Positions 1 to 64,000 of a stretch of 64,000 nt of DNA are shown piece after piece (position 1 is the stretch's first letter; each line of letters begins with the position of its first letter). Position numbers and translations under genes: made by a program. The notes under the pieces are model-generated. The model searched no databases. It had not been told where the DNA came from and saw only the letters and a list, made by a program, of their open reading frames with translations. This stretch comes from Acytostelium subglobosum LB1 (taxonomy: Eukaryota > Evosea > Eumycetozoa > Acytosteliales > Acytosteliaceae). Location: positions 62,001-126,000 of the forward strand of contig NW_012236492.1 of assembly GCF_000787575.1 (NCBI RefSeq). The letters are read 5' to 3'.

Positions 1-178
1 ATTGTGTACACGAAGAAGAACATGTTGATCTTTGCCCCAAACTAATTAGTTGTTAGACATAACGTACATTCTTTATTCACTTCTATCATAATATAATATT
101 ATCCTATTATATGATTCAATCATATAATTAACATACACTTCAAGATTATTAATACCATTATCCTTTACTACTACTTCA

Positions 179-278
179 NNNNNNNNNNNNNNNNNNNNNN
201 NNNNNNNNNNNNNNNNNNNNNNNNNNNNNNNNNNNNNNNNNNNNNNNNNNNNNNNNNNNNNNNNNNNNNNNNNNNNNN
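179..278. other. 100-N scaffold gap
   Basis: Exactly 100 Ns, the usual size of an assembly gap of unknown length. A run of nine Cs follows directly (279-287), which suggests that a low-complexity tract stopped the assembly. The rest of 1-675 holds AT-rich sequence with CA and TCAA repeats and the leader of the first gene; I see no gene there. Confidence 0.95.
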
Positions 279-675
279 CCCCCCCCCACTCTATCCATGG
301 TGTGAGTGTGATCACAATCAATCAATAGATCCAAACACACACACACATATATCACCCCCTTTAACAATCAGTTATTTCTAGCATTGTTATTTGATCAAAC
401 ATACCCCAAGACTCAGTTCATAGCCATCATCTGATCATATAATATTGATCAATCAATATCGAGGCAGCTGATACAATCACACACCATCACACACCACCTT
501 TTAATTCAAATTAATGTGCACCATTCCAGTTTCCAGCTCACTCCCTCCTTAATCAATCAATCAATCATTGATACTAACATCATTTCATTCATTCAATCAA
601 TCAATCAATCAATCAGTCAATCAATTATATATATTTCTCAGATTTTAATAATTTATTCAAACTATAACAATAATA

Positions 676-1647
676 ATGAGCCAAGAAGAATTGGATGCTC
701 GTGAGGAGGCTCGTTTGAGCCGTGCATTGGCTGGAAAGGTTCCAAGCCAGAGCCAGACCAAGTCTAATGGAAGAGTACAATCATGGGCTCCTGTGGTAAC
801 AAAGCCAGTTGCCACATTGCCAGTGAACTACTCGGGCACTGCCACTGGAGGTGGTGTGGACACCGCCTCACCCTATGCCAACAACGTCAACGTTCCAATA
901 TCCGATGAGAAGCTACGCCAAGAGCAAGCACGTCTAAAGAAGTGGGGTTTGGACTCTGCCACCAACGGTGCCACCAATGGATCATCAGTGGACCATTCTC
1001 ACTCTTCAAACGAGTCCACACCACTCGTGTCGCCAAGCACTCATTCTCAGCATGTTGACTCGACACCCATCGTCTCAAACATCGATGGCACAACGAACGA
1101 GGATAAGATACGTCAGGAGCAGGCTAGACTTAAGAGATGGGGATTCAACATTGCAGCGCCAACACCAACACCAACCAGCAGCATCTACCCCAATGGTACA
1201 ACATCAAACACAAGCTCAAACTCCAGCTCGATCGTGTCCCCACCAGCAGCCTCATCAGTACCAGCGTCACCATTCGCCAATGGACAAGCCAACCACGTGG
1301 CCTCGCAATATGGACTTGATGTCCAGGTCGTGCTGCCCTACCTGACCAGGATCATATCGGCGGGCAAGTCTGTCAAGTTAATCCTCCACAAGAAGTCATC
1401 CAACCACGACGTCGCCATAGCCATTATGCTCGATCTTGTCAAGGAGTCTGCAGAGTTTGGTCTGCAGCTGCCCAACGACCTACCCATTTCCTTTGATATC
1501 TCTCAAGCCTCTGCTCGTCTAGCTGTTGCCGTCAATGAGCTGGTCAATGCCGGAGCACATCAAGCCGACCAAATCAAGATCCAACACCTCTACGAAGACA
1601 TCCAAGCACAAGTTGGACTGCTCTACCTAGCTGTCACTGCAAACTAA
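676..1647 (+). CDS. Unrecognised protein with repeated R-Q-E-Q-A-R-L-K motifs
   Basis: A 323-residue single-exon protein that I do not recognise. The first ATG (676) is preceded by an AT-rich leader, and a charged start (MSQEELDAREEARLS) follows at once. Two copies of a motif, KLRQEQARLKKWGLD near residue 80 and KIRQEQARLKRWGFN near 146, are joined by Ser/Thr/Asn/Pro-rich linkers. A shorter echo (REEARLSRAL) lies at the N terminus. The last 110 or so residues are free of low complexity and look like a compact helical domain (GLDVQVVLPYLTRII through the C terminus). The pattern of short repeated linear motifs joined to one folded domain would suit an adaptor or scaffold, but that is inference. 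It is followed by TCAA repeats and an AATAAA signal. I see no signal peptide and no membrane segment. Confidence 0.75.
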   Translation: MSQEELDAREEARLSRALAGKVPSQSQTKSNGRVQSWAPVVTKPVATLPVNYSGTATGGGVDTASPYANNVNVPISDEKLRQEQARLKKWGLDSATNGATNGSSVDHSHSSNESTPLVSPSTHSQHVDSTPIVSNIDGTTNEDKIRQEQARLKRWGFNIAAPTPTPTSSIYPNGTTSNTSSNSSSIVSPPAASSVPASPFANGQANHVASQYGLDVQVVLPYLTRIISAGKSVKLILHKKSSNHDVAIAIMLDLVKESAEFGLQLPNDLPISFDISQASARLAVAVNELVNAGAHQADQIKIQHLYEDIQAQVGLLYLAVTAN

Positions 1648-1746
1648 GTCGAGTGTGTGCCACATCCATACAATCAATGAAATCAATCAATCAATCAATC
1701 AATCAAACATTGTGCATAAACTGTAAAGATAACAAATAAATTATTA

Positions 1747-1923
1747 TTATTTATTAAGTCCACTCCATCTTGTATCAGAATCGACGAGGTTGCCGACTTG
1801 AGGAGCCACAAGTAGTACTACTACACCACCTGTCAAGTCGTCAATAGTATTGTCTAAAGACCTTTTAGTTAATGATGATTGATCCATTTGACTATGGGAT
1901 GCTGTGGATATGTTGTTAGTCAT
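1747..1923 (-). CDS. Possible small hypothetical protein
   Basis: An open frame of 58 codons starting at an ATG (1923) whose surroundings look dictyostelid and ending in AATAAATAATAAT. The C-terminal half has an odd hydrophobic stretch (GGVVVLLVAPQVGNLVD). It lies only about 40 bp from the divergent MRH-like copy starting at 1964, leaving little room for two promoters. It resembles no family I know. It may be a real small gene or a chance frame. Confidence 0.25.
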   Translation of the reverse strand: MTNNISTASHSQMDQSSLTKRSLDNTIDDLTGGVVVLLVAPQVGNLVDSDTRWSGLNK

Positions 1924-1963
1924 TATATTACTACAACGTTGTAGCCTATAACATAAAAGAATA

Positions 1964-2726
1964 ATGAAGTTGACTATTTGTGTCCTCCTGGTGCTCATTG
2001 CTTGTCCTTTGCTGCTGGACATCTTTCAAACTGTCAATTCAAAGATGGTGAATCTATATACGACTTCTCACCCATGTATGTATTATGATTGATTGATCGA
2101 TTGATCTATTAATATTGATTGAATGATTGATTGACACTCATATCTACATCATCATCATAATAGGCACAACAACTACACCCAGTATTCCTACACCAACACA
2201 TCCAAAACCAGCACAGTATGTATTTTATAAGCAATGATTATGATGATGATCATCCCTCAATCTAATGGATTGGACATTGTATCACTAACATTCAATCAAT
2301 CAAACATAATATAGTACTACTTCAACATTTGTGGAACTGCACAGATCTGTACACAGAGGGCCAACAACATTGACTCTGCTGCTTGCCAAATGACTGGCAC
2401 CAACTACTTTGACTGTGGTCATTTGAAGACTGCCACATGGAGGGGATTATGTATGTTTAATGAATCAATCATTCGTTCAATCAATCAATCACTCAATCAA
2501 TCAACTAACAATATATAATACTACAACAGTAAACGGCGTAAGCGGTGCTCAGGTCACTTACAAGGAAGGGTGCTGCTCCAAGTCAATCAGACAAACTACT
2601 CTCATTCTGCAGTGCAGTACGAGAGAAACCACTGTCGTTTCGGCCGGAGAGATTCAACCATGCGTCTACGCCATCACTGTTAACAGCAAGCTCGCTTGCC
2701 CAACCAACGGTACCATGTACGATTAA
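1964..2726 (+). pseudogene. Truncated MRH-domain receptor copy with a frame break in exon 1
   Basis: A four-exon copy of the MRH (mannose-6-phosphate receptor homology, Atg27-like) gene found intact at 41.7-42.8 kb on the other strand. Introns follow about 2075, 2215 and 2450, each with a GTATGT donor. The signal peptide (MKLTICVLLVLIA) is readable, but the mature segment matching the paralog (CQFKDG...YDFSPM) is in another frame, so about one base is missing near 2005. Exons 2-4 keep the MRH core (YYFNICGTAQICTQ, IRQTTLILQC, GEIQPCVYAI, SKLACP). A stop comes directly after the MRH domain, so the Thr-rich stalk, membrane segment and sorting tail of the paralog are absent. It is probably a dying duplicate. 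A sequencing error in exon 1 would instead leave a soluble MRH protein. Confidence 0.7.
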
Positions 2727-2809
2727 ATAAGTGGAACAATGAATGCATTCCTTGGATCGAGATGGAAATGGTTGGTCTAGGGAAGTTGTTGGCAACGATG
2801 TTATTTTGA

Positions 2810-3421
2810 TTAACTAATGATACAGAGAGAGGGCTTTGGTTTGGACCTCTCTTCCAATAAGGCCTTGACACCATTGACGAGAATGTCTTTCAAATGATCA
2901 AGTTGGAGATCTGAACACTCCAATATTCCGCCATAAATGATTCCTTTGAACTTAATGGCAGATCGTTCGGTATTGACAATATAATCATTCTGCAGTGTTG
3001 GACCAAGAATGTTTGTTGGACATCCTACGATATAGAATAGAGGCTTCTTACTAACGTAATGTACGACTCGAGGATAATACTTTGTGAGGTAAATGTAAAT
3101 ATCTCATGTTTGGTCTGTTGCTTGCATCATCAGTGTATGAATGTGTTGGGTATGTTTGTTTGTTGTTACCTGTGTTATCATTGAATCCAAAGAGTGTCCC
3201 ACCTGGGGATTGAAGCATAGAAGAATGATATCGGCATCGATTAGAGTGGATTGACACTTGGGATAGTAGTTATCAACTTGTGTCGTGTCGACCAATGTGA
3301 TGTTGTGTATTGTATCATCCACTGTAAGCTTGTGACTCTGTTCACAGTATTCCATAGACCTCGTCTTTCCAATTTCTCCAATGATCACCACTTTGATTGG
3401 TGGCACTTCAAGTCCACTCAT
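2810..3421 (-). CDS. Degenerate Rho-like GTPase with CAAX box, copy A
   Basis: Two exons (3170-3421 and 2810-3079) joined in phase 0 give 173 residues. The fold order of Rho GTPases is readable: PPIKVVIIG (strand 1), DADIILLCFNP (strand 4), YYPRVVHYVSKKPLFYIVGC (helix 3 and strand 5), a final helix, and a C-terminal CIIS prenylation box. The nucleotide-binding motifs are damaged. The P-loop is short (GEIGKT instead of GxxxxGKT), the switch I loop is nearly absent, DTAGQ is replaced by VDTTQ, and TKxD by CPTN. It is therefore a membrane-tethered pseudo-GTPase or a strongly altered GTPase. The frame is open throughout, which argues for function. A tandem twin lies about 100 bp upstream, and the gene converges on the MRH copy 83 bp away. 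Confidence 0.7.
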
Positions 3422-3522
3422 TGTTTTGTGATTGATATTATTATTACTATTCAACCAAATTGATCAAAAGAGTAGAGTGGTCCAAATTCAAACATTGTTC
3501 CACTTATTTAATTATATGGAGA

Positions 3523-4125
3523 TTAACTAATAATACAGAGAGAGGGATTTGGTTTGGACCTCTCCTCGAGTAAGGTCTTGATACCTTGGATGAGAATGTC
3601 TTTGTAATGGTCAAGTTGGAGATCTGAACACTCCAAGGCACCACCATAAATGATTCCTTTGAACTTGTTGGCGGCTTGAACAGTAAAGTCAAAATAACGC
3701 TGCAGCTTAGGATCAATATAGTTTGTTGTAGGACAGCCTACGATATACAATAGAGGCTTCTTACTAACGTAATGTTCTACTCGAGGATAATACTTAGTGA
3801 GGTAAAGATAAACGACTCATGTTTGGTCAGCGTGCTGGCATCTTCAGTGTGTGCGTTTGTTTGTTGTTGTTACCTGTGTTAGCATTGAATCCAAAGAGTA
3901 GACCATCTGGGGATGGAAGAACAATAGAATGATATCGGCATCTCTGAGAGTAGATTGAGACTTGGGATGGTAGTTATCAATTTGTGTCGTGTCGACCAAG
4001 GTGATTTCGTGCACCTTATAATCTACGGTAAGCTTGTGACTCTGTTCAATGTATTCCATAGACCTCGGCTTTCCAATTGATCCAATGATCACCACTTTGA
4101 TTGGTGGCACTTCAGGTCCACCCAT
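3523..4125 (-). CDS. Degenerate Rho-like GTPase with CAAX box, copy B
   Basis: Tandem twin of the neighbouring gene: exons 3874-4125 and 3523-3792, an 81-bp intron at the same place, the same 173-residue length and the same C-terminal CIIS box. The start is PEVPPIKVVIIG. The P-loop is more degraded than in copy A (GSIGKPRS, so the Ser/Thr after Lys is gone), the DTAG position reads VDTTQ, and the TKxD position reads CPTTN. The final third (YYPRVEHYVSKKPLLYIVGC, IKTLLEERSKPNPSL) is well kept. Known Rho proteins cycle GTP and bind membranes through the prenylated tail. Here only the membrane-anchoring part looks intact, so a decoy or scaffold role is my inference. Confidence 0.7.
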
Positions 4126-4291
4126 TGAGTTGTGTATGATTGATTGATTGATTATAACTAGTCAACTTTCAATCAAAATGATCAAAAGTGTGGTCCACCA
4201 ATCAACATAGATACGTCCGGAAAACATCAACTACTGGTGGCATCCACCTAGGTTGGAGTTACATTACAACATATATAATACTGGTACTATT

Positions 4292-7200
4292 TTATTCATT
4301 TGTGGTCGGTGGTGGAGACGACTGGAGTTGATCACCAATGTTGCTGCTGCTATTGTTGTTACTGTTGCTCGCAGCTGGAACCAGTGGCGGTGATGCCGTG
4401 ACCATTCCTTCCTTGATACAATCACTAGAGATGAAGTAGGGCGACAGCGTTGACTTGAGCTGCTCCTTCACCGCCTCGGACGTCTCGGGTGAGAGTGTGA
4501 TCGATTGGATCTTGATGTCGGATGACGCGATTGATTTACACGTGTCGTCCAGCATGAGTGAGAGCGACCACTCAAACTCATACTGCTCCTTGTTGTCGGT
4601 TGATCTGGACTTTTGTCTCTTGCGATGTCGCACAACAATGTTGTTTGTTTCGTTGCGCTCGACCTCGATGCGCCATCCACCCTGTGCGTCCATGAACTGG
4701 AGACTCTTGGCTATTTTCAGTGTCAGCTCAATGACCGCAGGCGCAATGATGGCCTGGTTGCAACACTTGAGCGCGTTGACCACCTTGCTCTCTGCTCCGA
4801 CCACTTCCTCAAGATAGCGGAGCAGGTCGCGCTTCACATCCGCATCGCCAGGTGTCGTAAAGGGAATATATGTTTGATAGGACTTGTCCAGACGATCGAG
4901 ATGCTCTGCCAGCGGTGTCTCGGGCGTGGGCACGTCCGAGTCGTTCAACATCAGCTTGGCCAGTGATTGCACCACTGCATGTATATCAGTCACCTTGCTT
5001 CCAGTGTTGATGGCCTGCTGGCCAATGGTGAAGAAGCAGGCCAGTCTGGGCAGGTCGATGCCAGTCGAAGTTTGTGCCAGTGGCTTGGCAAACGTCTTGG
5101 CGATGTTCTCCTGCCAGGTGACTTGGGCAAGGTCGTCCGCAGCGGGCACGGTGAAGCGCTTGTTCTTGGATTGGGGAGGAGGTTCGATCTTTAGCGACCA
5201 CTCTGCCAACAGGTCCATGTTGGGTGCGTTCAACTCTTGGAACTGGAACAACAGCTTGGTGGCCTTGATCGGGTAGGCCCTCTGTTGCAGCTTCTGCATC
5301 TCAGATACCATTAAAAAGGTGTGGCGCAGCTTGTCTACATTGATATGTGCGCCATCCGCTGTCTTGGTTGGCATGGACGTGTCGAACTGTTGCAACAACG
5401 ACTTGATCGTCGCAAAGTGTGGTACACATGGTGTGCCCAATGCGCCAACGATCTGTTGGTAGGAGTTGGCGTGAAGCTTGAGCCATGGCGACAGAAGATT
5501 ATTGAGATTGTTCAGTTTGGTCACTGTGTCCTTGGGCACAGCATCCCATGAGGCCGTCAATCGCTTGATGTGATGGTTGTTCAGCGCGTTCAATATGGCG
5601 ATTGCCACATTGAAGTTGCACAGGTCCGTGCAACAGATGGTAGCAACCTCCACCATGAGACTGATGGTCATCACTCTCTGTATCTTGTCCTCCACCTGTA
5701 GGATCTCGCCCATGGTCCATTGCGTCCATTCCGCCGAGCGCTTGATCGCCTTGGTGAGATTGGGTGACATGGGCGCGTCGACGCTGCCCTGCACCAAGCG
5801 CACCCAGTCGCTGGATCGAAGGTTGGCAAACACCTGGAAGTCGGCCAGTGTCGCTTGCTCAGCGATCTCTGTGGCAATGAGTGCCTGGTCCTTGCCCGAC
5901 GTGCACATCAGAAGCAGGTTGTCGAATGAGCCACTGCCCTTTCTGCTGTGGAAGTGCTTGGGCACCTTGAGGATGTCTGAAAAGGCAAAGGCCTTGTTGG
6001 ACAGACGGCTGCTAAGTGCTGCCTCGAGATGCGGGAAGCCCTTGAGGATCTTTTGCGACAGCTTCTTGTCCTCCCTGAGCTCGCGGTAGCAGTAGTCCAC
6101 CCAGAGCTTGACGGCCTCGCTGATCTTCTCCTCCTTCTTGGAGGAACGCGTCTTCTTCCACTTCTTCTTGGACGACTCTATATGGTTCTCCTTGTAGAGC
6201 GCGATCAGCTTGTCCACCAGGTCGTTGGGCGTGATGAACAGGTTGTGCGTGACAAAGAACACCAGACTAAAGTAGGCGTCGCAGTGGTGGTAGAAGAGGT
6301 CGGTGGCCTTGTCCACCAGCTTGTCGATGGTTGCCTCGCTCACGAGCAGCTTGCCATCCTCGTTCTTGAATACAATGTCTGGGTCCTTGGCCTCGGTGAA
6401 GAGGTAGTCCAGGTTCTCAATGATGATTCGCAGGGACTCTTCGCGCAGCGCCATGTTGGAGTTGGCCAGCTTAGCGTCGGCTGGACGGAAGAAAGTCGGT
6501 CCAAACGTGCTGGCCAGGATGGTGATGGTCTGCGCCTTGTTGGTCGCCTTGTTCACGTACTTTTGTGTGAGGAACGTCACAAACAGCTGCAGGAAGTTCC
6601 TGCGCAGAATGGACAGTGACCAAATGAGCGATCGCAGATCCTGTAGCTTCACCTCGGGCTTGGTGATGTCGTGGATGTCCAGCAGATTGTTGTAGAACTT
6701 GGTGTTGAACAGTGGCTGTGGCAGCTCGGCAAAGAACATTCGTAGCAGCCCGCCTACTACACGTGGGCTGTTAATCTTGGAAAAGTCGATCTGGGTCTCG
6801 TCAGCTGAGGCGCGAACGCCCTTGACTATTGGGTCGAGATGTGCATCCTGGAAGATCATGGCCACATCAATAATATCAAAGTTGGTCAAGAACGTCAAAG
6901 CTGATGAGATAAACTGCGGCAGGCCATCATCGACTGCAAACAACTTGGTCAATCTGACTCTAAATACTCCTGTTGATTGATTGTTTGATTGGTGAGTGAG
7001 TGAGACTGAGGCCTTTGGATTGCGTACTCAATGATACATACTTGGAACAGACTCAATCTCTACAACATTCTTGATCTTTGATTCGTTGACTGGCGGAGCC
7101 TTTGTCGCATTGGTCTCGATTGTAGATGACTTTTTGGAGCCACTTGATGCTGATAATGAACGTTGCTTCTTCTCTTGCGTCTTTTGTGCCTTGTCCNAAC

Positions 7201-8300
7201 TTCTTCTTGTCGCGTTTCTCCTGCTTGAGTCGCTCCTTCTCTGTCTTGTCCACCTTGGTCTTCTCCTTCTTTGGCTTCTTGTCCTTGCTTTCCTTTGGTG
7301 GTTTGTCAGAGGATGGAGGCGTTCCGCTGAGCTGCCCCGCGTCCGCCTTGTCCTTGGACGAGATGGACTTGGAGGCAGACTTGGGCAGGATCGATCGCTT
7401 TGGTGAGTTCTTGGGCGTGGTCTTGGGAGGCGTGATTGGCACGGCCGATGGATGGTTGACGTTGAGCGGCTCGGTCTGGTGGAACTGCATGCGAATGGGT
7501 GAGTCGGAGGGAAGCGTGTGTTGAGTTGGGTGGTGCAGGTCTGCGTGGGCTGCTGGCGGGACGGCCGCTGTGGTCTGAATGGTGGGTGTTTGATCGGACA
7601 GGTCGAAGCGTCCTTCAAGCTCCGAGACATTCTTTATCATGTCCTCGCTGTACTCATCGTCCGAGATCTCCTCTGCGCTGTCCAGATCACTGGACGACGA
7701 GTCCTCGACTGAGCCCGATGACGAGACATCGGCAGCCTGATCAAGTAGCACTGGTTGCATCATCTGATCGTCGTCCAACTTCACAGTCTGGACGGCATTC
7801 TTTAGTTGCTGTAGCTGATCATCGACAACAGATGGCGCATGGCCATCCTTTTGTGATTGATCATCGGATCTTGTCTCGGCCACTGTGCCCGTGGCTGTCT
7901 GTGGCGCCAGAGCATCCGATAATGATTGAGTGGATGTTGATGGCGAGGTGGATGTGGATGTTGATGTGGTGGTTGTTGTTGAAGTGGTGGATGGATGACG
8001 CGGCATTGACGCCTCGAGCGTGACACTTGTGCGGACATTAATGACGGACTTTCTGTAGTTGGACTTTGATTCAGAGTCGTCTTTGATCTCGATGGCCTTC
8101 TTCTTCCAAAAGTCAAAGGCATCGGTGACATTCTGCTCATCCCATTCGACCTGGCCCTTCTGTTCGTCCTCAGGGTCAGGAGGAGGTTTGAGCATTGTAA
8201 ACTTCTTTGCCACTGGTGCACTTTTGCTAACGATCGCAGCATTCTTCTTCTCGACCGTCTTCCAAAACTGCATTGCAGAGAATGTCTCTGTATCTGCCAT
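4292..8300 (-). CDS. RhoGAP-RasGEF fusion protein
   Basis: Two exons, about 7042-8300 and 4292-6976, give roughly 1,310 residues. The first 420 residues are low-complexity (Ser/Thr/Lys-rich, poly-Lys-Glu near the end). A RhoGAP domain follows (VFRVRLTKLF, GLPQFISSALTFL, LLRMFFAELPQPL, ILASTFGPTFF), then a RasGEF N-terminal domain (LVSEATIDKLVDKATDLF) and a CDC25 catalytic domain (LIATEIAEQATLADFQVF through CVPHFATIKSLLQQFD). A further C-terminal domain is only seen as conserved-looking (YEFEWSLSLMLDD). The usual GAP arginine finger (GIFR) reads MIFQ, and other GAP contact residues differ, so GAP catalysis is doubtful while GEF activity on a Ras protein is likely. A single N at 7196 is a surplus base: dropping it restores the frame (KKLDKAQKTQ). 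Confidence 0.85.
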
Positions 8301-9166
8301 TCCTCTCTTTCTCTCTCTCTTTCACTCCTCTTCTCCTTTGTATATGTATGTATATATATATATGAATATGTATGTATGTATCTGCTGCTCCTCAAACTAC
8401 TACTTTCTAGAAATGTACATTCAATCTAGTAGTGTCAGTCTTTCAAGTTCAATCAATCAAATCAATCAACAATCAAACATCAACTCACCTACAATGGGTA
8501 TATCTCTGTCTGTCTATCTATTTGTTTAAACGAATGTTAAAAGTAGTACAGTGAATGACACTATCAATCAATCAAACACACAAACAAAGGTATACACACA
8601 CTCACATACACAATACAAGTCAATCCAATAAACAATAATAATAATAAAGTGTTTTGATCAACTTGAATTCAAATAATATGATTGAGATGGGGTCGAGGGG
8701 TAAAAGTTCGATCAGGTGACCGAGAGATGAAGTCAATCGTATGTGTAAGTATGATTGGGGCTTTCATTAATCAAGTTGTTGAAGTAGTTAACTACCTTAA
8801 GGTTGTTGTTGTTGTGTTACATCTAATAATAGTCTAGACCGGGAAATTATTACTATTCTTTGCAAAATGCCATTGTTAAAATCTAATCAATCATATCTTA
8901 TTTGAATAATGTTGTGTGTATAAAGACTATCTTAGACTCAAAAATTGACAATGACATCACCACCAATTGATTGATTGACATAATCATCCAAGTAGATAGG
9001 AGTCAGTCAAACATAACTTGTCCTTCTTGAAATTGACCAACCTTGAACATTGAACTTCTTCAAACAAACACCCCAAATATAATTCAGAACCTCACTCTTC
9101 ATTGTGGTTTAATTTAACAATTCAACATTTATAACAAATAACTAAATATATATATATTTAAAACAT
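8301..9166. other. Intergenic region between divergent genes
   Basis: Shared upstream region of the RhoGAP-RasGEF gene (leftward) and the PRPP-synthetase-like gene (rightward). It holds AT-rich leaders, TATG and TCAA microsatellites and an AATAATAATAAT run near 8635. No further gene is visible. Confidence 0.6.
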
Positions 9167-10190
9167 ATGATTGACTCGATAAAGGTCTTGTCGGGCACTG
9201 CCCATCCAGAGTTTTCCGAGCTCATCTGCAAGCATCTGCATGTTGAGCTTGGAAAGTGCACTTGCAACAAGTTCTCAAATGGAGAGACGGGAGTGCTTAT
9301 ACAGGAGTCAATTCGATCGCGAGATGTCTATATCGTACAGCCTACATGCTCTCCCAACGTCAACGATAATATAATGGAGTTGTTGGTGCTCATTGACGCG
9401 GTGCGTCGATCGTCCGCCAAGTCAATCACCGCCGTCATCCCATACTATGGATATGGCAAGCATAACCGCAAGGAGATGTCACGAGAGCCAATCACAGGCA
9501 AGCTAGTTGCCAACATGCTCGAGGTGGCCGGTGTCAATCGTGTGATCTCAATGGATTTGGAGGCCAGTCAGATACAGGGATTCTTCAACATACCCGTGGA
9601 CAACCTGTATGCTGAGCCATTGATAGTCAAGTATATCGAGAAGAACATCAAGGGCGATCGTGTCGTAGTGTCGCCCTCTGTCGATGGTGTCAAGCGTGCC
9701 AAGCTCGTCTCTGACAAGTTGAACTGTGACCTCGTAATCCTCGATCGACAGGCCAAAGAAGAGAGCGACAATGACATGCTACTCGTTGGAGATGTAGTAG
9801 ATAGAGTGGCAGTAATCATTGGAAGTGTTGCAGATACATGTGGTATGTTCAGATTGATTCATTCGTTCATTGATCAATCCACTCACTCCTTCATTCAATC
9901 AATCAACAGAGACATTGGCTTTGGCAGCTTCAGTGTTGAAGAGGCATGGAGCAACAAAGGTATATGCGTTGGTTTCACATGGCGAGCTCAGTGGCAACTC
10001 GATTGAAACATTGAACAACTCAGAGTTGGAGGAATTGGTCATCACAAACTCCATTCCAGTGAAGCATAAGCTGGAACAAAGCGCAAAGATCAAGGTAATC
10101 AATGTGGCGCCAATGTTCTCAGAGGCCATCAGGAGAATCGTCCATGGAGAGTCTGTAACAGCCACCTCATCCAAGTTTGTCATCCTCTAA
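9167..10190 (+). CDS. PRPP synthetase-like protein lacking catalytic motifs
   Basis: Exons 9167-9842 and 9910-10190 give 318 residues, the normal length of ribose-phosphate pyrophosphokinase. The family is obvious (KFSNGETGV, REPITGKLVANMLEVAGV, IQGFFNIPVDNLYAEPLI, SEAIRRIVHGESV). Known PRPP synthetases make PRPP from ribose-5-phosphate and ATP for nucleotide synthesis. Here several active-site segments are altered: the metal/ATP histidine of DLHASQ is Glu (DLEASQ), SPDAGGAKR reads SPSVDGVKR, the ATP loop RQDKKDKSR reads GKHNRKEMSR, and the PRPP loop VDDMxDTCGT reads IGSVADTCET. That fits a regulatory, PRPP-synthetase-associated subunit like mammalian PRPSAP rather than an enzyme. The intron contains ATTG and CAAT repeats. 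Confidence 0.9.
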
Positions 10191-10361
10191 GAGCAAGAGG
10201 AATAGGATGACCTCAATTGGATAGATCGATCACTCTGAGATGGCAATAGTCTCAACCCCTTCATTCATTCAATTAGTCAATGTCGCTGTGATGATGCCTT
10301 GGTTGTTGAGGATGAATAAACTTAATGTTGATAAAGATATTAATCAATGGAGGTGGCTAGG

Positions 10362-11965
<1,604 letters not shown>

Positions 11966-13083
11966 TTAGTATAAGCAACAAATAAATAGTAACAATGTAA
12001 TGTAAGTTCGTATTGTATATCTATATATTACAATAGTTGACGAATGAGAATAATGATTGATGACTGAATGGCATCGGTCGTTTATCTTCCCACAAAATTC
12101 TGTTTAGATTCCAAGACAAAAGCAAAGGGGGGTACCCCTTCACTTCTTTCAACCTTGCCCTCATTCCAATGAAGTAAACAAATACATAATACAACTTATA
12201 ACTCCCTTTCTTCCTTTCTAGTATTGGATTGCTCTTTGATTATGAGTTCATTCATCGGACATTTAGGATGGTTCAACATTCATGACTCACACACAAGTGA
12301 CAAATGCTAAAGACTATTCCTACTCTTTCTCTTTTGAAATGTTCATTAGAATGGTCGCGCTGGTGTCTGAAAGGGTAGGATTGGAATCAACGCAGTAGGT
12401 AGGTTCTAGAAGTTGTTCACCTGATATGTTGGGAATGAATGATTGAATGAATGATAAAGACCCTAGAGGGTCGGATCAATCCCCTACTACTGCCTACTAA
12501 ACACCGAGAATAAACCCGAATTGGAATAGATTGATGTTGTTACATTTAGTGATGAACGTAATTGTTCATAAGAAAGTTCACAAGATGGAATGACCTTCAA
12601 TTGTATTATTGGGCAATAACAGATAAACAGACAAAGACTATGTTTAAATTTATCCTCCACATCAATATAACGACATCTTAAATATTAGATAAACATCGTC
12701 AAAGGAGCACAATGCACCACTTGGTGCTGAAGCAATGTCGCGGTCAAAGCGTTTACCTCGCGTCAACAATTGCAAATTTTACGTGATCCTACATAACCAA
12801 ACCTCAAAAATCGACCCATCAACTCCATGCCACATGTAAATCGGAATGCCCATTCACTACATCACAGTCACATCAGGTCCCCCAGGTCCTGGAAGGACAT
12901 CATCACCCAACAAGTCAATGGTAAGTCCTATCCTATCCTACCTTCCATCCTTTCCAAAGGTCGGGTCTTCAACAATGATTTCATCAACCTCTTCCACCTC
13001 AAAGTGCTCATTATCCACATATTGTACTATTTCAATCCTGATGTAATAATAACCTTGTATCCCTACTTACCTTAATATTTAAA
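11966..13083. other. Intergenic region with hairpins and possible relic
   Basis: No confident gene. Notable items are the inverted repeats GCACCA-TGGTGC (12714-12727) and an imperfect stem around 12732-12773, and GC-richer sequence at 12830-13060 with open frames on both strands. The plus frame is Ser/Pro-rich. The minus frame is acidic (YVDNEHFEVEEVDEIIVED), lacks an ATG and is interrupted once. This could be a gene relic or a structured transcript upstream of the ComC-like gene. Confidence 0.4.
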
Positions 13084-15036
13084 ATGAATAATAATAATAA
13101 TAATATATATTTGTTGTCCATGTTGTTGTTGTTGTTGTGCCTGCTGGCTACGACGACAACACCAGTTTCAGCTGGTCTCCCACCTCCCCAATGTCTATGT
13201 CTGAGAATGTTCACGGTAAACAGACTGGACTATATCGAGACGGATAGTTGCGACACGAGTAAACAATACAACTGCACAGCACCTCACAATCAATGTGATC
13301 CAAACTATGCCTTCACCTCCAACGATGGCTACAACAAACTATACGTTGGCGATTGTCCCAACTTGCCCTACGACGAAGACGAAGACGTCCACATCCTAGG
13401 CAGTGTCTGTTGTCAATGTGCCAAAGGCTACATCATGAACAATGTATGTGTACTTAGATCATTTATTAAAATTGATAAATCATTCATTGACCCAATATTG
13501 TAGCAAGCGGATTGTGTACTCCCAGTTGTAGATCCATGTCAGACTGCCAACTGCGCTGGTACTTGCCAGAACTCTGGCGGTACGGCAGTATGTTCTTGTG
13601 CCCCACCTTTGATACTTGGAACTGATTATAAGTCATGCTTCCAGAATGTTTGTTCCACTGCCAATGGTGGATGTCAACAAAGTTGCGAGAGTATTGATGG
13701 AAAGGCCAAGTGCACATGTGCCCAGTACTACTCATTGGCCGCCAACAACAAATCATGTATCCATGATCCAATCAACATCACAGCCATCACTCACCCTGAC
13801 ATATACTTTAATGAAGCTGGCAACATAACAATCATTGGCGCTGGCTTCAATGTGTTGCCAAACTCAAATGTATCGGCATCAATTGGTGATGCACTATGCA
13901 AGCGCGTCAAGGTCATCAACTCAACACATATTGTTTGTCAATTTGCTGGTGATGCCACACCATCAGTCGACAGCAACTCATTGTCTGTTAATGTAACAAT
14001 CGATGGCGCCAAGGCATCCAATCAGTTGTTCTTCTACACTCAATACGTTCAATGTTTGAATGGATGTAGTGGACATGGCACATGTAACAACAAGACTGGC
14101 GAGTGCACTTGTGAGCCAGACTATGGTCGAACCGACTGTTCGTTCAACAAGCAGACCAACAACCTGCCACCACCCACCATCGACGAGTCAGGCGGTACTT
14201 TGTTCCCAATATCCGAGGGCAAGGGAAGCAACTTCACACTCTCCATCATGTTCCTTCGTGAGCTCGACAATCTTGACCGCCAGGTCAAGTTGCTAAAGAT
14301 GTCCGAAATCATTTGGACCGCACGCAATGTCACTCCCGACTCCAACACCTATCACTACCGAGGCGTGTTCCCCAACGACACGGCCACATTTGAGGTGCAG
14401 ATCGACTACTTCAAGGATGCAACAAAGGTCGACTTTGCCGGCGAGACCATTCAGATCCTGGACAACTCGATCAAGTACACGATAAGCATTCAGAACTGGC
14501 GCTTCAACAGCACGCTCAACACGCTCCATATCGTGTACAGCACCAAGTCATCCAACCCCTGCGCTGACATGACCGTCGACAAGAATGTGGGCATCTCCAA
14601 CAGCTCGTCGCCATACCCATTCCTCGACGTTGCCGATGGCACTGGCGCAGTGATGCAAGGTCGTTTCGCCAGCAGGATGTTGATCGACGAGAGGATCGTC
14701 AAGAGTCTCTTTGTGCACCTGCCGACCACAGACAACCTCTACCAGCTGCTCCCCAACGACTCGTTGTCGACTACATTCAACGTGTTGACGGCCAATGTGC
14801 TACCGGCATTCAGTCGTCGCGCCAAGGTCGATCCAAACTTTGGTGTGATGGTTGCAATCAATGGTGTTCGCGACCAGTGTAGCGAGTCGGACAACAAGAT
14901 CGGCTGGAAAATACCAGTGATCGTTGTATGTTCTGTCGTCGGAGCTGCCTTGGTAGCTGTTTCCATCGCATTCATTGCAAGGTCCAAGTTTGTCATGTTG
15001 AAGATGAGCCAAATTAGAATGAAGAATATCGAATAA
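13084..15036 (+). CDS. ComC-like EGF/TIG transmembrane receptor, copy 1
   Basis: Exons 13084-13443 and 13504-15036 give 630 residues. Order of parts: an Asn run and signal peptide (LLSMLLLLLCLLA); a Cys-rich N-terminal region; EGF-like repeats (ANCAGTCQNSGG, STANGGCQQSC); an IPT/TIG domain (ITAITHPDIYFNEAGNITI); another EGF (CSGHGTCNNKTGECTCEPDYG); the beta-sandwich region characteristic of the dictyostelid ComC family (about residues 370-580, GRFASRMLIDERIVKSLFV); one membrane helix (VIVVCSVVGAALVAVSIAF) and a short basic tail. D. discoideum ComC-type proteins act in cell-cell communication during development; the same role here is inference. It forms a tandem pair with the next gene. Confidence 0.88.
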
Positions 15037-15943
15037 TGATGGTATCTGTTATCTCCCTCGGGTGATCATTATTATGTGTGAGTGTGTGATTGATTGATTG
15101 GTTGTTTGTGGCTCTTCGGGAGTTGGCCCCTACTCCCAGGACACACTTGACACTGGTCGGGCCAGTAAACAATGAACCAACCATTCATTCCTATCGCTGC
15201 AAGTTTGTAAATACAATAAATCACTGTTTTAGACTGAATGATCATTCAATCAGTCTTTGCAACACACACAAACTGATCAAACAATTGTGTCCATCCTCAC
15301 CTCCAATCAGCCTAGGCAACAACCACATTGTGCTTAAACAATGTTATTCTTTTGAAAGAGCAAAGATAATAATAATAACACTTGCAAATGTGTACTAACA
15401 TAACACGCGATCGTGTTTCTAGATACTCGACCTCTGTCAGCTGACCAAACACAACACAATCGCCAACAACAGCAACAAAACAGCGACCAGACCAGGGCCT
15501 TTCAGTAAAAACATGTGTCAAAATGATGGGGGTCGTTTAGATGGGCGAAACGAGTGATTGACCCCCATGATTACGTATCCCGACTCACCGTGTTCAGCAT
15601 GGAATCCGTCAAGTAATGTAACCAAACAGCAAGCATACTCCATTGATGTTTACAATGGTGTTGGCGTGCATCATCAAACATTCTCTAAACATAGTATTGT
15701 TGATTGTTGTTGATGTCTAGATTCTTGTTGAGGAAGTTGTTGATGATGATGGGGGTTGATGTTGCTGTTGGGTCTCTAAATTTCATCATGTCTCGCAATC
15801 ACATCTACACCTGTCCTACCACGACCTGGCCTCATTCATGCAGTTTAAGGAAAGGCCATACCCTGATCAAACAACCATTTCTAATTCTAGATATAAATAT
15901 TTATTTATACAAATAATAATATTATTATCATAATATATATAAA
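15037..15943. other. Spacer between tandem ComC-like genes
   Basis: About 900 bp without a convincing gene. Just after the first gene is a perfect 6-bp stem (GGGAGT-ACTCCC, 15118-15137) and a second small stem (CTGG-CCAG), perhaps in the 3' untranslated region. AT-rich promoter-like sequence precedes the second gene. Confidence 0.5.
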
Positions 15944-18126
15944 ATGAAGAATAATAATAATATTTTAAAGACATTGATGGTCTGCATAACAATTGTTATA
16001 CTCTCAATTAGTATGGACAAGGTGGATGCTTATGATGCCGCTTGTCTTTGTGAGTATATGTATAAAATTGCAAAGGATACAAGAGGTGGACATGATAGAG
16101 ATGATAGGAGATTCTCAGATAATATAGTAGGAGGAGAAGGACATGGAGTAGAATCAGGTAGAAGGTTATTGGATGATGATGACAATTATAGAGTTGATAC
16201 ATCACAATGCAACTCTAATAACAACTTGTATCAATGCAGTGGATGTACCAATATGGTACAACCTGGACTCATTAACTTTAACCAATGTCCAGGTTCGAGA
16301 TACAGGACTAGTAAAGTATATCTCGCACAACCTATATGTTGTAATTGTATGCCACCCAACTCAATCCAAGATCCAAATGTAAGTTGTAATTGTTATAGTT
16401 GAGTTTGTTCAAACTCATTTGACAACCCAACTAACACATGTCCACTCAATCAATTAATCAAATACTATAGGTAGTTCAATGTGTAAACCCTTGTAATAAT
16501 AAGAATTGCTCGGATACTTGCTCGGTGAATTCAAATAGTCAGGCTGTTTGCGGTTGCAAAGCTGGAGATAATCTTGGAACTGATGGAAGGACTTGTTTCA
16601 TCAATATGTGTGCCAAGAACAATGGAGGATGTTCTGGAAACTGCTCAAGTACCAATGGTGTTAGGACATGTTCATGTACTCCACCCCTGGTGCTGGCACC
16701 AGACAAACAATCCTGTGTAGGCCAAGACTACTGCAAAACAAACAATGGTGGATGTAATCAAATATGTGCGAACACAATTGATGCACCCACCTGCAGTTGT
16801 TACCCAGGCTACACACTCAATGTCAAGGATCTCAAGACATGTGAGAAGGATAAGTTCCAGATATTGTCTACCAACACACCAACTGTTTATCACAATCAAC
16901 GTGGATTGATCACTATTTATGGTGATGGATTTGGCGCCGCCCCCAATCCCAAGGTTACTGGAACGATCGGTGATGCCAAATGTCTGAATGTGACAAGGAT
17001 CAACTCAACTGCGTTGGTCTGTGACTTTGCCGGTGATGCCACCCCAGCAGACAAGGGAGAGTCACTCTATGTAAACATCACAATCGATGGAGTTACATCA
17101 TCCAATCAGGTCTTCTTCTACATTCAATACTTCCCATGTCCGGGCAATTGCAATGGCAATGGTGTGTGCAACAATCAGACTGGCGAGTGCACTTGTAATG
17201 AAGGATTTGGTCGTCAAGACTGTTCTGAGGCCAAGCAAACGAACAATATCCCACCACCACAAGTCGACAATGATGGCAACACAGTGTTCAACCTTAGTGG
17301 AGTCGGAACGAATGTCACCCTCTCAATCAAGTACCTTCGCGAGGTGTCCAACATTGGAGAAGAGATCAAGTTGCTACGACTGTCAGACATTGAATGGACC
17401 AATCGCACAGCCAGCATCGAGTCACCAACCTACACATACTCTGGACGCTTCAAGAACAGCACTGTGGTGCTCGATCTCCAAATCGTCTACTACGCCAAGG
17501 CATCAAAGACTGAGTTTGCAGGCGAGTCCATCCAGATCTACGACAACTCAATCAAGTATACAATTGGCATCTCCAACTGGGCTTTTGGATCATCACTCAA
17601 CTACCTTCAGGTTGTCTATCAGACTCAGGTACTCGACCCATGCGACAAGATGTCATTCGACAAGAGCTTTGGTGTGGCCAATGGCGGATCATATCCCTAT
17701 ATGACAATGGACACTGGCGAGGGAGTGGTGATGGAGGGCAGATTCGCGAGCAGGATGATAGTGGACGAGCGTATAGTCAAGAGCAGTTTCATCAAGTTAC
17801 CATTGAGTGATCAACTTTACAACGAGTCTGCACCCAGCACTCCTGGAGTGTTTGTCGCTCTCACTGCCAATGTCATTTCTGCATTTGGAAAATCAGTTAA
17901 ATTGGATCCCAACTTTGGAGTGATCGTTTCTTTGGATAGTGGCAATGATGGAACTTGTGGACAAGGTGGTAGCAAAGGTATTAGTTGGAAGGTGCCAGTC
18001 ATTGTCGTATGTTCAGTGGTCGGCGCAGCCCTTCTCACAGTGGGTATGATCTTCCTGGTACGATCCAGGTTTGTCCAATTCCGTGTACACGAGATGAAAC
18101 TCAAAAATATATCCTCCAAAGATTAA
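15944..18126 (+). CDS. ComC-like EGF/TIG transmembrane receptor, copy 2
   Basis: Exons 15944-16378 and 16471-18126 give 696 residues, with the same layout as the upstream neighbour: signal peptide (LMVCITIVILSISMDKVDA), Cys-rich N terminus, EGF-like modules (AKNNGGCSGNC, CKTNNGGCNQICAN), IPT/TIG domain (VYHNQRGLITIYGDGFG), EGF (CNGNGVCNNQTGECTC), ComC-type sandwich region (EGRFASRMIVDERIVKSSF), one membrane helix (VIVVCSVVGAALLTVGMIF) and a basic tail. It has one more EGF module than copy 1, and an acidic/basic insert (residues 45-85, DDRRFSDNIVGG, LLDDDDN) absent from copy 1. Intron position matches, so this is a tandem duplication that has since diverged. Confidence 0.88.
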
Positions 18127-18342
18127 TTTAAATAAATAAATATAAAGACAATTATTATTATTTGAATGATACAAAGGTGATATTACTTTTATTCAAAGTG
18201 ATATATATGATTGAATGTACATATATAAAGTTATATTAAATCTAGGAAGAATACAAATGTTGATGGACTCACTGAATGACTGACTGTCTTGCAATACATA
18301 TAAACATCAACATAACTTGGCAGATAGCATGTCCAATAATGT

Positions 18343-18645
18343 TTAGGCGTGGACATTAGCATTCACATTGGCATCGAGACAGATTCCCAAAAGGTTGAGA
18401 TGGGCAACGACATTAGCATCAAGGTCAAGCAGACCAGCAGTGGAGTTGCTGCCCTGCATGATGGAGGCTGTCGAGGTGGATCCGACAGTAGTCATTGAGC
18501 GGGTGTTGTTGGAGAAGTTCATTGAGGAGATGGCCTCTGTTTGAATATTTGGTAATTTTGTTAGTTAGAATTTTGATCAAACTCCAGTCATCCTGGAAAC
18601 AATCAAGTAATAGCAATTGTTGTTGTACATACTAAGGAGAGTCAT
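18343..18645 (-). CDS. UPF0512/hssA-like small protein
   Basis: Exons 18633-18645 (13 nt) and 18343-18536 give 68 residues: MTLLKAISSMNFSNN at the start, a Ser/Thr/Asn-rich middle and a C terminus of alternating Asn/Ala/Val (LDANVVAHLNLLGI, DANVNANVHA). The M-T-x-x-x-x-I-S-S start, the short first exon and the size match the dictyostelid-specific UPF0512 and hssA/2C/7E small-protein families, many of which are developmentally expressed. No molecular function is established for them. It lies convergent with the second ComC-like gene, 216 bp away. Confidence 0.75.
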
Positions 18646-19962
18646 TTTAGAATTGATTGTATTAAACTTTAAAGTAAGTTAGAAGTAGATTATTATTTGT
18701 TTGATTTGATGATTGATTAGGACCTGACATGTCAACTATTTATACCTATTTTCAGCAGATATCAACAATGCCAACGCAGTGTATTGGTAGTATTGAATGA
18801 ATATAACTACCCGGAAAGGATAAAGATAACAACTTAAATCCAGGAATGGGTGGAAATATGATTAAACATCGCAATCCTTATTAAGAGCGAATATAATTAT
18901 ATATTCAAAGATGTGGTTGTATTAGAAGTAGTAGTTCAACATCATCAACATCATCATCATCAATGTAATAATACCAATCATCCATCCATCCATCCATCCA
19001 TCCATTCAAACCAACACAACTTCATGATTAGATTATCTATTTAACATCAATGATGGGATGAAGTGTTGATTGATTGATTGATTGTCTGCAGTTAGAATAT
19101 GAATTACAAGTCATTCTGGAATAGCCAGAAGTACTGTGTGAACCGTCTGTCAGTCACATCATCAATTCAATCAAAATCGCACCCCTCCAACTACTAATTG
19201 GAGGGAATTGTAGTAGTGACTGACGTGTTGTTGACATGTGTTGACAATAAATAGTGTCACACGTATATTTGAGTGTGATTGTACGAACATGTGATTGGTC
19301 CTCCACTGTCATACATGCCACAAGTGTGGTGATCACGATCAAGCATCCAGGATTAAGTATTCATGAATGAATGGAGTGAGTGGTTGACAACTGATGAAAG
19401 GTGTAGTTCAGAAATATAATTATGGATGTAGATAATAAATGTTTGTTAATTTAATGGCGTGAAGTGTAATGTATGAGTTCTCAATGTTCTGTCAATTCAA
19501 AATGTCGTTCATTCTTGTACATTCTTACTTATTCTTCTCTTTTTCTATATTGTTATGCATAAGAATAAAATAGACAAGTCTTTAACCAAAGACTCTAGAG
19601 TTGTGTGTGTGGCACTGATCTTATTCCGGAACATACGTTGTTGGTTCAACGTATATATCTGTATGATCATCATCGTCATGGTCAGCACGACAACAATGAG
19701 AATGAAGTTGGTTTGAGGGTTTTTGTTCTTGAAATCATTTATTCATAATTTTTTCCATTAATCATCTCAAATTGGTTTGTTTTTGGTGTATGTATGAGTG
19801 TCATTGAATTAGGGGAGGAGGTGTTTGATGAGTTTAACCACTACCCTACATTCACAATTCATTCACTCAATTATACAGATAATAATCACACACACACACA
19901 ATATATATATTTATATATTTATATATACATACATACATTCATAACCAATATATAGAGATACA
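18646..19962. other. Long intergenic region
   Basis: About 1.3 kb of AT-rich sequence with an (ATCC)n run near 18979, TTGA runs near 19070 and a perfect 8-bp inverted repeat (ATACGTTG-CAACGTAT) at 19633-19654. (CA)n and TATA-like sequence precedes the E2 gene. No gene is supported. Confidence 0.55.
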
Positions 19963-20578
19963 ATGGCATCAACATCTGCAAAGCGTTTGCAAAAGGAGAT
20001 CACTGATATAATCAAGGCACCACCAACATGGTGTTCAGCCGCTGTAGTCGGTGACAACCTTCACAAGTGGAAGGCAACTGTCTTGGGACCAGTACGTATA
20101 ATCATCATCTACACATCCAGACAGTGAGTGAGATTGGATTGTTAACTAACTTGTATTGTGTGTAAACAGGAGGGATCACCTTTTGAGAAGGGTACATTTG
20201 AGATCGAGCTGGATATACCTCACGAATACCCATTCAAGCCACCAACCTTGAAATTCACTACAAAGATATACCATCCAAATATCAAGTCTGACGGTACAGT
20301 TTGCTCTGAACTGCTTTCACAGAGCTGGTCGCCACAGTTGAAGATCCAAGATGGTATGTTGTGTTCACTTTGAGCTCTCCTAACAATGCAGTCAATGTCA
20401 CTAACATCAACAAACAAACACATTCATCTTATGATTAGTTCTCTTGACAATTAGAACTCTTTTGATTGAACCAAACCCAGATAACCCTCTGGAGGTAGAT
20501 ATCGCTCAGCAATTCAAGACCGACCGCAATGCATTCAACAAACAAGCCAAGGAGTGGACAAAGAAATACGCCAAGTAA
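19963..20578 (+). CDS. Ubiquitin-conjugating enzyme E2
   Basis: Three exons (19963-20091, about 20170-20353, and about 20439-20578) give about 150 residues, a bare UBC domain. E2 enzymes accept activated ubiquitin on a cysteine and pass it on with an E3. Visible: helix 1 ([12 protein letters not shown]), [31 protein letters not shown] box ([11 protein letters not shown]) and the active-site cysteine in [11 protein letters not shown]. The C-terminal helices are [15 protein letters not shown] and [10 protein letters not shown]. The sequence is somewhat UBE2L/UBE2D-like, but I cannot fix the subclass. The start is the first ATG after a TATA-rich leader. Confidence 0.88.
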
Positions 20579-21548
20579 ATAGAGCTCTACTTGGTTGGTT
20601 GTTTGTTTGTTTGATTGATAGATTGATTGAATGAATGATTGGTTGAAGCATGTAGGTGTCAATACGCAACAAAATACATCTACATCAACAACCCTATCTC
20701 CTACTGCAGTCGGTCATCAATCAGACATCAACTCAACAATCCATCCACAGAGCATGTATTATAACTCCACTCTCTCTATCTCTCAATATATCGCATACCT
20801 CCACCAACAAACCCTATTGAACTTTACGGAATAAACAACCTTTAACCGATGGGAACCCCAACACAACAGACAATAATAATACGACAATCTTTGACTTCAG
20901 TAGCAGAGTAACTTAATTAAGTTAAATAACATTGATGATGATCTTCACTGCTTTAGTAATTTTGATAATGACTCACCTACTCACCTGGGTAATGTCGTTT
21001 GTATGTCGCTCATTTCATTGCTACAAAGAGCCAGCCCCCTATGTCCACCCATTCATTGGTTGTTAAGGTCTTTCTTTCTCCTGATGGTGTCTTGTTGTTG
21101 TTAACAAAATTGAAATGGAAAGGAGGACCTATCTACACCCCTCCACAACATGCTCGTGCACATCTTTTGCTGAAGGAGGAAACAACAACTTTGGGAAGAG
21201 CTGAATGAACCAGGTTTGGTGTAGTCTATCGTCAAATTATGTGTTTGTTGTTTGTGTGTGTGAATGACAAAACAAAACAAAACAAAACATCAACACAACA
21301 ACATCAAGAACAAGAACAAGACAATCTCCAAAGCTTTGATTAATAGTTTCAAAGAGGTTAAACAGTAACTAGCTAGTTACCATAATAACAGATTAGGACA
21401 GGAGACAAGGGAAAAGATTGCAATAGAATAAGAAAGAAGAGGCTTCGTTACGATCATCATCAGTTCTTCAAGTCATTCCATTATAGATCGATCCACCCAT
21501 CATCATTCCTTGCTTCCTTTTACACATTATGGACAAGGTACTTCTTCA
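20579..21548. other. Intergenic region
   Basis: 3' flank of the E2 gene and leader of the karyopherin gene, with an (AAAAC)n run near 21270 and TTGT/AAC repeats. Open frames here look like chance reading of untranslated sequence. No gene is supported. Confidence 0.55.
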
Positions 21549-24500
21549 ATGATCATGAACATCATCACAATGTTGCCACCACCAGATAATACTACTACTG
21601 TAGCGGGGCTTGTTACCAATGCCAATGCCACCGCTTCATCTTCCTCTTCATCATCCTCTTCTTCATCTTCATCATCCGATCATCGATCAGTACACAACAG
21701 CATCAATACATCAGGTGGACTACTTGATAACAATCAACAGCAGCAGCAGCAACAACAACAACAACAACAGAATCAACAACTTTTACTTAATCTAAACTTG
21801 ATTGAACAGGTGTTACAAACATTGTTCAATCCTCCAACGGGCGGCAATAATGATACGGCCGCACACGTGCAGAATGAAGCCAACCGATGGCTGATGGACC
21901 TGCAGCACAATCCCAATATAATACCATTCTGTCTCGAGTTGATCAAGCCCGAGCGACCGTTCTTTTCGCAGTTCTACGGCCTTCAGACACTGCACTCGAC
22001 CATTCACCATCGATGGGAGACGTCGCAATGGACGGACGAGCTTCGCTTCAGCATCAAGTCGGCAGTGTTCACCCGCTTCCTGTTGCTGGTGAACGATGCA
22101 CAGGTGGCACCAGTCTTCTTGGCCAAGCTGGCGTCTGTGCTGGCCGCCGTCATCGTACACAGTGTGCCGCGTCTCTGGGAGGACCCGGTTGGCGACTTTC
22201 TGCTGTTGATGTCCACAAACAATGACCGCATGATACGTGGCTCTATCGACGTGCTGACCATGCTGCCGCCAGAGTACGTGTTGGTCAAGCTGAAGCAAAA
22301 CAGGAGGAATGCACTCAAGGAATACCTCTTGCACAGCTCAGAGAGTGTGATCATGGCCATCACCAGCGCTCTCATGAACAACTCTACGCCAACCTTCCAG
22401 AACAAGGCCCTCATCATCCAATGCTTCAGATCATGGGTCATGTATACAAATTCAAAGTATGGATCACAACGATCACTCCACTCATCATCCATCCCTAACA
22501 TGATCCTCTTCACTCCACACAGCACATTGTTAAAGGCCAACTTCCACACGACTATATTCAAACTAATNNTGGATACACATTCCAATGCATTGATCCCATC
22601 ACTCAGTACCATGTGCGACCTGATCAACTTCCACACCTATGTGTCGCCACTCTCCAACCGTGCACCTGTCGTTCAAGGCGAGAGAAGCTTCGACGAGATC
22701 AACTATGATCGACTGATCATTCCCATCATTCGCAAGCTGGTATCACTCAAACAACTCTTCAATCAAAGTTCAATCATTCGTAAAGTATCTGGTCGATATT
22801 GGTCACCTGCCCTGCCCATCGCCTAACCAATCAATCAATCACATTCAAACACAGCACAACTATCATTTATATTCAGCGCATTCGCAGAGATTGTGTCACA
22901 GATCGTAGAGTGCTATGCACCTCTTATAATGGACGTCACCAAGCAGGATAATAGACAGTTGATGCGATACTTGTTGGATATATGCGCGCACAGTGATCGC
23001 GAGATGTCTGAGTTCACGTTCGACTCATGGGTCTACATGACAGGACACATCACAGAGTTGGCGAGCGAAGATGTGCTCGTCCGCTTCCAACGTATCTACG
23101 CCAAGCTGCTCCAGTCTTTGATGCAGCATGCCTCATTCCCCGCCAAGGTGGACAGGCCCGATGACAACATTGTCGACGAGATATTGAGCTATCGCAACGA
23201 TGCTAGCGATGTCGTCAACGCCTGTCTCGAGATCATTGGAGAGGAAGCCTTTGTACAGTACATTCATAATCTAGTCCATAACGAATGCAAGACTTGGCAG
23301 TCGTTTGAAGTTGTACGTACACCTCCTGCGACACGACCGACCGACCGACACAATCACTGATCATTCACACTCATAGGTCATACATATATTCCGATCGACT
23401 CATCTGGAAGCATCTCAATTGCGCCAGAGTAATGATAGCACTGGCAAGATGATGGGCAGCATTATAATACGCACGTTGACCACTCGACCACATTACATAC
23501 TCTCCAACACAGTGTTGATGATGCTGGAAGACTACAGCCAATTCATTACGACCAATAGCGAGTTACTTCATCAATGCTACCATTACATAACATCACTTGT
23601 CCAGCATACAGAGACCTGTTCATTGGCATGTAAGTTGTGTTGTAGTCACATGACATGATCACTCAATCAATCAATCCAATTACTCACTCTATCATGCCTA
23701 ACGCAACACAGTGAGGACACTACATGTCTTTTGCCAAAGACACGGAGACCGACTGTATGACAGCATAGACAACTGTTTGAACCTCTGGGAGTCAATGATG
23801 GCGGCAAAGACAGTAAAGGTATGTTGGCCGCAACTATAACATCAACGTCAACGACACACAACTTAACACTCTACCTGCATGCAGCCTGGCGACCAAAAGT
23901 CACTCATTGAATCCATCCTCTTCCTCTCTTCCTTTGCCAAGCATGAGACACATGTATGTACATCTCTCAAATAGCATGTCCAACATTCAACATCTGACTA
24001 ACTCATCAATCAACCAATCAATCAAACAGTCCAACAACATTTTCCAACGACTACTATCGCCAACTATTGTAAATTTAAAGACTGCTCTTGCCCAAGATCC
24101 CCGACCATCACTGCATCTCAGTGCCGACAAGAAACATATGATCATCGATCGATTATCTGTTCTGGAGTCTGGATTGAAGTATGTGTATTCTGATGATTGA
24201 AGTGTGATTGATGCTAACCCGAAACAACAATCAATAATATACAGGATACCAGCGCAATACTTCACGATATACAAAGACTTTACAAACAATATTCTACCTC
24301 TGTGCGATTCTGCTCATGATCTGTCAATCAAATACAGGGACTTGGACATATTGGAGTCAGTTTGGCGCGTACTCTGCAGTGTCCTACTCACAATGAGTGA
24401 GCATCAAAAGAAACAGCAACCACAACAACAACAGCAACAACAACAACAAGAACAACCACAACAACAACAACAGTATATCAACTTGGAGAAGATTGTCAAC

Positions 24501-25478
24501 TACTTTTTGGTGGACATTGCAACCTTTCACATTCTCACCAACTCTGCCTACGATTCACTGGAGGCCCTGCTCACTCATTATAGCTGCTCCTGCGTTCCAC
24601 TACTCTCGGAACCAATCAACAACCTGGTCAATCACTCATTGCCACTCATTGCCAATAGTAAGTGATTGTATAATTCAATCACTCATTCAATGTACCTAAC
24701 GCACCACAACATAATCATAATCATCAGACAACAGTGGCAGCATACCAGTGACGACAAGGTTCTACAGAGTGATGACAAAGATATTGATGAAGTGCCACGC
24801 CATGTTCTATGCACTGCCCAATGTGTTGAAGATCGTGGAGTTGGCAGTGGTCGCCATGCTCAATATTGAGCGCGAGTCAGTCATCAGTGTACTGGAGTTC
24901 ATCGAGCAGTTGTTTGTGCGATTCCCACACGAGTCCCTTGTTACCAACTACAGCTCTCACGTCCTCTCCTCCATGTTCACTGCCATCTCCAAAGACTCCA
25001 CCAAGCTGCTCACAGAGCACTTTGCAAAGACACTCTATGCATGGTGTATGTATGGCCCTGATTGGAACGACTGAACTATCCACAACTAACTCCTTCTCCC
25101 CCTTCCGTTGACAAGTCAAAGCACACTCTGGTGAAGGATTCAACAAGATTGTTCGCGATAGTGTTAAAGAGGCCAAGTGGCTTCCAGATGACCTGACGCC
25201 CAAGGACAAAGAAAGACTATCATCAATTCTATTAAGGTAAGTTGGATACCGGCTCATATGGAATGCGAGAGACGAAGCGTGCACAGTGCCAGATATTAAC
25301 AAATTAATATCATCAATCACATGAACACCCTGTTATTACAACAATGATCCGAATGGACAGCAACCGAGTATTGAGCAGTGAACATCGATTCCGGTCATTG
25401 GTTTCGGACCTCTGTGATTATTGCAACAGCCAACAGCAGTGGCAGGCGATCACCTCCTATGATGTCGACATTAAATAG
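21549..25478 (+). CDS. ipo13: Importin-13-like karyopherin
   Basis: A gene of about ten exons; the last ends with VDIK and a stop at 25478. The first ATG in frame is 21549, before Ser and Gln runs (polyQ 21738-21779). Then come HEAT repeats typical of the importin-13/transportin-3 branch of importin-beta: LDTHSNALIPSL, SRDVL-like helices, FVQYIHNLVHNECKTW, and a C terminus HFAKTLYAW, EGFNKIVRDSVKEAKW. Such proteins carry cargo through nuclear pores under Ran-GTP control. A short intron lies at about 22458-22521, and another ends near 22877. A second polyQ run (24412-24474) lies in the middle of the protein. Two Ns at 22567 do not disturb the frame. Exon edges near 22.75-22.88 kb are uncertain. 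A second member of the same branch lies at 45-48 kb. Confidence 0.8.
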
Positions 25479-25853
25479 GACCAGTCCTCACCTTCCTCCC
25501 TTCCCCCACCCCCTCTCACAGGCGTCAAATGTACATGATCAGATCAAAACGCGTGTGATGCAAAAGACGATTCTTCTGCGGGTTTGTCTTGATTAGGTTG
25601 GAGTGTGTTCTGGCACGTGGAAATTTCCCCAAGTGATGAACTTTTTGTGGGATCTCTTGCAAGTACCGACTCTTTCAAGATATTTACAACTATAATTTAT
25701 TCGATTTAATGTTGGTCTCTCCTACTTCCAAACTACATTCAATGTACACTGATCGGGTACCATTCACTCACTCACTAACGTTCAACATTATAATCATTCT
25801 GCAAACAGTAGTAGTAGATCAATCATACTAAAATATATATATATAATAATACG
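25479..25853. other. Intergenic region
   Basis: 375 bp: the 3' end of the karyopherin gene and the AT-rich promoter of the GH5 gene, with a TATATATAT run just before its start. Nothing else is seen. Confidence 0.6.
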
Positions 25854-27510
25854 ATGAGATTATATTTATTAATATCAGTATTCCTATGCTTTGGAATGAT
25901 GGCTGATGCCATGAATCCAAACATTGTTGTCGATGTCAACACAAAGAGATACTTGGACACTGATGGAAGAGAGAGATACTTCCATGGTGTCAATGTTGTT
26001 TATAAAAGTATGTTTTATCAAATATTTGATTGATTGATTGATTGATGCTAACTAACTAATGAACTATTGTAGTCAGTCCTTATGCACCTGGTTTGGAGTT
26101 TGATGTCTACCAATCATTTGGACCACAGGACATGCAGTACTTGCAGGACTGGGGTTTGAATGTTGTTAGACTAGGAGTGATGTGGGCTGGTGTCGAACCC
26201 GCACAATCAGTGTACAATCAGACTTACTTGTCATACATGAGACATCTTGTAGACTTGATGGAAGGCTATGGAATATACGCTCTACTCGATGGCCATCAAG
26301 ACCTCTTCTCCGAGGCCTACTGTGGTGATGGTGCTCCAGCATGGGCTGCCAAGCCCAAGGCCAAAGAGGCCTTCCCCCTACCATTGGCCGCACCCTATCC
26401 ATTGGACAATGTTACTCACTTCCCATCAAGAGGTATGTAATAATCATTTGATTTATTGATTGATGTGAATGATCATAACTCACTAACAATTATCTAAACA
26501 GAGGACTGTAACAAGTTGGGCTGGGCAGATTATTATGGAACTATTGCATGCTCTGGAGCATTCCAATCATTGTATGATAACTATGAAGGAATACAAGACT
26601 CATACTCTGGATACTGGCAGCAGATTGCCACAACATTCAAGACCAGTACCAATGTGATTGGTTACGAATTGATCAATGAACCATGGGCTGGAGATGTCTA
26701 CACTGATCCCGAGATCCTAATCCCAGGTGTTGCCGACAGGAAGTACCTCCAACCATTGTACGACCGTTTGAACACTGATATTAGATCAATCGATCCTGAT
26801 GTATGTATCCCAATCATTCATTCAATCCAAGTTCATGATCTAACACCCCATAATAGCATATCATCTTCTTTGAACCAATTCCATGGGATGACTTTGGAAC
26901 TGGTCTGGAGCATGTGCCAGGTGGAGATCAGTTTAGGAACTTGAGCGCAATGTCATACCATTTCTACTATGGTCCAGAGTTTGATATTTATGAGACATTG
27001 GACGTCCGCTTCTTGGACTATGATCGTCTTGGATGCGCTGGATTCTTGACAGAGTTTGGTGAGACCTCTGGAAACTCACCATCAGTCATCGAATCATCCA
27101 CCAAGATCATGAACGCCGTGGAGACTTACAAACAAGGATGGATATTCTGGAGTTACAAGGACTTTATCCCTGGTGACTATGAATCATTCTTCTACAACGC
27201 CAGCGGCCTGCCCGACCCAGTGCGCGTCAAGTTGTTCAGCAGGACCTATGCCCAAGCCGTCGCCGGCACCACTGAGAGCACGGGATTCGACTCAGAGTCT
27301 GGAAAGTTCTCCATCACCTACACGATCAATCCAAACTGCCAACTCCCAACCGAGATCTATCTGAATGAGGACATCTATTATCCAAATGGATACACTGTCG
27401 AGATTGTTCCAAATATGATCGCCAACTACACCTCCACCACCAATCGTATCTTTATACACCATCAGCTGTCGATTGCTGAGCCAGTGACTATATCAGTCTA
27501 TCCAAACTAA
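25854..27510 (+). CDS. Secreted GH5-family glycosidase, endoglycoceramidase-like
   Basis: Four exons, about 500 residues. Signal peptide (LYLLISVFLCFGMMADA), then a GH5 barrel: YFHGVNVVYK, WGLNVVRLGVMWAGVEP, LLDGHQDLFSE, the acid/base glutamate in GYELINEPWAGD, IIFFEPIPWDDFGTG, and the nucleophile glutamate in FLTEFGETSG, plus FWSYKDF. This arrangement, including the DGHQD motif and a C-terminal beta domain, is that of endoglycosylceramidase-like GH5 enzymes, which cut the glycan from glycosphingolipids. The exact substrate cannot be read from sequence. It probably acts in lysosomes or outside the cell. Introns lie near 26010-26075, 26434-26501 and 26801-26860, with CTAAC-like branch sites and TTGA runs. 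Confidence 0.88.
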
Positions 27511-27881
27511 ACTAAACTAAACCAATGATGATCGATTGATCGAGAGAGCCACACACACTGTTGTGATGTGACCATTCACAGATAAATGTCTTCGTTGACG
27601 TCGTCTTTGTTCGTCTTTGTTCTTCTTTATTCTCCAGCTTGTTGGAGAGTGAGTCGCTTCCAACATCCACATGGTCCACATTGCTTTTGGATTCGTTGTT
27701 AGATTGTTCGTTCGTTCGTTCGGTCACTGTCATCTGACCTTGGGAGAGGGAACCAAGGGGTGTGAAGCCATCGCCATGTCAATGTTATAATGCCAGTGAA
27801 TGAATGTACAGAGTTTAAGATAGGTAGATAGATAGATAGATAGGATGGCAGTTGCATTACCAGCACATATACTCTCTCTAT
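27511..27881. other. Short intergenic region between convergent genes
   Basis: About 370 bp with a (TTCG)n-like stretch near 27710 and a (GATA)n run near 27828. A Lys/Thr-rich minus-strand frame (27512-27733) is open, but has no support beyond that. Confidence 0.5.
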
Positions 27882-28426
27882 CTATCTCTTCTTGAAACCA
27901 AACTTCTTTCTCTCATAGAATAGATCTGTCTTTGAACTACCCAGGTTAACAATCTTGGGGCATCCATCTCTCTATAGTTTGTTGTTAGTAATCTGATTCA
28001 TTATGTTGATTATGTAGTATAACTTACATCTTTCTCCTGTGTCGTGCATTCCTTGCAGTAGTAAGCATCTGATATACCTACACCTCCACATATAACACAT
28101 CTTCCTTGGAATGTACCATAGTTACACTGTAGTAGTGATTGATTGATTGATTGTGTTAGTAACATCATCATAATTTACATTGGAAGATGGTTTGCTATGT
28201 ACATACCTCATCACATATTCGCACCAATGTCGAGGGCTTGACATAAGAATCGCATACAACGCACTTTCCATCACACTTCTCGCATAGACGACCAATGGCA
28301 ATGCCAGGTTGCTTCTTGCACATAATCAAATCGGGATCTACAAAGGACATACATGTCAATATCAATCATTCCATTCAATCAAAAGGAGTAGTTATAGGTT
28401 ATAAGGTACTTACGATGCTTTGACAT
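27882..28426 (-). CDS. phf5a: PHF5A / Rds3 splicing factor
   Basis: A small gene split over about four exons; every exon is too short to stand out alone. Start M-S-K-H with a split codon at 28413, then [75 protein letters not shown] and the end KKFGFKKR. It is about 110 residues and almost identical to the human protein from memory. PHF5A is a zinc-knuckle subunit of the SF3b complex of the U2 snRNP and contacts the branch point, so it is nuclear. The zinc-binding CxxC pairs are intact. It converges with the GH5 gene. Confidence 0.93.
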
Positions 28427-29128
28427 TGTTGTTTTATAATTCCTGTAACTACACAGATACTAGATATATAACAATATATAAAGGATGATGCTAGCTACTT
28501 GTATGCTTATTGACAATGATGGAGTTGGATGTGGAAGTGGGTACTCATGAGCAACTTCACTTCTCGATTTTTTGTCAGTGGACACTCTCAAAGTTCATTC
28601 ATTATTCATTCGAAGACATCCCTTTACTTCCCTTCATTCACACAATCAATAGATCAATCGGTCAATGAAGTCTGTCCTTTTAATACATGTATTAATAAGA
28701 TTGAAAGGAGCAGTACCCATCATGATGGACATAAATATATCAAAAAGAAACAAATGTTAATATCTAACATGATATCATGATCAATTGGGACGATAACTTA
28801 GAGTTCAAAGAGTGACACACATCAAGTAGGGCACGATGACGATGAATGCGAGGCTACACAGCCAGACACAAGCAAATACATATAGATTCTATGAAGGCCC
28901 TCGGTAGCCCAATAACTAGATAGGTGGTGGAGAAACACTAAACTGAACATCAGTATCCCTGATTCAGCAGTTGGGTAAATGCTTTGGCTTGATCATCGGT
29001 CGAAAAAGTTTGAAAGTTGATCCTTTGAGAGATATTTGGTGTGTGGACACGTCTTTTCAATCATTCATTCTGCTTGCTTATTCTCTCCTCCTCCTCATTA
29101 TCTCTATCACCTCATTATCTGTATAACA
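28427..29128. other. Intergenic region between divergent genes
   Basis: 700 bp between PHF5A and the pathogen-related-like gene. AT-rich, with a pyrimidine-rich leader (TCTCCTCCTCC) directly before the rightward gene. No gene is supported. Confidence 0.55.
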
Positions 29129-29827
29129 ATGACTCTTCCCGACTATATGACCGATCGCAACGCCGTCCTCAACGACGAGGGTGTCAAGTGGCGCCACGGA
29201 GAGGCGCCCGTCTACACCAAGGCCAACACTCTGTATGATGAGCAGCGCACCAATGTCCACGCCACCGACTCGCTCGAGCATCTCGTCGAGAACCTCGTCA
29301 AGAACTGGGAGAAGGAGGCCTCCTTCAAGATTGATGCCGCCGACTGGCGCACGATCGACCACAAGGTCTACAAGTTCTCGACCAACGGTGGCGAGTGGTC
29401 CACCGTCGAGGATGTGCTGCGCGTCGGCACCTACAACGCCCTGCTCGGCGAGACCCAGTACTACTCGGCCAAGAACACCAGCTTCGAGGAGTCGCACCAG
29501 ACCTTCCGCGAGTCGCTGTGCAGCGGCTTTGCCTGGGAGTGCCTCAAGGTGTACTCTGGCCCACCCATCGTCGCCTTCAAGTGGCGCCACTGGGGCAACT
29601 TCTCTGGCAAGCTCCGCTGCCCAATGTCCAAGACCGAGCAGATTGTTGCCGAGCCAACCAACTCGCTCGTCGAGATCTTTGGAATCACCGTGGCTCACGT
29701 CAACGCCCAGTTCCAGATTGAGAGTCTCGAGACCTTCTACGACCCAGCCGCCCTCTTCAACCAGATGGTCAAGGGCAGTCCCTCTGTCACCACCTGTCCC
29801 ATCACTGGTCAATCCGCCACCAACTAA
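29129..29827 (+). CDS. Pathogen-related-protein-like NTF2-fold protein
   Basis: A 232-residue single-exon protein starting at 29129 (MTLPDYMTDRNAVLND). Motifs such as VKWRHGEAPVY, LVENLVKNWEKE, RVGTYNALLGE, GFAWECLKVYSGPPIVAFKW, RHWGNFSG and LETFYDPAALF closely follow plant and fungal 'pathogen-related' proteins of the SnoaL-like/NTF2 fold. No reaction is established for that family. Codon use is strongly biased to GC-ending codons (GTC, CTC, AAG, GAG, ACC), unlike most neighbours and matched only by the mannosidase here, which suggests high expression. There is no signal peptide, so it is probably cytosolic. The leader just upstream is pyrimidine-rich. Confidence 0.85.
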   Translation: MTLPDYMTDRNAVLNDEGVKWRHGEAPVYTKANTLYDEQRTNVHATDSLEHLVENLVKNWEKEASFKIDAADWRTIDHKVYKFSTNGGEWSTVEDVLRVGTYNALLGETQYYSAKNTSFEESHQTFRESLCSGFAWECLKVYSGPPIVAFKWRHWGNFSGKLRCPMSKTEQIVAEPTNSLVEIFGITVAHVNAQFQIESLETFYDPAALFNQMVKGSPSVTTCPITGQSATN

Positions 29828-30279
29828 ACCCAGCCGCGTCCGGCCTGACTCCTTTCAATTTTCCAAATATATACACCATCACTTTGATGTGATATTTATT
29901 TCGTTCCAGAGATCAAATTATGATCAAAATCTTGTTTCTTCATTGGATGGATTAGGTAAGGTTCAACATCGAGATATTCTTCGGACTATCATTTGGAAAT
30001 CCACCTCCTAAATGTAGGTAATATCGTTCCAAATCGAATACATTGAAGGTTGACCCAACTTGATATTCTCTAATATTTGTATATGATTCTTGGCCCATAT
30101 AATGAATTTGTTGAAACTATAGATTGATAACTTTCTACATTGTTCATTGCAACCTTCATGCAACCCACCACACACAATGGTTGCAAAGGAAACGACACTT
30201 TTTTTGCATGGCTTGTTGTGTTTGTTGCAAGCCAATCAAACAGTGTCATCATCCCAATCATATTATTTACAACAATACA
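29828..30279. other. Intergenic region
   Basis: 450 bp of 3' flank and AT-rich sequence. No supported gene; a short frame reading DILRTIIWK near 29975 faintly resembles dictyostelid F-box-like starts but is isolated. Confidence 0.5.
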
Positions 30280-32408
30280 ATGAATAGAGATAACAAACAT
30301 GATGTACTTGGTGCATTGGCATCAGCATACATTCAAAGAAAGATATATACTTATACAGGTATTCAATCATTTATTCAATCAAAGTCATTCAATCATACTA
30401 ACCTGTCAATCAAACTTATAAAGAGAGATGTGAAACAACTAGAAGAGAGATTGCAAAGGAGATATGGAATACAGAGAGATGTTATAAGGATCAATTGAAT
30501 ACTATTATTGAGTTATTCTTGAAGCCAATGTTGATGTTGGCAAGACAGAAACAAGAGGATGGATCAAATGATAATGTGAGCGGACTGACAGAGACACTGG
30601 TGCACAGCATATTCTCACACATCGAGAGTATACATCATCTATGTACATTGCTATTCGATCAACTTAGTGCTCGTGTACTTGAATGGCAGCCATCGTCCAG
30701 CATCGCCGACATCTTCCTGGACATGGGCCCTTTCTTCAAATCATATAAACAGTTCTCTGAGAACTATACCACCGCCACTGAGACACTGAAACAGGTCAAA
30801 CAGAACTCACCGGCACTGGCCGTATGGCTACGGACACGCGAGAAGGAGGCACGTTGTAGATCACTGGATCTTGGATCATTGTTGATTGCCCCAATTCAAC
30901 GTGTGCCAAGATATATTCTATTGTTGAATGCAATGGCCAAGGTGACAGAGTCCAGCCATCCGGATTACAGGCGATGTCAAGCGGCGGCCACATTACTCAA
31001 ATCAATAGTCCAAGTGATCAATGATGGAATCCAAGAGGATGTAAACAGGAAACGACTAATGCAACTTCAAAGTCTAATCGAGACCTACAACAGGTATCTT
31101 CCACAATTGCCAATCGAGGTATGTTTGGAATCGTTCCATTCAATCAATCACTTTGGAACCATTCCACTCACTCAATCACATGATCACATGATCATTCACT
31201 CACATCCATGCACTATTCATAGAATCTTGTGGAGCCACATCGAAAGTTGATCAAGGAGGGAAGATTACAGAAACAATCAATGCGCGACAGATCGATCCAG
31301 ACACGTTTGGTATACCTTTGCAATGATTATTTGATCACAATTACACCATTGCCATTGCCAATTCAAACTGATTTGGGAAAAGTTGACAAGATGATACCAT
31401 TGGCAACTGCATCCATTATAATAGACTCTGAAAGCGATACATCATTCTACCTTATCAGTCCAATCAAGAGTCATCTATTCATATGCGACACTGCCACCAC
31501 TCGATCACATTGGATACTTGAGATACAGAATACCATCTCCAACCTGGTCGATTCCAATCCAATGTTCAAAGGTATGGCTCTCACTCAATCACAATCATTT
31601 AATCAATCACTAACTTAATCAATCAGAACAACGCAATCAATGGACTATTGAGCATCAGAATGGAAAATGGATATGCGTGCCAAAGGACAAGGGAGTGGCG
31701 CCAGACACTTCCGCGAACACCAGTCGACTGAAGAAGGTGTCACCAACCTCACCAATACCATCACCTAGGAGGAATGATAATGTATATGTACACGAACCAA
31801 TGGTCAAGACCAACACTTATTATAACAACAACGCGACAACTACACAAATGGAGAACTTCGTGGCCACGAGGAAGAGTCCAAATGCCGCCATTGATGTGCA
31901 TGCCCAACAGCAACACTTGGGGATACCAGACGACAAGGAGTGGGTCGTGGGAGTCAAGGTGAACAAGATATCGGCACAATCACTATCTGGATACCTAAGG
32001 CCGCCAAGTGGAGGCAACATCAATCAACAACAATCAGCAACTACACTTCCAACATCTCCAGACATCTCAAACAACGACGACAACAACAGAAGCGACAACA
32101 ACAACAACAAGGAAACATCATCATCAATCGATCAATGTACCGTAGATGACATCAAGGTGACCAGCATGCCAATGGAGAAGCTTAACTTGGACAACCTGCC
32201 AAACTATGATGATGTGGATAGCGATAATGACGACTACAATGACCAAGATGCTAATGGGAACAGAGGAGATGATGTGGACTTGTCATCATCACTAAGTAGT
32301 CTTCTACCAAGTAGACGACGAAACGTAGTGCATCTCCAAAAGAATGACAAACTACAACTACTGAAAGACCTATCTGGATCAAGCAATGTACTGGAGTCTC
32401 TAATGTAA
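30280..32408 (+). CDS. RhoGEF (DH-PH) protein
   Basis: At least four exons, about 650 residues. Exon 1 (30280-30357) encodes MNRDNKHDVLGALASAYI. After a 64-bp intron the true frame begins the DH domain at once (REIAKEIWNTERCYKDQLN, IIELFLKPML), continuing with FSHIESIHHLCTLLFDQL, LLIAPIQRVPRYILLLNAM and LMQLQSLIETYN. A PH domain follows (LIKEGRLQKQSMRDRSI, RLVYLCNDYLI, FLICDTATT-like strand, HWILEIQNTI). The tail is low-complexity and acidic with Asn runs. DH-PH proteins load GTP on Rho/Rac GTPases at membranes to control actin. The tiny N terminus (about 26 residues before DH) is notable. Introns lie near 31120-31222 and 31573-31626. Confidence 0.87.
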
Positions 32409-32572
32409 CATACTATCTATCTATCTATCTATCTATTTATAAACAATCGATCCATCATCATTCCATCGCATATCCTGTGATGTTGATGATTGAATGGATG
32501 GCCAGAGTGTGATGGGGGCGATCAGTCCTCACTGTCGCCCTTATCTCTCAGCCATCCTATTCCATACCATCA

Positions 32573-33101
32573 TTATTCTTGCTCTTTCTCGTCATCCAAT
32601 GACATGTCTATTTGAATAACAAAAAAGTATTAGTATTAGTCAGGCATGTCATGATTCATGGATTGTCTAACCTACCGTATAGATCTTGTGGCGATACTAG
32701 TATTGACTTTACAATGTCTACCAGTCGTTTCAGCTCCTCTGGCTTGGCATTCGATATCAGAACATTGGCGTAAGTACCACCTGGCAGCAGTAGTTCAATT
32801 GTGCACTTGCCATCGTTGACAAAGTTGGTGTATATCTTTGATACACATTCCTCTAACTAGTTTGTTTGTTAAAAAGAGTATGTATGAATGAGTACAATGA
32901 TCATTGTCAGATTGACTGATTGATTGAATGAGTATTATTATGTACATTGAATATGGTTGGAGTACTCTTTGGCAACTCCAATACTATCTGTTGTGTCTTC
33001 TCATCACGTCGCAGTATGACACCTTTCTTTGATGGTCTAGTAGCCTTTCGTTGTTGCTGTAGATAGTCAACAACAACCTGACAAATTATCTTTATAGGCA
33101 T
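32573..33101 (-). CDS. Stand-alone protein like the PIF1 N-terminal domain
   Basis: Three exons (32946-33101, 32676-32856, 32573-32607) give 123 residues with consistent phases. The order CQVVVDYLQQQ, GVILRRDEKTQQIVLELP, VSKIYTNFVNDGKCTIELLL, NVLISNAKPEELKRLVDIVK parallels, as I remember it, the N-terminal (PINT) region of animal PIF1 helicase (CRVAVEEL, LFTRFAEAGRSTLRL, VQLLLSDCPPDRLRRFL). In PIF1 this region precedes the helicase and has been linked to nucleic-acid binding. No helicase follows here; the tail is acidic (DMSLDDEKEQE). It is a small single-domain protein of unknown role, and the match rests on eye alignment only. Another small PH-like or SRP-like fold is possible. Confidence 0.55.
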
Positions 33102-33311
33102 TGATTGTTGTACATGTATCTTTGTTGTTATAAATTGTTAGAATGAAGTGGTAGTCGAACATAAAGCGCCAAACAGACCCAGGTCAAGTTCAATTTGAAT
33201 TTCAAACAAAAGGATCTAGACCAGGGGATATTTGATGGAATTGGGAAGTTTCACATTGATAGTATCTTTGAAGTCAAGTACAGACAAGACCAAATCAGAT
33301 AGTAATAACAT

Positions 33312-35138
33312 ATGTATCAACAAATAGATCAGAATCAGACAAGTATGGCAGATATTGTATATAGTGCTGAATCAGAAGAGTACAGCAGAACAGAGATCAC
33401 TCTGATGCAGATAGAGGCATCATGGCTGATAAAGAAAGAGGTACCTGTTGTCTGTAAACGTGTAAAGAGGATATTAGAAGTATGTTGTTAAGTGATTGAT
33501 AGTACAACAACAGAAGTACAAGGTATACTGACTGACTACACTACATGACATAAAGAGATGTGTAAACTTGTTGAGACCAGATACACAGAGTAGCAAGGCA
33601 CAGAGTGATAATGTTGATGACTCTACAGCGACTTCACAGACATCATCAAATACAGTGGACATTAATAATATATTCTTCAATGCCAAGACTGCCACTGCTT
33701 CAATCCCATCATCTCTCGGTCTAAATGCAACTAACCTTACATCATCAAGAAGAGGCAGTTCAGACACTAGAGCAATCGATATGTCGGCAGCTTGTAATCA
33801 AGTCAACATTGAAGAGTTGGATGGTATGTTATATGAATGAATGATTGATTGATTGATCATCAACTAACATGTTTATTCAATCAATCAACAGACATCTATC
33901 AAGATCAATCAATCGAGAACAAACCAATCAATATTGATACTCCAGAGTATGTGTACCTACCCTATCGCGATCATCGTCTTACTGTTACTAACGCGATCGT
34001 AACACATCTTAGGGGCACAAGAGGTACATTGCATATCAATGGATGGCTAGTAGAGTCACCAGAGTTGATGATCAGGTTCAATAAGCCTGCCAAACAGAAC
34101 TACACTGTGCCAGTGTACAAGACATTGATCAATAAGTCACATCCATGGAGAATACAACAGATACAGAACTCGAACAACTATCTCCACTTGATCCTCACAG
34201 AGATCAACAGTCTGCTCGTCTTTGCCGAGTCGTACACTCCACTCGACAGCTATCAATTGAACAATCATCATGGTCATCCAGGCAATCACCTGTCATCTTC
34301 ATCCTCATCATCAACCATCTCTCAACAACAACAACAACAGCACGCTCAGGCACAGGCTCAACAGCAACAGCAACAGTCTCAGGGACTGTCCGCCTCGCAA
34401 TCTGGATGGGTGCCATCGGGCATGAACAAGCATCACAGCAACAGTCTGCCCGAACTGCACTCTCTTGTGGAAGCATTCGGTCGCATCAGTGAATGGCTGC
34501 AGATGGCACGCGATGAGCTGTTGCTGCCCAGTCGCAACGTGTTCCCAAACACAATGTACCAGCCAACGGTGTTGCAGCCTCCCCTCCCATTCGAAATCAA
34601 CGTAAACCTGACTGTATCCAACTGCGAGCTGGTGTTTAGCGTCTATGAGCTGCACATCACATCGACGCCGCTGGACGGTCAGCGCGGAGCACAGAATCTT
34701 GCCGATACCAACAGTCCATCAAAGTCATTGCGCAAGTCTCAGAAGCTGCAGCCGACACTCTCATCGTCGTCAAGCTCCCTTCAGCTCTCCAGTGGGTCAG
34801 TGCCCCGCTCATCGTCGCCCGCATCCGGAGACTCAACAGACGCATCTAAAGAATCTCAAGAGACATCTCATGCTCACAATATTCCACCATTGTATGTACA
34901 CTTAAGTGTTGGCGTGCACTGCAGTGCGCAGCAGTTTATTAACCATTGTCTATGTATCAATTTCATTACTAGCCAAACAACCAAGGGAGGAAGTGCTCAA
35001 TGGGTCACAGTTATCGATCACTCTGAGTTTAGACAGGCCATTCCAACACTTTTGACCTCATTCACTCTGTTGACCAATGCATATGATATTCTTGCCGATC
35101 TTGGTGAGAAGTTGTTGGTTCTATCCAACGTCAACTGA
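33312..35138 (+). CDS. rogdi: Rogdi / Rav2 homolog (V-ATPase assembly factor)
   Basis: Three exons: 33312-33479 (a second in-frame ATG at 33345), about 33560-33822 and about 33891-35138. Rogdi/Rav2 is the small subunit of the RAVE complex, which reassembles V-ATPase. Family marks: ASWLIKKEVPVVCKRVKRIL at the start, RGTLHINGWLVESPELMIRF, HPWRIQQIQNSNNYLHLI, PFEINVNLTVSNCELVFSVY and a long C-terminal helix (ILADLGEKLLVLSNV). It is enlarged by dictyostelid low-complexity inserts: Ser/Thr-rich in exon 2, Gln-rich near 34321-34400 and Ser-rich near 34740-34850. It probably sits at endolysosomal membranes, which fits the other endolysosomal genes nearby. Confidence 0.8.
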
Positions 35139-35224
35139 GCGAGATCCATGAGCAATGAAGTCGACAACATTATTATTAAATATCGATGTGGAGTGCAAGT
35201 GCATCATCCATTTGTATCTAACAT

Positions 35225-36157
35225 CTATTCTTCATCCTCTTCGTCTGAGCCATATTGGAATAATGATGCCAGTGAGTTTGAGTTGGTCTCAGTCTTTGTT
35301 GACTTTGTTGGTTGTTGTTGCGCCACTGTCTCTGAATCTGTTGTCTTTCTCTTGTTGCCATTGTTGTTGTTTGATTGTGTCTTTACAATGTTTAACTTAA
35401 CAGCTCCCAATATACTAGTCTTTGGTTTCTTGTTATTTCCACTGCCATTGCCATTGCCATTGATACTGCCAAAGTTATCCAAGTCATCGGTCAATGGACC
35501 ATCCATCTCATCAATACGTTTGATTACATTAAGTGTTGTTGACGATGATGATGACTTGTTTCCAAATGTCTCTTTGATCAGCTGCTCATCCTGCTCGGCC
35601 AACGCCTGCTCCATCTCCTCTTGCTTCTTCAGACTGTACTCCAACAACTGTTCATGATCAATCTCGGCATTCTTTGAATTGAGATTGCGTAGCTCGTCCA
35701 GTGCATCCATGATCTCCATCTCTCGCTTCGAATCAACCGTTCTATTCTCCAATGCCTTCATTGCGTCGTTCTTCTCCTCGTCCTCGCGCTGAGTCCTGTC
35801 TGTCCGCTCCTCCTCCGTCTCCTTCCAGGGCTCGTAGTTTCGCGTTGCACCCGACTCACAGACGTAGTCCGAGTTCTTGGGATCTGTCTTTATCGCCAGC
35901 TCTGCAGCGCATCTCTTGCAACGTAGATAGAATCTGAATATCTTGATGCCAAGGTATGTATCGTCTAGTGTCTCCTTTCTCGAGTTGAACTTTGTTCCAC
36001 GACCAATGTACTCTCCACAAGTATTGCATCTAATACTCATTGGCAACATCATAACAACCTTTATCGTTCCACTCTTCTTTACACCCTTTGCCCTTGGTAT
36101 CTTGCTTGGGTCAAAGTCCGGTGGATAATATTTACTTATAACTTTTCTTTCTCCCAT
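35225..36157 (-). CDS. yju2: YJU2/CCDC94 splicing factor
   Basis: A 310-residue single-exon protein. It starts MGERKVISKYYPPDFDPSKI; then the conserved N-terminal zinc-binding region (MSIRCNTCGEYIGRGTKFN, FRFYLRCKRCAAELAI) with two CxxC pairs, DYVCESGATRNYEPW, a charged coiled-coil-like helix (EEKNDAMKALENRT, MEIMDALDELRNLN), and a low-complexity C terminus ending in DEEDEE. YJU2 joins the spliceosome through the NineTeen complex and promotes the first catalytic step by helping dock the branch helix. It is nuclear. It converges with Rogdi, 86 bp apart. Confidence 0.92.
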   Translation of the reverse strand: MGERKVISKYYPPDFDPSKIPRAKGVKKSGTIKVVMMLPMSIRCNTCGEYIGRGTKFNSRKETLDDTYLGIKIFRFYLRCKRCAAELAIKTDPKNSDYVCESGATRNYEPWKETEEERTDRTQREDEEKNDAMKALENRTVDSKREMEIMDALDELRNLNSKNAEIDHEQLLEYSLKKQEEMEQALAEQDEQLIKETFGNKSSSSSTTLNVIKRIDEMDGPLTDDLDNFGSINGNGNGSGNNKKPKTSILGAVKLNIVKTQSNNNNGNKRKTTDSETVAQQQPTKSTKTETNSNSLASLFQYGSDEEDEE

Positions 36158-36677
36158 TCTTTCTTATTCTCTCTATTTATATATCTATATATATATATAT
36201 CCCAATAGATTATCTCTATCTCTATCTGTTGAGTTTGAAAATGAAAAAGTTCAACTTGTCACTTATTTTTGAAATTTATTCAATGGTTTATCTCAAGTTC
36301 AACATCAACTCTGTTATTCCCAGTCATTCTGGGTTCCAGTAACAAAGGTAAATTATCCATCCAATAGTACTATTAATGGTCGTCATGATAATTGTGTTTC
36401 TATTGTTGTAGACTTGGTGCTGAGGAAGAACTTATATTGGGATCTAATCCAAAGATGTTGGTCTTTGAGATGATGTTGATGTTTCTTAGCATCCACCAAT
36501 CAATGAATTACTACCTTGATTGTTAGCAAGTTGGAAATCTATAATAGATGAGACTTCTCTTCATCGGTGTTGTGTTCAAATCTCTCAACAGATTAGTTTG
36601 GTCCAAAAGGATGGGACAAAGAACACCAAACTACAACAAATAACATCGATACTCATAACGAGCGATACAGAAAGAAG
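36158..36677. other. Intergenic region between divergent genes
   Basis: 520 bp of leader sequence for YJU2 and the FNIP-repeat gene: TATA runs near 36180-36200 and short open stretches without a convincing ATG. An upstream non-coding exon of the FNIP gene is possible. Confidence 0.45.
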
Positions 36678-38732
36678 ATGGCAGATCCAGGTATTGCAAC
36701 ACTTGATGATGACGGGGATGGGCATTCAAACACAACTGGTGGAAACAGCAACATTGTGTTGCCCCATCTAATACTCAGAGAGATCATCTCCTATGTGGAG
36801 TCCAACATTGACTGGATCAGCTTTGTGCTGGTCTGCAGCCGATGGTTCAGAGAACGAGACAAGTACCTCGAGTTTATAAGCAACATGTACGAGGACTACG
36901 AGTCGCAATTCTACATTCCCGGACCCGACTATAAGTTCTATTGCCACTCGTTCTCCAAGCAGGTCTACCAGTGGGTCAATAGCTTGGGCCTGTGCAAAGG
37001 TACATATCTTCACCATATCTTTACATGTTTGTGTTTAACAATCGATTAGATTCATCATCATCATCAACTAACCAACATGCACACCTAGGCTTTCGGATTC
37101 AAGGCTCAATACCTGAACACATCACACGCATAAGTCTCTCTGAATACCCTCACCTCGATTTGAAGCCTGGAGACATTCCCACGACCGTGACAGAGGTTTA
37201 CATTGAAGATTGTGGCGAACTACCTCTGCCAGGTGTTCTCCACGACAATATCTCTATTGTTGACATCTTATCACATTTTGAGGATGATATCTTTTTAGTT
37301 CCTGGGGCACTCCCTCTCAATGTCAAACGTCTGGCACTTCAAAAGCGACAACCTCTCTGGTGGGGTTCAGTACCTTCTCATTACCTTATGGACTCGATCA
37401 CTGACCTCACACTAGAAGGATATCAACTTCCAAGTCGTCTTCCAATGTCTCTCAAAAGACTCAGCACTGATCATCTGACTGGGCCACTTCCAGATCAGAT
37501 CGAGGAGTTGGTTATAATATTAGATCAACACTTCCTCCCTATACAACTTGGATGGCTACCTGCTTCTTTGACCAAGTTGTTGGTAACTCACACAACCCTC
37601 GCAAGCCACCCTCAGAGCGATCAACCATTTGGTGCGCCCCCTCAAATTGGCGTGTTTCCACCATCATTGCACACTTTGGAACTGACTGACTTCAGCCAAT
37701 CGTTCTCAGTTGGTGTGCTTCCACCTTCACTTCGCACATTGCATCTTAGATGCGACCAATTGCAAAAGGACATCCTCCCCAACTCACTTTGCACATTGCA
37801 CCTTAGATGCGACCAATTGCAATTTGGCATCATCCCCAACTCTCTTCACACATTGTCACTTAATTGTGAACAAGGACTAAACGACGGAATAATTCCTGAA
37901 GGACTAATCTCTCTCGATTTGGCATCCAACTCCTATCCCAACTATCTCCCGTCCACGCTGAGGCGACTTGTACTTTTCGGAACACAAAGTATTCAACCAG
38001 GATTGATACCTCATTCTGTTCATGAACTTCAATTGCCCGACATTTTTTGATAACAAGCTAATCTCTGGGTGGTTACCACCTCTGGTCACCAATCTAGTAT
38101 TTGGTAGAATGTTCAATAGTATGATTGAGCCAGGACAGATCCCCGACACTGTTATCTCGCTCCGATTTGGCTCTATGTTCAACCAGCCGCTCATCTCTCA
38201 TTCACCACCAGACCCAACTGCGTCACAAACTCTCGGATATCTCCCTAGCCAACTCACCAGTCTATTCTTTGGTTATTCCTTTAACCAACCAATCCATCCT
38301 GGAGTGATCCCTCCCACGACAACAATGCTCGTATTTGGTGATAATTTCAATCAACCCCTGGATCCAGATTCATTGCCTCGATCAATAACCTCACTTCATT
38401 TCAGCAGTGGATTTAAACAATCAATTGGATCACTCTTTGGTGGTGACTGGTCGTCTATGCATACACTCACTATTCCGTGGAGGGTGGACCCTCCATCTTC
38501 TCTCCAAGCATCAACCATTAATCTCGTTTCTGTACACGAGGAGGGTTTCCAAATTCCAATAAGGTTCCTTAATCACACTCAATCAATTGGACTAGGGCGT
38601 GACCAATCCATTCAACGTTTGGACAACAACTATGCATTTTACCTCACCAGCAACTTGGTGAACTGTGGTGTCATTTCGATTGACAACCTGGCGAAACGTA
38701 CCTTTTATAGTATAAGCAACTTTTTTTATTGA
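36678..38732 (+). pseudogene. FNIP-repeat gene with one frame break
   Basis: A dictyostelid FNIP-repeat gene. Exon 1 (36678-37000) has an F-box-like start (LPHLILREIISYVES, WISFVLVCSRWFRERDKYL). Exon 2 (from about 37090) carries about 20-residue repeats with proline-led turns (GVFPPSLHTLELTDFS, GVLPPSLRTLHLRCDQLQ, GVIPPTTTMLVFGDNFNQPL). At a run of six Ts (38043-38048) the frame stops, but the repeats resume in the next frame (LISGWLPPLVTNLVFGRMFN) and run on to 38732. One fewer T would join both parts, so this is a recent pseudogene or a homopolymer sequencing error. D. discoideum has a very large family of such proteins; their roles are largely unknown and they may act as substrate adaptors for ubiquitination. 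Confidence 0.75.
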
Positions 38733-39136
38733 TACCCTGACCCAATGAAAATCATGCCGAATTATTACTTTATACTTCCGACCACAAACATAATAACAAT
38801 GAATATCGGATTATTAATGTTAATGAATAATAATAGACCCTAAAATAGAGTATAATAATAAGAATCATGGATAACTTATTTGTTTGATTTCAGAGACACA
38901 CTACAAAGTTCATTTTGAAAGTTGTTTGGCGCGAAGAGGTGGTCAACCTTCATTTCATTTCAATTTCAGAATCGACTGGTGAGTCGTAGATATAGAAGGA
39001 TACAAGAAGTATATCTTGGCAAGTGATAGAGAGATAGAGTGCCACAACCAAAACATCATCATTAGTTAGTTATTCAATCATAGACAGATAGACAGGTATA
39101 TAGACAACAAACAATATAACACAGATCCATGACAAC
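38733..39136. other. Intergenic region
   Basis: About 400 bp of AT-rich sequence: 3' flank of the FNIP gene, then the leader of the PIAS gene with GATA-type repeats (39030-39090). No gene is seen. Confidence 0.55.
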
Positions 39137-41553
39137 ATGGTGACTTTATCTGAGGACGACTTCAACAGTCTATCACTACAAGTTAAAATACCATCTAGCT
39201 CATTAAAGACATCACTTCAGACGTATGCATCATTGAATGAATGAATCGAATGAATGAATGATAACTTACTCATTGACTTTATCATTGATACATATATATA
39301 TAGCCGACATGGTATAAACAATCTGTACCTACATGTACTCAAACAGATACTCAAACACATACGTGACAGGTACGACACGAATGTTTCCATCACTGGCAAC
39401 AAAGATGTCATTGTAGAAAGATTGGCAAAGTTGGTAATATCGTCGTCTACATCATCTTCATCGGTAGCCGGCCTATCTTATCATGTACCCCGTACACGTG
39501 TTCAAACACCTCGCTATGGTACACCCGTCACGGCCATCACCAGAAAGAGGACATCATCAGGTAGCAGTAACGGCAGTAGCAGTAGCAGTGTCAGCAGTTT
39601 ATATCCACTACCCAGATCATCTATACTAAAGAGCATTGCAAAACTCACTGCAAAGAAGACGGCGGCGCCTTCACCGGTGCAGGGCATCGAGTGGAAGACA
39701 TTCACAGACAATCAATCGATCCTGTTCCAACATGTCAAGGCAATTGGCGAGTACAAGATATGGAAAGGATCCATTGGGACCGAGGCAGAGTTCAAGATCG
39801 ACGACGAAGTCTTTCCAAAGCTCAGAACGACCAAGGAGCAACAACAACAAATCGATGATGAACTGTTCATTCACGTTCGTCTTGTCAACCAACGCTCAAC
39901 CGTTCTACCCTATACCAGTGACATGCACTTGACAATCAATGGCAATCAAGTGGACTTTGTATGTTCCTCATTCAATCATTCAATCATTCAATCATTCAAT
40001 CACTGACTCACTCATTGGCCTCTCTCAATCTCTATGTATAGCCACACAATGTACGCAAGCCATCAGGATGCAAAGCACCTTTAATATTATTCAAACCAAT
40101 GGACATCACAACGTACGTCAATAAGGGTCGTAACACATTGTCTTGGAAGTCATCAGTCAAGCATCAAGGATACATGGTGGTGCAAGTTGTCAAGAGTATA
40201 CCAATGGATCAGGTAATGTCACTATCATTCATTCATTCATATGACATCTTATTCTTACAATTCAATCTAACAATCAAATGTAGTTGGTTGAACAAGCAAA
40301 GAGTAGAGAGACAAACAGTCAAACGACAGCACTGTTACAACCAAAGAATGCTGATCAGGACATTGAGGAGCTATCATATGACATCTCTGCTCGATGTCCA
40401 CTCGCCATCATGAAGATTTCACATCCTGCAAAGACAAGTAATTGCAAACACCTTCAATGCTTTGATTTAAATGTAAGATAAGATGGACCATGGTCCCCAT
40501 GGATGTCTACTCAGCTCTTCCGGACATGTACTAACTATCTTCCCCTACCTTATAAAGTATTTTATAAGATTCTCCTTCCAACAGCAGATATGGAACTGTC
40601 CCGTATGCCAGTGTCAAGCACCACCAATCAGTCTTGTCTTTGACAGCTTCACCAACAACATACTAAAGCAGATCCCAGTCGACTGCTACAATATCACACT
40701 ACAGCCAGATGGTTCGTGGAAGACATCATCATCTGAGCATCAGTGTAAGTATTTCATTCATTCAATCAATCATTCAATCAATCAATCTTACGCCATTGCC
40801 ACCCCCAATCTAGCTATCAGTGTGGAGGCCAAGGCATCATCAGGGTCAGTCGAGATTGATCTTGATGCATATTCTCCAATCGATTGCAATTATATGGACG
40901 ATGCATTTGATGTGGATGCAGATGATGATGATGCCGACGATGTGGAGCGTGCAGACGCAGACGCGGACGCGGATGCAGATGTAGATATAGTAGAGGATCA
41001 ACCAATGACTGGCAGTGACCCAATCAATGAAGACATGGCCGTTGGTTGCGACTCATATGACGATGATGATGATTACTACCGCACAACCTTCAACAACAAC
41101 GACAACATGGCCGCCACCAGCTCCGACAGCAATGAGATCATAAACGACGACGATTACAACGAACCCATTGCCATACAAGATGATATCAACAATTACAACC
41201 TTGACAATAACGATCCATACGACGACGACGACGATATTATGAATGGACCAATTGATCAAGATGACCCTCCTCCAAGAGCTTCTTGGGCGAAACCTTATAT
41301 TCCATCAACGCCTAGCACTCCAATATCCAATGGAAATGGAACAAGATCAACAACAACGACACCTCAACAACCACCAGCACAACAACCAGCACAACGATCA
41401 ACACCATTACAACAAACACAGTCACAATCATCATCCACGACGACCAACGGAACACCTCTCAGATCATCTTCCAGTACATTTGGAACACCAACAACCTCCA
41501 CCTCCTGGATGGATGTCGACTCATTCATAGAGATAAGCGATGACGACACTTGA
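39137..41553 (+). CDS. PIAS/Siz-type SUMO E3 ligase
   Basis: About seven exons. Exon 1 (39137-39231) begins MVTLSEDDFNSLSLQVKIP and, joined to 39304 onward, completes a SAP DNA-binding helix pair (NLYLHVLKQILKHI). A Ser-rich linker follows, then a PINIT-like domain (WKGSIGTEAEFKID, VLPYTSDMHLTINGNQVDF, RNTLSWKSSV) and the SP-RING: CPLAIMKISHPAKTSNCKHL, QCFDLN, and after an intron ending near 40555, IWNCPVCQCQAPP. The zinc ligands (Cys, His, Cys, then CPVC) are present. The C terminus is a long acidic Asp/Asn tail, ending in a SUMO-interaction-like motif (FIEISDDDT). Known PIAS/Siz proteins attach SUMO to chromatin proteins in the nucleus. Exon borders at the SP-RING are inferred. Confidence 0.85.
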
Positions 41554-41712
41554 TCCATCCATATATAAATCATTACCTGTATATATATATTTAACTGATT
41601 GATTGATTGATTGATTGGAAACAGAGATTACTTGGCGTAGTTATATTGTTTAATAATATGGTATGATTGGTTTGAATGAGTGTGTAGGTTGACTCGTGCG
41701 CGCGCAGTCTAT

Positions 41713-42799
41713 TTAAATCTGTTGGTATGAGCCGGTCTGACCTCCAGTGCCGGTGATCTTGCCCTTGATGAAGAGCACTCCGTCCTTCAACAAGCCTGGG
41801 AGGGTGTCCGACCAGAAGGTGACGTTGGGGAACAACTCCTTTCCTTGGAGACCGCGAACCTTGTAGTTGATGATGATACCGGCAACAATGTACACTGTGG
41901 CCGAGCACAGCAGGATGATGACAAAGATCCAGCCGCCGCCAATTCCTCCCTTGTGACCGTTGTCGCCTCCAGAGGTCGTGCCGCCAGTGGTGGTGCCAGA
42001 GGTGGTGGTTGGACCAGCAGAGGTGGTTTGGCCGGTGGTGGTGACACCAGTTGTGGAGGTGGTGCCGGTGGTTGGGCAAGCGAGCTTGCTGTTAATGGTG
42101 ATGGCGTAGATGCATGGTTGAATCTCACCAGCCGAAACGACAGTGGTTTGTGCCTGACTGCACTGCAGAATGAGTGAAGTTTGTCTGATTGACTTGGAGC
42201 AAGCAGCACCATCCTTGTAAGTGACCTGAGCACCGCTTACGCCGTTTGCTGTTGTAGTATTATATAAATATTTTGGTTAGTTGATTGTTTGTTTGATTGA
42301 TTGATAATGAATGATTGATTAAACATACGCAATCCCTGCCATGTGGCAGTCTTCAAATGACCACAATCAAAGTAGCTGGTGCCAGACATTTGGCAAGCAG
42401 CAGAGTCAACGTTGTTTGCCTTCTGTGTACAGATCTGTGCAGTTCCACAAATGTTGAAGTAGTACTATATTATGTTTGATTAATGGATTGAAAGTTAGTG
42501 ATACAATGTCCAATCAATTGAGGGATGATAATCATAATCATTGCATATACAATACATACTGTGCTGGCTTTGGATGTGTTGGTGTAGGTATACTGGGTGT
42601 TGTTGTACCTATTATGATGATGTGATATGAGTGTCAATCAAACATTCAATCATTAGATCGATCAATGAATCAATCATAATACATACATGGATGAGAAGTC
42701 GTATTTAGTTGCGCCATTGCTGTATTGGCAGTTTTGACGCTGTCCAGCAACAAAGGACAGGGCAACGAGCACCAGGAAGACACAAAGAGTCAATCTCAT
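41713..42799 (-). CDS. MRH-domain transmembrane receptor (Atg27/M6PR-like), copy 1
   Basis: Four exons. Signal peptide (MRLTLCVFLVLVALSFVAG), then an MRH domain (NCQYSNGATKYDFSSM, YYFNICGTAQICTQ, FDCGHLKTATW, SIRQTSLILQC, GEIQPCIYAITINSKLACP), a Thr-rich stalk, one membrane helix (GGWIFVIILLCSATVYIVAG) and a cytosolic tail ending in YQQI. Cys pattern and the Q/R/E/Y sugar-contact-like positions suggest a lectin of the cation-dependent mannose-6-phosphate-receptor/Atg27 superfamily. The terminal YxxI is a classic adaptor-binding sorting signal, placed as in yeast Atg27. It probably cycles between Golgi, endosome and plasma membrane. A truncated twin lies at 1964-2726 on the other strand; a diverged paralog lies just upstream. 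Confidence 0.82.
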
Positions 42800-43539
42800 T
42801 TTCTTTTATATATTTATAACTAACTAACTAACTATATATTGAGATAGAAACAAAGTAATATGTGTGTAAAGTTGTATCTATTTGCATTAAGCAAAGCGAA
42901 TCAATAATGAGGAGAGTCCAGAGATGGGAGACCAGGATGCGCCAAGAGAGTATCAACAACAACAACTTTCACTAACAAAGTGTTCTTGACCAACCTGATC
43001 ACTTGTTGTTGTTTAAACTCACACCCTAGTTATGTGCGAGGGTCCTTGAGCCCCGCTACTACTATGAGGCCTACACGATAAGGTAATGCGTTTGATTAGT
43101 GGTGTAAAATTAAAATCAACAACAATCTTATTTTATTTTCATTTTTTTAACATTTTTGTCCAAGAGATATTTATCAAAAGTGATTTGTTTTTATTTTGAA
43201 CAGTTCAACAGAATGTTCAGATTTGATTGACCAACAACAAACTTCGGTATAACCCAAACTCCGGTATCTATCCAGAGTAAGTGATGATCATTGTAAACAA
43301 TTTATTCGTGTAGCCTCCCCGACACTGATTACCATCTCCTACTCCGTTGAGATCCATCTAAAAAGAAAGGTGAAGATCTTTGTTGGTGTGGAGCAAGGAC
43401 ACCACTATGCCACTTGAGTTACATTCTAGGTCATTATGATTGGAATATTATATTATTTGTTTGAAACAAAGAGAGATTTATTAAATTATTAATATATTTA
43501 TTATTTGATTGAATGGATGGATGATGCAAAGTAATTGAT
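42800..43539. other. Spacer between MRH genes
   Basis: 740 bp: upstream region of the MRH copy 1 gene and 3' flank of the next. It includes an AT-rich tract and a GC-richer stretch near 43020-43090 that I could not assign; it does not fold as a tRNA by eye. Confidence 0.45.
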
Positions 43540-44603
43540 TTAGACTTGTTGGTATGAACCATTTCCACCTGATCCAGTGACCTTGCCCTTGATATAAAGG
43601 ACACCATCCTTGATCAGTCCTGGGAAGGACGACCAGAACTCAATGTTGGGGAACATCTCTCCTCCTCTCAACCCACGAACCTTGTAGTTGACTCCAATGC
43701 CAATGCCTATGTAAAGAAAAATTCCAACCAAAAGCCTACATAAATCATTTGATTGGGTTGATTGGATGGATAGTCAGTAAATCAATCAATAGTGGGCCCA
43801 CACTCTGTGTTTGAAACAACATACAGGATGATGAATATCCAGCCACCACCGATAAAGTTTGATTTTGGACCATTGCCACCACCAGAGCTGCTGCCGCCAC
43901 TGCCACCACCTGGACAGGCAAACTTGCTAGTCATTAGAATGTAGTAGTTACACTTAATATCACCCTCGGTGGCACTGACAACGGCTGTTGGTTCATTCGA
44001 ACATGTCAATCCAACGTGTGTCGTACGCTTAACACCGTTTCCACAAGGATTTCCATCACCAACGTATGTAACTGTTGCACCCTTTCCAGATTCTATGTTT
44101 GTTGATTGATTGAATGAATGATTGATTGAATGTGTGAGTCGGTGGAATAGTTCCATCATCAATCAATTGTCTGTATGATGGAATCAATAAATCAATCAAT
44201 CAATCTTACCAAGGTCGCTCCATGTAGCTTGATCCAAACTTCCAGTGTCAAACCATGATCCACCACTGATCTGACATGAGGCAGTTCTCACTGACATGCT
44301 GATGCAGCTGTGTGCCACATCACAAACGTTCCAATAGTATGTCATCTTTGGTGAATTCGAGTTGAATACGTATGATGTTGCGCTAGGAGACAATGATGAC
44401 GTTTAGTGTGAGTATGAACGAACATCAGATCTTGTTGACCACACACACACATGTGAACACATTAGTATGACATACTTGACCATTCCAGAGAAATCGTACT
44501 TGTCACCCGATTGTGAGGTGTACTGACAGTTGCTGGCTGCAGAGGCCAAAGAGGCCAAAGTGATCACTACCACCAATAGTGTGATAAAGATCCTCATCAT
44601 CAT
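43540..44603 (-). CDS. MRH-domain transmembrane receptor, copy 2
   Basis: A diverged paralog of the gene downstream. The start used is MMMRIFITLLVVVITL (44603), a good signal peptide; an upstream in-frame ATG at 44642 would add 13 residues. The MRH core is kept: NCQYTSQSGDKYDFSGM, TYYWNVCDVAHSCISM, WFDTGSLDQATWSDL, GVKRTTHVGLTC, IKCNYYILMTSKFACP. A Gly/Ser stalk replaces the Thr-rich one; then come a membrane segment (GGWIFIILY and IFLYIGIGIGVNYKVRGL, split by an intron near 43.75 kb whose edges I could not fix) and a tail ending YQQV. The conserved VNYKVRGL, DGVLYIKGKVTGSGG and terminal YQQ-hydrophobic motif indicate the same trafficking route. Confidence 0.78.
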
Positions 44604-45032
44604 TCTAAAAATGTTGTTGTTGTTGTGTTTTGAGCTCAACAAAGAGAGATAGATAGAGATAGAATGTTGTAGTTGTAGAAGCTGTATTTTACAAATGAAT
44701 GACCAACCCTATCCTCTATTACGTTAACATATAGTTAATGTATGTTGGTGCGTGTGTAACCTTCCTTTCTGTAGGTGTGGGTCAGCTCTTGGATAGTCAG
44801 TAAGCCGAGGTAGGTCCACAGCAGCTCATTAAAAAAATCACACCAATTTCGTCGTGTTGTGCAAGCCCACCTCTTTTTCTTGCGAATGATCAACAAGATC
44901 TTTTTTAGACCCCGATCACCCATTGCTTGTTAATCAAATGATGGATGGATGGTGGGTGGTGAAGAGATAAATGTTGGAAATATATGTTTAAATGTATATA
45001 TATATAAAGGATATGGAAGTGCACTTGATCAA
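44604..45032. other. Intergenic region with an isolated small frame
   Basis: 430 bp between the MRH copy 2 and transportin-3-like genes, both leftward. A minus-strand frame at 44735-44923 (MGDRGLKKILLIIRKKKRW..., 62 codons, basic then hydrophobic) is open and starts with ATG, but has no recognisable family, so I do not call it a gene with confidence. Confidence 0.35.
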
Positions 45033-48000
45033 TTAACCTTGAGTGCCACGACAGAGTTTGGAGAATGCTTGGACGTAGAATCGATAGTCGACCTTGTTCT
45101 CGTTGACGTGTTGGATCTGGCTGAGGAAGACCTGCTTGTCATTGTGATCGACAACACCTTCCAAAAATGTCGAGTTGATCAGAATACCTGCGGCCTCCTT
45201 ACGGAACACTGTTGGGAATGCAGTACCATATGCTTGGAGCAGCTCAGCAACGTTTGGAATAATACTCGCTGGGAACACCGTTGACAGGCCAACCAAAAGA
45301 TTGCCAATCAATTGTTTTCCATGATTCTTGATCACTGTTGCAACTGCTTCTTCGAATGGATTTGATTGTTGTTGTTGTTGTTGTTGTTGTAGTTGTTGTT
45401 GGAGGTTGTTGTTGTCCATGTTGCCATTCTTGAGTAATAATATGGATGACAGCAGTGAGAGACAATGTCTGCTGGTAGTAACATCATTTACATCCAATAT
45501 GTTATGTATAATATATGTTGACAGTGCTGTGATGATATTCGGGTCTACACAGTTGGGTGTAGATTTAAGTGACTATGATTGATTGATTGATCGGAATGAG
45601 TGAGTACAAGTTTGGATCATTGTTGGATTGAATGATTGTATGATACATACATTCTGGATGAGATGGAAATAGTCCTTGGTGATATCTGATCGAATGGAGA
45701 AGTTGAGATGATATTGTGGCTCAATGGGATAGTCTTTGAGGGGTGGGAGACATGCTGTCTCATTCTTGAGTAGAGTGATGGTGGTGGCAGAGATCACTCC
45801 AATTGCATCTCGCAGTTTGATCTCGACGTCTGGTGTGGGCTTGCTACCAGTGTTGACGGCAGAGACCACCTGAAGCAGCTGTGGCTGGGGATACTTGGTG
45901 TAGGCTTCAGTGGCCTGGCCCAGAATCTCATTGACAAAGTCAGACACTGCACTCCTACAGTAGAGCAAGGCGCCACGGTATATGCTGGCGATGGATTCAA
46001 TCACCTCGCACTCTGATGGGTAGAGCTTTAGCAGCTCTTTCAGCTGGGGTATGATCGTGTGGAAGAAGGGGAACAGTGGATGCTTCTGGATGTCATCATT
46101 AATGTCATCGACATCAATGATACCTGTGATCTTTTCATAAATCTGTAACTGTATCTTTAACAATGGGAGTGAACTACCAGGCTATGTGATTGATTGATTG
46201 AGTGAGTATGTATATCATTGATTGAATATGATATTGATCGCTGAACCTACAGTATTAATTGTCTTGTTTACATTCTCAATGATTGGTTTCAAAAGTTGTT
46301 GGAATGGTACCATCATTGAATCGGCATCAGGTATTACATGAATGATATAGATCAAAGCTTGATAGACTGTGACAATGGCTGGATGTGATTGATGAGCCAT
46401 CAAGTGTGGAGTGCTCATGTCCAGGATGGCCTTAATGATTGGCGCCAGCTTGAGCTGACACTTGCGATTGATTGCAATGTTGAGCAATGACTGCGCGGCG
46501 GCGGGTAACAGCTCCATCGACGCCAGCGCCGATATGAGATCGGCGATCACCTTCTCGAGAGCGCTCTTGTCCATGTGCAGATAGTTGGAGAACTTGCCAA
46601 TGAGCTTGATCGATGTCTTGAACAACTCGAGTGACTTGACCGGGATAGTCGGGATGAGGTGCAGAAGAATGGGCACCATCTGCGTGCTGTCGCTGCTGCT
46701 CATGCCCTCGGACAGCGTGGAGATGTACGACAGCGTCACCTCATAGTGCTGCCACTCCAGCTCGTTGTTTTGCAGGTCGTTCTTCAACTGCTCGATCAGA
46801 TGTTTGATAAAGTAAGTGCTGTCGCGAGACAGAGCAAACTGCTGTATGCTGGCAAGCATCTCGATCGAGTTGCTCCTGAACTGGTGTATCTGGCAGATGT
46901 CGGCATGGCCGCGCTTCTTGCATGGGTACATTGATATCTGTCGGAATCGCTTCATTATGCTCAAAAAGATGGACTCGAGCAGCGCAGGCTCCAGCATGAG
47001 GTACTCTGGGTGCGACTTAAAGTCGTCGAGCAGGGGGAAGAGCAGATCGCACACCTCCAGGTTGCCCAGTGATATGATGCTGATCAACAATTCAAAGTAG
47101 CGCTTGATGAGTGGGGGCGTCAACAGAGTCGAGTTGTTCGCCAACATCACTTGTACCAGACAGTTGCAGATGGCCTTGGCGCTGTTGGAGTCGTCCTCCT
47201 TGATGGCCTTGGCGTAGAACTCTGGCATCACACATTGCAGTCGATCGGCAATGGCAGAGTACGCGGCCTCAATGTCGTCCCTGAGCTTCGAGCTCAGGTG
47301 GCCGAGCGAGTTCTCAACCAGTCGCGTCAGTGATTCAAGCAGTGATGGGTCGGCAATCGTCATTGCCAATGCCATGTTGAAAGTGTCGAGGAGGAGCGAC
47401 GCCGACGTGGGCAGCATGAATCGCTGCCAGAGGCCCTGTGCGCGAATCACCATCTTTGGTACATGTATCTGCAGCTTGTGCTCGGCCAGCGGCAGATGCT
47501 GATGGTTGGCCGCGATCTCCAACAGATAGCGGTAGATGTGGTCGATGAATGAAGCAATGCTGCCTTTGAGCGCTTTGAACTGGTTGCACGGCAGCACGTA
47601 GCTGCACAGCTCTTCGGGCAGGATCGACAGAAACTCGAGTACAAAGGGCAGCATCTCGACGCGCATGTTGGCCAACGGGTGCTCGATCGATGGGCTGCAC
47701 ATCTGAATGATGTTCTCGATGGGCGAGCTCCACAACGCCGTGCCATAAGTATGCATCGCAGTGATACTCAACACGACACACATCCTCTTTGCTACGATGC
47801 CCGTCAACTTTGCTCCACTCTCCGACACGACTCCAACCACAATAGCCAACACACGCTTCTTCATATCATCAGGTAGATGTGACCATTCACTCTTTAACTT
47901 ATTCTCCAAAGTTGATGCTCCAAAGTATTGTAACTCAACAACCTATTTTGTTATGTTTGATTGATTGATTGATTGAATGAGTTAGTTAGTATGATTGATT

Positions 48001-48307
48001 GAATGAATGAATGTGGACATGTCAGGGCTAGGCTTACATTCGACTCAAGTATGAGTTTGGGACAGAACTCCCATGCGACAGGTAGTCGTTGAACTTGCAT
48101 TAGCCATGTCTGAGCATAGTTTCTCATCTTCTCATCAGTTGATTTATATAGTGCCACTAAAGCCTGTGATATGTTCTCCATTGTAGGTTGAGGATCTACC
48201 TCTGACGTCTGTGTAGGTGACAAACAAGAAGCTGTCGCAGCAGCTCCACCTGTACCTGCGACAGTCCCACCTGCACCATTACTTCCATTACTATGTTCTG
48301 CTTGCAT
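45033..48307 (-). CDS. tnpo3: Transportin-3/importin-13-like karyopherin
   Basis: Four or five exons. Start MQAEHSNGSNGAG (48307), with a Gly/Ala-rich leader, then the importin-beta N terminus (ALVALYKSTDEKMRNYAQTW, LPVAWEFCPKLILESN). Exon 2 begins at 47942 with VVELQYFGASTLENKL. Long HEAT-repeat body (LLPFVLEFLSILPEELC-like segment, LLPAAAQSLLNIAINRKC), ending in GKQLIGNLLVGLSTVFP, SIIPNVAELLQAYG and FYVQAFSKLCRG, as in TNPO3. A polyQ insert lies at 45362-45405. TNPO3 imports SR splicing factors. A related karyopherin is at 21.5-25.5 kb; this one keeps the TNPO3-like C terminus better. Exons break near 45.57-45.65 and 46.16-46.25 kb. Confidence 0.82.
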
Positions 48308-48641
48308 TACTACTATCTATCTATATATATATATTCAAATATGATCAATGTATCTCTATCTAACTCTATTTGTGTAGTGATACAAGTATGAATGAATGAA
48401 GAAATCAAAAGTTGTGTAAAGAGGGGGGGCCTTCTCGAACGCGACTCTTTGGTTCGCATCCCCACATATTATCCATCGATCAAACAAATACAAACAAACA
48501 ATGTAGAGAGATAATATAAATAAAGATAGAGAGGATATCGTATAGATCTATATTTATTACTAATCACAGTCGTTCCTGCGCAGTTTGAGCGTTCGTTGTA
48601 TGTAATTGATGTTGATGATCAGATAGACACATTGGGTGCGT
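48308..48641. other. Intergenic region
   Basis: About 330 bp with a run of seven Gs near 48423 and TATA-like repeats. GGTTCGCATCC near 48450 resembles a tRNA B box, but no stem pairs around it. Confidence 0.5.
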
Positions 48642-49555
48642 TTAGGCAACCAAGACACAGGCTCCACCGACAGCCTTGATCTTCTTCTCGGCGACCTTTG
48701 AGAAGTATCTGGCCTTGACAATGATTGGCTGGGATGGGAGGAGTCCGTGGCCCAAAACCTTGAAGAATCCCTATAATATTATATCGAATCACATATTAGT
48801 CATCGCGTCCTGTGTTCAATGTCGCTCGCAACTATCGCCTGTTGGGGTCTGTCGCTCTGTTCTGCTGTCAATGATTAATGAATGATCTTACTCTTTGGGT
48901 GACATCGACAACTGGGGCAGTGCCATCGTTCTTGGTGGCGAGCTCCTTGCGAACTGAGTCTGGGACAAAGGTCCAGATCTTCTCGAGGGAGACGGTTGGA
49001 CAGTAGGATCTGTGTCTAACCAAGTGGAAAGTTCTCATTCCAAGCTTACCAAAGTAACCTGGATGGCTGTGATGTTCAAAAAGTATCGTATGTGTAAGTG
49101 TCTACTCGAGTCATTCATCATCTTTCATCATCGATCCAATCAATCAATCATCATATCATCTAACTATTATAAGTATCCACATACTATTTGACGAAGTTGA
49201 TTCTGTGGTGAGTCAAACCTCCAGCGTTTCCACGACCACCAGCATGCTTTCTGTGCTTTCCTGTGTAGTTGTAGAGTTGTCAAGTTAGTCTCTTTCGTTC
49301 ATATCCTGTGTGTCTGGTTGCTGTGCTGCTGCTGCGTGTTGATAACATACCGACACGACCGTAACCGGCGCAAACGTCACCTCTGGACTTTCTGTGTTTA
49401 GAGAAACGGGTAGGCTATAGGATTGAGAGAGAGAGAGAGAGAGAGAGATATACATTGAACGATCCATCCATTGATTGATTGATATGACGAATGAGTTAGA
49501 TTCATTGGATAGATCTTGATGGTCACTCATTTGATCGATTCCTCTGACGTACCAT
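48642..49555 (-). CDS. rpl27a: 60S ribosomal protein L27a (uL15)
   Basis: Four or five exons. Exon 1 contributes only the start codon: ATG at 49553-49555 is followed directly by a GTACGT donor, and exon 2 (from 49414) starts [20 protein letters not shown]. Then [72 protein letters not shown] and the end [13 protein letters not shown]. It is a core protein of the large ribosomal subunit, about 148 residues. Introns are at about 49415-49552, 49265-49355, 49070-49185 and 48775-48890. The intron after the initiator codon is the oddest feature. Confidence 0.93.
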
Positions 49556-50337
49556 TCTGTGTGATTGGCGTTAATGATGAGTACAATGCACTGCTGTCGA
49601 TGATACTGCCATCCAAAGACATGACCTCGCCAAGTGTGTATCCTGCGCAGCACACGACCTCCTCTCCCACGTTCAACATCCCACACACAACTTTCAAATT
49701 GATTTATTTTAATTTTCATCAACCCAATCAAAACGTTACACTAGCGTTTGGTAATCCCAAACTCCACGGAAACTCAAACATTTAAGTTGGGATGTCTATC
49801 TACTCTATTAAATATCCCAATAACAATTAGTTAATAGTTATTATTCAATCAAATATTTAACATAGTTATAAATTCAAAAGATAATAATTATAAAAATGAA
49901 CCTAATCTTCAACCATCTCCCCTTCTCCAAGCCCAGAACAATGACCAACTTGGGGACAATCCCAATGATCTTCCCCTTCCCATCACTGAGAACAATGACC
50001 TACCAACAAGTCATCATCCAATCTGGATCAATGAGATAATATCTTACACAAACTATGGAAGACATTAAGATTGGCAAGTGAGACCAATATTTATTTAAAA
50101 CAATCAAATGATGAGATCACAGTACTTTTTGATCAAATGTTCAATGTATTGATAACTTTGGAGCATAGAGCTAAGTATCCAATTAAAGAACAAAGGTCCA
50201 TAAGTCAAATCATCAATCAAAGATATAATCAATGAGATAATATCTTATGATAATATCATCAGCCAAAAGTCATACAAACCCAAATATTATAAAATATCAA
50301 CTATAAGCTTATTAACTTCTTGGACACATATAAGGAT
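49556..50337. other. Upstream relic of the kelch gene
   Basis: AT-rich region without an intact gene. A frame at about 49898-50067 reads NEPNLQPSPLLQAQ and ends in HPIWINEIISYTNYGRH before a stop. INEIISY recurs near 50230. This looks like the F-box-like start of a dictyostelid gene, now out of frame with the kelch part downstream, or an exon I cannot join. Confidence 0.35.
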
Positions 50338-51213
50338 ATGGAGAAGTATATAAACGATCGGTTTGCTCCCGAACTTCTCATGAAAGTTCAAGTGCAAGTC
50401 AATCAGGATGAGATCCAATCATCCCTAAACCAATTCGATGACCCTACGTTATGGCAAAGACAATCAAATATGGACATTATTTGGTCGACCATCAAGAAGC
50501 TGATGGAATCTTGCTTGAAATTCAATGGACCAATTGGAGATTTTAGACTTGCTGATCTCAATGGCAATATAATATCTTTCAATGTCGAGGAAGATGATCA
50601 TCAAGAATACTCTTTGAATATTCTATCTTTGGAAACGTTCAAGTGGAAGTCCATAGGTACTGGCATACTCAATTCATTCAAGGGATCTGCGGTGGTCTAC
50701 GCCCGTGGAGGTATCTATTCATTTGGTGGCGTGAAACAGCCAACCAAATTCTCTCGTTACTCCCTCTCATCCAATCAATCTCATGATACATTAATCTTCT
50801 CAGACAGAGGATACTCATCAGCATGCTACAATGGAAGAAAGTACATCTATATAGTAGGTGGATTGTACAAGAGCACATTTCATGACAGAGTGGATCGTTT
50901 CAATCTGGACACTCAGGTGTTTGAACATATTGGGAGTCTTGGATTCAATGTTATATTGCCATGTATCCACTATTATAATGGCCATATTTTGATTGTATCT
51001 GGAAATTGTATCTATTATTTCGATGTCTCCCTAGGAAATACATGCTCCTTCAGTATTCCTAGTAGGAAAGTAATACGATCATGTTGCTTTGATGACCGAG
51101 GAAAGATATTCATACACTTTAATGACTCCTTCATTCAATGTTCATCACGATTGGATGATCAGGTTCCTGATCGATACTGCCACGGTGCAACAATGATTCA
51201 AGACAATAAATGA
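50338..51213 (+). CDS. Kelch-repeat protein, probably lacking its N terminus
   Basis: The open frame runs from 50293; the first ATG is 50338 (MEKYINDRFAPELLMKVQVQ). About 290 residues: an N-terminal helical part (IIWSTIKKLMESCLKF) and kelch-type beta-propeller blades (GSAVVYARGGIYSFGGV, RGYSSACYNGRKYIYIVGGL, DRFNLDTQVFEHIGSL, CIHYYNGHILIVSGN). Dictyostelid proteins of this kind usually carry a B-box zinc finger before the helix; none is visible, so the gene is N-terminally truncated, or an upstream exon is missed. A decayed copy of its last codons follows at 51285-51422. Function unknown; kelch propellers bind partners. Confidence 0.65.
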   Translation: MEKYINDRFAPELLMKVQVQVNQDEIQSSLNQFDDPTLWQRQSNMDIIWSTIKKLMESCLKFNGPIGDFRLADLNGNIISFNVEEDDHQEYSLNILSLETFKWKSIGTGILNSFKGSAVVYARGGIYSFGGVKQPTKFSRYSLSSNQSHDTLIFSDRGYSSACYNGRKYIYIVGGLYKSTFHDRVDRFNLDTQVFEHIGSLGFNVILPCIHYYNGHILIVSGNCIYYFDVSLGNTCSFSIPSRKVIRSCCFDDRGKIFIHFNDSFIQCSSRLDDQVPDRYCHGATMIQDNK

Positions 51214-51284
51214 ATCGTGTTGAATGATTGGTAGTACTAATCAATTGTGGGGGCCCCGACTCTTGATCTATTAATTGGACTACA

Positions 51285-51422
51285 AATTGAACGTGTCCAG
51301 CAGTCCATCCAGCCAAGTCGACAGATACGAGTTTGATGCTTACTCAACGATTATGACATACTACAATGGCTCAAGGTACTCTATAACGTCATGGTGTAAT
51401 AATGATTCAAGACAATAAATGA
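51285..51422 (+). pseudogene. Duplicated tail fragment of the kelch gene
   Basis: The last codons of the kelch gene (C-H-G-A-T-M-I-Q-D-N-K-stop) reappear at 51387-51422 as R-H-G-V-I-M-I-Q-D-N-K-stop. Sequence before it reads SQVDRYEFDAYST and TYYNGSRYS, kelch-like in rhythm. The shared DNA stretch is AATGATTCAAGACAATAAAT. It is a fragment of a second, decayed copy and ends 39 bp before the mannosidase stop codon. Confidence 0.55.
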
Positions 51423-51460
51423 ATGGTGGATTAGAATGATGGGATTGGACCCGTGATCGT

Positions 51461-54400
51461 TTAGTTGGACTCCAAAGTAATGATGTAGGTTCTGACATCC
51501 ATTGGGCTGATCTGGACGGTGAAGTCACCGTTGAGGGATGGCTGAACTGGCTTGACGTTGGCAGAGTTAGTGTTCCAGTTGAGACGGTTGACGGCGGCCA
51601 ACTTCATGGTGGCCGACAGGTTCATCTCTGTGACCGATGTGACCTGGTAGAAGGCGAAAATGGTGGTGATGTCAACAGAGATGGTCTGGGTGTCGACAGT
51701 GTCCTGACCATCGATGGCGTAGATGTTCTGCAGACGCAACACGATGGCGCTGTCGCTGTTGTCCAGCCACTGGAGGGTGAGCAGACGGATGCCCTGGGGC
51801 AGGTCGTAGTTCAGTGGGCTGTAGGTGCCCTGGTACATGGAAGACCAGACGTTGGAGCTGTAGGTGGTGGTGGTGAACACGGGGAACAGTGGGTGCTGGT
51901 GGGCCAATGCCAGTGGACGGTAGAAGGACTGGGCGTCGTTGTTGATCTGGTGGAAGACGATTCTGGTGGTGGTGATGATCTGGGTGGACTCGTTCATGGG
52001 CTCGCCGACTCCACGGCCGTCGTCCATCAAAGTACGGCGGTGCAGCATCATCTCGAGTTCACCGTTGCCCAGGGAGGCACAGGAGCGCGAGCGGTCGGTG
52101 ATGAAGGTCAGCTGCAGGTTCTGGTTGGTGTCCTGCAGGTAGGTGATGGCGTTCAGTGGCACGTAGTTGCCAGAGGTTGGCTGCATGACGGTGTAGTTCC
52201 ACGATGGACGGTAGTTGATGATTCTCTGCTGCATCTCCATACCGTTCGAGTCGGAGTACCAGGTGTTGTTGGTGTTCAAGCTGGTGTTGTAGCGAGTGAC
52301 AACCTCCTTGCCCAAGCCGTCTGAGATGTCGATTGGGCCGACGGTCTCCTCGACCTCGAGGAAGTAGGCGTTGGCGTACAGACGGAAGATCTGGACCATG
52401 TTCTCGTTCCAGAAACGGGTGATGGTCGACACCTCTGGGCCGTTGACGACAGACACTGTTGGGTTGGTGGTGGTGTAGGCGGTGGGCTCCTGGTTGACTG
52501 GACGGAAGATGTAGGCACCATCGCACTGGTCCGACACAGAATCGCCGACAGATGGGGCGTAGGTCATGAACTGCTGGGTGACGTTGATGTAGGTGCCAGA
52601 GGTGACATTGGTGATGCTCACGATGGCACCGGTGGTGGCGTCGAAGCGGACCGAGATGAATGGGTTCTGGAGAACGATCTGGCTGTCGTGGACTGAGGGT
52701 GTGGCAGCCTCAGCGACGTCGGCGGCAGTGGTCTCCTCAGCTTGAGCTGGGGCGATGATGTAGGTGGCGTATCCCATTGGTGGGACCTCGGCAACGAAGG
52801 TGACCCAGGCAGAACCGTCGAGCTCGACGGTGGTCTGTGACTTGATGGCGCCGTTGTTGTTGGACACAGACACTTGAGCGATGGGCACTGGCAAGTTGAC
52901 GTACTCGTAACGAGTCCAGGACAGAGAGTTGTACAGGACGACGGGAACAGAGGTGTTGAACACCAAGTAGTCGAGGACTGGGCACGACGACTCGTTGAGC
53001 AGTGGGCAGAATGACATGGATGGGATTGGGTTGCTGGAGGTTCCGGCGAGCAGCTGGCCAACAACGGTGTTCAACACAGAGTAGGCAGAGTACTGACCAA
53101 TGGAGAGACGCTGGGCATAGTCGTAGGCGACGTGCTGTTGCTCGGTACCGGCGACAGCGTCGTGGTGCTGGGCGACACCCTGGGCCTCACGGAGGACCTC
53201 AACCTGGGGGAACATCGACTGGACGTTTGGAATGCTGCTCTGGGAGGTGACCATCAGCTGCTCGGTGACGTGCAGCAGGGCGTTGGTCTGACGCACGTAT
53301 CCCTTGAGGGCGGGACGTGAGACAAAGTAACCGGTCCAGTATGAATAGGGACCGTCGGCGTATGGGAACAAGTCGTCGGTCTTGACGTTCCAGGTGAGGT
53401 TGGCGGCGTTGACGGCGTCGATGTAGATCGATGGGGTCGAGTAGAGCAAGTTCATGTTGTACTGTGGGTTGGCGTTGATGTAGGCAATCAACTTGTCCAA
53501 GTTCTTAAAGTACATGTTGGCGTTCATGTAGGCAAAGTCACAGCCCATTGGAACCAACACGTTGTTGGACTGGTAGTGAGTGGAGTACTCCTGAGCGACG
53601 GCGATGAAAGCCTCTGCACGCTCCTGGATGTTAACGTTGAACAAGTTTGGATCGTCTTGGATGGGGTCATCACCACCCTCAAAGTTGAAGCCTGATGGTG
53701 TGCAGTACATAGCTCTCAAGACACTTGTGAACACCTGGTACTCTGGGTTGGATCTTGATCCTCTCCACATGAACTCCATCTGCTTGTCCTGGAGTCTCCA
53801 GTCCTATATATACATGTGTGATTGATTGAATGAACGAGTGAGTGCGTTGATTCGTTTCTCGAATGGATGGCTGGATAATTGATCACTTACAATATCTTGG
53901 TAGTCCATACGACCAATGATAAAGGCGTCGAAACCAATGTTACCAAAGATGGCGGATTGAGCGTTAGAATGTCCGAACGGATCGATGTGCCAGCCAATCT
54001 TGGGTGTGACACCAAAGTTCTCGTTGATGAACTGGTGGCCCAGGGTCATCTGATCGATGATGTCGTCGTAGTAGGTGGTGGCCTCGTCATTCATGCACCA
54101 GCCTCCGTTGATGAACTCGAGCTGTCCGTTGCGGACCAACTCAGTGACGGACTTTTGAGTGGCGGGAGTCTGCTCTCTCCACCAACGCATAAAGAAGGCA
54201 ATCTCGACGTAGATAAATCTGCGCTCTGGGTTCTGCAACAGACCAGTCACGACAGAGTCCAATGTGTACTGAACACCAGCAGTTTGAATTGACATGTTGG
54301 CACCATAATAGTACTCGTCAACAGTCTTGAGCCATCCTACATCCTAAACATCGAGTTGATTGATTGATTGATTGATGTCAGTACACTGAATGTATGATTG

Positions 54401-54559
54401 ATTGATTGGATAATCAAACAAACATACATCATGAGTATGAGCAACGAGATGAACGTTGAGGATGTTGGAACCCATTGGAGCAATGTTTGGCTTTCCGGCC
54501 ATGACCATTGCACCAAGACACACAAGTGTCATCAACATAATAGTACCAGAGATTCTCAT
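51461..54559 (-). CDS. manA: Lysosomal alpha-mannosidase (GH38)
   Basis: Three exons, about 980 residues: 54427-54559 (signal peptide [17 protein letters not shown], then [10 protein letters not shown]), about 53895-54343 and 51461-53803. The [12 protein letters not shown] zinc site spans the first intron. [13 protein letters not shown] holds the nucleophile aspartate; [19 protein letters not shown] is the second zinc-site region. GH38 enzymes strip alpha-mannose from glycoproteins in lysosomes. D. discoideum ManA is a classical developmentally regulated lysosomal enzyme, and this appears to be its ortholog. Many N-glycosylation sites are present. Codon use is strongly biased to C/G-ending codons, suggesting high expression. 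Its N-glycan substrates link it loosely to the MRH receptors nearby. Confidence 0.93.
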
Positions 54560-55701
54560 TTCTAATCTTTGATATATCTGTATCTTTATATTTATTTATA
54601 TATATATATATACTTAAATGGTATTGAACCTAATGTCAATGATTGTTAGGGTTGGATTGGATTGGAACAGTAACATGAGTGTGAAACAGAAAGCGACAGG
54701 GAAGGGTATTGAGTGAGTGTGGAGGGGGTTGATTGATGGGGATGGCGACAATCATACACTCACATGGTCATTCATTTATTCAACTTTACGACACTCACCC
54801 GCATTTATGACATTCAACACACGTTCATTCTCTCTTGATAACTTTGTTTGTTGCTGTTGTTTGAAATTGATGATGATCACTCCTGTTTGTGCGCCCAAGT
54901 CCGAACCATCAATCGCAAACATGTTCAAAAAATATCTGGGTAAAGGGGCCAATGAGTTGTGAATTTGACCTGGGTTATTGGTCTTTGGATTAATTATTAA
55001 TATTTTTTTATTCGTTGTTTCATATTCGGAAGACCGGAATTTAAAGACGACAAAAGTGTAAGTCGGGTTTGAATGAAGCAGTAACCTTATTTGCATCATT
55101 AGGGACATGTACACGTTCCCTTGGCGACATCTATGTTTGGAATAACAAGACCGACCTGGTATTATTGTTATGACATTATTGTAGGGTCTATTCAAACAGA
55201 ATGAGTGATCAACATTTTAAAGAATGAACCAAGACAGGCATGTTATTTGAACATATAACAAGAGGTATAATCAATGATTCTTACATACTCTTGAGTCTAG
55301 TCAACTAGATCATGATCCAGAGAGATTGGTAAAGAAGTGTGATGGAGAATAGAGAAGAACATCCAAGCATTCCATTACATAACCAAAGCATTGGTTGGTG
55401 GTGATGAGATTGAATGACAGGGAGTGACCTGCCCATTAACCGATCTCTAGTAGCTTGAAACGTTGGGTAGGGAACCCACGATGCTGCATCCACTAGCGTT
55501 GGAATAAAATTAATAAGAATAGTTTTGAACAGCCACAACTTTGTTGTTGTTGAAGATGAGTGGTCAGCTGACATCAACTGCTCGTTCATTGAGTGCTCCA
55601 GTATGTGGCCCAACCTTTCATTCATTCATTCATTATTCAAACAACATATTATTTGTGTGCATGTGTACAAGCATGTCACAATCTTCAAATTGAAGACCCT
55701 G
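54560..55701. other. Intergenic region with a possible small gene
   Basis: About 1.1 kb. A minus-strand frame starting at an ATG near 54919 (MFAIDGSDLGAQTGVIIINF..., 48 codons to 54776) looks protein-like and has a possible GTGAGT donor near its end, but I recognise no family. The rest, including the leader of the zinc-finger gene, shows nothing. Confidence 0.35.
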
Positions 55702-57141
55702 ATGGCCAAAAGAAAGAATATCATACCAAACACAACAACGACTACTACCACAACAACTACAACAACAACAACATCATCAACAGCAACAAACAGTAGCCGA
55801 AGTAGAAATAGTAACAGAGAAAGCGACGACGATAATAACAATAATAATAACAATAACAATAATAATATTAATAATAATAATAACAACAATAATAGCATCG
55901 ATGAAAAGAAGAGATTTAAATGTAAACATGTTGGATGTAACAAAATATATAACCATAAGCAGGGCAGAAGCAAACATAACAAGAAGCTTCATAGCAGCCC
56001 TTGCACGACCTTTTGTCAGAACTGTGAGCGACGTAAACAGGAGGATTTGAAACTGGATGAGGAAGGCGTGAGGTGCAGACACAATCGGTGTCACTCGACG
56101 AGGGAGAAGTTTGTGAGCAGCAATCTGGCAAAGCATGAGAAGAAGAAACACAAGCTTTGCCAGCCTGACTGTCCCATATGCTTGGGCTTGCCATTACCCA
56201 AACGAGGCTCCAGACGAGGAACCAGTGGCGCTGGTGGTGGCTATGGTGGTGGCTCTGGTGTGAAGGGTACTATTTTCTCTGGGAAGGGTACTGGGGTCAG
56301 CGATATCAAACCAGAGACTGTTCTTACACCTGGCACTATCAACACCATGTCTATCAGTCAGATCACCGATGTCGTCCAGCCGGCAGACACAATAGCCGAC
56401 CTGGATGATATCACAACCAACACCACAACCTCCACCACAACCACGTCCACCACTTCCACCACCTCGACAACAGGTTGGCCGCGACATCTGGACAACGATC
56501 ATTATTCGTCGATTGAGTGCAAAACACCAGACGACGATCTTGATTCACCTCCAGCATCCAGCGACCCTGATTCTCCACCAGCGACCAATGTTAGGATGGA
56601 GGATTACACTGGCGAGGAGGACGAGGAGGAGGATGAGACGGTGGTTGAGGCGACGGTGGAGGAGGATGAGTCTGACGAGGAGATCGAGGAGGATCATGAG
56701 CTCCTGATGACGACAGGTGCCAACATGGCATCGCATAGGAGGTGGCAAAAGTTGTTCGTTGGCTGTGATGTGGAGGCCAAGACCGACGCTGACACACCGG
56801 ACAGGTTTGCGTGGTATGAGGGTATATTGTTTCGTAAAGAAAACTTCCCTTTCTGCATTGTACAGTACAATCAGGAGCGCTACTGCACGAGGTTGGTGGA
56901 GTTTGAGTCTCTGCACATCAAAAGGATACGACCAGTGTCCAATTGTCTATTACAGGTCAGCGAAGCGCGATACATGTTGAAGGTTATGGTGTTCTACAAT
57001 CTGCGATACTACTCTGGCAAACTTATAGATCTCAATCTCAAATGGAACAGGATACCTCTGGAATCCGTCACAGTGAACATTAGAGACTTGAACGTCATAT
57101 TTAGGGCCTCTTGGAATTGCGTTTATAAATTACCGCCTTAA
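55702..57141 (+). CDS. Zinc-finger protein with possible Tudor-like C terminus
   Basis: About 479 residues from the ATG at 55702 (MAKRKNIIPN); the frame is open further upstream but that part looks untranslated. Thr and Asn runs are followed by a C2H2-like finger (FKCKHVGCNKIYNHKQGRSKH) and a second, less regular Cys/His segment (VRCRHNRCHSTREKF, NLAKHEKKKH, CQPDCPICLGLP). The middle is Gly-, Thr- and acidic-rich. The C-terminal 130 residues are conserved-looking (WQKLFVGCDVEAKTDADTP, RFAWYEGILF, FCIVQYNQERYCTRLVEF), with the G-x-x-V-x-A...W-Y-x-G-x-I...V-x-Y rhythm of Tudor/Agenet chromatin readers. A nuclear DNA- or chromatin-binding role is inference. Confidence 0.7.
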   Translation: MAKRKNIIPNTTTTTTTTTTTTTTSSTATNSSRSRNSNRESDDDNNNNNNNNNNNINNNNNNNNSIDEKKRFKCKHVGCNKIYNHKQGRSKHNKKLHSSPCTTFCQNCERRKQEDLKLDEEGVRCRHNRCHSTREKFVSSNLAKHEKKKHKLCQPDCPICLGLPLPKRGSRRGTSGAGGGYGGGSGVKGTIFSGKGTGVSDIKPETVLTPGTINTMSISQITDVVQPADTIADLDDITTNTTTSTTTTSTTSTTSTTGWPRHLDNDHYSSIECKTPDDDLDSPPASSDPDSPPATNVRMEDYTGEEDEEEDETVVEATVEEDESDEEIEEDHELLMTTGANMASHRRWQKLFVGCDVEAKTDADTPDRFAWYEGILFRKENFPFCIVQYNQERYCTRLVEFESLHIKRIRPVSNCLLQVSEARYMLKVMVFYNLRYYSGKLIDLNLKWNRIPLESVTVNIRDLNVIFRASWNCVYKLPP

Positions 57142-57524
57142 GAAGACCTTTCTTTCATTTGTAGTTGGATAGAGAGACATGTACAGCAGTGCTCTTTACA
57201 ACTTTCAATGACATTTCGGTTCGTCTGGAACATTAATTATATCTCTCAATAGTTTGTTTGTTATTATTATTATTATACATACTTACTTACCATTCCTTCT
57301 CTCTCTCTCTTTGCCAGGGACATTGAGTGATTGACCAAAGTATTCAGTTTGTCTGTCTGACTCAGCAGTTGCCAGCTCACACATTTTCACTCACAATCAA
57401 CCAAACAAACAAACAAAACACACACTTTTGGTGAACTTGATCAAGTTCAGTGAGCTAAATTAAACAAGTATTTGTTGTTGTACTTATTAGGCATTCATTT
57501 ATATACATACAAAGAGATAAAGAG
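57142..57524. other. Intergenic region
   Basis: 380 bp with a (TTA)n run, a pyrimidine-rich CTCTCTCTCT stretch and AACAAACAAAC repeats before the coatomer gene. Nothing else is seen. Confidence 0.6.
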
Positions 57525-58214
57525 ATGGTATTGAGCGATTTTGATTTGGTTTGCCAGATAAAGGCTGTAATCATTATGGATAGTAATGGCAAGCGAATAC
57601 GTAGTCTCTTCTATGATAGTGCACTCAATGATTTCAAGACAGAGAAGGATAAGAGAGCATTCGAATTAAGACTACATGAGAAGAATAAGGTTACAAATAG
57701 TATGTTTGTTGTTGTTGACTAAGTATCATCATTAGTACTAACATGATACACATTATAAAGGTGAGTTGGAGATAATTGATCAATACATTGTTGTAGGAGG
57801 AAAGACTGGAGATATACAGGTCTATGTTGTAGGACTCAACTCTGTTAATGAGTTGGCATTGTTGGACGTACTAAATGTCATCACAAGTCTGATGCGAAGG
57901 ATATGTGCCACAGAGGACTCTTCAATCATCTCAAAGAAGTTGTTGTTGGAGAACTACAACATGCTTTGTTTGTATTTAGATGAAGTTATCAATGATGGGT
58001 ATGTGAACATTTCAGATGGTCAATCGGTCACTCAGGTCACTCAATGAATGAATGAACGATACTAACACACAGCAACAACAACAGCATTGTATTCGAAGTC
58101 GATGAGGACACCATTGTTGGAAGAGTTCCACTTGCCGATCAGAGTATGACCGATTTGAACAATGCAATTGAGTTGGCCAAAGAAAGATTCTCAATCTTTA
58201 CCAAAGGCAGATAA
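57525..58214 (+). CDS. copZ: Coatomer subunit zeta
   Basis: Three exons (57525-57700, about 57761-57998, about 58075-58214), about 180 residues, normal for the family. Longin-type fold: VCQIKAVIIMDSNGKRIRSL, FYDSALNDFKTEKDKRAFE, then ELEIIDQYIVVGGKTGDIQV, YNMLCLYLDEVINDG, IVFEVDEDTIVGRVPLAD and IELAKERFSIFTKGR. It is the small subunit of the COPI F-subcomplex, which coats Golgi-to-ER vesicles. The start is the ATG after an AT-rich leader. The introns carry CTAAC-like branch sites. Confidence 0.92.
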
Positions 58215-58533
58215 GATAGATAGATAGACGGAAAAGATAGATAGATAGATAAAATAACATAATCTTGTGCACATATATTATTACATATAACCATCCATGT
58301 TGTCATTCATTCTCAATGACTTCCATTCCAGCTTTCCACGTCGACAACCCCCTGCACTCACCTCTATTTTTGGAATAGGTTTCATTGAATTCTTCTAAGA
58401 TCTATCTATCTGTGTGATTGACTGAAACGAATGGATATTGTTGCAAATGAACCAATGTCTAATGTCATTCATTCATTCATAATAAACTAAATCTATAACA
58501 AATACATAATATATATATATATACAATACACTG
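58215..58533. other. Intergenic region
   Basis: About 320 bp with (GATA)n just after the coatomer stop and a TATATATATATA run just before the next start. No gene. Confidence 0.6.
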
Positions 58534-61500
58534 ATGACATCATTGTTGGACTCAATCGTAACATCGATTCGAAAGTTGAAGAGTGGGACTCAGACTGTGG
58601 TTCAAACTCGTGAAAGTGAGTATGCCCACCAATCAATCAATCAATCATCCAGGAACCTATATATTAATGACAACATTCCAGTTGAATCAATCAAACCAAC
58701 AATCAAGTTCATTTGTGATGGATGCAAATGTTTGATTGAGGATGGTCAGGAGAGATTCTGTTGTTCAGAATGTCCAGACTTTGATCTGTGCAAGACATGT
58801 TGGATAAAGGAGGTTCGTTTCTATCAACAACTTGAGAAACAACAAAAGATTAGTGACGGTGAGCCACTCTCTCCTGAACTAATGAACGCACCTACCGTCA
58901 ACCAACCATTGACCTACTCTCACACCGACTCTGCGCCACTTCCACATTTATTCACAAGGGAGATATGTACGTCATCGTCCGTGGACAGTCCTGATTGATC
59001 TCAATACTAACATACTTTTAGACTCTCAACAAACAAAACTAAGTCTTATGCAGGCTGATACAACCTATGAATCGATGCAGTAAGTTGGCATGGCTACACC
59101 CCACTGGAATGATCCCACTGACCCATCAATCAATCATTCTCAAACCAACTCAGGAACTCATTCAGGGAGCATAAACATAGACGATGTTTAGGACAGCGTA
59201 GAAGGGTACCGGTATCGGATAAGCATCCATTTGGTCTGGCAGAGTTTGTTTGGTTGACTTTTGAAGAGGTGTATGAGTTGACAGAGACTTTTGGAAAGGC
59301 TCTGGCATCAGTGGTACCCACCCGCACGTTCATGGGCATCTGCGCAAACAACTGTCTCGAATGGTATACAGCAGACTTTGCAGGACTATGGTATGGAATG
59401 CCAGTCGTTCCAATTCATCATCAGGTCAGCACAAGTGATCTGGTAGAGATATTGGACAATGCAGACATTGGTGTCATTGTGATATCAAGTGTGGCCATGG
59501 ACACCTTGGTTCAAGCAATCGATATAAATAGAGCGGCTAATGGTGGTCGCTACACTGGCCAGTTGCGACTGATCATTCACATGGAGAATGAGTTTGATGT
59601 GCAGCTGGTCGATCGTGTCCCGTCAAAGATCGACTTCAAACTGTACACAGAGATGATGGAGCTTGGCAAGACCATAAAGAATGCCAAGCACAATCCATTC
59701 AAAACAGATGAGATCATAAGTGTCGTCTATACATCAGGTAGCACTGGCACACCAAAAGGTGTGATCACAAAAGACATCGAGTATAACAAGTCAGTCACTG
59801 ATGGCTTCTCCAAGTATCCATCATTGATCCTAAGCTTTGCCACCTTGTGTAAGTCACTCAATCACAGGAACTATTCCAATCACTCACTCACTTAATCAAA
59901 CTATCACAGCCCACTCACAGAGAGAGAATGATCACAGGATATTGTTCCATGGAGGAAGAGTTGGATTGTACTCAAGGAGCATGGAGTCATTGTTTGATGA
60001 TGTTAGGACACTGCGACCATCATCATTTTGGGCAGTCCCACGTGTTTGGAATCTAATATACTCTCAGTATGTCTGTGAGTTGGACAAGTATGCAAAGGAG
60101 AACCCACAGGCAACAGAGAAGGAGTGCAAGAGTAAGACAATTGAGAAGTTCTCTGGTATGCTTGGCAACAGACTGCGATACATTGGTACTGGAGGAGCAC
60201 CCATCTCAAGCGAGGTACTCAAGTTCATGCAAGATTGTTGGCACCAAGTATTGAATGTGTGTGACAGCTATGGTCTGAGTGAGGTGGCTGGCATATTCAT
60301 CGATGGTCGCATTGCTGATGACATCCAATTCAGACTGGAGCCGGTGCCAGAGTTTGGTTACTCACCATCTGATCAACCCAATCCACGTGGTGAGCTTGTT
60401 GTCAAGTCTGCTCGCATGTCCACTGGCTATCACAAGAATGAAGAGTTGACCAAACAATCATTCGTCGATGGATGGTTCTTCACTGGCGACATTGTCGAAC
60501 AAATAGGATATCGAAGGATCAAGATCATCGATCGCAAGAAGCATGCTTTCAAGCTTAGCAATGGAGAGTTTGTAGCGTAAGTTGGCCTACACCTTCATCA
60601 CACCCAAGCACTCACTTACCCTTGCCCTACCCTCAGCCCTGAACCATTGGAGAATGTATTCCGCTCGAGTAATATGATTGAGCAAATATTCATTCATGGA
60701 GATAGGATGAAGACATTCTTGGTTGCGATAGTTATCCCAAGGAAGGGTGTTATGGAGCAGTTTGGACTAAAGTATAACATTGATAGTGATGCAGTGCAGA
60801 TCAATAGAGATCTCAAGAGTCTGATATTCCAAGAGATACAAAGGATAGCTGATCAAAGCAAGTTGATGACACATAGTATACCAAAGACTATAACAGTGGA
60901 CAACACAATATGGACGATAGATAATCACTTGCTTACAGGATCAGGAAAGTTCTGTCGACGCAAGTTATACGCTCACTACAAGGATGCCATCACCAAGATG
61001 TATGAATCAATCGAGATTGTACAATCAGCATTGCGCGATGATACCAAAGTCAATAATGCAGCTTTGATGGAGTATGTCAAGAGTGTGTTGGGCGTGGACG
61101 ATCAAGTGGACATCTCCAAGTTATCATTCACACAGATTGGAGGTGATAGTTTGGGTGCAGTGAGACTATCATCATTGCTCAAGGAGAAGGTGAACATCAA
61201 TGTCTCACCACAGTTCATATTGAACAAGAACAACAACCTTCAGTCTCTGGCCAGGATGATGGAGATGAACATGGACGAGTACGAGCTGCCACCTGTCAAG
61301 ATTGATTGGGAGCAAGAGATGGTCCTTGAAGACGCGATACAGATGGGCGACAAGACTATCAAACCAATCAAAAATTCTGGCAACTGTGTGTTCTTGACTG
61401 GTGCCACGGGATTCCTGGGATCATTCCTTCTTTTTGAACTCATCACCAAGCCATCAGTGGAGAGTGTGTTGTGTCTGGTGCGATCAGTTACTAGCGAGCA

Positions 61501-62479
61501 AGAGGCATTCAACAAGCTTGTACAAACACTCACAGTCAAATATCGTCTGGATATTACTGAAGAGCAAAAGAAGAAGATAGTACCAGTGCTGGGCGACTTG
61601 GAGTTGCCACGCTTTGGCCTGAGCGAGGAGGAGTTCATCTCAATGGCCAATCGCATCGACTTCACCATTCACAATGGAGCCATTGTCAACATGTTGATAC
61701 CATATCCCAATATGCGTGCGGCTAATGTTGGAGCAGTTCAAGAGGTGTTACGACTTGCATGCTCTGGCGAGCATATCATCAACACATCGATAATATCAAC
61801 CATTGGTACCTTTACTGATCGTCACTATACAATCACAGAGAATGCCGAGCCCACAATGGAGCGAATCGATCATATGAATGGATATAATCAATCAAAGTTG
61901 GTGGCTGAGCAGTTGGTATATGAGGCAAAGCGTCGCGGACTGCCACTCATTCTCTATCGACCTGGTACCATATTCGCACACACTGGAACAGGCATTGACA
62001 ATGACAATGATTTCGTCAGCATGACCATCCGTGGAATCATATCGATGGGTGCATGCCCCGTTATGTTCAAGGAGGGTGAGGGTCTCTTCAACTTGTCACC
62101 TGTGGACTGGGTCAGCTCATCAATCGTTGGACTCTCACTGCAGGCGGACCTGTATAACGAAGCTGGCAAGAGCAAGCCAAACGTGTTCCACATGGTCAAT
62201 GAGACATCGGTATCACTAGATGATGTGTGCAGCGCCATTCAACCACCATTGGAGCGATGTTCCTTCGTTCAATGGAGAGACAAGTTGGATGCACAGATGG
62301 ACAATCCATTATATCCACTTAGGATGGCTTATAGAAATGGATTTGGTGGATATGGTAAATTCAAGAATCCAACGACCAGCTCCAACTTGGATCTTATCAA
62401 CATGCCCAAGTGTCCATACATCACTGATGAAATGTTGGCCAAGAATATCCAACATTTAATGTCCAATTTGAATAAATAA
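58534..62479 (+). CDS. ZZ-finger, adenylation, carrier and thioester-reductase protein (carboxylic-acid-reductase-like)
   Basis: Six exons (58534-58619, 58653-58966, 59022-59079, 59154-59848, 59910-60576, 60637-62479), phase-consistent, 1,220 residues. Order: ZZ-type zinc finger (CDGCKCLIEDGQERFCCSEC, DLCKTCW, residues about 50-90); an adenylation domain of the acyl-CoA-synthetase/CAR kind (WLTFEEVYELTETFGKAL, VVYTSGSTGTPKGV, SYGLSEVAG, GWFFTGDIVEQIGYRRIKII, DRKKHAFKLSNGEFVAPEP); a carrier domain with its phosphopantetheine serine (QIGGDSLGAVRLSSLL); and an NAD(P)-binding thioester-reductase domain (FLTGATGFLGSFLL, STIGTF, YNQSKLVAEQL). Known carboxylic acid reductases activate an acid with ATP, load it on the carrier and release it as an aldehyde. 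The N-terminal ZZ finger is not part of those I know. The substrate is unknown; the adenylation part suggests a fatty or aryl acid rather than an amino acid. Confidence 0.85.
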
Positions 62480-62567
62480 ATATATAGATTTGTATAACTT
62501 ATTTTTTTATTGTTTGATAGGATTGAATTGATTGAGTGAGAGAGTGATTGGGACCATTCCTTTAGAT

Positions 62568-63425
62568 TTATAAGTCATCACGGTTGGTTGTGGAGGTGAT
62601 TGGGTTCCAGGTTGCCAGATCCTTCAACCAGCTCTCAGCCTTGAGCTTTGCCAAAAAGTTGGAATCCTCACCAATGTAGATGTGAAGTGGCAGGGCGGTA
62701 TTGTCAACGACCAACTTGAATACAATGTTGGCCAACTTGGCAGGATCACCCTTGGTGAAATCAGCAAGGCTCTTGGTGGCCTGCTCCTTGTGGAATGGTT
62801 GGTAATCATCGATTGACTGAGCGGCCACTCTAAACTTGGATCCAGAGTAGATATCAGTGTTGAATCCACCTGGGTTGACTGTGAGCACCTTGATTCCAAA
62901 TGGTTTCATCTCCTCAGCCAGGCTCTCAGTGGCAACTTCCAAAGCAGCCTTGGATGCAGAGTAGGCGCCGTAAGCAGGTAGTCCAAAGTTGGCCATTATC
63001 GAGGTCACATTGATAATATAGCCACTACGCTTGGCACGCAAGATAGGTGTGATGGCACGGATGACAGCAAGTGGTGCATAAAAGTTGACTGCAAAGTTGT
63101 CCTTGATGTCATTGATGGACAACTCCTCGATCACACCGGAGAGACCATAGCCAGGATTGTTAAGTACAATGTCGATGGTACCGAATCTGGCAGTGGTCTG
63201 GCGAACGGATGATTGGATACTGGACTCATCCAGGAGGTCGACTTGGAGAGCAAGGAATGATTCGGAGTCTGGGCCAAAGATATCGTTGAGGGCTTTCTTG
63301 TCTCTGGATGTGGCGGCCACCTTTTGTCCATTATTCAACAAAGTTTGGACCAAGGCCTTTCCAAGGCCCGTTGAGCAACCAGTAATATACCAGACGTTGA
63401 CAGATGAGTTGGATGAAGTAGACAT
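62568..63425 (-). CDS. Short-chain dehydrogenase/reductase
   Basis: A 285-residue single-exon classical SDR. Cofactor motif WYITGCSTGLGKAL (TGxxxGxG); VDLLDESSIQSSV; NNPGYG in place of NNAG; catalytic serine in INVTSIMA and Y-x-x-x-K in GAYSASKAALEVA; then VLTVNPGGFNTDI. It oxidises or reduces an alcohol/carbonyl with NAD(P); the substrate cannot be read. It is convergent with the reductase gene to its left (89 bp between stops); they could be functionally linked (aldehyde to alcohol) but shared regulation is not shown. Codon use is fairly GC-rich, hinting at good expression. Confidence 0.88.
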   Translation of the reverse strand: MSTSSNSSVNVWYITGCSTGLGKALVQTLLNNGQKVAATSRDKKALNDIFGPDSESFLALQVDLLDESSIQSSVRQTTARFGTIDIVLNNPGYGLSGVIEELSINDIKDNFAVNFYAPLAVIRAITPILRAKRSGYIINVTSIMANFGLPAYGAYSASKAALEVATESLAEEMKPFGIKVLTVNPGGFNTDIYSGSKFRVAAQSIDDYQPFHKEQATKSLADFTKGDPAKLANIVFKLVVDNTALPLHIYIGEDSNFLAKLKAESWLKDLATWNPITSTTNRDDL

Positions 63426-64000
63426 TATTTTGTAGATTGATTGAGTATTATAATAATTGAATATTTGATTTAATGGATCAACTTGATTGTTGTTGCTTTA
63501 ATTGTTTTGATTGATTGTTATGTTTATGATGTTTGATAATGAAATGGATCCTTAGTTTAAATAGTTGTCCATTCCTTTGGTTGATGGACAAGTGATTGAG
63601 GGTTCTCCCAAGTGTCACAACTCACCTTTTCCTTTGGTAAAAACAATGGCGAACAACACTACCGAAGCATGTCACCCCTCTCATCACAAACCAAGAGGTG
63701 TGTGAGAGATATGAACCAAGTGGGGTGTTTTGTCTTTGTTGGACTAAAAAAGGAAACAAAAGAATGAACCTACCGAAACATAGACTGGTTCTCAACAAGA
63801 GAGAGAATTAACCTACCGAACGATCTGATGATCTACAGAATCAATGATTGTATACACTTTGGTTGCACGTGGTAGGTGTTGGTCATCTCGCAAAGCAAAG
63901 AGAGAAGTTCAGTTTCAGAGGAACTTCTGAGGACTTACTTACTTTTTACTCAAGGGTTGAATGTAGATGATCTAGTCCACTAGTGAGGACAATTCTTGTA
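63426..64000. other. Right-end intergenic sequence
   Basis: 575 bp upstream of the dehydrogenase gene. TTGA repeats near its start, then three copies of CTACCGAA (near 63659, 63771 and 63814). No gene is seen before the window ends. Confidence 0.5.

Follow-up and report, generated by a model that had tools for sequence, protein, structure and literature searches.

Carboxylic acid reductases (CARs) serve to make aldehydes and alcohols, and few of them are known from eukaryotes outside the fungi. For the reductases of PKS and NRPS systems, either an aldehyde or an alcohol is described as the product (PMC13303079, section 9), and the reductase domain of MxaA has been studied for primary alcohol production, according to a title cited in the same article. 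In Dictyostelium discoideum, 21 polyketide synthases (PKSs) are reported with offloading enzymes after the ACP, of which two are chalcone synthases while the remaining ones are most probably thioester reductases (PMC12828403). The ZZ zinc fingers of p62 and HERC2 belong to a different field; they have an acidic pocket that binds N-terminal residues (PMC6197226, PMC9001736), and in p62 the residues described as binding N-terminal Arg are D129, N132, R139, D147 and D149 (PMC6197226). In Acytostelium subglobosum LB1, we analysed a stretch of 64,000 nucleotides of contig NW_012236492.1 (the window), in which a single gene probably joins a finger of this kind, acting as a docking module, to a CAR-like carboxylate reductase with an MxaA-like reductase domain.

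The gene occupies positions 58534-62479 on the + strand and consists of six exons in one open frame that begins at ATG 58534 and ends at TAA 62479 (Table 1); an AATAAA overlaps the stop codon. When GT/AG combinations were enumerated, two gave one open frame, one of 1209 aa with intron 1 at 58616-58681 (66 nt) and one of 1220 aa with intron 1 at 58620-58652 (33 nt). The GT..AG introns 2-5 measure 55, 74, 61 and 60 nt. Since a 33-nt intron falls outside this range of 55-74 nt, we prefer the 1209 aa model; of the phase-consistent gene of 1,220 residues in the preliminary description, the six exons and the single frame are retained, and the length is revised. With intron 1 retained, the frame is still open (1231 aa), and in all three versions the ZZ-like finger is in frame with the remaining domains. 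The coordinates proposed earlier and the domain order of ZZ-like finger, adenylation, carrier and thioester reductase hold. In the whole protein, Pfam matches above cut-off were obtained for AMP-binding (136.3 bits, cut-off 29.9), AMP-binding_C_3 (28.8 bits, cut-off 20.8), PP-binding (35.4 bits, cut-off 20.8) and NAD_binding_4 (186.8 bits, cut-off 20.1). Thus, adenylation, carrier and reductase are recognized by their profiles and the C terminus is indeed a reductase (PF07993), but the ZZ profile (PF00569) matched with 15.8 bits, below its cut-off of 21.4. The observation of one multidomain gene is confirmed, with the ZZ finger marked as borderline.

Table 1. Features of the gene, with positions counted from the first nucleotide of the window.
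Feature	Position	Strand	Evidence or detail
Exon 1, N terminus	58534..58615	+	ATG 58534; in-frame Met absent between ATG and upstream stop
Exon 2, whole ZZ-like finger	58682..58966	+	in-frame coding score -0.08 vs -0.64 and -0.88 in the other forward frames
ZZ zinc finger core, residues 36-69	58705..58806	+	PF00569 21.3 bits on exon 2; HERC2/p62 matches
H108 and H116, nearest candidate His ligands for a putative second zinc site	58921..58947	+	sequence
Intron 2, ZZ exon to rest	58967..59021	+	donor GTACGT, TACTAAC 59005-59011, acceptor TTTTAG
Exon 3, linker, 58 nt	59022..59079	+	
Exon 4, first part of adenylation domain, P-loop YTSGSTGTPKG	59154..59848	+	
Exon 5, remainder of adenylation core	59910..60576	+	
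Exon 6, adenylation C-subdomain with K700, carrier, reductase, stop TAA	60637..62479	+	
Carrier (PP-binding) domain, residues 738-803	61061..61258	+	PF00550 35.4 bits
Phosphopantetheine Ser767, in GGDSL	61148-61150	+	
Thioester reductase domain, TGATGFLG, Y1012-x3-K1016, G1039	61388..62476	+	PF07993 186.8 bits; TIGR01746; MxaA fold match

The activating half of the protein is of the CAR type, as had been proposed for its adenylation and carrier modules. Against PDB sequences, the adenylation (A) domain scored 195-211 bits with four CARs (best 6oz1, 210.9), compared to at most 61.8 bits with non-CAR chains among the matches listed, and the alignment with the CAR 5msp runs nearly end to end, covering query residues 173-1097. 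Relatives were collected in a genome scan that gave at least 589 matching stretches and at least 97 relatives, of which 80 were kept; rows with an A match above 150 bits and a reductase match were counted as CAR. In a quick tree of 47 rows, for which 46 of the 76 A matches were selected (20 out of 26 CAR rows plus, by our own labels, 15 ACSL, 5 FadD and 6 NRPS), the A domain is the sister of the 20 bacterial CAR rows with an SH-aLRT of 100, on a long branch. CAR-type features of the A domain, i.e., P-loop, catalytic Lys and conserved His (K343, H375, K588, K700), are present. Altogether, 15 A and carrier residues including these four and S767 are the expected motif residues, which is not an independent test since they were chosen from invariant columns of a five-row alignment. 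Besides the protein, that alignment holds four bacterial plasmid CAR-like rows, annotated as CAR (two), thioester-reductase protein and FadD (one each). Nine relatives were found on viral contigs, and all nine match solely within residues 159-718, the adenylation part.

The reductase (R) domain points elsewhere. It carries the Tyr-x3-Lys of SDR enzymes and the NADP motif (Y1012, K1016, TGATGFLG), Tyr1012 and Lys1016 being invariant in 28 of 28 rows, and it passes TIGR01746 with 246.8 bits (cut-off 213.35), compared with 84.8 bits for the CAR profile. T984 is the equivalent of the catalytic Thr by pairwise alignment with MxaA only, as MAFFT misaligned the Thr column. In searches of PDB sequences, MxaA (184.6 bits) and a Streptomyces PKS reductase (153.3 bits) were found well ahead of the CARs (66.6 bits at most; NcCAR 37.5). 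Likewise, among the matches listed for ORFs of bacterial loci, NRPS/PKS rows reached 192 bits and CAR rows not more than 102, and the best identities (38.8-39.2%) were those of cyanobacterial NRPS. The best 30 of 126 plasmid records related to R are annotated as NRPS (22), polyketide synthase, amino acid adenylation and thioester reductase domain (two each) or lack annotation (two); a CAR annotation does not occur among these 30. The structure of R was predicted from an alignment with 13 NRPS/PKS and 14 CAR rows, and the model is confident (pLDDT 85.1). Its best fold match in the PDB is MxaA (E 2.9e-28, TM 0.83), followed by 8v1x, a mycobacterial NRPS reductase and then CAR R domains (best E 2.4e-18, TM 0.77), with the NcCAR R domain 8aep at rank 27. 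We conclude that the reductase is not that of a typical CAR and is nearest to PKS/NRPS terminal reductases in sequence, profile and fold.

This has consequences for the expected product. Asp at the position of D998 in SrCAR reportedly helps CARs to stop at the aldehyde. In our protein, G1039 aligns with D998 (numbering read off the alignment), and its column reads G (11 rows) or A (2 rows) in the 13 NRPS/PKS rows, compared to D (11), G (2) or N (1) in the 14 CAR rows; four plasmid CAR-like rows outside these 14 have D three times and G once (L002). The enzyme had been interpreted as a CAR-like protein forming aldehydes, which holds in outline and agrees with the CAR-like adenylation and carrier domains but is only partly supported, because R resembles the MxaA type more than CARs and carries the Gly typical of PKS/NRPS. 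An alcohol instead of an aldehyde is therefore a serious alternative. It appears quite possible that R is a four-electron domain of the MxaA type and the product mainly alcohol, as MxaA is the nearest match in both sequence and fold and Gly replaces the Asp usual in CARs. However, the same Gly occurs in the two CAR rows and the CAR-like plasmid row mentioned, PKS/NRPS reductases are described as also stopping at the aldehyde (PMC13303079), and NcCAR shows aldehyde reduction as a side activity (PMC10168641).

The discordant similarity of the two halves, A to CARs and R to NRPS/PKS, could also mean that R was swapped in from a PKS or NRPS, resulting in a chimera. The row of our protein shares 0.50/1.05 of the CAR stem in A, compared to 0.22/1.53 in R, and a clade of 26 CAR-R rows leaves the protein out at 100/100 in an R tree built with 46 of 50 R matches (26 CAR and 20 labelled NRPS/PKS, with L048, L057, L070 and L079 left out). 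R is thus not inside the bacterial CAR-R clade, outside of which this first tree is unresolved. On the other hand, a sister position of R to the CARs is not rejected by the AU test (p 0.403; the grouping appears in 9% of 200 bootstrap trees), and a smaller LG+G4 tree gives this sister position without constraint. The smaller trees each comprised 19 CAR rows, to which 13 NRPS/PKS rows were added for R and 13 other rows for A. The rows compared with R are without dictyostelid PKS reductases, and the protein sits on long branches in the A as well as the R trees. From these trees, a swap of the domain and an old sister lineage cannot be told apart. With the first R tree unresolved, the second placing R beside the CARs and the AU test favoring neither reading, we do not regard a chimera as proven; the swap seems to us a possible but doubtful origin.

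In front of the enzyme lies the ZZ-like finger. Searched with exon 2 alone, PF00569 reached 21.3 bits (E 2.4e-4), just below the cut-off of 21.4, and the best matches of this exon among sequences of solved structures are the ZZ domains of HERC2 and p62 (E 3e-5 to 1.2e-4). The core contains C39, C42, C55, C58, C64 and C67 together with D40, R52, D60 and D62, and its six Cys have the C2C, C2C, C2C spacing of ZZ fingers, which is common to p62/SQSTM1, HERC2 and our protein. In the six reading frames of the window, this spacing combined with the Asp residues has a single occurrence, compared to none in 60 random windows with the same dinucleotide make-up. Aligned with p62, D129, R139, D147 and D149 correspond to D40, R52, D60 and D62, and N132 is replaced by K43. 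Since four of the five residues binding N-terminal Arg in p62 are kept, docking of a protein by the finger is plausible, and most likely the N-terminal ZZ would be a docking module which binds another protein and thereby places or regulates the enzyme. Alternatively, the match may be a decayed or non-zinc-binding remnant without function. The sub-threshold Pfam score is compatible with this, as is the poor AlphaFold2 model of the ZZ exon (pLDDT 53.9). Furthermore, the last CxxC is not immediately followed by a His pair; candidate His residues first appear about 40 residues on, and compared with p62 and HERC2 the finger has a long insertion ahead of any His. Nevertheless, a remnant is unlikely, given that all six Cys and the four pocket residues are kept and the matches with HERC2 and p62 are significant. 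As for the partner, it is rather improbable, though worth stating, that the ZZ serves as a functional receptor recognizing the N termini of proteins (arginylated N-degron or similar), bringing the hybrid CAR/PKS-type reductase to cargo, a membrane or a degradation site where aldehyde or alcohol would be made on demand; if true, this would be an enzyme of a new plan.

Whether the finger belongs to the enzyme at all depends on the gene model, which with high confidence predicts one gene for both the ZZ and the CAR-like part. In the competing model, a small ZZ protein (ATG 58534, stop 58996-58998) is followed by a separate CAR-like gene starting at M141 (ATG 59075). Indeed, ORF 58534-58998 can be read through with no intron and encodes 154 aa when intron 1 is retained, and among the matches listed the CAR-like proteins align only from residue 124 onward. 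Coding scores of exons 1-3 are below those of exons 4-6; exons 2-6 each score best in their own frame, whereas for exon 1 its own frame has no advantage over another (-0.16 and -0.17). The stretch 3' of exon 2 scores -0.09 compared to -0.08 for exon 2 itself, so the score hardly separates exon from intron there. In general, coding scores are weak evidence on introns, since certain frames within introns reach exon-like values (0.05 and 0.42 for introns 3 and 5). Splicing signals argue for one gene: intron 2 starts with a donor close to the consensus, contains a TACTAAC box and ends with a T-rich acceptor (TTTTAG). TACTAAC, likely the branch-point word, is enriched in the window (13 sites compared to 3.88 expected, a count reached in none of 100 shuffles) and also occurs at 57736 and 58060, in inferred introns of the upstream gene. 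Exon 3 is in phase and has its best coding score in that frame. Two genes would moreover leave an intergenic gap of 76 nt and have an intron split the downstream gene five bases past the start of its ATG. On balance, this model is very unlikely.

The surroundings of the gene were inspected as well. Tail to tail with it, 88 nt away, lies a classical short-chain dehydrogenase on the - strand (62571-63425; PF00106, 146 bits); it could act on the aldehyde or alcohol product, but a shared function is only a guess. Upstream, a gene at 57525-58214 on the + strand has TACTAAC boxes (57736, 58060) in both of its apparent introns. It is probably coatomer subunit zeta, judged from a PDB match of its first piece (E 0.003); Pfam gave no match on two pieces. 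Further away, an ORF at 4295-7027 (- strand) combines RhoGAP, RasGEF_N and RasGEF with a GlfB-like C-terminal domain. The adjoining ORFs 13504-15033 and 16471-18123 (+ strand) contain FXa_inhibition (EGF-like) and ComC supersandwich domains, the former additionally a TIG domain, and are likely surface proteins. FNIP repeats are also found among the neighbors; these repeats, ComC supersandwich and GlfB-like domains are typical of dictyostelids. When the window was searched for paralogs (tblastn, E 0.01), only the gene itself matched, and scans for tRNAs and Rfam families gave no hits in the window. At two bacterial loci with CAR-like genes, we noticed an alcohol dehydrogenase gene 17 nt 3' of the CAR-like gene (Sphingobium, L001:4674-5732) and a phosphopantetheinyl transferase gene ending 49 nt upstream of it (Curtobacterium, L004:867-1469).

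By analogy with known families, the chemistry would comprise activation, carrier loading and reduction. The A domain would convert ATP and an acid to acyl-AMP, the acyl group would be passed to the phosphopantetheine arm on Ser767, and the R domain would release it as an aldehyde using NADPH. A further reduction to the alcohol is possible because R is MxaA/PKS-NRPS-like instead of typically CAR-like. The N-terminal ZZ may dock a partner protein, by which the enzyme would be placed or regulated. The enzyme type is known, and its combination with a zinc finger at the front looks unusual: an architecture of ZZ and CAR was not found among the titles and abstract starts listed from open-licence PMC text, in which the ZZ domain was not matched together with carboxylic acid reductase, nor the ZZ-type zinc finger together with Dictyostelium and AMP-binding. 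A dictyostelid protein in which an activating half of the CAR type precedes a PKS/NRPS-like reductase would give clues to how these modules came together. If an enzyme like this carries a protein-binding finger, the finger would provide a way to study how cells position a source of reactive aldehydes.

Among known systems, the bacterial type I CARs (SrCAR, MmCAR; 5msp, 5msc, 5mso, 6oz1) are alike in the A-carrier-R order, which the protein follows within one chain, in the sequence of A and carrier and in catalytic residues. Nevertheless, identity with the four bacterial rows is 25-27%, the NCBIfam CAR equivalog NF041592 scores 426.9 bits compared to its cut-off of 1300, and R falls outside the bacterial CAR-R clade. 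The ZZ-type Cys pattern is absent from the 26 bacterial CAR-like ORFs examined, of which at least one (L021) is cut at its 5' end by the contig boundary. Fungal CARs and L-aminoadipate reductase (NcCAR R 8aep; TIGR03443) have the general A-carrier-R plan in common with the protein, with the NcCAR R domain a weak match to R (37.5 bits). MxaA (4u7w, 4w4t) and the S. coelicolor PKS R domain (8v1x) are alike in R sequence, MxaA also being the best fold match, and most NRPS/PKS rows compared have Gly at the D998 position as found here. In those systems, however, R ends a PKS or NRPS line, whereas in A. subglobosum it follows a CAR-type A-carrier module.
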